This document shows, piece after piece, positions 1 through 48,230 of a stretch of 48,230 bases of DNA (position 1 is its first letter; every line of letters starts with the position of its first letter). The notes under the pieces are model-generated. The model did no database searches. It was not told the DNA's origin and was given only the letters and a program-made list of their open reading frames with translations. The stretch is from Actinomycetota bacterium (GTDB taxonomy: Bacteria; Actinomycetota; Acidimicrobiia; Acidimicrobiales; Ilumatobacteraceae). Where the stretch lies: positions 1-48,230 of the forward strand of contig WLGW01000004.1 in assembly GCA_009703055.1 (NCBI GenBank). Reading direction: 5' to 3'. The position numbers were made by a program, and so were the translations under genes.

Positions 1-96
1 AGTAAGTCTGGAGAAAGAAGGTTGGGTCACAGAATCCGGCTCACGCCGGTTGCCTCCGCGGACCGCCCTTCCTTCGAGGACTGGTTTTTCGCACGC

Positions 97-228
97 AAGC
101 TCAGGCGACCGGACTTGTCAGTGCAGAGTTACCTCTGTCTGAACCACCGTTGCGGGACAGTGCCGGAATCTCACCGGACTTCGCTGTTGCTTGCGCAACA
201 CCCCTATTGGGATGCGGTTATGACCGTA
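97..228 (-). ncRNA. Cobalamin (B12) riboswitch
   Basis: Read on the minus strand, the segment carries the most conserved blocks of the B12 riboswitch in the right order. First comes the B12-box-like stem block GTCCGGTGAGATTCCGG (about 182-166). It is followed by CACTGTCCCGCAACGGTG, then CACTGA, and near the 3' end AGTCCGGTCGCCTGAG, the counterpart of the consensus AGTCAGGANACCTGCC. The order and spacing fit the compact class of this family. RNA on this strand runs toward position 1, so the controlled gene lies off the left edge; B12-dependent or B12-replaceable enzymes and cobalt or B12 transport are the usual targets. Further downstream, at about 38-51, a CCGGC/GCCGG hairpin follows a GGAGG and may belong to the expression platform. 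Exact ends are estimates. Confidence 0.88.
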
Positions 229-239
229 GCACTTCCGAG

Positions 240-263
240 AGAGTCCGTAGAAAAACAGACTCT
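240..263 (-). terminator. Hairpin between aminotransferase stop and riboswitch
   Basis: A 9-base-pair stem with one mismatch (AGAGTCCGT with ACAGACTCT, six-base loop) lies about 30 bases past the aminotransferase stop and just before the riboswitch. There is no U-run, so it is a weak terminator candidate that would insulate the riboswitch transcript from the upstream gene. Confidence 0.35.
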
Positions 264-292
264 ATGAAATTCAAAAGCGATACAAAGTCTGG

Positions 293-1501
293 TTACTTCA
301 CGAGGTCGATGATGCGCTGGACGCCATCGACCAAGTCTTCATCGCTGAGAGCGAAGGAGAAACGCATAAAGCCTGGGGTACCAAAAGCTTCACCGGGAAC
401 AACCGCGACCTGCACCTCATTGAGAATGAGATCGGCGAGTTCCAATGTGGTGGTGGCTTTCTTTCCGCGGATGTCGCGATTCAACAGCGCAGAGAAGTTT
501 GGATAGCAGTAGAACGCACCTTGTGGCTCCATGCATGTGACGCCAGGAATGCTGGTGAGCATCTTGTGCATCAACTTGCCACGACGCTCAAACGCTTCGC
601 GCATCATGTACACGGCTGAGAGGTCACCACTAACGGCAGCAAGTGCGGCCATCTGCGCAACGTTCGACACGTTCGATGTTGCATGTGACTGGAAGTTGAT
701 GCTCGCCTTAATGATGTCCTTCGGACCGATCATCCAGCCAACACGCCAGCCTGTCATCGCATATGTTTTTGCAACACCATTGAGGATGATGCACTGCTCA
801 GCGAGTTCAGGAACAACTGTGGGCATCGACACAAACTTGTTGTCGCCATACGTGAGATGCTCGTAGATCTCATCGGTGATGACCCAGACCTTGTTCTTCA
901 CTGCCCATTCACCAATGGCGCGCACTTCTGATTCTGGATACACAGAACCTGATGGGTTGTCAGGCGAAACGAAAAGCAATGCCTTCGTCTTTGGTGTAAG
1001 TGCAGCATCAAGTTGTGCAACGGTGACGCGGAAGCCATTTACTTCCTCAGTGTCGATGACCTTTGCAACGCCACCGGCAAGCGAGATTGCTTCAGGGTAT
1101 GTGGTCCAGAACGGAGCGGGACAGATGATCTCATCACCTTCATCGCACAATGCTGCGAATGCTGTGAACACTGCGTGCTTTCCGCCGTTGGTGACGAGCA
1201 CCTGGTCTGCGGTGCATGCAAAGCCGCTATCGCGCATTGTCTTGACTGCGATGGCTTCACGAAGCTCTGGCAAACCAGCAGCGGGCGTGTAGCGATGGTT
1301 CTTCACCTCGGAGCACGCCTTGATGGCTGCTTCCACGATGTGAGCCGGGGTTGGGAAGTCGGGCTCGCCTGCACCGAAACCGATGACATTCTCGCCCTTG
1401 GCCTTCAGGGCCTTGGCCTTGGCGTCCACCGCAAGGGTGGCGGACTCGGCAATAGCGCCGAGGCGGGCGGAAATACGTCGCAATTCTGTTGGACCAGGCA
1501 T
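293..1501 (-). CDS. Pyridoxal-phosphate aspartate/aromatic aminotransferase, class I
   Basis: Fold-type I aminotransferase of the AspC/AAT group, predicted to move the amino group of aspartate (or a related amino acid) to 2-oxoglutarate in the cytoplasm. The 402-residue length is typical. Visible signatures are [12 protein letters not shown] near the N terminus, NGGKHAVF in the cofactor-phosphate region, [17 protein letters not shown], and [16 protein letters not shown], which holds the Schiff-base lysine. The C-terminal RFSFALSDE supplies the substrate-binding arginine. I place the start at the ATG at 1501, giving MPGPTELRR; an in-frame extension to 1825 runs antisense through serC and has no family resemblance. 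The start faces that of serC with only 18 bases between. Substrate preference among Asp, Tyr and Phe cannot be told from the sequence. Confidence 0.93.
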
Positions 1502-1519
1502 AAATGAAAGGATGACAGG

Positions 1520-2647
1520 GTGAGCGATAAGAACCAACTTGATTTCAAGATTCCTGCCAACCTTCTCCCTCAAGATGGTCGATTTGGCTGCGGACCTTCC
1601 AAAGTTCGCCCCGATCAGCTGACTGCGGTGATGGATCGAATGACATCCGTCATGGGCACCTCGCACCGCCAGGCGCCTGTGAAGAACATCGTGGGCTCGG
1701 TTCGCAGCGGTCTCATGAGTCTCTTCAATCTTCCGGAGGGCTGGGAGATCGTCATGGGTAATGGCGGCTCCACCGTGTTCTGGGATGTTGCAACGTTTGG
1801 CCTTATTCGCGAGCGCAGCCATCACCTCGTGTTCGGAGAGTTCTCATCAAAGTTTGCTGAAGCATCTGCTGCAGCACCGCATCTGGGCGACCCTGTTGTT
1901 GTCTCTTCCGACCCAGGCATGCATCCAGAGCCATCCGCTGACGCATCGTGTGATGTGTACGCATACCCGCACAACGAAACGTCGACTGGTGTCGCGATGA
2001 CACCGGTTCGTCCTGCAAAAGACGGACTCGTTGTTGTTGATGCAACATCTGCTGCAGGCGGTCTTCTGTGGGACCCAGCAAATGTTGATGTGTACTACTT
2101 CGCTCCGCAGAAGTGTTTCGCATCTGACGGTGGCTTGTGGCTTGCTGCATGCTCCCCTGCCGCGATTGAGCGCATTCGTGAAATCAAAGCATCGAAGCGT
2201 TGGATGCCTGCATCTCTTGACCTTTCCATTGCACTTGACAACTCTGTTGCGAATCAGACGTACAACACACCCGCGCTTGCCACGCTCATCATGTTGGACG
2301 AGCAGGTGAAGTGGATGAACACAAACGGTGGTCTTTCATGGGCTGCTGGTCGTTCTGCACAATCTGCAGAAACCCTGTACTCCTGGGCTGCTGCCAGCAA
2401 TTACGCCACGCCGTTCGTGACGAACCCTGCGCATCGTTCTGATGTTGTGGGAACAATCGACCTTGAAGGCGTTGACGCCAACCAGATCAGCGCCATCCTT
2501 CGCGCCAACGGTGTTGTTGATACCGACAGCTACCGCAAACTGGGTCGCAATCAATTGCGCGTGGGTATGTTCCCCGCCATTGACCCCGCTGATGTTGCCG
2601 CACTGACGAAGTGCATTGACGTAGTGGTCGACCACTTACGTTCGTAG
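1520..2647 (+). CDS. serC: Phosphoserine aminotransferase
   Basis: Converts 3-phosphohydroxypyruvate and glutamate to phosphoserine, the second step of serine synthesis, in the cytoplasm. The 375-residue protein is of the actinobacterial type. It opens the fold with [13 protein letters not shown], then [36 protein letters not shown] and [11 protein letters not shown], and carries the cofactor lysine in [13 protein letters not shown]. The start is a GTG; AAAGGA lies seven bases before it, and AAGGAT six bases before it could instead be a degenerate -10 box of a leaderless transcript. The next gene begins 11 bases after the stop on the same strand. The divergent aminotransferase starts 18 bases away, so the promoters must overlap one another or the coding regions. 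Confidence 0.95.
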
Positions 2648-2658
2648 ATTGTTACGCA

Positions 2659-3537
2659 ATGCCTCTGTCAGTCGAAGAAGTCCTCGAAACCTATTGGGAT
2701 GACATTGAGCCATTGCGCAACCCTGTGATGTTGGTGGCACTCCGTGGCCTCTTCGACATCGGTGGTGTTGCAACATCGGCACTTGATTGGATGTTGAAGG
2801 AACGCGATTTCGCCGTTGTTGCAGATATCGACCCTGACCCGTTCTTTGACTTCACACAAGAACGCCCCGAAGTATTCACCGATACTGACGGTGACCGCCA
2901 GATTCGTTGGCCAGAAAACGAGTTCACCGTTATTCGTTACCCCGAGGGGGCGCGCGACATGGTGGTACTCAACGGCGTGGAGCCACATGTTTCCTGGGCT
3001 GTCTTTACTCAGTCCGTTGTGGAAGTCGCAAAGGGCCTTGGTTGCACATTGGTGATCAGCCTCGGTGCTGCTGCCGAGCAAGTGCCGCACTCACGTGTTC
3101 CTTTTGTTGTGGGCAGCACAACAAACTCAGATTTGGCTTCGCGACTGGGGCTGAGCCGTCCGCAATACCAAGGCCCTACTGGTGTTGCCGGCGTATTGCT
3201 CGATGCACTTGATCAGGCAAAGATTCCCAACATCAGTCTGCGCGTCGGCGTTCCGCATTACCTGATGCATGCACAACATCCGAAGAGTGCAGCTGCGTTA
3301 TTGCAACACCTGCAACACGTATTGGGCATTCCCACTGATCACGCGAACTTGCAACAAGAGATCAGCCGTTGGCAAGAACTGCACGATGCTGCTGTTGAAG
3401 GTGACCCACAAGCGTCTGCGTACGTGCAGATGCTTGAGCATCGTCACGACCAACTTGTCGAACAGAACATGCCTTCTGGCGATGACTTAGCGGCAGAACT
3501 TGAAGAGTTCCTGCGCAATCAATCCGACGACGAATAA
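2659..3537 (+). CDS. PAC2 family protein
   Basis: A 292-residue protein of the PAC2 (proteasome assembly chaperone 2-like) family, the actinobacterial branch. Recognisable stretches are LRNPVMLVALRGLFDIGGVA at the N terminus, a central GLGCTLVISLGAAAEQVPHSR, and GPTGVAGVLLDALDQAKIP followed by VGVPHYLMHAQHPKSAAALL. The last third is predicted to be helical and charged, as in the family. In archaea and eukaryotes the fold assists proteasome assembly; in actinobacteria the role is not settled, so only the family is claimed. It follows serC by 11 bases and is probably cotranscribed. A TAGATT box lies eight bases before the ATG, overlapping the serC stop codon, and could give an additional start of transcription. 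Confidence 0.85.
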   Translation: MPLSVEEVLETYWDDIEPLRNPVMLVALRGLFDIGGVATSALDWMLKERDFAVVADIDPDPFFDFTQERPEVFTDTDGDRQIRWPENEFTVIRYPEGARDMVVLNGVEPHVSWAVFTQSVVEVAKGLGCTLVISLGAAAEQVPHSRVPFVVGSTTNSDLASRLGLSRPQYQGPTGVAGVLLDALDQAKIPNISLRVGVPHYLMHAQHPKSAAALLQHLQHVLGIPTDHANLQQEISRWQELHDAAVEGDPQASAYVQMLEHRHDQLVEQNMPSGDDLAAELEEFLRNQSDDE

Positions 3538-3538
3538 T

Positions 3539-3580
3539 CAAACACCCAAATCCGTGCATTGATGCACACATGCTGTTTGA
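3539..3580 (+). terminator. Nested inverted repeats after the PAC2 gene
   Basis: TCAAACA and TGTTTGA form an outer seven-base pair of arms, with a perfect inner hairpin GTGCA-TTGA-TGCAC inside. No U-run follows. It either ends the serC-PAC2 transcript or is an operator for hicB, whose -10 box starts 20 bases further on. Confidence 0.35.
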
Positions 3581-3599
3581 TGACAATTCAAATCAGTTC

Positions 3600-3605
3600 T
3601 ATCCT
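3600..3605 (+). promoter_or_regulatory. -10 box of hicB (leaderless layout)
   Basis: TATCCT seven bases before the hicB ATG, with no ribosome-binding site between them. Confidence 0.45.
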
Positions 3606-3612
3606 TTCCCCT

Positions 3613-3828
3613 ATGCAACTCACTGCCGTTATTTGGCCAGATCCATCCGGTGGTTATTGCTCGCTCAATCTTGAGACTGGCACCACAACACAAGGTGTTT
3701 CTGTTGAAGATGCACTCGCGAATCTTGAAGAAGCCACGTCGCTGTATTTGGAGGAAAGTCCGTTAGACGGCAAGCCTTCAATCACAGGCGCATTCGTGAC
3801 TACCTTTAACGTTCCGACAATTGGTTAG
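3613..3828 (+). CDS. hicB: HicB-family antitoxin, orphan
   Basis: A 71-residue protein that matches the partial RNase H-like fold of HicB antitoxins. It has an N-terminal strand MQLTAVIWPD followed by GGYCSLN, then TTTQGVSVEDALANLEEATSLYLEE, the family signature for the strand-loop-helix. There is no added DNA-binding domain. In intact modules HicB binds and silences the HicA ribonuclease and often represses its own promoter. I choose the ATG at 3613 because the family fold starts there; the in-frame extension back to 3559 adds unrelated residues. The TATCCT box seven bases upstream suggests leaderless expression. The partner gene should follow directly, but only its 3' end remains (next entry), so this antitoxin has no evident local target. 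Confidence 0.8.
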   Translation: MQLTAVIWPDPSGGYCSLNLETGTTTQGVSVEDALANLEEATSLYLEESPLDGKPSITGAFVTTFNVPTIG

Positions 3829-3857
3829 GCCGCCCCTGAAACAGGGAACGTTAAAGG
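3813..3857. repeat. 13-base perfect inverted repeat at the hicB 3' end
   Basis: CCTTTAACGTTCC (3813-3825) and its exact reverse complement (3845-3857) are separated by 19 bases. The hairpin spans the hicB stop codon and the start of the hicA remnant. It may act as a terminator between convergent hicB and metY or mark the deletion junction. Confidence 0.6.
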
Positions 3858-3919
3858 GCGTCTGCGAGCAAGCCGGTATTACCCAGCAGCAACTCACAGA
3901 CGCCCTCAAAAAGCGTTAG
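3830..3919 (+). pseudogene. hicA: hicA toxin remnant (C-terminal codons only)
   Basis: Directly after the hicB stop, in the next reading frame, lie about 30 codons ending in TAG at 3917-3919. They spell the end of a HicA (YcfA-like) toxin: LKQGTLKGVCEQAGIT, then about ten more residues ending in ALKKR. The family C terminus has the pattern L-x-x-GTL-x-x-I-x-x-QAGI-[ST]. The N-terminal part, with the GSH catalytic histidine and the RNA-binding strands, is missing. No start codon or ribosome-binding site precedes the fragment in frame, and an in-frame TGA lies shortly upstream. I infer an internal deletion that removed the active half of the toxin and left hicB intact. The identification rests on motif reading of a short segment. 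Confidence 0.68.
3855..3906. terminator. Inverted repeat between hicB/hicA remnant and metY
   Basis: AGGGCGTCTG (3855-3864) pairs perfectly with CAGACGCCCT (3897-3906) across a 32-base loop, 17 bases past the metY stop on the minus strand. Three bases are shared with the preceding hairpin, so the two structures exclude each other. It lies between convergent genes and could serve both as a terminator. Confidence 0.45.
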
Positions 3920-3922
3920 TGC

Positions 3923-5236
3923 TTAGCGGATTGCGGCGAAGCCCAATTCCAAGTCAGCGATGATGTCGTTAATGGATTCAAGTCCGACCGACAAACGCAC
4001 GAGTCCTGGAGCAACACCAGCGGAGCGCTGCTCTTCTTCCGTGAGCTGGCTGTGTGTTGTTGATGCTGGGTGAATCACCAAGCTGCGCACATCACCAATG
4101 TTTGCAACGTGGCTGTGCAACTGCAGTGCTTCGGTGAACTTCTGGCCAGCCTCACGACCGCCTTCCAACTCAACTGCGATCACGGAACCGAATCCCTTGC
4201 CGCCGAAGTACTTCTTTGCACGCTCGTGCCATGGGCTTGTTGGCAAACCTGCGTAGTTGATACCGACGACTTCGCTCTGCTTCTGCAAGAAGTCAACAAC
4301 CTTGGCTGCGTTCTCCCAGTGACGGTCCATACGCAACGACAATGTTTCAACACCCTGCAAGATGCTCCATGCATTGAATGGGCTTGCCGACATACCGAGG
4401 TCGCGCAACATCTGCACGCGTGCCTTGATGATGTACGAACCTGCACCAAGTGCTGGCCAGTACGACAGACCGTGGTAGCTGGGGTCTGGCTCGGTGAAGT
4501 TCGGGAATCGACCACTTGCGGCGAAGTCAAACTTTCCGCCGTCAATGATTGCGCCGGCGATTGCTGTGCCGTGACCACCAAGGAACTTGGTTGCAGAGTG
4601 CACGACAATGTCGGCTCCCCACTCCAACGGACGAATGCCGTACGGAGTTGGAACAGTGTTGTCGAGCATCAATGGAATGCCCGCTTCGTGTCCAACCTCT
4701 GAGACGCCTTCGATGTCGAATACGTCATTCTTTGGGTTTGCAAGAACTTCACCGAAGAACAACTTGGTGTTCGGACGAATAGCTGCTTTCCACTGTGCAA
4801 GGTCATGTGGATCATCAACGAAGGTGACCTCAATTCCCATCTTCGGGAATGTGTAGTGCAGCAAGTTGTATGTACCGCCGTACAGCGATGGCGAAGCAAC
4901 AATGTGCGCGCCAGCTTCAGCCAACGTGAGGATGGCGAGAGTTGCAGCGCTTTGACCCGATGACACAACAAGTGCTCCGGGAAGACCCACTGCAGTGGCG
5001 GTGCCACCTTCGAGGTCTGACAAGCGAGCTTCAAGAACACCGGTGGTGGGGTTCATGAGGCGGGTGTAGATGTTGCCGATCTCTGCAAGTGCGAAAAGGT
5101 TCGCAGCGTGCTGACTGTCGCGGAACTGATACGAGGTTGTTTGGTAGATGGGAACAGCGCGAGCACCTGTGGTGGGGTCTGGCTGCTGTCCTGCGTGAAT
5201 CTGACGGGTTTCAAAACCCCAATTGGCGTTACTCAT
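3923..5236 (-). CDS. metY: O-acetylhomoserine sulfhydrylase (aminocarboxypropyltransferase)
   Basis: Cytoplasmic PLP enzyme of the Cys/Met metabolism family that makes homocysteine from O-acetylhomoserine and sulfide, a step of methionine synthesis. The 437 residues match MetY, which is longer than MetB or MetZ. Signatures: FETRQIHAGQQPDPTTGARA and VPIYQTTSYQF at the N terminus, RLMNPTTGVLEARLSDLEGG, VVSSGQSAATLAI, LMLDNTVPTPYGIRPLEWGAD, the Schiff-base lysine in VVHSATKFLGGHGTAIAG, and the C-terminal VRLSVGLESINDIIADLE. The start is the ATG at 5236, giving MSNANWGFETRQIH. TAGGGT lies seven bases before it and there is no Shine-Dalgarno, so a leaderless message is likely. No SAM riboswitch was recognised upstream. 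Confidence 0.94.
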   Translation of the reverse strand: MSNANWGFETRQIHAGQQPDPTTGARAVPIYQTTSYQFRDSQHAANLFALAEIGNIYTRLMNPTTGVLEARLSDLEGGTATAVGLPGALVVSSGQSAATLAILTLAEAGAHIVASPSLYGGTYNLLHYTFPKMGIEVTFVDDPHDLAQWKAAIRPNTKLFFGEVLANPKNDVFDIEGVSEVGHEAGIPLMLDNTVPTPYGIRPLEWGADIVVHSATKFLGGHGTAIAGAIIDGGKFDFAASGRFPNFTEPDPSYHGLSYWPALGAGSYIIKARVQMLRDLGMSASPFNAWSILQGVETLSLRMDRHWENAAKVVDFLQKQSEVVGINYAGLPTSPWHERAKKYFGGKGFGSVIAVELEGGREAGQKFTEALQLHSHVANIGDVRSLVIHPASTTHSQLTEEEQRSAGVAPGLVRLSVGLESINDIIADLELGFAAIR

Positions 5237-5243
5237 GGCGCGA

Positions 5244-5249
5244 ACCCTA
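5244..5249 (-). promoter_or_regulatory. -10 box of metY (leaderless layout)
   Basis: TAGGGT on the minus strand, seven bases before the metY ATG. The inverted repeat at 5256-5281 sits just upstream, where -35 recognition or a repressor would fall. Confidence 0.45.
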
Positions 5250-5255
5250 TCTGCC

Positions 5256-5281
5256 AATTCCCGACCTAACAAGTCGGAATT
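5256..5281 (-). repeat. Inverted repeat between surface protein gene and metY
   Basis: AATT-CCGAC and GTCGG-AATT form a nine-base-pair stem with one bulged base and a seven-base loop. It starts about ten bases past the stop of the upstream gene and ends six bases before the metY -10 box. No U-run follows. It could end the upstream transcript or be an operator for metY. Confidence 0.45.
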
Positions 5282-5290
5282 AGCCAGCCG

Positions 5291-7285
5291 TCACATTTCC
5301 ACTGCTGCGCGGCGGCGTCGACGTTGGGCAGGTAACAACAGCCCACCCACGACCGCTAATGCGATGGGCAAAACAATGAGCCAGACGGCAACACCAGGAC
5401 CAGAGTCCCACTCACCCACATTGATGCCAATAGCCAACGTCGCCGGTTTGCCATCAATAGTTTGAGCAACGATCACCACACGGTGCGCACCCTCTGGTGC
5501 ATTCTTCGGAATGGTGAACGATCCCGTCACTGCGCCATCCGCGCCGACTTTGGATGTACCCAACAACACCGGAGTAGAGAACAACCAAGCTTCCATCTTG
5601 GTTCCCGGCTTGAAACCTGCGAGCTTGATGCGCACCGTGTCACCACTGTTTAATCGCACGTTGCCGTCATCATCGAGTGCCATCTGAGAACCATCGGGGT
5701 TCAACCCACCAACAACTGCTTTCAATGCGCCAACAGAAACAACGAGTTGGTTATTCGCACGTTCAACTGTTGCAGTTTCTGTTTTCCCACCAACGTTCAC
5801 AGCAGCAGACCCTGCAACAACCGATGGAGCAGACGGCGCTTTGGGCACAACTGTGCCTGAAGGCTTCACAGTCGTCGTGGTTGTTGCTGCAGAGAGCAGT
5901 GGCGTCTTTGTTGACGGTGATGATTTTGATGTTCCAGTAACCAACGGGATTTGTGATTGACCAACAGGAACAGTCGTGACAGGAACCACTGATGTTGATG
6001 GCGCAACTACAACAATGTCAAGTGCCGGTGGTGCAGTTGTGGTGGTGATAGTGGAAGACACTGCTGGTGCTGTTGTAGTGGTGACAACTGATGACGCTGA
6101 CAATGTAAGAGATACTGCGAGCCATTTGTATGTTCCTCCACAGGGATCACCAAACACTCCGTTATCAGCACTGATAGTTACCGAGTTTTCGCCAACCACT
6201 AACGGAAGCAAGATTGCTCGTGTGTTCGACTCGTGACAATCGCCCGCCGCATACGAGCCATATGCTCCGCTCGGCGTGCCATATGAGGCGTAGGCAACAT
6301 CGGTAAACGTACGCCCAGCGGGAGCTGTGAGAGTTGCGTTATATCCTTCATAGATCACCGCATAGGTGGAAACGGTGCGTGTAAATCGAAGAATGACAAC
6401 ACCAGAGCCTCCGCGTGCTCCAAGACCACCGGCCACACTTCCACCAGCACCGCCACCGCCACCGCCGTGTCCATTCAGTCCCGCAGTAGGAGTTTCATCT
6501 CCTCGACGGCTTCCTGCGCCACCGCCACCGCTACCGCCATCTCCAGCATTGTTGCTATCGCCGCCGCCACCACCGCCGCCACCGAAGACGAGCAGTTCTT
6601 GAAAATTCAGATCAATGTCGCTGGAGAAACCATCTCCTCCGTTGCCGCCCACGTTTGATCCGCCGGAACCACCTGCAGAGGAAGCGCCGCCGCCACCGCC
6701 ACCGCCAAAACCGCCGTTGAGTTTTGCGCCACCGTTGTTTCCTTGTGATGGAGAAGTTGTTGCGATTGCACCTTGGGCCCCGCCCCAACGGTTCGCAGCT
6801 CGTCCACCTGCAGATCCGCCATCGGCGCCAGCAGTATTGTCAATGCTTCCGCCACCGCCACCGCCGCGCGCAACCAAAGAGGCAAAACTCGAGTTACCGC
6901 CATTGGATGCGACAGATGACGCGTTCACCGCACCGGCACCACCATTACCAACAACAATGTTCATGGAAGCGCCAGGCGTCACCGTGATGTTCTGATCGTG
7001 AATGACGCCACCGCCGCCGCCACCGCCACCGTTGTCGGAACCTCCGCCACCGCCACCTGCAACGATTAAGGCGCGCACAGAGGTCACTCCCGATGGAACC
7101 GTCCATTGACATGTTCCCGTCGTGCGAAAGGTCAAAATTGTTTCTGTATCGGTACCGCGCTCATTAGGGACGCAGGCTGCAGCGTGCACCACCGAAGACG
7201 ACATGACCTGTGCAGTAAATGGCGCAAACACGACTGCAGAGCATGCGAGTACCTTGCGAAAACCACGTGAGCGATGAGTGAACAT
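5291..7285 (-). CDS. Secreted, membrane-anchored glycine-rich protein with rhamnose/galactose-lectin-like domain
   Basis: A 664-residue surface protein. Residues 1-37 form a signal peptide. Residues 48-300 are a glycine-rich domain with many runs of five to eight glycines, opening with the strand LTFRTTGTCQWTVPSGVTSV typical of bacterial glycine-rich domain proteins. Residues 308-396 resemble the SUEL-type (Gal_Lectin) domain: AYASYGTPSG, GDCHESN and NGVFGDPCGGTYKWLAV match its F-x-[DG]-DPC-x-GTYK-x-L core. A Thr/Ser/Pro linker (397-490) leads to a beta-rich domain (about 490-625). The C terminus has one membrane helix (632-651) followed by QRRRRR. No LPXTG sorting signal is present. Transcription is probably leaderless: TATACT lies six bases before the ATG. 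Carbohydrate binding is inferred from the lectin-like segment; the ligand is unknown. Confidence 0.85.
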   Translation of the reverse strand: MFTHRSRGFRKVLACSAVVFAPFTAQVMSSSVVHAAACVPNERGTDTETILTFRTTGTCQWTVPSGVTSVRALIVAGGGGGGSDNGGGGGGGGVIHDQNITVTPGASMNIVVGNGGAGAVNASSVASNGGNSSFASLVARGGGGGGSIDNTAGADGGSAGGRAANRWGGAQGAIATTSPSQGNNGGAKLNGGFGGGGGGGASSAGGSGGSNVGGNGGDGFSSDIDLNFQELLVFGGGGGGGGDSNNAGDGGSGGGGAGSRRGDETPTAGLNGHGGGGGGAGGSVAGGLGARGGSGVVILRFTRTVSTYAVIYEGYNATLTAPAGRTFTDVAYASYGTPSGAYGSYAAGDCHESNTRAILLPLVVGENSVTISADNGVFGDPCGGTYKWLAVSLTLSASSVVTTTTAPAVSSTITTTTAPPALDIVVVAPSTSVVPVTTVPVGQSQIPLVTGTSKSSPSTKTPLLSAATTTTTVKPSGTVVPKAPSAPSVVAGSAAVNVGGKTETATVERANNQLVVSVGALKAVVGGLNPDGSQMALDDDGNVRLNSGDTVRIKLAGFKPGTKMEAWLFSTPVLLGTSKVGADGAVTGSFTIPKNAPEGAHRVVIVAQTIDGKPATLAIGINVGEWDSGPGVAVWLIVLPIALAVVGGLLLPAQRRRRRAAVEM

Positions 7286-7291
7286 TTGCTC

Positions 7292-7297
7292 AGTATA
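7292..7297 (-). promoter_or_regulatory. -10 box of the glycine-rich protein gene
   Basis: TATACT on the minus strand, six bases before the ATG, close to the sigma-A consensus TATAAT. No Shine-Dalgarno lies between, so the first transcribed base should be at or next to the start codon. Confidence 0.6.
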
Positions 7298-7353
7298 GAC
7301 AGACCTTGACTGTTCGAATTTTGGTGTGTGTTCTTAGGGTGGTGGTGAGAGCG

Positions 7354-7392
7354 AAAAGCAAAAGGAGCGCCACCCGAAGGTGACGCTCCTTT
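7354..7392 (-). terminator. Intrinsic terminator of the ilvBNC operon
   Basis: On the minus strand a long GC-rich stem (AAAGGAGCG, one mismatch, CACC, loop, GGTG, CGCTCCTTT) with a UUCG loop is followed by TTTTGCTTTT. It begins 34 bases past the ilvC stop. It is the clearest rho-independent terminator in the window. Confidence 0.9.
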
Positions 7393-7425
7393 GGAAAGTC
7401 TTCGTTGTGCGAAGAGGAAGCGAAA

Positions 7426-9007
<1,582 letters not shown>

Positions 9008-9011
<4 letters not shown>

Positions 9012-10765
9012 TTGAGGAACTCCCGACGGCTTTCTTGCATCGGGTGAAGAAGCACATCATCATTCCCTGCGCCTGCAGGAACCATGGGGAATACCTTTTC
9101 GAATTCCTCAACGCGGAACTCAATCACAACACTGCGGTCATTGATGCTGTTCGCGCGTTCAATTGCTGCATCGATTTCTTCTGGTGACTCAACACGGATT
9201 CCGACACAACCCATTGCTTCGGCCCACTTCACAAAGTCAGGGCAACCAGACAAATCAACTTCGGAGTAACGCTCTCCGTAGAACATCTCTTGCCACTGAC
9301 GCACCATGCCGAGGTACGTGTTGTTGAGAATTGCAATCTTCACGTGAATGCCTTCAGTGGTTGCAGTCACAAGTTCTTGTGCAGTCATCTGGAAACAACC
9401 GTCGCCGTCAATCGCCCACACGGTTTTGCTTGGTTGACCAGCCTTTGCACCAATTGCTGCAGGTACAGAAAAGCCCATTGTTCCGAGACCACCGGAGTTC
9501 ACCCATGTGTATGGCTCATTGAATTCCCAGTACAAGCTTGTCCACATCTGGTGCTGACCAACGCCTGCGCACACGATGGTTCCTTCTGGAGCAAGATCAC
9601 GCAAACGCTCAAGGCAGAACTGTGGCTTCAAACGTGCTCCAGGTTCTGATGGTTCATACACAAGTGGGAACTGTTCACGCCATCCGTTGACACGACTACG
9701 CCATGGTGTGATGTCAACTTGTGCAGTGCCTGCAGCCTGTAATTCCTTAATGGACTTAATGATTTCTTCAACGATGACGCGACAATCGCCTGTCAACGGC
9801 ACATCTGGCTTGCGAACTTTTCCTTGTTCTGCTGGGTCAATGTCAACGTGAATGATCTTTGCTTCAGGAGCGAAGCCGGCGACCTTTCCTGTGACGCGGT
9901 CGTCAAAACGCGCACCGAGTGCACACAAAAGATCAGCCTTCTGCATTGCAGTGATTGCAGTTGCGTTGCCGTGCATACCCGGCATGCCGTAACACAATGG
10001 ATGGTTATCAGGGAAGGCACCGCGTGCCATCAATGTTGTGACAACAGGTGCTTGCAACATTTCAGCGAGTTCTCTCACTGCTTCTGCTGCACGTGCCTTC
10101 AACACGCCACCACCCAAGTAGAGAACAGGACGCTCAGATGACAACAACATCTTTGCTGCAGCTTTGATCTGCTTTGGGTCGCCTTCTGTGACGGTGCGAT
10201 AACCAGGCAGTGCAGCAAGAACTTCTTCGTCTGTTGGCCAATTCCATTCCATCGTGTTCACGAGGATGTCTTTAGGAACATCGAGCAACACAGGACCAGG
10301 ACGGCCGGTTGTTGCGATGTGGAAAGCCTGACGCACTGCCATCGGAATGTCTTCGGCACGCATGATGAGTTCGTTGTGCTTCGTCACGCTGCGGGTAATG
10401 CCGATCGTGTCGCACTCTTGAAAGGCATCGGTGCCGATTGCAGTAGTCGCAACTTGACCAGTGATGCACACCATCGGAATGCTGTCCATGAATGCATCGC
10501 ACAATGGCGTGACCATGTTCGTTGCGGCAGGACCACTTGTCACCATGGCGACACCAGGGCGACCGGTGACATGCGCGTATCCCTGCGCCATGTGACCTGC
10601 ACCTTGTTCATGACGAACGAGGACGTGGCGGATGCTGGATCTCAGCAAAGGGTCATACGCAGGAAGAATGCAGCCACCAGGGAGACCAAACATGGTCTCC
10701 ACGTTTTCCATTTCAAGCGAACGGATGAGCGCTTCAGCTCCAGTGAGTATCTCTTTGGCCGACAT
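9008..10765 (-). CDS. ilvB: Acetolactate synthase catalytic subunit
   Basis: Thiamine-diphosphate enzyme that condenses two pyruvates, or pyruvate with 2-oxobutyrate, in the first common step of branched-chain amino acid synthesis. The 585 residues hold the three expected domains. The N-terminal ThDP domain has the catalytic glutamate in VRHEQGAGHMAQGYA. The middle FAD domain includes LGGGVLKARAAE and LGARFDDRVTGK. The C-terminal ThDP-binding domain has the motif GDGCFQMTAQEL, with the metal-binding asparagine in ILNNTYLGMVRQWQ. AGGAG lies seven bases before the ATG, one of the few clear Shine-Dalgarno sites in the window and in line with a real 5' leader. First gene of ilvBNC. Confidence 0.97.
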
Positions 10766-10985
10766 CGGGTGTCTCCTGAATCCTTGGGCGTCTCTCTATT
10801 GAATTGCCTTTTCGGGCAAAAAATGCCTCAAAAAGCGAAAAAACGACCAATTCTCACGGATTTCCCCAGGTTGGAGATTCTCCTCTAGGCCCGAAGAGGC
10901 CAGGCACCTCTATTTCTCCCGCCGCGAGGAGCCCAGCTACTCCGAAAAAGAAGAGCGTGATACCAAGGATGACTTCACTTTGGAA
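10766..10985 (-). promoter_or_regulatory. Leader of ilvBNC with hydrophobic open frame and alternative hairpins
   Basis: This 220-base stretch separates the DUF4190 stop from ilvB. In frame with the DUF4190 stop codon, about 43 codons stay open without an ATG or a convincing start. They encode a hydrophobic run rich in V, I and L (EVILGITLFFFGVAGLLAAG) and end at a TGA near 10861. Downstream come runs of five to six T residues, and two small hairpins that cannot form together: GGCA-TGCC, and TTGCC-GGCAA at 10804-10819. This could be an attenuation leader for ilvB, with a peptide sensing branched-chain amino acids, or a chance open frame. No T-box motif is visible. Confidence 0.4.
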
Positions 10986-11324
10986 TCAGCTGCCCGTAGA
11001 TACAGCTACTACAGCAAGCACAACAATGAGGGTCAGAATCCCGATCCAAGACCACCCGAGGGCTACGCCCGCAATAGCGAATCCCTTCCCTCGAAAATTA
11101 TTGCTTTGCTTCATCTGCTTCAATGCAAGATGACCGAAGACCACCGCCAGAATTGAACCAATCCAATAAACCCAGACGATTCCAAGAACCATCGAGGTAA
11201 TTGCAAAACCAAATGCGCTACTGGAGTCAGGGCTGCCCGAGGATTGAACACTTGGTGGAGTTGGCCATCCGGGTTGAGGTTGTCCAAAACCCTGTTCGCT
11301 TCCGCCATCGGTTGAACTATTCAT
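10986..11324 (-). CDS. DUF4190 small membrane protein
   Basis: A 112-residue protein with an N-terminal low-complexity, Pro/Gln/Ser-rich cytoplasmic tail (residues 1-35) and two membrane helices, around FAITSMVLGIVWVYWIGSIL and GVALGWSWIGILTLIVVLAV. They are joined by a loop with GHLALKQMKQS and GKGFAIAGV, the pattern of the DUF4190 family (G-x-x-A-L-x-Q-I then G-x-G-x-A-x-A-G). The function of the family is not known. The start is the ATG at 11324; a GTG one codon upstream is also possible. A TTGACA about 31 bases before the start is a -35 candidate. The frame stays open for about 43 codons beyond the TGA stop (see the ilvB leader). Confidence 0.8.
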   Translation of the reverse strand: MNSSTDGGSEQGFGQPQPGWPTPPSVQSSGSPDSSSAFGFAITSMVLGIVWVYWIGSILAVVFGHLALKQMKQSNNFRGKGFAIAGVALGWSWIGILTLIVVLAVVAVSTGS

Positions 11325-11465
11325 CACTCTATTTCTTTCTTAGAACACTTTGTCAAAGGCGCACATCTCTACGCTCCAAATGACTCTCGTTAATTTATCA
11401 AAAAAATAGATCACTATTCCCCGATTGCCGACAGGCGGAGATTGTCTAGTTTTGTGAACGCAATG

Positions 11466-11481
11466 CACTCACAGATGAGTG
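11466..11481 (+). promoter_or_regulatory. Inverted repeat, candidate operator of the dehalogenase gene
   Basis: CACTCA-CAGA-TGAGTG is a perfect palindrome with a four-base spacer. It ends 13 bases before the -10 box at 11495-11500, over the -35 region. The position suits a repressor, or an activator replacing -35 contacts. The rest of 11325-11506 shows no gene; it is AT-rich and must hold both divergent promoters. Confidence 0.45.
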
Positions 11482-11494
11482 AGTAAAAGTTGTT

Positions 11495-11500
11495 TAGGTT
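11495..11500 (+). promoter_or_regulatory. -10 box of the dehalogenase gene (leaderless layout)
   Basis: TAGGTT six bases before the ATG at 11507, with no Shine-Dalgarno in between. Confidence 0.45.
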
Positions 11501-11506
11501 TGTTCT

Positions 11507-12430
11507 ATGAAGTTCGTTCGCACACCCGATGACCGATTCAACAATCTTCCCGATTGGCCCTATAGCCCTATATATACAGACGTTTCTGCGGGTGATGAAA
11601 GTGGCGTCTCACTACGCGTTCATCACATTGATGAAGGTCCCCGCGATGCGGCCAACACGATTCTCCTCATGCACGGCGAACCTTCGTGGGGTTTCCTCTA
11701 TCGCACAATGATTCCTGGCCTCATTGACGCAGGACATCGCGTGATTGTTCCCGACCTCATCGGTTTTGGTCGCAGCGATAAGCCAACGCAAATGAGCGAC
11801 TACACATACGAGCGCATTGTCGCCTGGATGTCGGAATGGTTAGTGAAGAACGACTTCACCAACATGACGTTCTTCGGACAGGACTGGGGTGGTCTCATTG
11901 GACTGCGTGTTGTGACCGCATTCCCTGATCGCTTCCGTCGCATTGTTGTCTCGAACACCGGCCTCCCCACTGGCGACCGACAGCCCACAGAGGCATTCAT
12001 GAAGTGGCAGAAATTCAGCCAGACCTCTCCCGAGTGGCACATCGGCCGCATGATTGAAGCATCATCGAACTCCAAGCCATTGGGTGCAGAGATTGTTGCT
12101 GCTTACGACGCCCCCTTCCCCAGTGATGAATTCACTGCGGGCACTCGCATCTTGCCGTCCCTCGTTCCGACTGGCCCCGAAAACCCCACATCAGCTGCAA
12201 ACCGCGAAGCCTGGAAGGTTCTTGAAGCGTGGACCAAGCCACTCCTCACCGCATTTAGTGATGGAGATCCCGTCACTGCCGGTGGACACCGAATCTTCCA
12301 AAGAAGCGTCCCTGGAGCACAAAATCAGCCCCATACGACGATTATCAACGGTGGACACTTCGTTCAAGAGGACAAGGGACCCGAGCTCACAGCCATCATT
12401 AACGAGTTCATCGCCTCTACCCCGTACTAG
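11507..12430 (+). CDS. Haloalkane dehalogenase-like alpha/beta hydrolase (HLD-I type)
   Basis: A 307-residue alpha/beta hydrolase close to haloalkane dehalogenases, which hydrolyse carbon-halogen bonds through an aspartyl ester. The parts expected for subfamily HLD-I are present. The oxyanion-hole motif HGEPSW is at 56-61. PDLIGFGRSDKP is at 82-93. The nucleophile Asp126 sits in GQDWGG, with Trp127 as one halide ligand. The acid is Asp252 or Asp254 in AFSDGDPVT, and the histidine is His284 in GGHFVQED. The complete triad supports an active enzyme. Subfamily members also include epoxide hydrolases and esterases, so activity on halogenated substrates is likely but not proven. The gene is followed after 19 bases by the inositol-phosphate synthase gene on the same strand. 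Confidence 0.85.
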   Translation: MKFVRTPDDRFNNLPDWPYSPIYTDVSAGDESGVSLRVHHIDEGPRDAANTILLMHGEPSWGFLYRTMIPGLIDAGHRVIVPDLIGFGRSDKPTQMSDYTYERIVAWMSEWLVKNDFTNMTFFGQDWGGLIGLRVVTAFPDRFRRIVVSNTGLPTGDRQPTEAFMKWQKFSQTSPEWHIGRMIEASSNSKPLGAEIVAAYDAPFPSDEFTAGTRILPSLVPTGPENPTSAANREAWKVLEAWTKPLLTAFSDGDPVTAGGHRIFQRSVPGAQNQPHTTIINGGHFVQEDKGPELTAIINEFIASTPY

Positions 12431-12436
12431 CCCAAC

Positions 12437-12442
12437 TAGCGT
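12437..12442 (+). promoter_or_regulatory. -10 box of the inositol-phosphate synthase gene
   Basis: TAGCGT seven bases before the ATG at 12450. GGGAG also lies in that gap, but only two bases from the ATG, too close to act as a normal Shine-Dalgarno. Confidence 0.35.
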
Positions 12443-12449
12443 GGGAGCC

Positions 12450-13775
12450 ATGTCTGAAACCCGCACTATTGCCCCCGCCGATGGAAAGCTCGGTGTTCTC
12501 ACCGTTGGCCTTGGCGCAGTGGCATCCACCCTCATCGCTGGCGTTGAACTCGCAAAGCGTGGACAGGGCCAACCTATTGGCTCCATGACCCAGATGGGCA
12601 CCATCCGTCTGGGCAAGCGCACCGAAAAGCGCAACCCTCTCGTCAAGGACTTCGTTCCCCTTGCTCGCCTCGAAGACATTGTCTGGGGCGCATGGGACGT
12701 GTTCCCCGACGATGCGTACGTTGCAGCCTCTCGCGCTGGCGTGCTCGAGCAGGGCAAGCACATCGAAGCAATCTCTGACGTGCTTCGAGAGATTCGCCCG
12801 ATGAAGGCAGCCTTCGAGCGCAAGTATGCGCGCAACCTTGATGGCGAGCACATCATGGCCACCACAAGTAAGCGCGCAATGTTGGAAGGCATCCGTGCCG
12901 ACATCAACCGCTTCCGTGATGAGAAGAAGGTTGATCGCGTCGTGATGATTTGGTGTGCAAGCACTGAGATCTTCATCGAGCCAGGTGCCGAGCACGAGAC
13001 AGTCGAAGCTTTCGAGAAGGCCATTGATGCCAACTCAGATGTCGTTGCACCATCAATGCTCTATGCATACGCAGCAATTCTTGAAGGCGTACCCTTCGCA
13101 AACGGCTCCCCCAACCTTGCGGTGGACATGCCATTCCTTCGCGACATGGCCACTGAAAAGGGTGTTGCAATCTCCGGCAAGGACTTCAAGACAGGCCAGA
13201 CCCTGATGAAGACAGTTCTTGCACCAATGTTGAAGGCTCGTCAATTGGGTCTTGCTGGTTGGTACTCCACCAACATCTTGGGTAACCGTGACGGTGAAGT
13301 TCTTGATGCTCCAGAAAACTTCAAGACAAAAGAAGAGTCAAAGCTTGGCGTTCTCGAGGACATCCTTGACCCCGCCAACAACCCTGATCTCTACGGCAAC
13401 GTCTTCCACAAGGTCAGCATCAACTACTACCCACCACGTGGAGATAACAAAGAGGGTTGGGACAACATCGACATCTTCGGCTGGATGGGTTACCCCATGC
13501 AGATCAAAGTCGACTTCCTCTGCCGTGACAGCATCCTTGCTGCACCTCTTGCACTTGACCTCATTCTCTACTCCGACCTTGCACAACGTGCGGGTCTCGG
13601 CGGCATCCAGGAATGGTTGTCGTTCTATTACAAGAGCCCACAGGTTGCACCTGGTCTTCATGCAGAACACGACTTGTTCGTTCAGCTCGAGAAGTTGCAC
13701 AACACGCTTCGTTGGATCATGAACGAAGACCAGATCACACATCTTGGTCGTGAGTACTACGACGATCCAGCCTGA
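12450..13775 (+). CDS. ino1: Myo-inositol-3-phosphate synthase
   Basis: NAD-dependent conversion of glucose-6-phosphate to inositol-3-phosphate, the entry to inositol phospholipids and, in many actinobacteria, mycothiol. The 441 residues match the family. The nucleotide-binding strand LTVGLGAVASTLIAGVELAK is near the N terminus; Asn/Asp-rich NGSPNLAVDMP and SGKDFKTGQTLMKTVLAP form the conserved catalytic core; VFHKVSINYYPPRGDNKEGWDNIDIFGW and MQIKVDFLCRDSILAAPL complete the tetramerisation and catalytic domain. The start is MSETRTIAPADGK at 12450. The in-frame extension back to 12054 runs through the preceding gene and is rejected. It is followed after seven bases by a DUF3054 gene. Confidence 0.95.
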   Translation: MSETRTIAPADGKLGVLTVGLGAVASTLIAGVELAKRGQGQPIGSMTQMGTIRLGKRTEKRNPLVKDFVPLARLEDIVWGAWDVFPDDAYVAASRAGVLEQGKHIEAISDVLREIRPMKAAFERKYARNLDGEHIMATTSKRAMLEGIRADINRFRDEKKVDRVVMIWCASTEIFIEPGAEHETVEAFEKAIDANSDVVAPSMLYAYAAILEGVPFANGSPNLAVDMPFLRDMATEKGVAISGKDFKTGQTLMKTVLAPMLKARQLGLAGWYSTNILGNRDGEVLDAPENFKTKEESKLGVLEDILDPANNPDLYGNVFHKVSINYYPPRGDNKEGWDNIDIFGWMGYPMQIKVDFLCRDSILAAPLALDLILYSDLAQRAGLGGIQEWLSFYYKSPQVAPGLHAEHDLFVQLEKLHNTLRWIMNEDQITHLGREYYDDPA

Positions 13776-13782
13776 TTCAGCC

Positions 13783-14145
13783 ATGAATCGCGTTGCGCTT
13801 CGCAGTCTTGCTTTTGACTGGGTGTGCGTGTTGGCCATGGCCATCATCGGCACCAACAATCACGAAACAGATAACGGAATCTCCGGGGTTTTGTTTGTAG
13901 CCGCACCTTTCCTCATCGCCACCACACTCTCGCGAGTGTTACTGCGTGCGACAAAGAAAGATGAATCAACAGTCGTCGATGGTGTCACTGTCGTTCTGTT
14001 CACCGTGGCCATCGGCATGATCTTGCGACGCTTCGCATTCGATCGTGGAACTGCAACGGCATTTGTGATTGTTGCAACCGTGTTCTTGGGGACAACGATG
14101 CTCGCTTGGCGTGGCCTGATGGCTCGCCGTTCAACAGCGAAGTAG
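13783..14145 (+). CDS. DUF3054 membrane protein
   Basis: A 120-residue integral membrane protein of the DUF3054 family. It has about four hydrophobic segments: the N-terminal RSLAFDWVCVLAMAIIGTNN, the segment around GVLFVAAPFLIATTLSRVLL, TVVLFTVAIGMILRRF, and the family C-terminal GTATAFVIVATVFLGTTMLA followed by WRGLMAR. The function of the family is unknown. It begins seven bases after ino1 and is probably cotranscribed. Its last 33 codons and stop occur again, slightly diverged, at 15008-15109, beyond the SHOCT gene. Of the six differences three are synonymous codon changes, two replace residues (A to G, A to T) and one changes TAG to TAA. Confidence 0.82.
   Translation: MNRVALRSLAFDWVCVLAMAIIGTNNHETDNGISGVLFVAAPFLIATTLSRVLLRATKKDESTVVDGVTVVLFTVAIGMILRRFAFDRGTATAFVIVATVFLGTTMLAWRGLMARRSTAK
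14044..14145 (+). repeat. 102-base direct repeat, copy 1 (intact gene end)
   Basis: The last 34 codons of the DUF3054 gene including the stop. They match 15008-15109 at 96 of 102 positions by my count; the copies are 964 bases apart and enclose the SHOCT gene. Confidence 0.92.
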
Positions 14146-14173
14146 ACACCAAAAAATGGGAACAGAGGCCTAC

Positions 14174-14896
14174 TTAAGAAATCAGCCTTCTCTTCATTGA
14201 AAGAAATTCCTCTTCTGTGAGTTCCCCAGCGTCACGAAGGGCTACCAATTTCATTAACTCGTCTGCGAGAGAATTCTGATTCATAGGAACAGAAGCCTGA
14301 GCGACCTCTAGGGAACTCTCTGCACGAGCAATTGGGATTCGGCTTCTTTCGAGCATGTCCAGCACACCTTGCCCCGCTGTTGCCAACTTATGCATGGCCT
14401 TAATATCCCGTTCGGTTGGGGGCGAAATATGAATCAGATGAGTCTCACGATCAGTTGAAATAGTTAGATATAAGTCTCCTCGCTGATTTGAAGTGGTCGT
14501 GAGATTAACTCCCAAAGTGACCCCAGCCATGAGGGTGCGTCCCAATCCGGTCTTCTTAGCGACTTCTGCTGAACTTGAAATTGCATTTAATCTCTCAAAA
14601 ATCGCACGATCTTTTAGAAAGATGCCAGACACTCTTACAAATCCTTTGTCATAAATCCGAACACATTTAGTTCCACAATCCTGTTCAATCACAAGTCGGC
14701 CATACTGCTCAATTTCACGTTGCTTACGTAGGCGTTCCGCCACTTCACGAGCCTCTGCTTCAGAAGCTTTCTGCTTGGCTTTTTCAACACGTTCAGCAGA
14801 TTTTCTTTCTTTTGCCTCAGACTTCAGTCGATCCCGCTCTGCGCGTTCTTGCACCTTCAGCAAATCTTCATCTTCATTTTTGCGACCAAACGGCAT
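14174..14896 (-). CDS. SHOCT-domain protein with coiled coil and PH-like core
   Basis: A 240-residue cytoplasmic protein of unknown function. Residues 7-65 are a highly charged helix rich in E, K, R and A, probably a coiled coil. Residues about 70-170 read as a beta-rich PH-like (DUF4429-like) domain: IEQDCGTKCVRIYDKGFVRV, AISSSAEVAKKTGLGRTLM, GDLYLTISTDRETHLIHISP. The last 30 residues form a SHOCT helix pair, ADELMKLVALRDAGELTEEE followed by FLSMKRRLIS. The start is the ATG at 14896 (MPFGRKNEDED); upstream in-frame residues do not fit. The gene is AT-richer than ino1 next to it and is bracketed by diverged copies of the DUF3054 3' end, which points to acquisition or duplication. SHOCT proteins often attach such modules to membranes or oligomers, but the role here is open. 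Confidence 0.75.
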   Translation of the reverse strand: MPFGRKNEDEDLLKVQERAERDRLKSEAKERKSAERVEKAKQKASEAEAREVAERLRKQREIEQYGRLVIEQDCGTKCVRIYDKGFVRVSGIFLKDRAIFERLNAISSSAEVAKKTGLGRTLMAGVTLGVNLTTTSNQRGDLYLTISTDRETHLIHISPPTERDIKAMHKLATAGQGVLDMLERSRIPIARAESSLEVAQASVPMNQNSLADELMKLVALRDAGELTEEEFLSMKRRLIS

Positions 14897-15007
14897 ATCA
14901 AATCCCAGGTAAACCTTTTCATTTATGGAGACAAAACCGCATTGGGCTTGCCTGCTGCTAACCAAACATTAATCACATTCTTGACATCAAGCATCTCAGT
15001 TAGATCT

Positions 15008-15109
15008 CGCGGAACTGCAACTGCGTTTGTGATTGTTGCAACCGTGTTCTTGGGGACAACGATGCTCGGTTGGCGTGGCCTGATGGCTCGCCGTTCAACA
15101 ACGAAGTAA
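15008..15109 (+). pseudogene. 102-base direct repeat, copy 2 (truncated DUF3054 3' end)
   Basis: A second copy of the DUF3054 C-terminal codons and stop (TAA in place of TAG) with no gene body before it. The frame encodes GTATAFVIVATVFLGTTML and a variant of the following tail (GWRGLMARRSTTK). Three of the six changes are synonymous, which suggests that the copy diverged while part of a working gene, for instance in a relative, before it came to lie here. Confidence 0.85.
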
Positions 15110-15160
15110 ATCACTTCGTTGCCGTCAGGCAGCCATCGCCATCAGGTCACAGACTGGTAT

Positions 15161-15181
15161 CCGTTATTCAGCGAATAACGG
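15161..15181 (-). terminator. Hairpin over the stop codon of the downstream clamp-like gene
   Basis: CCGTTATT-CAGCG-AATAACGG, perfect eight-base arms with a five-base loop; the stop codon lies in one arm. No U-run follows on the minus strand. Candidate transcript end of the 16776-15164 operon. Confidence 0.45.
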
Positions 15182-16369
15182 CAAGAAGGTGTGTATGTCC
15201 TTGCACCAAGCCAACGCTTTTGTGAATGTCAGTAAGTGCGCTGCCATGTTGGTGATTCCCTCAGCCGGGAACTCCACAACAAGACGCACCTCATCGTCAC
15301 GCAATGACACTCGTGCACCCACCAAGGCGTCATTCAGCTTGTTGATCTCGCCATAGACCGCCAGAGATTCTGGAACATCATCCGACAAGATTGCCGTCAG
15401 ACGCACAGTCACTGACAAATCATCCGACTCATGCAGTGAGACGTAACACGGATCGCTCTGATTCAGAGTGAACGTCATAAACGATGGAATCTGCTGAGAC
15501 TTCCAGTTGTCTACTTCCACACCAACGTTCTTGAGTTCACGCACCACTTTGTGGTTCCAACGTGCCAGATACTCAGCATCCAACAAGATACGAATACCCC
15601 AATCGTCTCCAACGAAGTATGCGTACTCTGCATTCTCACCATCGATAAAGATGCGTGCATCGCCATCACGATCTTTTGTCAGCAACACTGCCGCCAACTG
15701 GTACGGATAGAACGTGGCTGTGATGGCTCCCACGGTGCTTGCCGGTACAGAACCCGTAAAGCGACAGGAGTCTTGACGACGCCAGTCCATCGTCCATGCC
15801 AACGTGTCCTTATCCAGTGCCACCGCCACAAATGGCATTACGTCATTGGGTGGCCAATCGACGCCACTCGGAAACTTGAACAAAAACTTCGCAAATTGAA
15901 CGATGTCGAGCATTCCGACAGTTGCAATAGCAGGAGTGCTTTCATCGCGATGAGGATTTCCGAGATATGGGAGATCCTGACGCCTGAACTCCACGTTCTG
16001 AGGATGATCAATGGAGAGATACGAACCATTGTCCGACCGCGCAACGATTGTGCCCTCTACCTCATTGCAGAAGAGATCAATTCCATCTCCTCCAGCAATC
16101 ATCTCCATGAGCTGATCAAGGAACAGTTCCGGAATAGGTAGTGCAAATGCTGGATCGGTTGATTCGCCGTCAGCTGTCACCCAGGAAAGGATTGAGCGAT
16201 CACGGATAATCCACAAGCGCTTCCCGTTCTCTCCCTTCGTCAACCACACCACATGGTTCGGACGCATCTTCTGATTTATTGCACTGAGAGTGAGATGCAC
16301 TTCCAAGATTTCACGCAGTGAAATACGGATGCGCCAATCGGAACAATTTGCTTCAAAATCGGGGATCAT
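15164..16369 (-). CDS. Clamp-like plus YbjN-like protein (paralogue B), unknown function
   Basis: A 401-residue soluble protein without signal peptide. I read two repeated alpha/beta units like those of bacterial DNA sliding clamps. The first is about residues 10-135, with LPIPELFLDQLMEMI then GIDLFCNEVEGTIVARSDNG. The second is about 145-265, with FVAVALDKDTLAWTMDW, SVPASTVGAITATF, ARIFIDGENAEYAYFVGDDW and GIRILLD. The last 100 residues resemble the YbjN / type III chaperone fold: YGEINKLNDALVGARVSLRD, then EVRLVVEFPAEGI. Paralogue A at 17026-18219 shares the order and two landmarks at the same residue numbers, WG[IV]RI at 257-261 and EIN at 341-343. The start overlaps the preceding stop (TAATG), so it is translated with the 135-residue gene. 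The clamp assignment is pattern-based and needs structure prediction. Confidence 0.5.
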   Translation of the reverse strand: MIPDFEANCSDWRIRISLREILEVHLTLSAINQKMRPNHVVWLTKGENGKRLWIIRDRSILSWVTADGESTDPAFALPIPELFLDQLMEMIAGGDGIDLFCNEVEGTIVARSDNGSYLSIDHPQNVEFRRQDLPYLGNPHRDESTPAIATVGMLDIVQFAKFLFKFPSGVDWPPNDVMPFVAVALDKDTLAWTMDWRRQDSCRFTGSVPASTVGAITATFYPYQLAAVLLTKDRDGDARIFIDGENAEYAYFVGDDWGIRILLDAEYLARWNHKVVRELKNVGVEVDNWKSQQIPSFMTFTLNQSDPCYVSLHESDDLSVTVRLTAILSDDVPESLAVYGEINKLNDALVGARVSLRDDEVRLVVEFPAEGITNMAAHLLTFTKALAWCKDIHTFLPLFAE

Positions 16370-16776
16370 TACTTGCGCACCACACGAACATGGGTAGAAG
16401 GAACGAAACGCAATGTCGCTGCATCGCCAACAATGCTCGGCCCGAGGTCGGGCTGGTACTGGCTCGATGTTGGAGCTGCTACATCAATGTCATCAAGGAT
16501 GCGATAGACGTCGAGGAAACGATTAGACAACTTCAGCCCAGACTTGATGGAGACCTGCTCAAAGCCGATGACGAACTCGCCCGACTCTGTGCGAGCCAGA
16601 TATGCCCAATTACCGGTCTCGTTCTCAGGACAAGCACCGAGCACATCAATCATGTGACGGTTCAGATCGCGGATCTTTGGTTCGAGGTCGAGAACTACTT
16701 TCTCGATTTCCTCGATGCTCTGAGAGGGGTCAAACGGTTCGAAACCGTCGCCAAATGGGGAAGACGAATAGGACAT
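16369..16776 (-). CDS. Hypothetical protein coupled to clamp-like paralogue B
   Basis: A 135-residue protein that I do not recognise. It starts with a Ser/Phe/Pro-rich, acidic tail (MSYSSSPFGDGFEPFDPSQS), followed by an amphipathic helix (IEEIEKVVLDLEPKIRDLNR) and a mixed segment with GNWAYLARTESGEFVIGFEQ and LKLSNRFLDVYRILDDIDV, ending in strand-like TLRFVPSTHVRVVRK. There are no membrane segments. GGAG lies eight bases before the ATG, a clear ribosome-binding site. The stop overlaps the next start by one base, so the two products are probably made in step and may act together. Confidence 0.7.
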   Translation of the reverse strand: MSYSSSPFGDGFEPFDPSQSIEEIEKVVLDLEPKIRDLNRHMIDVLGACPENETGNWAYLARTESGEFVIGFEQVSIKSGLKLSNRFLDVYRILDDIDVAAPTSSQYQPDLGPSIVGDAATLRFVPSTHVRVVRK

Positions 16777-17025
16777 GCTGATGCTCCTTGTGTAGGGAAT
16801 TCGGTTTGGTAGTAAAAGAAAGTCCGAAAACTGAATCTCGGAAATGTCAGGCCGAGGCTTAGTTCTTGGACATTCGTTTTTGCCGAATTATTCGCATCAA
16901 CATTCCTTTCTGTGGTGAGGGGCTTTCGCGGGGGACGAGTATTTAATCATCAATTAAAAGTCAATGCAACCTTATTTAGCGACGAAGTCAACAAAATATC
17001 TGACGACGATCTCTGTAGACGATTG
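16777..17025. other. AT-rich intergenic stretch
   Basis: No gene seen. It holds the ribosome-binding site (GGAG at 16785) and presumably the promoter of the 16776-15164 operon on the minus strand. Small palindromes are present: TTTAAT-CATCA-ATTAAA at 16942-16958, and AATGTC with GACATT further left. Base composition is clearly richer in A and T than in the biosynthetic genes around. Confidence 0.5.
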
Positions 17026-18219
17026 CTAGAGAAAAACACCGACAACCTCTGCAACAACTTTTGATTTCATCACCAGATCAACGACAGCTTCTGGTGTGAA
17101 CTGCATCTCTTCTGCCACAACATCACGTATTGCAACAAGGTCAGATTCATGACGGACCAACTTCACGTTTGTCCATTGGTTGTTCCAACCATTGATTTCC
17201 GATGCAATCTCCAAGTTCCACGGAGAACCGGGAAGAACGACTGTGGAGAGACGGAAGTAATCCGGCTGCCCATCGAGTCCCTTCACGATTTCCACCGCAA
17301 CATCGGTCCCCTCGAAATGACAATTCACAATCGGGCTCCACCCGATGCGCTCATCTTTGTCAACATCAATCTCATTCTCAGACAGAGTGTGCACCAACGC
17401 ACTGCGATATTGATGCACGGTTTCATTGCCTAATTCAATGCGCACTCCCCAATGAATGCCGTCAAGAAAGGCAATATTTGGGGTCTCATCAGAAAAACAC
17501 AACTTCACTGATTCATTTCCATATGTATCTGAATAAAACAGTTCACGCGGGAGTGCACTGGGGTACGAGGAGAAAGTTCTCGGAGTTGCGCCCTCTGCAA
17601 TGATCGAGACTGAAATCGTAGGACCTCCGAAACTTGACCAATCGCGCTTTGCAATCAGCAATCCGTCTGCAAAAGAAAAGTCAACGAACGGAAGTGGTTC
17701 CTCCTGGTGGTCAAAATCAATTGTCACGGGAAACATCAGATGGGAGTGGCCCAACTGTTGAAGTTCGGCGACATCAACTGTGATGTAGGAAATAGCTGCG
17801 AAGGAAAGATCAATGGGTGCGATGTCTTGCTCTGGAAGATCTAATTCAACATTGAGCAAACCATTGGCAAGCTCAATTTTCCCTTTTTTGAAATCAACAC
17901 GGACAACAGTGGGAAAAACTTCAGGGAAAACATTGGTGACGAATTCCAACACGTTGATGGGAAGAGTGAGATAGCCCTCTCTCGGTCCACCATCTCGCTC
18001 GAATTCACGAAACCCTGTGATGTTCTGCTCCCGCATCACCCACCGACGAGTCGTGTCACCGAACTGCAGCTGGAATCGGAAACCCATCCAAGGGTCTGGT
18101 GCGTAGCGAACCGCCAACTCCAAAATGTTCTTTGCCTCCTCATGGGAGATCTCGAAAGTGAACTTCTCAGGTAGCCCAGCGGGATTATTGACAGCAGTAA
18201 TGGAGGAAGAATCAGACAT
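17026..18219 (-). CDS. Clamp-like plus YbjN-like protein (paralogue A), unknown function
   Basis: A 397-residue soluble protein, the longer-spaced sister of 15164-16369. Residues 17-138 look like a first clamp-type unit (FTFEISHEEAKNILELAVRY, then GYLTLPINVLEFVTNVFPEV and VVRVDFKKGKIELANGLLNV ending in LDLPE). Residues 145-265 form a second unit (FVDFSFADGLLIAKRDW, then SVKLCFSDETPNIAFLDGIH and WGVRIELG). The C-terminal 100 residues, with FRLSTVVLPG, ASEINGWNNQWTNVKLVRHE and FTPEAVVDLVMKS, fit the YbjN-like domain well, a fold shared with type III secretion chaperones. No Shine-Dalgarno or good -10 box was seen, so the start (MSDSSSITAV) is the first reasonable ATG. It is separated from the coupled pair by 249 bases. 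Function unknown; the C-terminal assignment is firmer than the clamp reading. Confidence 0.5.
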   Translation of the reverse strand: MSDSSSITAVNNPAGLPEKFTFEISHEEAKNILELAVRYAPDPWMGFRFQLQFGDTTRRWVMREQNITGFREFERDGGPREGYLTLPINVLEFVTNVFPEVFPTVVRVDFKKGKIELANGLLNVELDLPEQDIAPIDLSFAAISYITVDVAELQQLGHSHLMFPVTIDFDHQEEPLPFVDFSFADGLLIAKRDWSSFGGPTISVSIIAEGATPRTFSSYPSALPRELFYSDTYGNESVKLCFSDETPNIAFLDGIHWGVRIELGNETVHQYRSALVHTLSENEIDVDKDERIGWSPIVNCHFEGTDVAVEIVKGLDGQPDYFRLSTVVLPGSPWNLEIASEINGWNNQWTNVKLVRHESDLVAIRDVVAEEMQFTPEAVVDLVMKSKVVAEVVGVFL

Positions 18220-18249
18220 TGGATTCGCATCTTGACAAAGGGGTGCAAC

Positions 18250-18264
18250 AGGGTTTGAAACCCT
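18250..18264. repeat. Perfect palindrome upstream of paralogue A
   Basis: AGGGTTT-G-AAACCCT lies 31 bases before the start of the 17026-18219 gene and 48 bases past the ilvD stop. It fits an operator for the former. A GGCCGGCC palindrome lies nearby at 18291-18298. Confidence 0.45.
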
Positions 18265-18311
18265 TATCCAGCTTGGATTTTCTTCAGTAGGGCCGGCCAG
18301 CAGCCGACTAT

Positions 18312-20021
18312 TTATGCAGACGGGTTTGTAATGGCGCCCTTGTCGGCACCTTGCACCAGCATCGCGAACTTTGCGAGTACTCCAGTTGTGTAACGCGGTG
18401 GGTTTGGCTTCCAGCCAACCTTGCGCTTTTCCAACTCAGCAGCATCAACGAGAAGGTCAAGAGACTTCGTGGGCACATCGATTCGGATGATGTCGCCTTC
18501 GTTCACGAACGCAATCGGTCCACCATCAACAGCTTCTGGAGCAACGTGACCAATGCAGAAGCCCCACGTACCGCCCGAGAATCGACCGTCAGTAATGAGA
18601 GCAACTGTGGCACCTAAGCCTGCACCCTTCAATGCGGCAGTGACTGCCAACATCTCACGCATGCCAGGTCCGCCCTTCGGGCCTTCATACCGAATCACAA
18701 TCACGTCACCGTGCTTGATCTCACCGGTCATAATTGCGTCCATTGCGCCGTCTTCACCATCAAAGACTCGTGCAGGACCTTCGAACTGCAACTGATCTTT
18801 TGTGAGACCAGCAACCTTCACCACACTTCCGTTTGGCGCAAGTGAACCAGTAAGAATGTTGATGCCACCTTCGGTGTGAATCGGATTGCTGAGCGGATGC
18901 ACCACGTCACCGTCTGGTTGAGGTGGATTGATGTCGGCCAGATTCTCAGCCATCGTCTTGCCAGTACATGTCATGACGTCGCCGTGCAAAAGACCTGCAT
19001 CAAGAAGGTGCTTCAACACAACAGGAACTCCACCAATGCGGTGAATGTCTGTCATGTGGTACTTGCCGCCTGGCTTTGTGTCTGCAATGTGCGGCACTTT
19101 GTCAGCGATGCGGTTGAAGTCTTCCAACTCCAAATCGACACCTGCTTCATGCGCAATCGCCAACAAGTGGAGCACTGCGTTTGTGCTTCCGCCGAGTGCA
19201 CTCAAGATTGCAATTGCATTCTCAAATGCTTTTTTCGTCATGATGTCGCGCGGACGAATACCGAGGCGCAACAAGTTGACAACAGCTGCACCAGCGCGAC
19301 GCGCATCATCTTCACGTGATTTATCAACTGCAGGCGCAGACGCCGAACCAGGAAGACTCATGCCGAGTGCTTCAGCGATTGACGACATCGTGTTCGCTGT
19401 GAACATGCCGCCACATGCACCTTCGCCAGGGCATGCAGACTTTTCAATCTCCGTCAACTCTTCTTGAGTCATTGTTCCAGCAGCAACTGCGCCAATTGCC
19501 TCAAAGACTGTGGTGATGTCAATGTTTGCCCCATCGTGATGACCAGGCATCGTTGATCCGTTATACACAAAAACACTGGAGAGGTTGAGTCGAGCAGCTG
19601 CCATCAACATGGCCGGGATGCTCTTGTCGCATCCAGCGAATCCGATGAAGCCGTCGAAGCGTTCGCCGTGAATCACTGTTTCAACAGAGTCAGTGATCAC
19701 TTCGCGAGAAACAAGAGAAGCACGCATACCTTCGTGCCCCATACTGATGCCGTCCGAAACGGTGATGGTGCCGAACTCCAGCGCAATGCCTCCGGCAGTG
19801 CGGACGCCTTCCTTGGCTTTATCCGCGAGTCGACGCAACGTCATGTTGCATGGCGTCACTTCATTCCATGCGTTTGCCAAACCAATCTGAGGCTTTTGCC
19901 AGTCATCATCAGTGAGGCCCACTGCTCGCAGCATTGCTCGGGCTGCGGCCTTCTGGTTGCCGTCTGTGACGTCGCGGCTGCGGGGTTTGATGTCGATGGG
20001 GGTGCCGTCAGAAAAGGACAT
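18312..20021 (-). CDS. ilvD: Dihydroxy-acid dehydratase
   Basis: Iron-sulfur enzyme that dehydrates dihydroxy-isovalerate and dihydroxy-methylvalerate, the third common step of branched-chain amino acid synthesis. The 569 residues match the IlvD group rather than the sugar-acid Edd group. Signatures: [20 protein letters not shown] (first cluster cysteine), [20 protein letters not shown] (second cysteine), [18 protein letters not shown] (third cysteine), [19 protein letters not shown] and [21 protein letters not shown] choose the ATG at 20021 ([16 protein letters not shown]). TACCGT seven bases before it suggests a leaderless message; the 18-residue in-frame extension is not needed. It stands apart from ilvBNC, separated by about 7.5 kb. 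Confidence 0.97.
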
Positions 20022-20028
20022 AAGAGCA

Positions 20029-20034
20029 ACGGTA
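20029..20034 (-). promoter_or_regulatory. -10 box of ilvD (leaderless layout)
   Basis: TACCGT on the minus strand, seven bases before the ATG at 20021. Confidence 0.4.
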
Positions 20035-20081
20035 CTCCCGAGGTCAAGTCGCCCATGGAGAATCGGGGGTTGCAATCGTTG

Positions 20082-20122
20082 TTAGGTGCACCTATCATCA
20101 AGGTTGTTAGGAAGACCTAACA
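20082..20122 (+). promoter_or_regulatory. Two TTAGG/CCTAA palindromes before the iron transporter
   Basis: TTAGG-TGCA-CCTA (20082-20094, with the perfect 12-base palindrome TAGGTGCACCTA) and TGTTAGG-AAGA-CCTAACA (20105-20122) repeat with a 25-base offset. They end just before the CGGAGG ribosome-binding site of the binding-protein gene. Half-sites TTAGG and CCTAA are those of DtxR/IdeR iron regulators, but the four-base spacing differs from the classic 19-base box. Iron-dependent repression is inferred. Confidence 0.55.
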
Positions 20123-20135
20123 CACGGAGGCACTC

Positions 20136-21167
20136 ATGAAATCTCTTCAGAAGAAAATTGCAGCGGTCACAGCGCTCATTCTCATCACCTCTGCCTGTGG
20201 CAGTTCCAGTTCAAGTTCAGACACCACAGAACAGGCGGCTGATACCAAGCTCACCGTTTACTCCGGTCGTAGTGAAGAACTTGTGAAAGACCTCTTCACT
20301 GCTTTCACAACCGAGACTGGCATCACGGTCGATGCTCGCTATGGCGACAGCGGAGAGATGGCAGCTCTCTTGATGACTGAGGGTTCGTCCAGTCCTGCCG
20401 ATGTCTTCTACTCACAAGATGCAGGCGCGCTCGGCGCCGTGGAGAACATGTTTGCTGCACTTCCCGAGCAGACTCTGTCCACTGTTGATTCGAAGTACTC
20501 CGCCAAGAGTGGCAAGTGGGTGGGCATTACCGGACGTGTCCGTGTTGTTGTCTACAACCCATCACTCGCTCCCACTCCACCCAGCACCATTGATGGACTT
20601 CTTGATTCGCAGTGGTCGGGCAAGATCGGATTCGCTCCAACCAATGCTTCATGGCAATCGTTCGTGACTGCACTGCGAGTTCTTCGCGGTGAAGAAGCAG
20701 CGGAGAAGTGGCTGACAGCATTTGCGAAGAACAAGCCTGTGGCATTTGAGAAGAACAGTGCTGTACGAGATGCAGTCAATGAAGGCGAAGTAAGCCTTGG
20801 ACTTGTCAACCATTACTACTTGCTTGAAAAGATCGCTGCCGAAGGTGCTTCCGCCGTGAAGGCAAAGAACCAGTACATGGCAGCTGGCGATGTTGGCGGA
20901 TTGGTGAACATCTCAGGTGCAGGAATTCTTTCCTCAGCCAAGCACTCGAATGCTGCTCAGAAGTTCATTGACTTCTTACAGAGCGAAACAGCGGCCGAGT
21001 ACTTCAGAACAAGAACATGGGAGTACGTCTTGACAAAGGGTGCTTCTCAAGCAGAAGGCTTACCAGTCTTCTCTGAACTCAATGCACCCTCCATTGACCT
21101 CTCCGACCTGAAGTCAGTCGACGTGACACAAGAGTTGCTGCAGAAGGTTGGCTTGCTCACGAAGTGA
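20136..21167 (+). CDS. fbpA: Iron(III) ABC transporter substrate-binding lipoprotein
   Basis: A 343-residue periplasmic-type binding protein of the FbpA/FutA/AfuA class that captures ferric iron outside the membrane. It has a lipoprotein signal peptide with lipobox LITSAC and Cys21, then a Ser-rich linker. The mature part has LTVYSGRSEELVKDLFTAF, VDARYGDSGEMAALLMTEG, ADVFYSQDAGALGAVE, WVGITGRVRVVVYNP, and VNHYYLLEKIA, whose adjacent tyrosines are typical iron ligands. A strong CGGAGG sits five bases before the ATG. First gene of a three-gene importer, after the TTAGG palindromes. Lgt and Lnt elsewhere in the window would lipidate it. Thiamine and other solutes use related proteins, so iron specificity rests on the tyrosines and the operator. 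Confidence 0.9.
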   Translation: MKSLQKKIAAVTALILITSACGSSSSSSDTTEQAADTKLTVYSGRSEELVKDLFTAFTTETGITVDARYGDSGEMAALLMTEGSSSPADVFYSQDAGALGAVENMFAALPEQTLSTVDSKYSAKSGKWVGITGRVRVVVYNPSLAPTPPSTIDGLLDSQWSGKIGFAPTNASWQSFVTALRVLRGEEAAEKWLTAFAKNKPVAFEKNSAVRDAVNEGEVSLGLVNHYYLLEKIAAEGASAVKAKNQYMAAGDVGGLVNISGAGILSSAKHSNAAQKFIDFLQSETAAEYFRTRTWEYVLTKGASQAEGLPVFSELNAPSIDLSDLKSVDVTQELLQKVGLLTK

Positions 21168-21189
21168 GTGGCCAAAACGAACACAAAAC

Positions 21190-22716
21190 ATGCGACAAAC
21201 GCGAGCCTCACTGATCCCTTTGGGTCTCGCGTTTGTCGCTGCTTTCATTTCTCTTGTCCCACTCTGGTACCTCGTTACGCAATCGCTCTCTCAGGGCATA
21301 CAACCATTTCTCGATGAGGTATTCCAAGAGCGAACACTTACTCTGATTATTCGCAGCACAGTTCTTGTCGCTGCGGTGACATTGATGAGTGCCATTATCG
21401 GAACCTTTACGGCGTGGGTGATTACGTTGTCTGGAGTACGAGGGCGACTGATTCTCACAATCGTTTTCTCACTTCCACTCGCGATCCCCTCCTACCTGTC
21501 TGCTTTTGCATGGATTTCCTGGAAGCCAGAGATTTCGGGCTTCATTGGTTCATTCATCGTTCTGACGTTTGCGTGTTATCCGTATGTCATGCTCCCCGTG
21601 TCTGCAGCAATGAGCAGACTCGACCCAGTCCATGAAGACATTGCCCGCACGATGGGACGTTCTTCGTTTCAGATTTTTGGTGAAGTGGTGTTGCCACAAC
21701 TACGTCGCTCCATTACGTCGGGATCACTCCTCGTTGCTCTCTATGCCTTTAGCGACTTCGGTGCAGTCGCCGCAATGCGCCATGAAGTGTTCACATGGGT
21801 GATTTATGGGGCATACCGTGCGGGCTTTAACCCAACGCGCGCAGCATCACTCTCCATCGTTTTGATCCTCGCGGCACTTGCATTAACGTACGCCGAATCC
21901 ATCTCACGCGGACGCGATGATTCCGCAAAGAAAGCAACAACGGCTCGACGTCGTCGTCGAAATACATCATGGCCGCTCGCGCTGCTCACATCAGTAGGAA
22001 CGCTTGCCATCGTTATCCCTGGTGTAGTCATTCCGGTTGCCAACATCGCTTCGTGGCTCGGACGCAGCTCGACGCGTTCCATTGACTGGGGTTCCGTGTG
22101 GAGCGCAACAGGACAGTCCTTCTTGAATGGCAGTGTCACTGCAATTGTGACGTTGCTGTTAGCCATCCCCGTTGCATGGAGTGCAGTTCGCCTCACAGGG
22201 CGTCTCGCCAACATTCCTGAACGGTTGACCTACATCACTCATGCACTTCCCGGAATCGTTGTTGCGATCTCGGTTGTGTACGTGGGAATTCGAGTCGCAC
22301 GGCCGTGGTATCAGGAATTTCCACTTCTTATCTTTGGGCAAGTCATCATCTTCTTGCCTGTAATGGTTGCTTCCTTACGTGCTGCCTTTGAAAAGACTCC
22401 CGTTTCACTTGAAGAGGTTGCGCACAGTTTGGGAGTAGGAAAGATCTCCACATTGCTCCGCGTCGCACTTCCCATTGCAATGCCCGGAATCCTGGCCGGC
22501 TCTGCACTTTCCATGCTGGCTGCAGTGAAAGAACTGCCCGTCACACTCCTCTTGAGACCCACTGGCATGGACACACTCTCCACCAAGATCTGGGACTTCA
22601 GTACGATTTCTGACTATGCCTCAGTGGGCCCCTACGCAATCGCAATGCTGATACTTGCTGCACTTCCCACTGCACTTCTTGGCACACTGTCCGTTATGAA
22701 AGATGCGTCTTCATGA
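21190..22716 (+). CDS. fbpB: Iron(III) ABC transporter permease, two fused domains
   Basis: A 508-residue integral membrane protein that forms the whole transport channel by duplication of the binding-protein-dependent permease domain. About twelve membrane segments are predicted. Each half has the EAA-type loop that contacts the ATPase: EDIARTMGRSSFQIFGEVVL in the first half and EEVAHSLGVGKISTLLRVAL in the second. A basic linker (KKATTARRRRRN) separates the halves. The start is likely the ATG at 21190 (MRQTRASLIPLG), 22 bases after the fbpA stop; a TTG at 21148 would overlap fbpA. No Shine-Dalgarno is evident. The stop overlaps the fbpC start (ATGA). Confidence 0.92.
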   Translation: MRQTRASLIPLGLAFVAAFISLVPLWYLVTQSLSQGIQPFLDEVFQERTLTLIIRSTVLVAAVTLMSAIIGTFTAWVITLSGVRGRLILTIVFSLPLAIPSYLSAFAWISWKPEISGFIGSFIVLTFACYPYVMLPVSAAMSRLDPVHEDIARTMGRSSFQIFGEVVLPQLRRSITSGSLLVALYAFSDFGAVAAMRHEVFTWVIYGAYRAGFNPTRAASLSIVLILAALALTYAESISRGRDDSAKKATTARRRRRNTSWPLALLTSVGTLAIVIPGVVIPVANIASWLGRSSTRSIDWGSVWSATGQSFLNGSVTAIVTLLLAIPVAWSAVRLTGRLANIPERLTYITHALPGIVVAISVVYVGIRVARPWYQEFPLLIFGQVIIFLPVMVASLRAAFEKTPVSLEEVAHSLGVGKISTLLRVALPIAMPGILAGSALSMLAAVKELPVTLLLRPTGMDTLSTKIWDFSTISDYASVGPYAIAMLILAALPTALLGTLSVMKDASS

Positions 22717-23768
22717 GTGACTCTCCTGCTCTTGAACTGAACAACGTCTCCCATTACTTCGCTGACACTCGCGTATTGCATGACATCAATCTGCAGGTGC
22801 AACACGGAAGCATCACAGCACTGCTCGGACCTTCTGGTGGAGGCAAGACCACACTCCTTCGCATCATTGCCGGACTTGAACGCCCTCAGCACGGCACAGT
22901 GCGTATCGATGATGTTGTCGTTGCCGACGAAAAGACATGGGTTCCGGCCCATGAGCGAGGTGTCGCACTTGTTCCACAAGAAGGCGCGCTCTTTCCTCAT
23001 CTCACCGTTGCAGAAAACGTGGCATTTGGACTGAAGAAGCGACGCTCTCCTGCTGTGAAGAATCGCGTTGCAGAGATGCTTGAACTCGTGGGGCTCCCAC
23101 AATCTGGCAACGTCCGACCTTCTGAGTTATCAGGCGGCATGCAACAACGCGTTGCACTTGCACGTGCTCTAGCGACACAGCCCACTTTGGTTCTTCTCGA
23201 TGAACCCTTCTCCGCACTCGACGCGGGCCTTCGTGAGTCATTGCGAGATCAAGTCGTCGACATTCTTCGAGCAGCTTCGGCAACCGCTATCTGGGTGACC
23301 CACGACCAAGACGAGGCGCTATCTATTGCTGACTCTGTTGCGGTTCTTCTCAACGGCCGCATCGCCCAGAAATCAGACCCTGTCAGTGTGTACCGAACAC
23401 CGCAGTCAACTGAAGTTGCGCATTTCATCGGTGAGACTGTTCCCTTCGAAGGGTCGGTCTTGGGAGACAGCGAATCCGTTCAGTCACGATTTGGACAGAT
23501 TGGGTTGCTACAACCACATCAACCAGGACCAGCGACAATTCTGATTCGTCCTGAGCAGTTTGAGATTGTTGCCGCAGATAGTGCCGAAGCAACTGTTGTC
23601 GGCGAAGTGACTGCAACTCGTTACTTCGGCCATGACGGCACAGTTGAAGTTCAGTTCTCTGATGGAGTTGTCGCAACAGTTCGACTACACGCACGACTTC
23701 TTCCCGACGTGGGATCAACAGTCGGAGTCATCGTGAACGGACGCGTACTGGCTTTCCAGCCGTCGTAG
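22713..23768 (+). CDS. fbpC: Iron(III) ABC transporter ATP-binding protein
   Basis: A 351-residue ATPase that powers the FbpAB importer. Walker A GPSGGGKT is at 39-46, the Q-loop is in ALVPQEGALFPHLTVAENVA, the ABC signature is LSGGMQQRVALARAL, Walker B is LVLLDEPFSALD and the switch histidine lies in WVTHDQDEALSIAD. The C-terminal 100 residues form a TOBE-type regulatory domain (ILIRPEQFEIVAADSAE, TATRYFGHDGTVEVQF). Translation is coupled to fbpB by an ATGA overlap. The stop is two bases from that of the convergent acyl-CoA dehydrogenase gene, with no room for a separate terminator. Confidence 0.94.
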   Translation: MSDSPALELNNVSHYFADTRVLHDINLQVQHGSITALLGPSGGGKTTLLRIIAGLERPQHGTVRIDDVVVADEKTWVPAHERGVALVPQEGALFPHLTVAENVAFGLKKRRSPAVKNRVAEMLELVGLPQSGNVRPSELSGGMQQRVALARALATQPTLVLLDEPFSALDAGLRESLRDQVVDILRAASATAIWVTHDQDEALSIADSVAVLLNGRIAQKSDPVSVYRTPQSTEVAHFIGETVPFEGSVLGDSESVQSRFGQIGLLQPHQPGPATILIRPEQFEIVAADSAEATVVGEVTATRYFGHDGTVEVQFSDGVVATVRLHARLLPDVGSTVGVIVNGRVLAFQPS

Positions 23769-23770
23769 TC

Positions 23771-25027
23771 CTATCGACGATCTTTAGATCCACCGAAACC
23801 AAAGAGATTGCTCGCAACCTTGCGCATCTGAATCTCTTCGGAGCCTTCCGTAATTCGGTAACGACGGTGATGTCGATAGATGTGCTCAAACGGCATATGG
23901 CGGCTGTACCCCACCCCACCACATGTCTGCATCGCGCGGTCCGCGGCATCACACGCAAGTCGGTTCGCGCGGTAGTTACACATCGCTACAAGGTGAGTGA
24001 CCTCCATGTGATGTTTGTGATCAAGCATCCATGCGGTGTATCGAATCATCTGGCGCAACATTGCGGCTTCGGTATGAAGCTCCACTAATGGGAATTGAAT
24101 GCCCTGATTCGTACTGAGTTTCTTGCCCCACGTGATGCGTTCGTTTGAATACTTCACTGCTTCATCGATACAGAACTGCGCGGCGCCTAATGAACTTGCT
24201 GCCTGACGAATGCGATTCTCATGAACAAAATGTTGTGCAAGAGCAAGACCTTCTTCAAGTGGACCGAACACTGCATCGGCGCCAACACGAACATCAGTCA
24301 GGCTGACCTCTGCATGATCGGTGGGCATGTTGAATGTCCACCAGAAGAACTCCACTTTGAAACCAGGTGCATCAGTGGGCACAAGGAACGCGGTGATTCC
24401 CTTTGCGTCACCCTTGTTGCCGCTGGTGCGAGCAAAGATGATGTCGTGCGTGGCGTGGTGCAAACCACTGTTCCAGCGCTTCATGCCATTGATGACCCAC
24501 TCGTCGCCATCGCGATATGCGGTGGTTTCTAAATTCGTGGCATCACTGCCGTGATCAGGTTCTGTCAGACCAAACGCGAGGCGCTTTGTTCCATTGAGGA
24601 AACCAGGCATCCAATTCTTCTTCTGTTCTTCGGTACCGAAATCACGCATCATCAGAACTGTCGGGAAATTACCCACAATGCTGCTCTCATTTTGTAAGTC
24701 GTTATGAAGTCCAAGACCTTTGCTCGCGAGATGTTCGCGAATAATTGCCATCGTGAGATTGCTTGCACTCTTGCCACCGAACTCTTCAGGCAGTGCAAGT
24801 CGCAACCAACCAGCTTTGTCTGCACGTGCACGCATCTCGCGTAACAACGCTTCCCAATCAGCCGTGGGAACGCCGTCATTTTCAAAGTCGGTTCGTGACC
24901 ATTCGCGACGATGATCAAAGAATCGCTCGTTATCGTCCTGAGCCTGCAATGGCTTGATTTCTGCATCGATGAACGCATCAATCTTGTTGAGGGTGTCCTG
25001 AATCTCTTGCGGTACGGCGAAGTCCAT
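23771..25027 (-). CDS. Acyl-CoA dehydrogenase family protein
   Basis: A 418-residue FAD enzyme that introduces the alpha-beta double bond in acyl-CoA thioesters. It is slightly longer than the classic short-chain forms. Signatures: an N-terminal helical domain with LRLALPEEFGGKSASNLTMA, the middle beta domain with LAFGLTEPDHGSDATNLET and INGMKRWNSG, and the C-terminal helical domain with CGGVGYSRHMPFEHIYR followed by HHRRYRITEGSEEIQMRKVA; the glutamate of TEGSEEIQ is in the catalytic position. Substrate chain length cannot be told. A TACTCT box six bases before the ATG suggests a leaderless message, and a double TGAGTGCT repeat overlies the -35 region. The gene may work with the enoyl-CoA hydratase at 28351-29154. 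Confidence 0.93.
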   Translation of the reverse strand: MDFAVPQEIQDTLNKIDAFIDAEIKPLQAQDDNERFFDHRREWSRTDFENDGVPTADWEALLREMRARADKAGWLRLALPEEFGGKSASNLTMAIIREHLASKGLGLHNDLQNESSIVGNFPTVLMMRDFGTEEQKKNWMPGFLNGTKRLAFGLTEPDHGSDATNLETTAYRDGDEWVINGMKRWNSGLHHATHDIIFARTSGNKGDAKGITAFLVPTDAPGFKVEFFWWTFNMPTDHAEVSLTDVRVGADAVFGPLEEGLALAQHFVHENRIRQAASSLGAAQFCIDEAVKYSNERITWGKKLSTNQGIQFPLVELHTEAAMLRQMIRYTAWMLDHKHHMEVTHLVAMCNYRANRLACDAADRAMQTCGGVGYSRHMPFEHIYRHHRRYRITEGSEEIQMRKVASNLFGFGGSKDRR

Positions 25028-25033
25028 ACGCGA

Positions 25034-25073
25034 AGAGTACGCCCCTTCTCTTGAGTGCTAATTACTGAGTGCT
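25034..25073 (-). promoter_or_regulatory. Promoter of the acyl-CoA dehydrogenase gene with direct repeats
   Basis: On the minus strand, TACTCT (25039-25034) lies six bases before the ATG. Upstream, AGCACTCA occurs twice with a 14-base period (plus-strand TGAGTGCT at 25052-25059 and 25066-25073), covering the -35 region and reaching the gatB stop. The repeats resemble an activator or repressor site. Confidence 0.45.
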
Positions 25074-26543
25074 CTACCCGCGGCGGGATTGCATGATGGC
25101 GGAAACGACCTTGCCGTCCGCCTTGCCCTTGCTGGCTTTCATGATGCGGCCCACGATGGCGCCGGCAGCTTTTTCTTCTCCAGCGCAGTATTTCGCCCAT
25201 GCATCGGGGTCTGCAGCAATGGCTTCATCGACCATGGCTTCAACAGCAGACGTATCCATCGCTTCAAAGCCCTTTGCAGCAGCAATCGCAGCGGCGTCGC
25301 CACCACCGTTGGCAACAATTTCCGCGAGCACTGTCTTTGCCTGAGTCGCCGACAACTTGTTGTCGCGCTCGAGAATCGTGAGAGCTGCAATATCTGCCGC
25401 GGGAACAGCCGGCGATGCACCTGCTTCGGCGAATGCCTGCGTGACATAGATAAGAGCCTTCACAGGATCTCCACCTGCATCAATAACAGCTTTGACGTAC
25501 TCATGCTGACCACGCTCAACGGCAACAACAACTGCTTCACTGCGAGCGTCGTACCCAGTGAGTTCGTGCAACATGGCCCGACGAGCTGCAGGCAAAGGGG
25601 GCAGTGCTGCGCGCACTTCTTCAATCCATTCTTGTGATGGATCTACCGTGACAAGGTCTGGCTCAGGGAAATATCTGTAATCATCAGCATCTTCTTTCGT
25701 GCGCAATGTATGCGTACGACCTTCTGCATCATCCCAGTGACGTGTCTCTTGGCGAATGACTCCACCTGAATCTATGATGTCAATCTGACGACGTGCCTCG
25801 TAATCAATCGCACGGCCAAGCGCACGAATGGAGTTCACGTTCTTGATTTCACAGCGCGTTCCGAAGGGAGTACCTGGTTTGTGTACCGACACGTTTGCAT
25901 CGCAACGCATCGAGCCTTCTTCCATTTTCGCGTCAGACGCACCAATGGCTTCAAGAATTGAACGCAACTCTGAAACGTATTCGCGTGCTTGTTCGCTGGT
26001 GCGCATGTCGGGACGCGACACGATTTCCACCAGAGGAACACCGGCACGGTTGAAGTCCATCAGTGAGTAATCACTGCCGTGAATACGTCCTGTTGCACCA
26101 CCGACGTGCGTGCTCTTCCCTGTGTCTTCTTCAAGATGCGCGCGCTCGACACCAATGACAACACCACTGGGCAGTTCCAAGTGTCCGTCTGCATTCAGAG
26201 GCAAGTCGTACTGACTGATTTGGTACGCCTTTGGCTGATCGGGATAGAAGTAGTTCTTGCGGTGGAAGATGCATTTTTGAATACGGCAATTAAGTGCAAG
26301 GCCGATGCGCATTGCAAGCTCAACCGCTTTCTTGTTCAACACTGGCAATGCACCAGGCAAACCAAGCGTGACAGGGTCAATGTTGATATTGGGTTCATCA
26401 CCAAAACGGTTCGGTGAACCACTGAACAACTTTGTGGCCGTTGCAAGTTCAACGTGCACCTCAAGGCCAACAACCATCTCCCAACCGCCGGGCAGCATCT
26501 GCTCTGGCGTTGCAACGATGGAACTAAGTGGACTGTCGCTCAT
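25074..26543 (-). CDS. gatB: Aspartyl/glutamyl-tRNA amidotransferase subunit B
   Basis: Subunit of the GatCAB complex that converts misacylated Glu-tRNA(Gln) and Asp-tRNA(Asn) to Gln- and Asn-tRNA. GatB carries the ATP-dependent kinase centre and binds the tRNA. The 489 residues include [20 protein letters not shown], the metal-binding region [20 protein letters not shown] and [25 protein letters not shown], the FPEPDL motif, and a helical plus YqeY-like tail ending [14 protein letters not shown]. The ATG at 26543 overlaps the gatA stop (ATGA); a 58-residue upstream extension inside gatA is rejected. Last gene of gatC-gatA-gatB. Confidence 0.97.
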
Positions 26544-27979
26544 TGTGCGCCTCCTGCTGCTGCCTCGAGTGCTCCACCAACGCGGAACATTGCTACTTCG
26601 CCTAACGCTGGTGCTAACACCTGAATACCGACTGGCAAACCATGCGCACCGGTTCCGAATGGAATACTCATTGCAGGGTGTCCCGCAAGGTTGGTAGGGA
26701 TTGTGTAGATGTCGCACAAGTACATCGACATTGGATCATCGGCCTTTTCGCCAAACTTGAACGCAACCAAAGGCGAGGTTGGCATCAAGATCGTGTCGAC
26801 TGATTCATATGCCTTGTCGAAGTCTTGCGCGATGAGACGGCGCACCTTCAATGCTTTGCCGTAATACGCGTCGTAGTAACCAGCTGACAATGCATAGGTG
26901 CCCAACATGATGCGTCGCTTCACTTCATCGCCGAAACCTGCTGCGCGAGTTGCTCCGTACATCGCATTTGTGTCCACAGCGTTCACACGCAATCCGTAGC
27001 GCACACCATCAAAGCGAGCAAGGTTGCTGCTCGCCTCTGCAGGAGCAATGAGGTAGTACGCCGTGAGTGCGTACCCAAGGCTGGGCAAAGTGACATCAAC
27101 AATCGTTGCTCCGGCAGCTGCAAGTGCTGCAAATGCTGCGTCAAGACGAGCAGAGACTTCAGGTTCTGCACCACCAGGAAGATCAACAACGCGACCAATA
27201 CGCATGCCGGCGACGCCCTCGGACACCGCACCCACCAAAGATGGTGCTTCTTGCGGAATTGATGTGGAGTCCATCACGTCATGGCCGGCGATCACTTCAG
27301 TGATCAATGCGGCATCAGACACTGTCGTCGCGAACGGACCAATCTGATCAAGCGAGCTGGCGTATGCAACTAGGCCATAACGGCTTACGAGTCCATACGT
27401 CGGCTTCACACCGACAACGCCACACAGCGCAGCGGGCTGGCGAATACTGCCGCCTGTGTCAGAGCCAAGACTCACAGGTGAGAAACCTGCAGCAACAGCC
27501 GCTGCACTACCACCGCTCGAACCACCAGGAACACGTGACGTGTCAAGAGGATTACGCGTTGTACCGAAGGCAGAGTTCTCGGTACTGGAACCCATTGCAA
27601 ATTCGTCGAGGTTTGTCTTGCCCACCATCACTGCACCAGCAGCACGCAAACGTGTCACCACTGTTGCGTCGTAGGGCGGCTTCCAGCCTTCAAGAATTTT
27701 GGACGAGCATGTCGTCTCAATGCCATGCGTACACATGTTGTCTTTAATTGCGATCGGAACACCAGCAAGAGGACCTACGGGGCGACCCGCAGCGATGTCT
27801 GCATCAATTGCATCGGCTTGTGCACGTGCTGCATCTGCAGTCACCAAATTGAATGCGTGAATATCTGCTTCGCGTTCTTCGATACGCGCAAGGTGTGCTT
27901 CCAGTACTTCTCGAGCAGTCAATGCGCCCGATGCAACTGCTGCAGCGATCTCTGATGCGGTGGTGGGGATTGTTGCCAT
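26540..27979 (-). CDS. gatA: Aspartyl/glutamyl-tRNA amidotransferase subunit A
   Basis: Amidase subunit of GatCAB that releases ammonia from glutamine and delivers it to GatB. The 479 residues are of amidase-signature type with an intact Ser-cisSer-Lys triad: Lys79 in GVPIAIKDN, Ser154 in [15 protein letters not shown] and Ser178 in [39 protein letters not shown] and [20 protein letters not shown] with SLDQIGP follow the family closely. It starts two bases after the gatC stop and overlaps gatB, so the three subunits are made together. The presence of GatCAB suggests that this organism lacks a direct route to at least one of Gln-tRNA and Asn-tRNA. Confidence 0.97.
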
Positions 27980-27981
27980 GA

Positions 27982-28293
27982 TCAGCCCTCTGTTCCCACG
28001 ATGGGTGGAACACGGAATCGGCGCTCTTCAGTGGCAGGTGCTGAAGCCAAAACTTCATCGGTACTGAGCGTGGGCATCTCAACGTCTTCGCGCATCACAT
28101 TCACCAACGGATAGGGCTGGGTCATTGGCTCGACTCCAGAGAGATCGAGGGCATCGATGTCACCGAAATGGCCCATCACTTTGGCTAATTGCTCGGTGAA
28201 GTGCACCACCTGGGCGTCGTCAATATCGAGTCGCGCGAGGTGAGCCACTTTGGCTACGTCGGCTGCGGAAATGGGGCTACCTGACTGGGTCAC
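27982..28293 (-). CDS. gatC: Aspartyl/glutamyl-tRNA amidotransferase subunit C
   Basis: Small belt-like subunit that holds GatA and GatB together. About 103 residues with the family pattern: [59 protein letters not shown], and the C-terminal [14 protein letters not shown] that in other GatC proteins lies near the active site. I favour the GTG at 28293 ([13 protein letters not shown]); a TTG nine bases upstream is possible. A TAGGCT box lies eight bases before the GTG. First gene of gatCAB, just beyond the terminator hairpin of the preceding operon. Confidence 0.93.
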
Positions 28294-28325
28294 AGTTCTC
28301 AAGCCTACGAGCCATGCGGGAGGAC

Positions 28326-28364
28326 ACCCCGCCTGATTCCCTCTTCGGGACTAGGCGGAGGGGT
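28326..28364 (-). terminator. GC-rich hairpin ending the lgt-ech transcript
   Basis: CCCCGCCT pairs with AGGCGG(A)GGGG around an inner TCCC/GGGA stem with a five-base loop. The enoyl-CoA hydratase stop codon is within the structure on the minus strand. There is no U-run, but the stem is long and lies between that gene and gatC, so it is a likely terminator. Confidence 0.6.
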
Positions 28365-29154
28365 CGACAGGCGGGAATTGTGCCTGTCGTTTCTGCAGAT
28401 AACTCACAACGCCCTCTTTGAAGTCGGGCCGCGTGAACGACTGACCCATCAGTTTCAGAGCATCGAGGCTGGCAGTGGAGACATCCTTGTCGTAGTCGCC
28501 ATACACCTGACGCTTCATCACCGACATTGATGACGGAGACACGTTCATCGCAAGGTCAGCGGCGTAGGCCATCACAACATCCATCAGTTGGTCAGCAGGC
28601 ACAACCTTGTTCACCATGCCCAACTCTTGTGCTTCTGCTGCCATCACAACACGACTCGACATCAAGAGGTCCAATGCATTCGCTTGACCAACGAGACGAG
28701 GCAGCACCCACGAGATGCCGTATTCAGCGATGAGGCCGCGCTTTGAGAATGCGCACGTGAATTTTGCAGTGTCAGCAGCAAAGCGCATGTCGCACATCAA
28801 CGCTTGCACTAAACCAAGACCAGCTGCCGCACCGTTCACGGCAGCAATCACCGGCTTTGAGATGCGAGTGATCTCATCTTGCATGCGACCTTCAAGAATG
28901 TTGCTGTCTTCCTTGCCGTCGTCACTCGACGTTGTAGGAATGCCCTGCAGTGTGCCCATGTCTGCACCCGCGCAATATCCCTTGCCTGCTCCAGTTACGA
29001 CAATGACGCGTACGGACGAATCAGCAACAGCTTTATCGATTGCATCGAAGTATTCGACACCCATGCGACCTGTCCATGCGTTCAAACGCTCAGGTCGATT
29101 CAGGGTGATAACGGCGATGCCGGGCTCAACAACGTTGTACAGAACTTCACTCAT
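28351..29154 (-). CDS. Enoyl-CoA hydratase/isomerase family protein
   Basis: A 267-residue crotonase-fold protein expected to hydrate or isomerise acyl-CoA esters. Fold landmarks: ITLNRPERLNAWTGRM, the first oxyanion residue in GYCAGADMGTL, the second in AVNGAAAGLGLVQALMCD, and FAADTAKFTCAFSKRGLIAE with YGISWVLPRLVG. Canonical hydratases carry two catalytic glutamates. The first, in GGGCELA, is replaced here by GLGLVQA, while the second (LIAEYG) is kept, so the exact reaction is uncertain. The start MSEVLYNVVEPG at 29154 overlaps the end of lgt by eight bases. Substrate unknown; it could act with the acyl-CoA dehydrogenase, or in degradation of branched or ring compounds. Confidence 0.85.
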   Translation of the reverse strand: MSEVLYNVVEPGIAVITLNRPERLNAWTGRMGVEYFDAIDKAVADSSVRVIVVTGAGKGYCAGADMGTLQGIPTTSSDDGKEDSNILEGRMQDEITRISKPVIAAVNGAAAGLGLVQALMCDMRFAADTAKFTCAFSKRGLIAEYGISWVLPRLVGQANALDLLMSSRVVMAAEAQELGMVNKVVPADQLMDVVMAYAADLAMNVSPSSMSVMKRQVYGDYDKDVSTASLDALKLMGQSFTRPDFKEGVVSYLQKRQAQFPPVDPSA

Positions 29155-29992
29155 GTTCAGTGACCGTAGACGGTGCAGAGGCCTCCCGAGAACGCCGAGC
29201 ATCAAAAATCAAGAAGCCAACAGAAAGAGCAAAGACGACCAGTGATACCCACTGATTCAGGCGTAATCCGCCCGCTGAATGCGCCGGATCGATCCGAAGA
29301 CCTTCGATGAAGAAACGAAGTGCCGTATAGCCCGCGGCGTACCAGGCAAGAAGACGACCTGGTGCTGGATCCAACCGACGTTCAATGAGAATCAACAGTC
29401 CCGCAAGAACAACGCACCCAATGGATTCGTACAAAAAGGTCGGATGAAACGTCGTCCCCGCAGCTTCTCCCGCCTTCATCGCTACAGAGTCCGAAACACG
29501 CAGTGCCCACGGCAATGTTGTGGGGCTACCAAAAAGCTCCTGGTTCCACCAGTTGCCCCATCGTCCAATCGCTTGTGCAATAGCAATTGCTGGTGCGGCA
29601 CAGGAAAGAATCGCCCATGCATTGAGGCCTCTGACACGTGCACGCCAAAATCCAACAGCAACGCCAAGAGCAACGCCACCCCAAATGCCCAAGCCTCCGT
29701 GCCAGATCATGAATGCCTCAGCCCAGTTGCCCCGGAAACGTTGCATGTCTGTGATCACGTGATAGATCCGGCCGCCAATAACGCCCGCAGGAACAGCCCA
29801 CATTGCGATGGAAGAAAAATCCTCCACTGTTCCGACGCCGCGAGCTTCTGCTCGTCGCCCTGCAATGCGAACGGCAACGATGACGCCGAGCGCAATCATC
29901 AGCCCATAGGCATTTAAGCGAAGTGGGCCTAGCTCAATTGATCCACTTGATGGACTGGGGATTGATGCGAGCAACGTCGTCGAAAAAATCAT
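29147..29992 (-). CDS. lgt: Prolipoprotein diacylglyceryl transferase
   Basis: Integral membrane enzyme that moves diacylglycerol from phosphatidylglycerol to the lipobox cysteine of preprolipoproteins, the first step of lipoprotein maturation. The 281 residues have about seven membrane helices and the family motifs: LNAYGLMIALGVIVAV, VPAGVIGGRIYHVITD, HGGLGIWGGVALGV, the signature AQAIGRWGNWWNQELFGSPT, and HPTFLYESIG. The C terminus is charged and short. It overlaps the esterase gene upstream (ATGA) and the hydratase downstream. Lnt, for the third step, is encoded at 37440-38879. The signal peptidase LspA is not in the window. Confidence 0.96.
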   Translation of the reverse strand: MIFSTTLLASIPSPSSGSIELGPLRLNAYGLMIALGVIVAVRIAGRRAEARGVGTVEDFSSIAMWAVPAGVIGGRIYHVITDMQRFRGNWAEAFMIWHGGLGIWGGVALGVAVGFWRARVRGLNAWAILSCAAPAIAIAQAIGRWGNWWNQELFGSPTTLPWALRVSDSVAMKAGEAAGTTFHPTFLYESIGCVVLAGLLILIERRLDPAPGRLLAWYAAGYTALRFFIEGLRIDPAHSAGGLRLNQWVSLVVFALSVGFLIFDARRSREASAPSTVTEHE

Positions 29993-30747
29993 GAGGTCAC
30001 ACGACGGGCAAAGGCAACTGCACCTTCAAAGATGATGCCCTTGTCAAAATCCTGTGTCGCCACGTGGAAGCTGCGCTCCAACATGACACGTTCTTTGGGT
30101 CCGCCGTATTCCGCCATCAATGCATCGCCGTCAGTTGGGCTCACAACATGGTCTTGCACTGAAGAGAACAAAAGCAATGGCATCTTTGTTGATGCATAAC
30201 GCTTCGCCAAAGGAGTCAGACCATCCAATTGGAATGAGTACAGCGCAGCGAGTGGTGTTCCGGGGTATGCCGTCTCGACCACGCCTGGCTCAGCAATATC
30301 AGAGCCGATGCCGTCCATCACTTCTGCACCACTGTCGATCATGCCCTTCAACATTTCCATCACTTCAGGTGCTTGCGGCTGTGTCGCCGGATTCACGCAG
30401 ACCAAACCTTTGACCTCGGGGTGCTCTGCTCCGACCCACAACGTGAGTGCGCCACCCATCGAGAGACCCATCACCACAACCTGTGAGACCCGCTTCGCGA
30501 GAACCTGATACGCAGTTTCAGCGTCTGCACTCCAGTCGGCCCAGCGTGTGGGAATCATGTCCTCCATCGCGGTGCCATGGCCAGCAAGCTGAGGCATTTC
30601 AACGTGGAACCCATCAGCAACACATGCCTCAGCAAGTCCGCGCATCGAGCCCGGGTTGCCAGTGAAGCCATGCAACACAAGGACACCCGCATCTCGGGAT
30701 CCGACGACGGAGAGAGGCTCAGCGCCTGGAATCGTTGGTGCAGTCAT
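29989..30747 (-). CDS. Alpha/beta hydrolase, carboxylesterase/monoglyceride-lipase type
   Basis: A 252-residue soluble serine hydrolase. VLVLHGFTGNPGSMRGLAEA gives the oxyanion hole (HGFTG), MPQLAGHGT follows, the nucleophile serine is in VMGLSMGGALTLW, the acid is the Asp of FSSVQDHVVSP and the histidine is in ERSFHVATQDFDK. The pattern is that of Est30-type carboxylesterases and bacterial monoacylglycerol lipases. The substrate is not known. The stop overlaps the lgt start (ATGA), so it leads a three-gene minus-strand operon with lgt and the hydratase-like gene. Just before its ATG is a short open frame that repeats the first bases of the gene (next entry). GGAG lies 10 bases before the true ATG. 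Confidence 0.9.
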   Translation of the reverse strand: MTAPTIPGAEPLSVVGSRDAGVLVLHGFTGNPGSMRGLAEACVADGFHVEMPQLAGHGTAMEDMIPTRWADWSADAETAYQVLAKRVSQVVVMGLSMGGALTLWVGAEHPEVKGLVCVNPATQPQAPEVMEMLKGMIDSGAEVMDGIGSDIAEPGVVETAYPGTPLAALYSFQLDGLTPLAKRYASTKMPLLLFSSVQDHVVSPTDGDALMAEYGGPKERVMLERSFHVATQDFDKGIIFEGAVAFARRVTS

Positions 30748-30773
30748 GTCAATGCTCCTTAGGTGCAGTCATG
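30737..30773 (-). repeat. Duplicated start region with an eight-codon upstream frame
   Basis: The 12 bases GGTGCAGTCATG (plus strand) occur at 30737-30748 and again at 30762-30773. On the minus strand this makes a first ATG-ACT-GCA-CC that runs for seven codons (MTAPKEH) and stops at TGA one base before the real ATG-ACT-GCA-CC. The gene's own GGAG lies inside this mini frame. Confidence 0.7.
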
Positions 30774-30848
30774 GAAGAGACTTTCAGAGTGTATGTGAGG
30801 TGGCCTCACCGCTATGACGCAGGCGAGCCGACACAGCATGGTCATTGA

Positions 30849-30880
30849 CCCCCCACCTCTTTACTGGTGGACTAGGGGGG
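30849..30880 (+). promoter_or_regulatory. Hairpin that hides the Shine-Dalgarno of the M48 protease gene
   Basis: CCCCCC-ACC pairs with GGTGG and GGGGGG, with ACTA bulged in the 3' arm. The second G-run is part of AGGGGGG, the ribosome-binding site of the gene starting at 30884. The element could restrain translation until it melts or is bound. The rest of 30748-30883 shows no gene. Confidence 0.5.
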
Positions 30881-30883
30881 CTT

Positions 30884-31798
30884 ATGCCATCTTCATCTCG
30901 CCTTCAACGCCAACGCAAGGTGGATGGTTATGCGATAGCAGCTATTGCTCCGGTCATTGCTCTAATCCCTGCATGGTTAGTTGCCATTGCTGCTGTGTGG
31001 TGGGTCTTGCAGTTATTCATCACAATCAATTTCTTCCTCTTTGCTGTTGTGCTCTTCTTTGCGGGTGCTCTGTTATTCGTACGACCAGTGCAGCGCATTG
31101 TTTTACAACGACTTCTTGGGGCACGTACTCCCAATCGCACTGAACATGAAGCTCTTCACCGTGCGTGGAATGTCGTGGCACAGGCAAATCACATCTCTCC
31201 TGGTGACTTTGTTTTGGCGGTCTCTGATTCTGAAGATCTCAATGCGTTTGCATCGGGAGGTCACCTTGTCGTTGTCTCTAGTTGGGCAATCGCAAATCTG
31301 TCCCATGAAAAACTGTGTGGAGTACTTGCACATGAATTAAGTCATCACCTCGGCATGCACACGATTGCTCTCACCGTTGGTCAATGGCTCACTATTCCCA
31401 TCATCCTTCTCGCTCGCATTGGTTTCTTCCTGCAAAACATTGCACATGCGGCAACCGACACATTTGCCACGCGCGACAACGCCGTTTCATTTGCCGGACG
31501 AACGATTGCGGGAATACTCACCATCATCTCGTGGCTCTTTCTCTCGATGATCACCGTTTCCCAACTCATTGGCAATGCAGTGGGCAAAGGCGCTGAGTTC
31601 AAAGCTGACGAAACTGTCGTTGCAATGGGGTTCGGTAACGAACTGCGCGATGCTCTGCGAATTGTGGTCCAGTCGGGAAATGGTGAGCGTGCAGCACACT
31701 GGCGCGACAGGCTTGTGACCGCCCACCCTCCTGCTCGCACCCGTATTGCACGAATCGATGCTCAGCTTCGAAGGAACCCCAAGGGCCGACCCCGATAG
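30884..31798 (+). CDS. M48-family membrane zinc metalloprotease
   Basis: A 304-residue integral membrane peptidase related to HtpX and Ste24, which cut misfolded or modified membrane proteins. Two hydrophobic helices (about 16-35 and 38-66) precede the catalytic region. The zinc motif is HELSH at 150-154 (in LAHELSHHLGMH), and the third ligand is the glutamate of EFKADE after two more membrane segments. The start is the ATG at 30884 (MPSSSRLQRQ), behind AGGGGGG. An upstream TTG at 30845 would put the ribosome-binding site inside the gene. It heads a run of plus-strand genes, with an ABC exporter ten bases downstream. Confidence 0.88.
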   Translation: MPSSSRLQRQRKVDGYAIAAIAPVIALIPAWLVAIAAVWWVLQLFITINFFLFAVVLFFAGALLFVRPVQRIVLQRLLGARTPNRTEHEALHRAWNVVAQANHISPGDFVLAVSDSEDLNAFASGGHLVVVSSWAIANLSHEKLCGVLAHELSHHLGMHTIALTVGQWLTIPIILLARIGFFLQNIAHAATDTFATRDNAVSFAGRTIAGILTIISWLFLSMITVSQLIGNAVGKGAEFKADETVVAMGFGNELRDALRIVVQSGNGERAAHWRDRLVTAHPPARTRIARIDAQLRRNPKGRPR

Positions 31799-31808
31799 CG
31801 TTTGGTAC

Positions 31809-32762
31809 ATGACCTACGCCATCACCGCGAACAACCTCGCTCGCGCCTTCGGTGACAATCTTGCAGTCAATGGGGTCGACCTCGCCATCAAAACAGGCGA
31901 GATCTACGGATTTCTTGGGCCCAATGGCGCGGGTAAGTCCACCACCGTCCGCATGCTCACTACCCTCCTGAATCCCACTTCAGGGTCTGCCACAGTTGCC
32001 GGGTACGACATTGTCGCCGACACCGAGAATGTTCGCCTTCGCATTGGTGTTGCTCTGCAGAATGCAGCACTTGACCTCAAGCAAACAGGACGTGAAATTC
32101 TCGATATGCAAGGCCGTCTGTATGGGCTCACTGCAACACAACGCAAAATGCGTATTGATCACCTCTTGGGTCTCGTCGACATCGGTGATGCCATCGATGA
32201 CATGGTGTCTACTTACTCAGGCGGCATGAAGCGCCGACTTGATCTCGCTGCGTCACTCGTGCACCAACCTGAAGTGCTGTTCTTGGACGAACCAACAACA
32301 GGTCTCGACCCAGTCAGTCGTGCAGCCGTGTGGGCAGAAGTTCGCAAACTGAACACTGAGATGGGAATGACCATTTTCCTCACCACGCAATATCTCGAAG
32401 AGGCAGATGAACTTGCAGATCGCGTGGGAATCATCGCAAAAGGCCGCATCGTTGCAGAGGGAACACCAACAGAACTCAAGCGCTCCATCGGAGCTGACGT
32501 CATCATCGCGAAAGTGTCAACAGAAGATGCCGCACGTGCTGCCCAGGCATTGCAGACAGTTCCTGGGCTCGATCACATTGAAGCGAAGGGTGACAGCATT
32601 GTCATTGGCGTGACGAATGGTGGCTCTGCATTAAGCCCGGTTGCTGTTGCACTGAGCAGTGCAGGAATCACTGTGAATGAGCTCACCATGCGCACACCGA
32701 CACTCGATGATGTGTTTCTTGAAACCACCGGAACACGCATGCAAGAGGAGGCCACACAATGA
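31809..32762 (+). CDS. ABC exporter ATP-binding protein (DrrA-like)
   Basis: A 317-residue ATPase of the DrrA / CcmA-like export group. Walker A GPNGAGKS, Q-loop in ALQNAALDLKQTG, signature YSGGMKRRLDLAASL (a Tyr in place of the usual Leu), Walker B VLFLDEPTTGLD, and switch region LTTQYLEEADELAD with Gln where many exporters have His. The C terminus has the DUF4162-like tail (LTMRTPTLDDVFLETTG). The start is the ATG at 31809 (MTYAITANNL), ten bases after the protease stop. The permease follows with an ATGA overlap. The substrate is unknown; the position just before the haem genes permits, but does not show, tetrapyrrole or drug export. Confidence 0.92.
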   Translation: MTYAITANNLARAFGDNLAVNGVDLAIKTGEIYGFLGPNGAGKSTTVRMLTTLLNPTSGSATVAGYDIVADTENVRLRIGVALQNAALDLKQTGREILDMQGRLYGLTATQRKMRIDHLLGLVDIGDAIDDMVSTYSGGMKRRLDLAASLVHQPEVLFLDEPTTGLDPVSRAAVWAEVRKLNTEMGMTIFLTTQYLEEADELADRVGIIAKGRIVAEGTPTELKRSIGADVIIAKVSTEDAARAAQALQTVPGLDHIEAKGDSIVIGVTNGGSALSPVAVALSSAGITVNELTMRTPTLDDVFLETTGTRMQEEATQ

Positions 32763-33556
32763 ATGCATCAACACCCGCTCTCGCACGTCGCGCCGGATTT
32801 CTTCATGACCTCATGTCTGTTGCACGTCGCGCACTGCGTCTTTCTCTTCGAGACAAAGAGGCAATTATCCCGGGACTGATGGTCCCTCTCTTCTTTCTCA
32901 TCGTCAACATCGGGTCTCTGCAAACACTTGTCGAAGTCAACCTTCCATCAGGTTTTGACTTCAAGGGCTTTCAGTTGCCCGTTGCGATCATCTTTGCGGT
33001 GACTGGTATTTCACGTGCAGGCTCTCTCGTCATTGACATTCAAGATGGATATCTCGACCGTTTGTTATTGACGCCGGTTAATCGCGCAACTCTGCTCTTG
33101 GGTTGCATGATCGCCGACTTTGCAGTGGTTGCCCTCCTCGCCATCCCCGTGCTCATCTTGGGACTCCTCATCGGCATCTCATTCCAAACGGGCATTCTCG
33201 GCATGATTATGTTCATCGCCTTGGCCGTTGCATGGGGTCTGGCATTCACTGGTTTCCCCTATGCCATCGCACTGAAGACAGGCAACCCCATTGCCGTCAA
33301 CAATGCGTTTCTCCTCTTTTTCCCCTTTGCATTCCTCACGACTGCCTATGTTCCTCAAGAGCAGATGACGGGCTGGCTTTCCACCGCAGCTGATTACAAT
33401 CCTGTGACCTACCTGCTTGCAGGCATGAGAAGCCTCATTTTGGAGGGATGGGATGCCTCCGCATTGGGTCAAGCTTTCCTTGCTTCCGCCGTTGTTGGTG
33501 CGATTTCTTTCACTTTGGCCTTCACCGCTTTGCGCGGACGGGTTCATCGCAAGTAA
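32759..33556 (+). CDS. ABC-2 type exporter permease
   Basis: A 265-residue membrane protein with about six helices, partner of the preceding ATPase. After a cytoplasmic helix (RRALRLSLRDKEAII) come PGLMVPLFFLIVNIGSLQTL, FQLPVAIIFAVTGISRAG, VVALLAIPVLILGLLIGI, IMFIALAVAWGLAFTGFPYA, FLLFFPFAFLTTAYVPQEQM and the final AFLASAVVGAISFTLAFTAL. DIQDGYLDRLLLTPVNR between the second and third helices matches the ABC-2 family, as does the MTGWLSTAADYNPVTYL region. Nine bases separate it from hemE. Confidence 0.9.
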   Translation: MNASTPALARRAGFLHDLMSVARRALRLSLRDKEAIIPGLMVPLFFLIVNIGSLQTLVEVNLPSGFDFKGFQLPVAIIFAVTGISRAGSLVIDIQDGYLDRLLLTPVNRATLLLGCMIADFAVVALLAIPVLILGLLIGISFQTGILGMIMFIALAVAWGLAFTGFPYAIALKTGNPIAVNNAFLLFFPFAFLTTAYVPQEQMTGWLSTAADYNPVTYLLAGMRSLILEGWDASALGQAFLASAVVGAISFTLAFTALRGRVHRK

Positions 33557-33565
33557 CCAATAGGT

Positions 33566-34603
33566 ATGACAAGTCTCCCCGGCGATCCTTTCCTTGCAGC
33601 TGCACGCGGCGAGCAAGCAACACACACCCCTGTGTGGTTCATGCGTCAAGCAGGTCGCAGTCTTCCTGAGTACCGCAAGATTCGCGGCGAGGGAAGCATT
33701 CTCGAAGCCATCAAGCAACCAGAGTTGGCGGCTGAGTTCACATTGCAGCCTGTTCGCCGACACAACGTGGATGCCGCAGTTCTCTATTCCGACATTGTTG
33801 TGCCACCACATGCAGTTGGATTCGGAATCGATGTAGCACCAGGGACCGGCCCCGTTGCTTCACAGCCTCTTCGCACTCGTGATGACTTCGCACGACTTCG
33901 TCCTTTAGAAACAAGTGATGTTTCTTATGTGATCGACACTGTGAAGATCCTCGCAAACGAATTGAAAGTTCCTCTGCTTGCATTTGCCGGAGCACCGTTC
34001 ACTGTTGCTAGTTACCTCATTGAGGGACGCCCCAGTAAGACATATCAAAACACCAAGTACATGATGCATGCCGACACGCAACTGTGGAACGACGTCATGG
34101 AACGTTTGGTGCAACATTCAGTGGAGTTCATCTCAGCGCAACTTTCTGCCGGCGCTGAAGCATTCCAAGTGTTTGATTCGTGGGCTGGCTCGCTTTCACG
34201 TTCCGATTACGACACCTTTGTGAAGCCACATACAACTTCCGTGTTCGCGCAACTTGCCGAACGCCACCCCGGGGTGAAAGGCATTCACTTTGGTATCGGT
34301 TGTGATCATCTTCTTGAATCAATGAACTCTGTCGGCAATGCAGTCATCGGACTCGACTGGCGTACAAAGATTGCTGATGCGCGCACTCGACTTGGTGCAC
34401 AGACTGTGGTGCAAGGCAACCTTGACCCAGTGCTTGTACTCGCTGGTACCGACATTGCACTGAAGGGTGCCGCAGAGGTGCTGAAAGATAATGGTGGTCA
34501 CGCAGGCCACATCTTCAACCTCGGTCACGGCGTTCAACCAGACACCAACCCAGACGTCCTCACGGCCGTCGTCGATTTCGTACATACGGAGACAAGCAAA
34601 TGA
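33566..34603 (+). CDS. hemE: Uroporphyrinogen decarboxylase
   Basis: Removes the four acetate carboxyls of uroporphyrinogen III to give coproporphyrinogen III, in the cytoplasm. The 345 residues match HemE: TPVWFMRQAGRSLPEYRK (substrate-binding arginines), VLYSDIVVPPHAVGFGIDV with the essential aspartate, LLAFAGAPFTVASYLIEG, FQVFDSWAGSLSRSDYDTFV, and the C-terminal GHAGHIFNLGHGVQPDTNPD with the catalytic-site histidine. It is coupled to hemH by an ATGA overlap and follows the ABC permease by nine bases. Together with the next two genes it makes coproheme. Confidence 0.97.
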   Translation: MTSLPGDPFLAAARGEQATHTPVWFMRQAGRSLPEYRKIRGEGSILEAIKQPELAAEFTLQPVRRHNVDAAVLYSDIVVPPHAVGFGIDVAPGTGPVASQPLRTRDDFARLRPLETSDVSYVIDTVKILANELKVPLLAFAGAPFTVASYLIEGRPSKTYQNTKYMMHADTQLWNDVMERLVQHSVEFISAQLSAGAEAFQVFDSWAGSLSRSDYDTFVKPHTTSVFAQLAERHPGVKGIHFGIGCDHLLESMNSVGNAVIGLDWRTKIADARTRLGAQTVVQGNLDPVLVLAGTDIALKGAAEVLKDNGGHAGHIFNLGHGVQPDTNPDVLTAVVDFVHTETSK

Positions 34604-35529
34604 GTAACGAACAACGCACAGCAGTTGTGCTGATGGCCTACGGCACTCCGCGTACAAAAGAAGAAATTCTTCCGTACTACACCGACATTCGTCGCGGTCG
34701 TCCACCCACAGAAGAGGCATTGCAAGATCTCATCGATCGCTATGAAGCAATCGGTGGCCTTTCTCCACTCAAGCAACTCACAGAAGCACAGCGTGATGCG
34801 TTGCAGCGAGAACTTGATGACATTAAGCCGGGTCACTACCAAGTGTTTCTTGGTCTTAAGCACGCCACACCATTCGTTGAAGAAGCTGTTGCAGAAGTTG
34901 CAGAACTTGGCTTCAAGAAAATTGTCGGTCTCGTCCTTGCGCCGCACTTCTCTTCGTACTCGATTGGTCAATACATCGGCCGCGTGCGCGAAGCTGCTGC
35001 TCCATACAACATCGAAGTAGTGGGAATCGACTCATGGGCTCGCGAAGATGCATTTATTGAATTCCTCGCCGACGACATGAAGAAGAAATTGGCAACGATG
35101 CCAGAACGCACCAAGGTGCTATTCACAGCACATTCACTTCCTCAGCGAATCATTGATGGCGGAGACCCATACCCCGATGAGTTGCGCGCAACCGCAGAAC
35201 TCGTCGCCGAAAAAGTGGGGCTCACTCGCTGGTCACAGTGGTCCATTGCCTGGCAATCAGCAGGCAGAACTCCCGAGCCATGGATTGGTCCCGACATTCT
35301 TGAAGTGATCGATCAGGTTGCCACCACTCGCACCACCGATGAACCAATCGACGGTGTTCTTGTGTGTGCATGCGGCTTTGTTGCTGATCACCTCGAGGTT
35401 CTCTATGACCTCGACATTGAGGCGGCACATCGTGCAGAGCCACTCGGTCTTGCATTCGCACGTATTGAGTGCGTGAACGACAATCAGAAAGTAATGCATG
35501 CACTCGCGCAGCGAGTGATCTCCGCATGA
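34600..35529 (+). CDS. hemH: Coproporphyrin III ferrochelatase
   Basis: Inserts iron into the porphyrin. In actinobacteria the substrate is normally coproporphyrin III (CpfC), which makes this the penultimate step of the coproporphyrin route. The 309 residues include VVLMAYGTPRTKEEILPYYT, IGGLSPLKQLTEAQ, GLKHATPFVEEAVAE, APHFSSYSIGQYI, His178 in LFTAHSLPQR, WIGPDI and Glu266 in GFVADHLEVLYDLDIEA. Cysteines occur as VCACGF and IECVND; whether they carry an iron-sulfur cluster, as in some relatives, is unclear. Overlaps hemE upstream and hemY downstream by four bases each. Confidence 0.94.
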   Translation: MSNEQRTAVVLMAYGTPRTKEEILPYYTDIRRGRPPTEEALQDLIDRYEAIGGLSPLKQLTEAQRDALQRELDDIKPGHYQVFLGLKHATPFVEEAVAEVAELGFKKIVGLVLAPHFSSYSIGQYIGRVREAAAPYNIEVVGIDSWAREDAFIEFLADDMKKKLATMPERTKVLFTAHSLPQRIIDGGDPYPDELRATAELVAEKVGLTRWSQWSIAWQSAGRTPEPWIGPDILEVIDQVATTRTTDEPIDGVLVCACGFVADHLEVLYDLDIEAAHRAEPLGLAFARIECVNDNQKVMHALAQRVISA

Positions 35530-36920
35530 GCCAAGGACATCGCGTTGTAGTGATTGGCGGCGGTATCGCCGGCCTCACTACTGCTTTGTCCCTTATCGCC
35601 GATTCACCTTCACCCATTCACGTCACGTTGCTTGAAGCGAAAGATACGGTCGGTGGCATCATTCGAACATCTCCATTCGCCGGACTTCCCGCGGTGGACG
35701 AAGCAGCTGATGCATTTCTGGTTCGAGTACCGCATGCACAACAACTTGCCACCGAATTAGGACTCGGTGCTGCACTCACTGCTCCTACTGGCGCACATGC
35801 ATCGGTATGGCACAACGGCATGCACGATATTCCTAGCGACTTACTGTTGGGAGTTCCCGCAAAAGCGCGAGCGTTTGCACGATCGACTCTTTTCTCGCCA
35901 TACGGAAAAGTACGCGCGGCGATTGAACCACTGCTCCCCCGTACCATCGACAACGATTCGGTTGGTCATTATGTGCGCAAACGATTTGGTCGTGAAGTGC
36001 ACGAACGTCTCGTTGATCCACTCGTGGGCAGTATCTACGCTGCTGATACAGATTCTTTTTCTATGGCTGCGGTTCCCCAGCTTGCTGCTCTCACCAGCGA
36101 ACGCAGCATGTTGCGCGCGGCAGGCCGTGCACGCGCAGCTGCAACAAAAAACTCCCAACCCGGCGCTCCCATATTTGGTACACCGCTGCGCGGTATGGGT
36201 GCACTCATTGACACTCTCTCGTCACGAGTGACTTCACTCGGAGCCAGCATTGTGTTCAATGCGCGTGTACATAGTGTGACCAAATCAGGTCACCACTACA
36301 CCGTGCACACTGACAGCAAGGATTACGAATGCGATGCAGTTGTGGTTGCATCTCCCGCACGACACAGTGCACCATTCATTCGCGATCTTGACTCACATGC
36401 CGGAGAACTACTGGCCGATTGGACACATGCATCTGTTGTGCTCATCACTTTGGCGATTCCTGCATCACAGTGGCCAGCGCATCTCACGGGTAGTGGCTAT
36501 CTCGTACCAAAACCCGATCAACGATGGGTCACTGCTGCAAGTTTTGGCTCCAACAAATGGGCTCATTGGCGTCCCACAGATGGCTCCATGATTGTTCGCG
36601 TGTCCCTTGGTCGTGACGGACTCGATGTCATGCATTTCGATGACGACAAGCTTGTGAACTTGGCATTGGCCGACATGAAACTGCATCTCGGCGTTGATCT
36701 TCAGCCGTCGGAGATTCGTGTTTCACGATGGGCCGAGTCCTTCCCGCAATATCGACCTCATCATTCTTCAAAACTGGCCGAAGTGGAGCAATCACTCGCC
36801 GTACATTCTCCCGGCATCGTCTTCGCTGGAGCCAGCTACCGAGGAATTGGTATCCCCGCCTGCGTGCAGCAGGGTCGGGCAGCCAGCACGGCGATTCACG
36901 CTCACCTGTCAACGCTGTAA
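35526..36920 (+). CDS. hemY: Coproporphyrinogen III oxidase (HemY/CgoX type)
   Basis: Oxygen-dependent FAD enzyme that oxidises coproporphyrinogen III to coproporphyrin III in Gram-positive and actinobacterial haem synthesis. The 464 residues begin with the dinucleotide fold VVVIGGGIAGLTTALSL and LLEAKDTVGGIIRT, followed by EAADAFLVRVPHAQQLATEL, VDPLVGSIYAADTDSFSMAA and FGTPLRGMGALIDTLSSRV, and end with the FAD-contacting GIVFAGASYRGIGIPACVQQ. The start is the ATG at 35526, overlapping hemH (ATGA). The gene order hemE-hemH-hemY fits the coproporphyrin pathway; the final decarboxylase HemQ is not in the window. Confidence 0.93.
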   Translation: MSQGHRVVVIGGGIAGLTTALSLIADSPSPIHVTLLEAKDTVGGIIRTSPFAGLPAVDEAADAFLVRVPHAQQLATELGLGAALTAPTGAHASVWHNGMHDIPSDLLLGVPAKARAFARSTLFSPYGKVRAAIEPLLPRTIDNDSVGHYVRKRFGREVHERLVDPLVGSIYAADTDSFSMAAVPQLAALTSERSMLRAAGRARAAATKNSQPGAPIFGTPLRGMGALIDTLSSRVTSLGASIVFNARVHSVTKSGHHYTVHTDSKDYECDAVVVASPARHSAPFIRDLDSHAGELLADWTHASVVLITLAIPASQWPAHLTGSGYLVPKPDQRWVTAASFGSNKWAHWRPTDGSMIVRVSLGRDGLDVMHFDDDKLVNLALADMKLHLGVDLQPSEIRVSRWAESFPQYRPHHSSKLAEVEQSLAVHSPGIVFAGASYRGIGIPACVQQGRAASTAIHAHLSTL

Positions 36921-36930
36921 AGATGTAGCA

Positions 36931-37443
36931 ATGCGTTGCCGCGCCCTCCTACTTGCATTTGTTGCTGGTCTCATTCCTGCAGTGGCAACAAGCACCCCCA
37001 TGGCGCACGCTGCTCCCGCGCACACCGAACACCTTGTCACCTCATCTCGTCCTCAAAAACAGATGGGCTTGCTGCACATACCGAGGATTCGAGTCACGGC
37101 ACCAATCTTCAACGGGGTCACTAATGCACAATTTGATATTGGTGTCGGTCAATGGCCAGGCAGTCCGAAACCAGGTGCCAATGGCAACATCGTGATTGGT
37201 GGTCATCGCACCTCTGCCAAGCGCCCCTTTGCCGATATCGACAAGCTAAAGAGTGGTGATGAGATGTTTCTCTATCGCGACGGGAAAAAGTACCGCTATG
37301 TCGTCTCGAAAACGTTAATTGTCACGAGGACAGCTGTGTGGATTATCAACCCAACGTCGACTCCCACATTGACGCTCTTCTCATGCCATCCCAAAGGGAA
37401 AACCTCACATCGGTATGTCATTAGAGCAACTTTTGCTTCGTGA
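36931..37443 (+). CDS. Sortase-family transpeptidase, class E-like
   Basis: A 170-residue exported sortase expected to cut a sorting signal and join the protein to a cell-wall amine. A signal or anchor helix occupies residues 4-26, followed by a short linker. The sortase barrel begins with LHIPRIRVTAPIFNGV and IGVGQWPGSPKPGANGN. The catalytic His92 is in VIGGHRTS, Cys152 in LFSCHPKG, and the arginine is in SHRYVIR. Length and the HIPRI/GGHRTS style resemble class E/F actinobacterial sortases. No protein in this window carries an LPXTG or LAXTG tail, so its substrates lie elsewhere. The gene follows hemY by ten bases and overlaps lnt (GTGA). Confidence 0.88.
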   Translation: MRCRALLLAFVAGLIPAVATSTPMAHAAPAHTEHLVTSSRPQKQMGLLHIPRIRVTAPIFNGVTNAQFDIGVGQWPGSPKPGANGNIVIGGHRTSAKRPFADIDKLKSGDEMFLYRDGKKYRYVVSKTLIVTRTAVWIINPTSTPTLTLFSCHPKGKTSHRYVIRATFAS

Positions 37444-38879
37444 TTAAGAAAATCTTCTTACCGCTCGTCGCTGGCTTACTCGTCGCGGCATCGATGCCAC
37501 CGTGGGGTTGGTGGCCTCTGAGCATCATCGGAATCGCGTTGTACGCGTCTCTCGCGCGTCAACGTCGCACCACCTTGCCATTCACGACTGCGTTTTTGTT
37601 TGGCGTTGGTTGGTTTCTGCCAGCAATGGCTTGGATGTGGTTCTTGACCGCACCGGGTTATCTCATCGTTGTTGTTCTCTTCGCATCCCTTCACGGGGTT
37701 GCAGCACGTGTGGCCGCACTCATTCCAGACGAAAAGACCCACACCGCCGCGCTCATCATTTTTCACGCCTTAGCTGAAACAATTCGACTTTCATTGCCTT
37801 TTGGTGGAGTGCCCCTGGCAACTCTTGCCATCGCCCACGCCGATAGTCCGATTGCACATCTAGCACCGTGGCTCGGTGTGATTGGCATCACCACTGTTGT
37901 GCTGTGGCTCAGCATGTCGCATCATCGCGTCCGCGTTGCGTTGATACTTCTCGTTCTCATCGGAGTGGCATCACGATGGGACGGCACGACAAACACTGGT
38001 CGCACTGTTCATCTCACTGCCATTCAAGGAGGCGGTGAACAGGGAACACATGCCATCGACACCAACCCTCGTGATGTTTTCCTGCGTCATCTATCACTCA
38101 CAAAATCTCTGCAACCCGATGTGACTCGAACCGCCGTTGTATGGCCTGAGAATGTCATCAATGTCTCGGCCACTGGACTCTTTTTTGACAGCCGCGAGTA
38201 CGACGAGTTACTCGCAGAATCTCAACGACTCAATGTTCCCTTTGTTGTTGGCATCACCGAGGATGCAGGAGGCAAAGAATTTACGAACGCACAAGTTGTC
38301 ATCGACCCGGCTGACGGCATCACATCTCGATACGACAAAGTGCGTCGCGTTCCATTTGGCGAATACATGCCGATGCGATCACTTCTCACACGACTGGGAG
38401 CACCCACCCATCTCGTTCCGCGTGATGCTCGATCTGGTGACGCACGTGGATGGATCGACATCGCTAATGAGCGCGCGTCTGTCGCCATCTCGTGGGAGGT
38501 GTTCTTTGGCGGTCGTGTCAACGAAGGTGTCGAAGACGGCGCAGGCTTCATCATCAACCCCACAAATGGTTCGAGTTACACCTGGACCATCCTGCAAACC
38601 CAGCAAGTGGCCTCTTCACGATTGCGGGCACAAGAGCAAGGGCGGTGGTTGCTCCAGATTTCACCCACCGGCTTTAGTGGCTTTGTAGGCCCCGATGGCA
38701 CCGTGTACGAGCGCACAAAGGTCTCCGAAGCGGCGATCATCGACAGCACGATTCCCGTCCGTACGGGGCGAACGCTGTACTCATGGCTAGGGAATGATGT
38801 CTACATTTACCTGTTAATCGTGGCGGCATTTCTCATTGCCCGACGAGGCCGACGAGCCATTCCACGGGGTGCCAGTTAG
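37440..38879 (+). CDS. lnt: Apolipoprotein N-acyltransferase with Ser at the nucleophile position
   Basis: Membrane enzyme that adds the third acyl chain to the N terminus of lipoproteins. The 479 residues have about six N-terminal helices (PWGWWPLSIIGIALYASL, FLFGVGWFLPAMAWMWF and others), then a nitrilase-type domain (about 188-440) and a C-terminal helix (455-467). Expected catalytic residues: Glu237 in VVWPENVIN, Lys300 in RYDKVRRVPFGEYMP, and a Cys in the context IC[YF]E. Here that block reads AISWEVFFGG, with Ser351 where the cysteine should be. Everything else is well kept (NPTNGSSYTWTILQTQQVAS, SPTGFSGFVGPDG). Either serine serves as nucleophile in this lineage or the protein has lost or changed activity. 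The start is GTG, overlapping the sortase stop. Confidence 0.88.
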   Translation: MIKKIFLPLVAGLLVAASMPPWGWWPLSIIGIALYASLARQRRTTLPFTTAFLFGVGWFLPAMAWMWFLTAPGYLIVVVLFASLHGVAARVAALIPDEKTHTAALIIFHALAETIRLSLPFGGVPLATLAIAHADSPIAHLAPWLGVIGITTVVLWLSMSHHRVRVALILLVLIGVASRWDGTTNTGRTVHLTAIQGGGEQGTHAIDTNPRDVFLRHLSLTKSLQPDVTRTAVVWPENVINVSATGLFFDSREYDELLAESQRLNVPFVVGITEDAGGKEFTNAQVVIDPADGITSRYDKVRRVPFGEYMPMRSLLTRLGAPTHLVPRDARSGDARGWIDIANERASVAISWEVFFGGRVNEGVEDGAGFIINPTNGSSYTWTILQTQQVASSRLRAQEQGRWLLQISPTGFSGFVGPDGTVYERTKVSEAAIIDSTIPVRTGRTLYSWLGNDVYIYLLIVAAFLIARRGRRAIPRGAS

Positions 38880-38891
38880 CCTCAGACGCCT

Positions 38892-40178
38892 ATGTCAGGC
38901 GCGTACGACCCCAACGGCCCATTGCGCATTGCGTATCTCACATACCGCGGCAAGCCGCATGTCGGTGGCCAAGGCGTCTACACCCGCCATCTCACGAAGG
39001 CTCTTGTCGATCTTGGCCATTCAGTCGAAGTTTTCGGTGGCCAGCCCTATCCCATCTTGGATGAGCGCATTGAGATGCACAAACTGCCGAGCCTTGATCT
39101 GTTCAATGATCAGTACCCCGGCCGCATCCCCGGATATTGGGAGATCAAGACTCGCCCCGACTTTGTTGAAGCTATGCGACTCTTTCGTGGACAATTTGCT
39201 GAACCACTTACCTTTAGCAAGCGTGCGTACGGCGAACTGAAACAACGCGTCAACGACTTTGACCTCGTGCATGACAATCAGTGCCTTGGATGGGACATTC
39301 TCAAGATTGAAAAAATCATTCCGACCATCGTGACGTTGCATCACCCCATCACGCGCGACCGTGAATTGGAAATGACACACGCTGCAACACCAAAGCGTCG
39401 CCGTTCGTTGAAGCGTTGGTACTCCTTTGTTGAGATGCAAGGAAAAGTTGCCAGCAAGATGCCACGCATTGTTGTGGTGAGTGAAAACAGCATCAATGAC
39501 ATCAACAAAGACATGGGTGTTGAACGTGACCGTATGCGTCTCGTACCCGTTGGTGTTGACCCCGACTTGTTCACACCGATGCCACACGTTTCACGTAAGC
39601 CTGGCCAACTCATCACCACTGCATCTGCAGACGTGGCGCTTAAGGGACTTTCTTTCTTGCTTGAGGCAATGGCTGAACTGCGTAAAGAACGCGAAGTTCG
39701 TCTCACCATCATTGGCAAGCCTCGACCCGGCCACAGCATGGATCTCATTGAGTCACTCGGACTCATGCCCTACATCGACTTTGTTTCCGGCGTGAGTGAT
39801 GAACGCATCGTTGAGTTGTACGCAGAAGCGGAACTCGCAGTAGTTCCCAGCCTGTACGAAGGCTTCAGCCTTCCTGCCATCGAGGCCATGAGCACAGGCA
39901 TATGCCTAGTCGCCACTGATGGTGGCGCACTCCCTGAGGTAACCGGAACAGATGGAGACACTGTTCTGCAATGCCCAGCCGGAAACGCACCAGCATTAGC
40001 CGTAGCTATTCGCCGTGGTCTCGACAGCCCTGAACTACGTGCACGCGTCGGTGAAAACGGTCGTCAACGCGTGGTGTCGCGATGGAGTTGGAGACATTGC
40101 GCACAACTCACCGTTGAGCAGTATCGCGAGGTGCTCGAAATGCCGCACAACCAAGCCAAATTGCAGAAGCGGGGATAA
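38892..40178 (+). CDS. Glycosyltransferase family 4 protein
   Basis: A 428-residue GT-B glycosyltransferase that transfers a sugar from a nucleotide donor, probably to a surface glycan or glycolipid. N-terminal acceptor half: LRIAYLTYRGKPHVGGQGVY, TRHLTKALVDLGHSVEVFGG, VTLHHPITRDREL. C-terminal donor half: IVVVSENSINDINKDMGVER, VPVGVDPDLFTP, ALKGLSFLLEAMAEL, and the E-x7-E motif in VVPSLYEGFSLPAIEAMSTG. DGGALPEVTG completes the nucleotide site. It begins 12 bases after lnt and is followed after four bases by a methyltransferase gene, then an alpha/alpha toroid protein. The cluster looks like a small surface-polymer or lipid modification set, but the product is not known. Confidence 0.9.
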   Translation: MSGAYDPNGPLRIAYLTYRGKPHVGGQGVYTRHLTKALVDLGHSVEVFGGQPYPILDERIEMHKLPSLDLFNDQYPGRIPGYWEIKTRPDFVEAMRLFRGQFAEPLTFSKRAYGELKQRVNDFDLVHDNQCLGWDILKIEKIIPTIVTLHHPITRDRELEMTHAATPKRRRSLKRWYSFVEMQGKVASKMPRIVVVSENSINDINKDMGVERDRMRLVPVGVDPDLFTPMPHVSRKPGQLITTASADVALKGLSFLLEAMAELRKEREVRLTIIGKPRPGHSMDLIESLGLMPYIDFVSGVSDERIVELYAEAELAVVPSLYEGFSLPAIEAMSTGICLVATDGGALPEVTGTDGDTVLQCPAGNAPALAVAIRRGLDSPELRARVGENGRQRVVSRWSWRHCAQLTVEQYREVLEMPHNQAKLQKRG

Positions 40179-40182
40179 CACC

Positions 40183-40920
40183 ATGCTCACTATTCGATTC
40201 AACAAACTCGGTCTTCGTCCAGGAGACAAGTTTCTCGATGCCGGCGCAGGCTTTGGTCGTCATGCTTTTGAAGCAGCCCGCCAAGGCGCAACCGTGTATG
40301 CCCTTGACTGGGCGCAAGAAGAAGTCGTTGGCACCCGTGCAGTCTTTGGTGGCATGGTGCACGAACGCGAGATTCCCCGCGCCAATTTTGGTGGCGTTCT
40401 TCGCGGCGATGCGACTCGTCTCCCCTTTGCTGACAACACATTTGATTGTGTTGTCACCTCTGAAGTGTTGGAGCACATTCAGGACGATGTCACTGCAATC
40501 TCCGAACTACACCGAGTCTTGAAGCCAGGTGGATCTCTCGGTGTCACTGTCCCCACATGGTGGCCAGAGAAAATCAACTGGATGTTGTCTGATGAATATC
40601 ACGCTCCCAAAAGCGTTGGTGGACACGTGCGCATCTATTCCGCAACAGAACTCAAGGCCAAATTGCAATCAGCCGGATTAGAAGTGCGCGACTCGCACCA
40701 TGCACATGCTCTTCATTCACCGTATTGGTGGCTGAAGTGTGCAGTAGGACCTCGCAACGAAGATCATCCACTCGTGACCAAGTATCGCAAGCTGTTGGAG
40801 TGGGACATCATTGAGGGTCCAAAGTCAATGCGTATCGCAGAGCGAGTTCTGAGCCCAGTGCTTGGAAAAAGCTTCATCGTGTATTCAACGAAGCCAGTCA
40901 CAGCAGGTGCGCGCGTATGA
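40183..40920 (+). CDS. Class I SAM-dependent methyltransferase
   Basis: A 245-residue methyltransferase of the Methyltransf_11 type. Motif I is LDAGAGFGRHAFEAARQGAT, the acidic end of strand 2 is YALDW, motif II/III lies in LRGDATRLPFADNTFDCVVT, and the post-motif is SEVLEHIQDDVTAISELHRV with LKPGG. The C-terminal part, with YHAPKSVGGHVRIYSATELK and HSPYWWLKCAVGP, is like enzymes that act on lipids or sugars. The start is the ATG at 40183, four bases after the glycosyltransferase stop. An ATGA overlap links it to the next gene. The acceptor is unknown. Confidence 0.9.
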   Translation: MLTIRFNKLGLRPGDKFLDAGAGFGRHAFEAARQGATVYALDWAQEEVVGTRAVFGGMVHEREIPRANFGGVLRGDATRLPFADNTFDCVVTSEVLEHIQDDVTAISELHRVLKPGGSLGVTVPTWWPEKINWMLSDEYHAPKSVGGHVRIYSATELKAKLQSAGLEVRDSHHAHALHSPYWWLKCAVGPRNEDHPLVTKYRKLLEWDIIEGPKSMRIAERVLSPVLGKSFIVYSTKPVTAGARV

Positions 40921-41990
40921 CATCACGCATGCCCCACCTCCCAGGCATCCTGACCACAGCCGACCTTGCAAAAACGGCCGATTCCATTGAAGCTTTACAG
41001 CTTTCTAACGGAATGATTCCTTGGTACCCCAACGGACACTGTGATCCGTGGAACCATGTTGAGACAGCAATTGCTCTCGACACTATGGGACGCCATGACG
41101 CAGCTTTTGCTGCCTACACATGGCTCGCAAACAATCAAGATGCATCTGGCTGGTGGTTCAACTACTACATGCCGGATGGATCAATTGAAGATCGCAAACT
41201 TGATACCAATGTGACGGCATACATCGCCGTTGGTGTGTGGGCGCATTGGCTGTGCACCCGAGACACAAAAGCCATCACTGCACTGTGGCCCACAGTGCGC
41301 AATGCGCTCAATTGGGTGATGGACATGCAGCGCCACGACGGCACCATCACATGGGCACGTGAAGTGAACGAGAAGCCATGGGACTATTCATTGCTCACCG
41401 GCTGTTCATCCATTCGCCATGCACTGCATTGCGGTGCTGCACTGGGTGATCTCCTCAACGACCCACAGCCACAGTGGACATCAGCAGCTGATGCAATTGA
41501 CCGTGTCATCAACACCGACCTCAGTGCCTTTGAATCAAAAGATCGCTGGGCAATGGACTGGTACTACCCCGTTCTGACCGGCGCGATGACAGGTGTGCGC
41601 GCAAAGGCACGTCTTGCAGAGAGCTGGGACAAATTTGTTCTCGAAGACCGCGGCGTTCGTTGCGTCTTCGATGAGCAGTGGGTGACAGCGGCAGAGACCA
41701 GCGAATGCTCCATTGCACATTGTGCGGCTGGTGACAGAGAAACCGCATCGGAACTCTTGCTGTGGACAATGCCGCATCGTCGTGAAGATGGCGCGTACTG
41801 GACTGGCATTGTGTACCCGTCCGACCCGGACAAGACAATGGTGCACTTCCCCGCCGATGAGTACAGCGCATACACGGCTGCTGCCATCATCATGGCTGCC
41901 GATGCAATCAGTGGTGGCTCACCTGCATCGTCTCTGTTCACAAAGCCGATGGCGCGTAAAAACGCCCATCTCCAAGTGCCCGCGCTCTAG
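40917..41990 (+). CDS. Alpha/alpha toroid protein of the prenyltransferase/squalene-cyclase-like fold
   Basis: A 357-residue soluble protein of the alpha/alpha toroid superfamily. Repeated helical hairpins are marked by IPWYPNGHCDPWNHVETAIA with LDTMGRHDAA, AAYTWLANNQDASGWWFNYY, DTNVTAYIAVGVWAHW, LNWVMDMQRHDGTITWARE, and CSSIRHALHCGAALGDLLND. Such proteins include prenyltransferase beta subunits, terpene cyclases and glycoside hydrolases. The conserved W and H/D residues suggest a carbohydrate-active or lipid-cyclising pocket, but the reaction cannot be assigned. Coupled to the methyltransferase by ATGA. Its stop TAG is followed with no gap by the stop of the convergent methyltransferase. Confidence 0.75.
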   Translation: MTSRMPHLPGILTTADLAKTADSIEALQLSNGMIPWYPNGHCDPWNHVETAIALDTMGRHDAAFAAYTWLANNQDASGWWFNYYMPDGSIEDRKLDTNVTAYIAVGVWAHWLCTRDTKAITALWPTVRNALNWVMDMQRHDGTITWAREVNEKPWDYSLLTGCSSIRHALHCGAALGDLLNDPQPQWTSAADAIDRVINTDLSAFESKDRWAMDWYYPVLTGAMTGVRAKARLAESWDKFVLEDRGVRCVFDEQWVTAAETSECSIAHCAAGDRETASELLLWTMPHRREDGAYWTGIVYPSDPDKTMVHFPADEYSAYTAAAIIMAADAISGGSPASSLFTKPMARKNAHLQVPAL

Positions 41991-42626
41991 TTACACGCGG
42001 CGCAAGACACGCAAAGAGCCTTCGACACCAATCTCTGTGAACAATCCACTGGCGAGAGCCGGAAGATAAATGTTCTCGTACGGTGGCCGGCCGCCGTCGG
42101 CTGGGTCCGGGAACACGTCATGGATTGCAAGGGTTCCACCTCGAGCAACTCGAGGTGTCCACAACTCATAATCAAGAGTAGCTGGCTCGACACCATGGCC
42201 ACCATCAATAAACAAGAAGGACAATTCGGTTGTCCAACTGCGAGCCACTGTTGGCGAATCTCCAACCACGGCAATCACAACATCGGTCAGTCCCGCGTCA
42301 AGAATCGTGGCACGGAATCGCGGCAATGTGTCCATCCGTCCGGTGCGCTCATCCACAAGGTCAGGTTCATGCCATTCCCATCCGGGCTGATTCTCTTCGC
42401 TGCCCATGTGATGATCAACAGCAAACACTGATCGACCCGTGTCACGCGCAGCGCCACCTAACCACACAGTGGAACGACCGCAATAGGACCCCACTTCGAG
42501 AAATGGCCCAGCGGCATTCGCAGCAGCGTCAACAGCAGATGCATACAGCGCATCGCCTTCGTTCTCGGGCATAAAGCCTCGCGCAGCAAGTGCATGTGCG
42601 CGCAGAGCTGTATTCAGGCTCACCAT
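41991..42626 (-). CDS. Class I SAM-dependent methyltransferase (Methyltransf_24 type)
   Basis: A 211-residue methyltransferase. Motif I is FLEVGSYCGRSTVWLGGAAR, the adenosine-binding acidic residue is in VFAVDHHMGSEENQPGWEWH, and LSFLFIDGGHGVEPATLDYE and LWTPRVARGGTLAIHDVFPD are typical of the Methyltransf_24 group that modifies sugars and antibiotics. The ATG at 42626 overlaps the end of the nitroreductase gene by seven bases, so it is probably translated after that gene; a GTG one codon inside is also possible. It converges on the toroid protein gene, stop to stop. It probably belongs functionally to the glycosyltransferase-methyltransferase-toroid set on the opposite strand. Confidence 0.87.
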   Translation of the reverse strand: MVSLNTALRAHALAARGFMPENEGDALYASAVDAAANAAGPFLEVGSYCGRSTVWLGGAARDTGRSVFAVDHHMGSEENQPGWEWHEPDLVDERTGRMDTLPRFRATILDAGLTDVVIAVVGDSPTVARSWTTELSFLFIDGGHGVEPATLDYELWTPRVARGGTLAIHDVFPDPADGGRPPYENIYLPALASGLFTEIGVEGSLRVLRRV

Positions 42627-43279
42627 GTATCCCAGTGAATAATGCTGTCGGCAGCGGGGCGCGCAGCTGGTTTGAAATCAGTGCCGACTGTGTATGCCAA
42701 CGGAGACAAACATGCCTGCTGCACTGTTTCGAATGGAATTCCCACGATGTCAGCCACCTGCTGTTCCATCATGAGGTGCACTGTTGTCCACGCCGTACCC
42801 AGTCCACGTGCTCGTGCAGCCAACATGAAGCTCCACATGGCGGGCAAAACATTGCCCATCATCGACGCGGCCATCATCGCTGGCGCACCTTCAACACGTG
42901 ACCCCACGTTGCATGCAAGAACAAGCGCAGGCGCATCTCCCATTCGCTCACCAAGGAAATCTGCCGACGATGCGGAGCGTGACTGTTGGGCGTTCTCCGC
43001 AGCATCGCCCTTATCAATGGAGCCGATGTAGATGCCGTCAAGTGAGCGATAAATTTCGTAGCACTGGCGGTACACCTCGCCAATGGCTTTGCGCTTTACC
43101 TCGTCACGAACAACGACAAATTGCATTGTCATATTGTTCGAGCCTGACGGTGATTGCATCGCCACTTCAACACACTCGCGAATCACAGAATCTTCCACGG
43201 GGCGGGAAAAATCAAGACGCTTTCGTACTGCGCGTGTTGTTGTGAGCAATTGGTCTGCATCCAACGGTAAAAGAGCCAT
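42620..43279 (-). CDS. Nitroreductase family FMN protein
   Basis: A 219-residue flavoprotein of the nitroreductase fold, which reduces nitro compounds, quinones or unknown substrates with NAD(P)H. TTRAVRKRLDFSRPVEDSVI is the N-terminal FMN-phosphate region, AMQSPSGSNNMTMQFVVVRD the second FMN contact, AMMAASMMGNVLPAMWSFML with AARARGLGTAWTT the conserved helix, and IPFETVQQACLSPLAYTVGT the C-terminal FMN region. The actinobacterial homologues are mostly uncharacterised. Start at 43279. TAGGGT lies six bases before the ATG, and its complement overlaps the -10 box of the divergent tesB gene. Confidence 0.88.
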   Translation of the reverse strand: MALLPLDADQLLTTTRAVRKRLDFSRPVEDSVIRECVEVAMQSPSGSNNMTMQFVVVRDEVKRKAIGEVYRQCYEIYRSLDGIYIGSIDKGDAAENAQQSRSASSADFLGERMGDAPALVLACNVGSRVEGAPAMMAASMMGNVLPAMWSFMLAARARGLGTAWTTVHLMMEQQVADIVGIPFETVQQACLSPLAYTVGTDFKPAARPAADSIIHWDTW

Positions 43280-43301
43280 AAAACGACCCTACTATGGGGT
43301 G
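43280..43301. promoter_or_regulatory. Divergent leaderless promoters with overlapping -10 boxes
   Basis: Only 22 bases separate the two ATGs. Plus-strand TACTAT (43290-43295) is six bases before tesB, and minus-strand TAGGGT (43291-43286) is six bases before the nitroreductase gene. The two hexamers share bases 43290-43291, so RNA polymerase cannot open both at once. Confidence 0.6.
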
Positions 43302-44162
43302 ATGGCCACCCCACTTGACGCACTTGTTTCCCTGCTCGATCTCGAAGTCATTGAAGTCAACATGTTTCGTGGACATTCCCCTGAAGAGAATGCTGTCCGC
43401 GTCTTCGGTGGCCAAGTCGCAGGGCAATCACTTGTCGCAGCGTCACGCACAGTTGACGAACCCTCTCGCCACGTTCATTCACTGCACGCATATTTCCTTC
43501 GCCCAGGCGACCCCGGTGCCCCCATCTTGTATCAAGTCGATCGCTTGCGTGACGGCCGCAGCTTTACAACTCGACGTGTGATTGCAATTCAGCACGGTGA
43601 AGTCATCTTCAACTTGCAGGCCAGCTTTCATGCGGCAGAACCCGGGCTCGACTGGCAAATCCCCGCACCGCTCAACTTGCCCGAACCAGAAACCTTGCCC
43701 GACTTCAAGACCCGCATGGCTCCGTTCAAGGAACAGATGGGCGAGTGGTACGACCGCCCTCGCCCCATCGACCTTCGTTACATCGATGGCTCCCCTTATG
43801 AGCGCCAAGGCGTGGAGAGCAACGGACAAAAAGTGTGGTTGCGCGCCGACGGAGTGTTACCTGAGGACCCTGTGCTGCATGCGTGCATCGCAACCTATGC
43901 AAGTGACATGACTCTTCTCGACACCACCTTGTTGCCTCATGGACTTGGCTGGAACGAAGGCGGTGTCCAGATGGCCAGTCTTGACCATGCAATGTGGTTC
44001 CATCGTCCGTTCCGCGCCGACGATTGGCACCTCTACGACCAACATGCAATCTCTACATCGAATGCTCGCGGTCTCGCTGGTGGCTCCATTTACACACAGG
44101 ACGGCCACCTTGCCGTCACTGTTGTGCAAGAGGGCCTCATTCGAGTTAAGCCGGCTGAATAA
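43302..44162 (+). CDS. tesB: Acyl-CoA thioesterase II
   Basis: A 286-residue double-hotdog thioesterase that hydrolyses acyl-CoA to free acid and CoA. The N-terminal hotdog has RVFGGQVAGQSLVAASRTVD, VHSLHAYFLRPGDPGAPILY and RDGRSFTTRRVIAIQHGEVI. The C-terminal hotdog has PVLHACIATYASDMTLLDT, MASLDHAMWFHRPFRADDWH with the catalytic aspartate in SLDHA, and ARGLAGGSIYTQDGHLAVTV. This is the standard TesB layout with the Asp/Gln/Thr-Ser active site. Start at 43302 (MATPLDALVSLL); the in-frame extension to 43083 runs antisense to the nitroreductase gene. The stop TAA overlaps the next start by one base (TAATG). Confidence 0.95.
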   Translation: MATPLDALVSLLDLEVIEVNMFRGHSPEENAVRVFGGQVAGQSLVAASRTVDEPSRHVHSLHAYFLRPGDPGAPILYQVDRLRDGRSFTTRRVIAIQHGEVIFNLQASFHAAEPGLDWQIPAPLNLPEPETLPDFKTRMAPFKEQMGEWYDRPRPIDLRYIDGSPYERQGVESNGQKVWLRADGVLPEDPVLHACIATYASDMTLLDTTLLPHGLGWNEGGVQMASLDHAMWFHRPFRADDWHLYDQHAISTSNARGLAGGSIYTQDGHLAVTVVQEGLIRVKPAE

Positions 44163-45355
44163 TGCGTCGCCTTGCCCTCGTCCTTTCAGTCGTCGCACTG
44201 ACTGCCTGTTCTCAGGGGGCTGAGGTCCTCACATCCACATCCTCAACATCCTCTGTCGCTCCCAACGCAAGCGTGTCGTACTCAACGCGTGTCATCGGAA
44301 AACTTGAAGGTGTTGTCGATTTGGTCGAGCGGTCTGCCGATGACAACTGGTTCTATGTCGTTTCTCAAAAGGGCACCATCGAACGTTGGACACGAGACGG
44401 ACAACGAATGGACACGGTCCTTGATATCTCGGCAATGACAACTGGCGAAGGAGAACGAGGTCTCTTGGGCTTTGCGATTCGCCGTTTACCTTCGAAGACA
44501 GACGCATTCATTAACTACACCAACAAAGATGGCGACACTGTCATTGCATGGATTGCAGTCAATGAAGATGGAACTCTTGATAACTCGCGCAGCATCACCG
44601 GAACAAAGTTTCTGACAATCGAACAGCCATATGCCAATCACAATGGTGGGGGACTTGCCATCGGTCCTGACAGTTACCTCTACATCGGCACCGGCGATGG
44701 CGGTAGTTCCAACGATCCTGAACGCCGCGCGATGGACACGTCGTCACTGCTTGGAAAGATTCTTCGCATCGACCCCAACAACATTGATGGCGTGGGCAAC
44801 GACGGATACACAATCCCATCCGATAACCCGTATGTGAATGTTGCAGGAGCCCGACCAGAGATCTGGTCTATTGGCCTGCGCAACCCATGGCGCTTCACAT
44901 TTGACGAGTTCGGCAACCTCTGGATAGCCGATGTCGGCCAAAACAAATGGGAAGAAGTCAATGTCGCAGAAGGAAGTCGCACCCAAGGCGGCGGCAAGGG
45001 AGCGAACTTCGGCTGGAGCGCTTACGAGGGTTCACAGCGTTTCAACTCTGATGTGATCGCAGTTGACCCATTGATGCCTGTTTACGAGTATCCACATGAC
45101 GATGGAGCTTGCTCCATCTCTGGCGGTGCAGTAGCCACCAACACCACTGCGATGGGCCGCGCCGGGTGGTTCTACTTTGGCGATTACTGCACGGGAGAAG
45201 TCACGGCAATCCTCACCAATGGTGACAGCACTGTAGGAACCGAAAAAGTTCTTAGCGACATGGGGAACATCACGGCAATTCGTTCAACGAATAGCGCAAT
45301 GTATGTCTTGACGCGAAAGGGTGAAGTTCACCAACTCATCGTCACGCGCAACTAG
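44162..45355 (+). CDS. PQQ-dependent sugar dehydrogenase-like lipoprotein
   Basis: A 397-residue exported beta-propeller of the glucose/sorbosone dehydrogenase (GSDH) family, including Asd/YliI-like aldose dehydrogenases. It has a lipoprotein signal with LTAC and Cys16, then a Ser/Thr linker. Propeller landmarks: LVERSADDNWFYVVSQKGTI, GERGLLGFAIRRL, the active-site motif ANHNGGGLAIGPDSYLYIGT with GDGG (including the catalytic histidine), LGKILRIDPNN, PEIWSIGLRNPWRFTFD, and ADVGQNKWEEVNV. FGWSAYEGSQRF and the Cys pair in CSISGG and YCTG are also typical. The bound cofactor is assumed from the family. It overlaps tesB by one base and abuts mreB stop to stop with no gap. Confidence 0.9.
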   Translation: MRRLALVLSVVALTACSQGAEVLTSTSSTSSVAPNASVSYSTRVIGKLEGVVDLVERSADDNWFYVVSQKGTIERWTRDGQRMDTVLDISAMTTGEGERGLLGFAIRRLPSKTDAFINYTNKDGDTVIAWIAVNEDGTLDNSRSITGTKFLTIEQPYANHNGGGLAIGPDSYLYIGTGDGGSSNDPERRAMDTSSLLGKILRIDPNNIDGVGNDGYTIPSDNPYVNVAGARPEIWSIGLRNPWRFTFDEFGNLWIADVGQNKWEEVNVAEGSRTQGGGKGANFGWSAYEGSQRFNSDVIAVDPLMPVYEYPHDDGACSISGGAVATNTTAMGRAGWFYFGDYCTGEVTAILTNGDSTVGTEKVLSDMGNITAIRSTNSAMYVLTRKGEVHQLIVTRN

Positions 45356-46360
45356 TTAGCGGCGAACACCCATGAACATGCCACGCAACGCTTGGTAGTT
45401 CTCAATACAGTGCCCGGCTCCCAGTACCACTGCTTCCAGTGGCTGAGATGAAATCTTGACAGGCACTTCTGTTTCGCGTTCAATGCGCTGAGCAAGACCG
45501 CGCAACATTCCGCCGCCGCCTACTAGATACATTCCGCGTGCCAAGAAGTCTTGTGCAAGTTCAGGTGGAGCCTTTGCCAAACAACGCTTCACCGACAACA
45601 CCATCGCTGCAACCGGTTCATCAATTGCGAATCGAACCTCTTCTGCTGTGAGGCGCACAGTCTTTGGCAAACCAGTGACTAAGTCACGACCACGAATATC
45701 TGCGCTTCGATCTTGCGGACCAGGTTCTGCAGATCCAATTTGAATCTTGATTTCTTCAGCTGTGCGCTCACCGATTGCTACACCATGTTCACGGCGTACA
45801 TAGTTCTGAATTGCCGCATCAATATCGAAACTGCCGACACGAATGGCCTCTAGTGCGACAACGCCGCCAAGACTGATCACTGCTGTCTCTGTGGTTCCAC
45901 CACCGATGTCAATCACCATGTTGCCAACTGGTTCATCGATGGGAAGATTCGCACCAATTGCTGCCGCCATCGGCTGTTCAATCAACTGCGCATCAGATGC
46001 ACCAGCACGACGCGTCGCGTCCGTCACTGCTCGACGCTCTACTTCTGTAATTGCCGACGGCACGCAAATAACGACCTTGGGTCGAGTAAATCGGGACACA
46101 CCAACACGCTGCAAAAGCAAGCGAATCATGCGTTCTGTGATGTCAAAGTCGGTAATTGCACCACCGCGCAAAGGACGCACGGCCACGATGTAACTCGGCG
46201 TACGACCAATCATGTCCCACGCTTCGTGTCCCGTCGCAAGAACCTCACCGGACTGACGGTTAACAGCAATCACGGATGGTTCATTGAGAACGATGCCACG
46301 ACCTTTCATGTACACCAGCGTGTTCGCGGTGCCAAGGTCAATTGCGAGGTCACGTGCCAT
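45356..46360 (-). CDS. mreB: Rod-shape protein MreB
   Basis: A 334-residue actin-like ATPase that guides cell-wall synthesis along the membrane. The phosphate-1 loop is AIDLGTANTLVYMKGRGIVL, connect-1 is around VICVPSAITEVERRAVTDAT, phosphate-2 is MVIDIGGGTTETAVISLGG, the adenosine loop is YLVGGGGMLRGLAQRIERET and connect-2 follows. The length is that of MreB/Mbl. mreC and mreD are not adjacent, so this may be a lone copy or paralogue. The start is the ATG at 46360; GGTGGAG lies ahead of it and the codon overlaps the preceding stop (TAATG). It ends the moaE - small membrane protein - mreB operon. Confidence 0.95.
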   Translation of the reverse strand: MARDLAIDLGTANTLVYMKGRGIVLNEPSVIAVNRQSGEVLATGHEAWDMIGRTPSYIVAVRPLRGGAITDFDITERMIRLLLQRVGVSRFTRPKVVICVPSAITEVERRAVTDATRRAGASDAQLIEQPMAAAIGANLPIDEPVGNMVIDIGGGTTETAVISLGGVVALEAIRVGSFDIDAAIQNYVRREHGVAIGERTAEEIKIQIGSAEPGPQDRSADIRGRDLVTGLPKTVRLTAEEVRFAIDEPVAAMVLSVKRCLAKAPPELAQDFLARGMYLVGGGGMLRGLAQRIERETEVPVKISSQPLEAVVLGAGHCIENYQALRGMFMGVRR

Positions 46361-46569
46361 TAACGGCTCCACCGATCATCTTGATTGTTGTGATGGACAG
46401 AATTACGACGCGCTTCAGGAGACAATGCATCAATGTGTCGACGAAAGTGCGCAATGCCGTCATCAATACGACTCTTGCGATTGTCGAGATACACAAGGAC
46501 TAACAATGTGCCACCCGAAACGATCGCCATGAACGTAAAGAATTTCGTGATGAAAGATAAAGCGATCAT
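46360..46569 (-). CDS. Small membrane protein between moaE and mreB
   Basis: A 69-residue protein with one N-terminal membrane helix (MIALSFITKFFTFMAIVSGG and TLLVLVYL) and a basic cytoplasmic tail rich in R, H, D and N (NRKSRIDDGIAHFRRHIDAL). I do not recognise a family. The ATG at 46569 overlaps the moaE stop (ATGA) and its own stop overlaps the mreB start (TAATG), so it is translated in a chain with both. The position, single helix and positive tail would suit a membrane partner of MreB, but that is conjecture. Confidence 0.7.
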   Translation of the reverse strand: MIALSFITKFFTFMAIVSGGTLLVLVYLDNRKSRIDDGIAHFRRHIDALSPEARRNSVHHNNQDDRWSR

Positions 46570-47045
46570 TTCTGTCCTCCGACTTTGCGAGGCTGCACGA
46601 TGTCGTGCGCTCCAGTACCCCAATCGGATCCACCCGACCAGTTCTCCTTCTTCCAGATAGGAGCACTCTCTTTCAACGCATCAATCGCAAATCGCGCTGC
46701 ATCAAATGCAATGGGTCGATGTGCTGATGACACTGCAACAACAACTGAGGACTCACCTAACGCAAGTTCACCAGTGCGATGCAAAATTGCAATCCGTCGT
46801 GCATCGGGGAAACGCACTCGTGTTTCAGATGCAATTTTTGAGAACGATGGAATCACTGCATCCTCATAAGCCTCGTACTCGAGCGAGGTGACATCATGAC
46901 GCCCATCGGCATGGTCGCGGACCGTGCCAGAAAACAGGACAACCGCGCCGCAGTCGGGACGAACTGCCCACTCATAGATGCTGGCAATGGGCAATTCATC
47001 AGCGGTCAAAGCAAACCACTCATCCCCTTGTCCTTGTGCCATCAC
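46566..47045 (-). CDS. moaE: Molybdopterin synthase catalytic subunit
   Basis: Large subunit of molybdopterin synthase, which puts the dithiolene sulfurs into precursor Z with MoaD as donor. About 159 residues. Motifs: CGAVVLFSGTVRDHADGRHD, LEYEAYEDAVIPSFSKIASE, AILHRTGELALGESSVVVAV, SSAHRPIAFDAARFAIDALK, and ESAPIWKKENWSGG with the catalytic lysines. The start may be GTG at 47045 or ATG one codon later. TACGAT lies exactly six bases before the GTG, which favours a leaderless GTG. No moaD is adjacent. It leads the operon with the small membrane protein and mreB, a combination with no obvious functional link. Confidence 0.94.
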   Translation of the reverse strand: MMAQGQGDEWFALTADELPIASIYEWAVRPDCGAVVLFSGTVRDHADGRHDVTSLEYEAYEDAVIPSFSKIASETRVRFPDARRIAILHRTGELALGESSVVVAVSSAHRPIAFDAARFAIDALKESAPIWKKENWSGGSDWGTGAHDIVQPRKVGGQK

Positions 47046-47051
47046 CCTGTC

Positions 47052-47057
47052 ATCGTA
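47052..47057 (-). promoter_or_regulatory. -10 box of moaE (leaderless layout)
   Basis: TACGAT on the minus strand, six bases before the GTG at 47045. Confidence 0.4.
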
Positions 47058-47130
47058 CTCCTACCCACCTGGGGTGAACCTGCGATGGCGACATCACTTG
47101 CAACCTCATTGCGATTACTCTCTTCTCTTC

Positions 47131-47928
47131 GTGACGCCTGACGAATTTGAAAGAGAACATAAGGCTCCTCTCTCGCCCGACGAACGCTTTTGGCGACACC
47201 CCACCGAACTTGCCGATGTCGAACGGAATAGGCACCTATCGTTTGTACCACCCCTTGGCCGCCGGCTGACCGCCATCACGGCAACAGTCAGCGTGATCGC
47301 CTCTCTCGCAATCCTCAGCGTCGCCATTCCTGAGGGAATCAGGGAGTCTTCGGAAGCTGAAGCCATCGCGGTCACCACCACAATTGATGTCCCACATGTC
47401 AAGGGGGCTATGTCAACACTGGTTGCAACGGCAACGAGTGCCAAAGGGACCACCACGGCAATCTCCATCGGCTCCGATTCATGGGTAGTCGCAGCAGAAG
47501 CAGTTGATCTCAACAAGGCCATCTGGTTGTCCAGTGGCACAGGGAAAAAAGTTCGGGTGCCCTATATCTCCGTCAACGATGATGCCACTGTCGTTCTATT
47601 ACGCCTCACCAACAGCCAAAGCGCAGCAGCGGCACAACAATGGGATAAGTACCTGAATCCCACGTCACCAAATGAGCTTGAGAAGTTCTCGATAGTGGAC
47701 CGATTCGGAGTTCATCATCTCGGATATGAGCAAAGTGTTCGGCATATGGCCAAGCCAAAGGAACTCCCACTCTTGACCGACTCCCCTATCGATGGTGTCG
47801 CTGCCTTCATTGACAAAATGATGAATGTCGTGGGCGTCGCTTTCGACAGTCATCACAGCACGTGGTATTTGCCGAAGGACTCACTTCTCTCCCTACTGGC
47901 AGAAGCCCCTCAAAGCGCCCCCCGTTAG
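47131..47928 (+). CDS. Membrane-anchored trypsin-like protein, apparently inactive
   Basis: About 265 residues. The N-terminal cytoplasmic tail carries SPDERFWRHPTELADVER, a motif seen before the membrane helix of actinobacterial HtrA/S1C-type proteases. One membrane helix spans 47-67. The outer domain has trypsin-like strands (TTTAISIGSDSWVVAAEAVD, VPYISVNDDATVVLLRL, NVVGVAF), but Glu123 stands where the TA-[AG]-H-V histidine belongs, and the GDSGG serine block is replaced by TDSPIDGVAAF. I infer a pseudo-protease, perhaps a sensor or scaffold. The start is uncertain: the GTG at 47131 fits the conserved tail; upstream in-frame residues do not. Confidence 0.65.
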   Translation: MTPDEFEREHKAPLSPDERFWRHPTELADVERNRHLSFVPPLGRRLTAITATVSVIASLAILSVAIPEGIRESSEAEAIAVTTTIDVPHVKGAMSTLVATATSAKGTTTAISIGSDSWVVAAEAVDLNKAIWLSSGTGKKVRVPYISVNDDATVVLLRLTNSQSAAAAQQWDKYLNPTSPNELEKFSIVDRFGVHHLGYEQSVRHMAKPKELPLLTDSPIDGVAAFIDKMMNVVGVAFDSHHSTWYLPKDSLLSLLAEAPQSAPR

Positions 47929-47942
47929 AGGCCGTACTCACA

Positions 47943-47948
47943 TAACCT
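47943..47948 (+). promoter_or_regulatory. -10 box of the DUF2342 gene (leaderless layout)
   Basis: TAACCT seven bases before the ATG at 47956, with no Shine-Dalgarno between. Confidence 0.4.
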
Positions 47949-47955
47949 GAAGTAC

Positions 47956-48230
47956 ATGGCGGACGACGACCCCACCCCATTTAACCCCTTTGGTGGCATG
48001 CCGTTCTTCAACGACATGATGCGAGCAATGGCCCAGCAGGGCCCACTGAATTGGGACTTAGCCCAGCAGTTTGCACAACTCGGAGCAGTGGGCGAAACAA
48101 GTGACCCCGAACCTGATGCATCCACTCGGATCGCCTACAACGCACTGGCTGATATCGCTGACATGCACGTGCGCGAGATCACCACACTGTCCACCGGACC
48201 GCGAGATCGTCATGTTGAAATTCTCACAAC
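47956..48230 (+). CDS. Zinc-dependent metalloprotease of the DUF2342 family, 5' part only
   Basis: The first 91 codons of a longer gene cut by the window edge. The N terminus is acidic and rich in Pro, Phe and Gly (MADDDPTPFNPFGGMPFF), followed by MAQQGPLNWDLAQQFAQLGA, which is the opening of actinobacterial DUF2342 / putative hydrolase (zincin-like) proteins, where GPVNWDLA is characteristic. Next comes the helix IAYNALADIADMHVREITTL. The zinc motif HExxH would lie beyond the edge, so catalytic competence cannot be judged. Confidence 0.75.
   Translation, partial: MADDDPTPFNPFGGMPFFNDMMRAMAQQGPLNWDLAQQFAQLGAVGETSDPEPDASTRIAYNALADIADMHVREITTLSTGPRDRHVEILT

Follow-up and report, generated by a model that had tools for sequence, protein, structure and literature searches.

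Two paralogous proteins of an Actinomycetota genome very probably join a pair of sliding-clamp-type domains to a TY/YbjN-type domain, and one of them is coupled to a small gene

The DNA analyzed here, a window of 48,230 nucleotides, carries on its minus strand two genes for proteins of similar length, protein A (401 aa; 15164..16369) and protein B (397 aa; 17026..18219), and between them the small gene of protein S (135 aa; 16369..16776). An earlier sequence-only reading had proposed that A and B are paralogues joining two sliding-clamp-like units to a YbjN-like domain, which raises the question of what these proteins are made of and what they may do together with S. The homology of A and B was upheld by BLASTP, with 68 identical columns out of 327 (21%) and an E value of 6e-10, and their landmarks indeed lie at equal residue numbers (WG[IV]RI at 257-261 and EIN at 341-343), the proposed IN-x-[LW]-N pattern occurring in A and B as EINKLN and EINGWN; in shallow sequence sets, the MAFFT alignment of the two proteins was faulty.

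The claim that the first ~266 residues form two clamp-type repeats was borne out by profile and profile-profile matches to DnaN, by an internal repeat, and by reversed and shuffled controls. When the A5 profile (34 proteins) was compared with the PDB, the top five matches were all bacterial beta clamps (E 1.3e-7 to 4e-4), followed by PCNA (E 0.19) and a YbjN-like entry (E 0.39). The 34 rows omit genus near-duplicates, L154, L228, and the C-domain-only proteins L157, L159, L161, L162, and L240; boundaries of the wider relatives in the A4, A5, and A10 profiles were set by hand, and alignments of the large proteins were made without the B fragment of L100. Across 396 genomes of the phylum, the A4 profile matched one true DnaN unprompted (E 8e-6; three Pfam clamp models agree), the only DnaN in these genomes to pass the threshold. 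The same profile reported 37 of a set of 45 DnaN proteins (44 from 60 DnaN loci, the rest of which held no suitable frame, plus L241, the DnaN that the family profile itself had found); the best score was 28.4 bits, from the unprompted DnaN, the next was 23.8, and the median was 10.2 bits, as against at most 4.3 bits for reversed and 5.7 bits for 450 shuffled copies. By hhalign, the N-terminal region matched DnaN with Prob 74 and E 2.9e-5 and its first half matched its second with Prob 85 and E 6e-6, compared to E values of 0.14 and 0.19 for the reversed controls; the match of the first half alone to DnaN was weak (Prob 3.4, E 0.013). In A, clamp-like domain 1 (~residues 10-140; 15950..16342, minus strand) aligns with the central domain of DnaN and clamp-like domain 2 (~residues 145-266; 15572..15937, minus strand) with its C-terminal domain, both boundaries being approximate. 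The corresponding domains of B (17815..18165 and 17428..17808, minus strand) were delimited from the alignment with A. An LPI-x(3)-[LF]-type helix had been expected in each repeat; the exact motif occurs once, as LPIPELF at residue 77 of A, and B has LPINVLE in its place, the second repeats being devoid of it.

Taken singly, A and B, as well as the shallow folds, are too weak to establish clamp homology, which is seen through their relatives. Neither A nor B matched the Pfam clamp models at E values up to 10. A DnaN profile gave A −2.0 bits and left B unscored, with 14.5 bits for the best single member (L151); a genus-only profile had no clamp among its PDB matches, and its first hhalign comparison, with a poor DnaN set, gave a p value of 0.058. 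AlphaFold models built from alignments of eight and four sequences were of low confidence in the N-terminal part (mean pLDDT 38.7 in one of them), where the predicted order of elements approximates (b)abbb-(b)abbb twice. The 50 matches listed for this low-confidence fold (Z 4.0-5.5, residues 1-126) all bore titles of clamps or clamp complexes, bar one unspecific title. In these low-confidence models no unrelated fold emerged for residues 1-270, which the sequence-only reading had named as a refuting outcome. Foldseek placed virginiamycin B lyases first (E 5.9e-3) and PCNA from rank 11 onwards, an order that we take as noise of a poor model, and the likeness to lyases was rejected.

The assignment of the C terminus to the YbjN/CesT type held, on two grounds. 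TY-Chap1 (PF22551) scored 27.1 bits in A with a cut-off of 27, and the predicted fold of residues 265-391 is alpha-bbb-alpha-bb-alpha, with ten-residue pLDDT blocks of 67-83 between residues 271 and 390, except for two of 49 and 54. This model matched structures of YbjN, AmyR, and secretion chaperones with Z values of 8.8-12.3. The domain spans ~residues 267-400 in A (15170..15571, minus strand) and, with a boundary taken from the alignment with A, 17029..17427 (minus strand) in B, which alone stays below the Pfam cut-off at 13.6 bits. At E values up to 1, 22 of the 29 genus proteins matched the TY-Chap1/YbjN family. Several wider relatives pass TY-Chap1, more strongly than A, and YbjN (PF10722) in Pfam, and those in the same taxonomic order include clamp-clamp-TY-DUF3293 proteins; the family gives TY-Chap1 domains a wider architecture. 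From these profile and fold matches, A and B very probably consist of two clamp domains followed by a TY/YbjN-type domain. No description of this combination was found among the open-licence PMC papers searched, and it seems undescribed; the TY-Chap1 passages of PMC9503650 do not contain the term "sliding clamp".

The stop codon of S and the start codon of A share one base. A likely ribosome-binding site of S is AAGGAG (16784..16789, minus strand); of the 21 S genes in the genus, 13 have the same hexamer upstream, and L092 is truncated where its contig ends. The sequence-only reading had suggested a survey of how often homologues are accompanied by such a small gene, and the answer depends on the type: an open reading frame ending between −4 and +4 nt from the start codon abuts 19/19 A-type genes and 2/10 B-type genes. 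This count takes in any open reading frame; by its strict pattern the S motif was also recognized in 18 of these A-type frames, and the nineteenth (L089) aligned as S. In the B gene of L085, a 90-codon frame ends at +8 and lacks the S motif. Since eight of the ten B-type genes have no abutting S, S is not required by every member. The idea that A and B form a unit was not supported: two family genes occur together in 8/32 genus genomes, and the pairing of S with A-type genes is steadier. It recurs across the taxonomic order, where 9/21 wider loci have an S-like frame at the matching position, and the S families match each other (Prob 94, E 1.6e-7). S has a small conserved core and a tail in which His is found in 29/30 and Trp in 30/30 members (the S of L098 was left out of the alignments). 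An S-like domain was also found where the 8 kb examined held no clamp-YbjN gene. Pfam assigned no family common to S members. The best PDB matches of S, to mini-G-alpha chains (E 0.023, ~55 columns), were taken as chance, and a clamp-binding-like hexapeptide (QLAFDF, QMGLDF), seen in three of 30 tails, in one family, and absent from the S of the window, was not used as evidence.

The setting had been described as AT-rich and accessory. The first part is true, in that the GC content of the unit is 49.2% and that of the window 53.5%, but throughout the genus the unit keeps its position beside ilvD, which lies upstream in 16 of the 17 loci compared (seven of the 24 genus stretches were set aside as near-identical or with too little flank). 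The dN/dS ratios of A, S, and B were 0.04-0.08 relative to L030 and L032 (dS relative to L032 exceeds 1, which makes that half rough) and 0.13-0.27 relative to L082. Such low values make A, S, and B look like real, constrained genes. At the same time, S and A diverge very fast, next to an ilvD with 82-91% identity in 12/13 loci. A as a query gave no match in 11/32 genus genomes, a set with many incomplete members (one of the 11 has a match to B and one to S), and as a single sequence it matched none of 68 genomes outside the genus, where relatives emerge only with profiles. At the level of sequence comparison, the domain make-up, the gene coupling of S and A, and an evolution that is fast yet constrained can be regarded as established.

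Our best explanation, to which we give a probability of roughly 40%, is that A and B are clamp-superfamily scaffolds and that A has a dedicated partner in S. S would be translated just ahead of A, and it is probably a physical partner of A; here we infer contact. The DnaN central and C-terminal domains together form a partner-binding cleft, and relatives of the TY/YbjN-type domain bind peptides. The tail at the C terminus of S, which carries the near-invariant His, might be held by the TY domain or by the groove between the clamp domains; as a mechanism, holding of the tail in the TY domain of A is tentative. The clamp part would set the oligomer and dock other proteins, and the S-A complex may serve as a cytoplasmic recruitment or holding scaffold instead of a DNA-encircling processivity ring.

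That A and B form a real DNA ring, an accessory PCNA-like two-domain sliding clamp, possibly a mixed trimer, whose TY domain recruits a repair or replication protein, appears improbable. TDGHRL-type residues are the cleft motif of DnaN, and the family has not retained them. Residues 1-266 are acid in all 34 members (mean −6.7 per 100 residues, against −1.7 for whole DnaN), which argues against DNA encirclement; the host genome carries a separate DnaN of its own, and both the fast divergence next to the well-kept ilvD and the genus genomes missed by the A query speak against such a function. In favor of a ring are the PCNA-like number of clamp domains, two in each chain, the similarity to DnaN and PCNA, and the direct binding of the YbjN-fold protein DR1245 to the SSB-like DdrB (PMC3575483), a finding that also favors the scaffold explanation. 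That S and A make up a toxin-antidote, immunity, or anti-phage module, in which an arms race drives their divergence as parties to a conflict, is likewise an unlikely account. Their rapid evolution at a fixed place, the duplication, and the patchy presence would suit it, as would the treatment of TY-Chap1 domains in PMC9503650 as predicted chaperones of ADP-ribose-linked immune systems, and a weak match of one of 21 S relatives to Imm32 (E 0.0044). However, none of five proteins (A, B, S, and two wider relatives) matched PADLOC defence families at E values up to 1, four scans of viral contigs gave no relative, the place is syntenic across the genus, and dN/dS is low at short distance.

It is very unlikely that the N-terminal part is a generic beta-alpha fold whose likeness to clamps is fortuitous, A and B being ordinary YbjN-type chaperones with an unrelated extension: the shortfall of single sequences and the low confidence of the fold would fit, but the beta clamps at the head of the PDB matches, the far lower controls, the internal repeat, and the unprompted DnaN match all speak against it. 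Least probable is that A is an export chaperone holding S unfolded for secretion, since the core of S is conserved and type III secretion is, to our knowledge, not expected in Acidimicrobiia, even if the TY fold is common to type III secretion chaperones and a small gene adjoins a chaperone-like gene in the manner of chaperone-effector pairs, which are often arranged as neighboring genes.

Clamp domains are known mainly as DNA rings. If the scaffold explanation is true, the clamp fold has been re-used as a protein scaffold, joined to a chaperone domain of a peptide-binding type and given a small partner of its own, and S, A, and B form a small testable system with the stated prediction that S binds A. 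More speculatively, the family could be a bacterial branch of the clamp superfamily off the replication fork, a PCNA-sized two-domain platform with a chaperone-type domain whose ring or scaffold (possibly A and B mixed) captures co-translated S, the pair co-evolving fast in Actinomycetota; we regard this as doubtful.

Among known systems, DnaN (PF00712, PF02767, PF02768) shares profile-level homology with the N-terminal region of the family, at its central and C-terminal domains. DnaN has three clamp domains per chain, whereas A and B have two in ~266 residues followed by a different domain, and they further differ from DnaN in their acid N-terminal region, in the attached TY domain, and in that alone they pass no clamp model. 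PCNA, which is among the profile and fold matches, has two clamp domains per chain as A and B do, but the family profile scores nearer to DnaN; A and B carry a TY domain, unlike PCNA, and any ring they form is putative. YbjN (6vu7, Z 11.6), AmyR (5frk, Z 11.7), and DR1245 (4h5b, Z 10.9) have the same fold as the C-terminal domain of A. In these solved relatives the fold makes up almost the entire chain, because the chains have only 141-149 residues, whereas in A it stands behind two clamp domains. The type III secretion chaperones CesT, SycT, SicP, and ExsC resemble the same domain in fold, and in their case, too, a small gene lies beside a chaperone-like gene, as at S-A; their structures have no counterpart of the clamp part of A, the matches covering residues 261-401.

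On the minus strand, a putative ilvD gene, read as encoding dihydroxy-acid dehydratase, lies upstream of three genes in the order B (397 aa, 17026-18219), S (135 aa, 16369-16776), and A (401 aa, 15164-16369), with a one-base overlap between the S stop codon and the A start codon. Sequence comparison of the two large proteins showed that A is homologous to B, and the landmarks that the sequence-only reading had claimed at matching positions indeed carry identical residue numbers in both. The nearest named records to B are metagenome-assembled genomes whose titles read Ilumatobacteraceae, Actinomycetota, and Acidimicrobiaceae. The dN/dS of A, S, and B was 0.04–0.08 against the related loci L030 and L032 and 0.13–0.27 against L082, synonymous sites being saturated in more distant pairs; the three genes behave as constrained genes. 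The GC content is 49.2% in the B-S-A unit versus 53.5% in the window. Nearby, a 102-nt direct repeat (95%; 14043-14144 and 15007-15108), which is the 3′ end of a DUF3054 gene, brackets a SHOCT-domain gene (14174-14965, minus strand) that looks as if it arrived together with a duplication.

An alignment of the large proteins from the genus gave no significant clamp match for the N-terminal part; since the genus sequences alone gave nothing significant, the clamp signal is visible only with a deeper alignment. Two family profiles were used, A4 (28 rows, adding relatives from the order) and A5 (34 rows). When 396 phylum genomes were searched with A4, ten gave matches: five long family matches (including the window's own genome), four to the C-terminal domain alone, and one to a gene of genome G808 (E 8e-6, profile positions 22-227). 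This gene is a DnaN, matched by all three Pfam clamp models; it aligns to A4 via its central and C-terminal domains and is the only DnaN above threshold in that search. A4 reported 37 of 45 DnaN proteins, the best at 28.4 bits (the G808 gene), the next at 23.8, and the median at 10.2, with control scores of up to 4.3 bits for reversed copies and up to 5.7 for 450 shuffled copies. Against PDB sequences, bacterial beta clamps took the first five places in the A5 search (E 1.3e-7 to 4e-4); next came PCNA (0.19), YbjN-like 2plg (0.39), the viral processivity factor 2z0l (0.52), and DR1245 (0.6). Profile-profile comparison of the N-terminal part with DnaN gave Prob 74 and E 2.9e-5 (second half alone, Prob 54 and E 1.3e-4; first half alone, Prob 3.4 and E 0.013), and reversed controls gave E 0.14 and 0.19; the C-terminal part against DnaN gave E 0.22. 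The two halves also matched each other (Prob 85, E 6e-6), and their alignment superposes two tryptophans of A, W53 (invariant) and W196 (>90% conserved).

Folded alone, residues 1-268 of A gave a poor model (mean pLDDT 38.7), with which Foldseek placed virginiamycin B lyases first (E 5.9e-3) and PCNA from rank 11. The element order in a weak model of the N-terminal part is near (b)abbb-(b)abbb, twice; this is the element order of a clamp domain. On structural re-comparison of the 1-268 model, 49 of the 50 listed rows, chosen out of Foldseek's best 1000 chains and matching model residues 1-126, were clamps or clamp complexes by title (Z 4.0–5.5), the remaining row being 5x06, with an unspecific title; because the tool itself rates Z values below 8 as weak, we took these rows as support only.

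The YbjN-like C-terminal domain claimed from the sequence was borne out, in that A passes the Pfam TY-Chap1 cut-off (27.1 bits; cut-off 27) and its predicted fold matches YbjN and type III secretion chaperones. B by itself falls under that cut-off (13.6 bits); TY-Chap1 was matched by 22 and YbjN by 8 of 29 genus proteins (E up to 1), and several wider relatives passed both cut-offs. The predicted elements of this domain in A run from 265 to 391 in the order alpha-bbb-alpha-bb-alpha, and pLDDT in the ten-residue blocks from 271 to 390 is 67–83, except for two blocks at 49 and 54. The study of DR1245 gives exactly this order for that protein (PMC3575483), and the name TY-Chap1 comes from a study of ADP-ribose-linked systems (PMC9503650). 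The model matched the P. aeruginosa biofilm regulator 8q8o (Z 12.3), AmyR (11.7), YbjN (11.6), and DR1245 (10.9), together with many type III secretion chaperones (8.8–11.8). In six wider loci (L156, L158, L160, L231, L236, and L237), the architecture is clamp-clamp-TY-Chap1 and then DUF3293 (PF11697), without an abutting S gene; L233 has the same layout with DUF3293 below the Pfam cut-off. A protein of another actinobacterial family (L240, 5510-6892), which aligns with the profile in its TY part, carries near its C terminus QLDLF, the canonical clamp-binding pentapeptide; this may be a second pointer to a connection between TY domains and clamps.

By our reading of the alignment, S would consist of a core, in which two helices flank a strand pair carrying a Trp, and of a tail; one Trp (30/30), one Gly (29/30), and one tail His (29/30) are conserved in 30 S proteins. 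In the 29 large genes checked in the genus, an ORF ends -4 to +4 bases from the start of all 19 A-type genes and of 2 of the 10 B-type genes; the other eight, the window's B among them, have no ORF ending in that range. Across 21 wider loci, an S-like ORF ends -4 to +7 bases from the start in nine (L150-L154, L229, L230, L234, and L238), an abutting ORF of 91 or 73 aa, left out of the S alignment, is present in two (L155 and L232, respectively), and no ORF ends within 10 bases of the large-gene start in ten. Eight of these ten are read as being of DUF3293 type: six pass the Pfam cut-off, L233 falls short of it, and L228 was typed without a scan. The S family of the genus and that of the wider loci match each other (Prob 94, E 1.6e-7). 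The S profile matched 11 of 395 class genomes. In ten of them the large gene was recovered as well, whereas G054 showed an S-like domain but no large gene in the 8 kb examined. At locus L254, an S-like domain occupies the C-terminal third of a 319-aa ORF (897-1853), no clamp-YbjN gene was found in the 8 kb examined, and an ORF at 3406-4719 reads as transposase-like. The S-like tails of L151, L229, and L230 (3 of 30; shuffled rate 1.8%) contain QMGLDF or QLAFDF, which resemble the clamp-binding hexapeptide motif.

The A query matched 21 of 100 relatives, every one in the genus, and among the 32 genus genomes the B query matched 19 and the S query 20, counts that overlap in that the A query also picks up B-type genes and the B query A-type genes. 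Two family genes are present in 8 of the 32; absences are soft because many genomes are incomplete. In the order, A4 matched 25 of 397 genomes at E 1e-5, three through the C-terminal domain alone. B-type genes formed one clade in the tree (10 rows, 100/100), and A-type genes formed no single clade against them (fork 87/81), with long-branch warnings. With neighbour families set by mutual similarity and gene names by reading, a comparison of 17 genus loci placed ilvD upstream in 16 (1.7 kb distant in L093) and the same convergent gene, a putative inositol-1-phosphate synthase, downstream in 16. Identity to the window's copy is 69–91% for ilvD across 13 loci and 22–49% for A in all of 12 loci except the two closest; the unit (15167-18219) and ilvD (18315-20075) contrast strongly in divergence across the genus. 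Because its place is fixed while its contents change fast, the B-S-A locus points to inheritance by vertical descent.

The sequences show the domain make-up of the family, the coupling of the S and A genes, their constraint, and their rapid divergence. We propose that S would bind A, that its tail would be the part held by a peptide-binding surface, and that the clamp part of A and B would serve as a protein platform. It is unlikely that A or B acts as a working processivity clamp, since the first 266 residues are acidic in 34 of 34 family members and the DnaN cleft motif, TDGHRL, is replaced at the aligned place by RDRSIL in A and REQNIT in B. PADLOC families gave no match, and no relative turned up among viral contigs in four scans. 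A YbjN-fold protein that works with a DNA protein has a precedent in DR1245, whose partner is DdrB, although the paper describing this pair found DR1245 to play no part in radiation resistance that could be seen (PMC3575483). Among the open-licence papers searched, we found nothing joining clamp domains with YbjN or TY-Chap; the parts are already known, and their joining, plus the S partner, appears new. By homology, the family belongs to both the clamp superfamily and the TY-chaperones, yet is neither a DnaN nor a PCNA.
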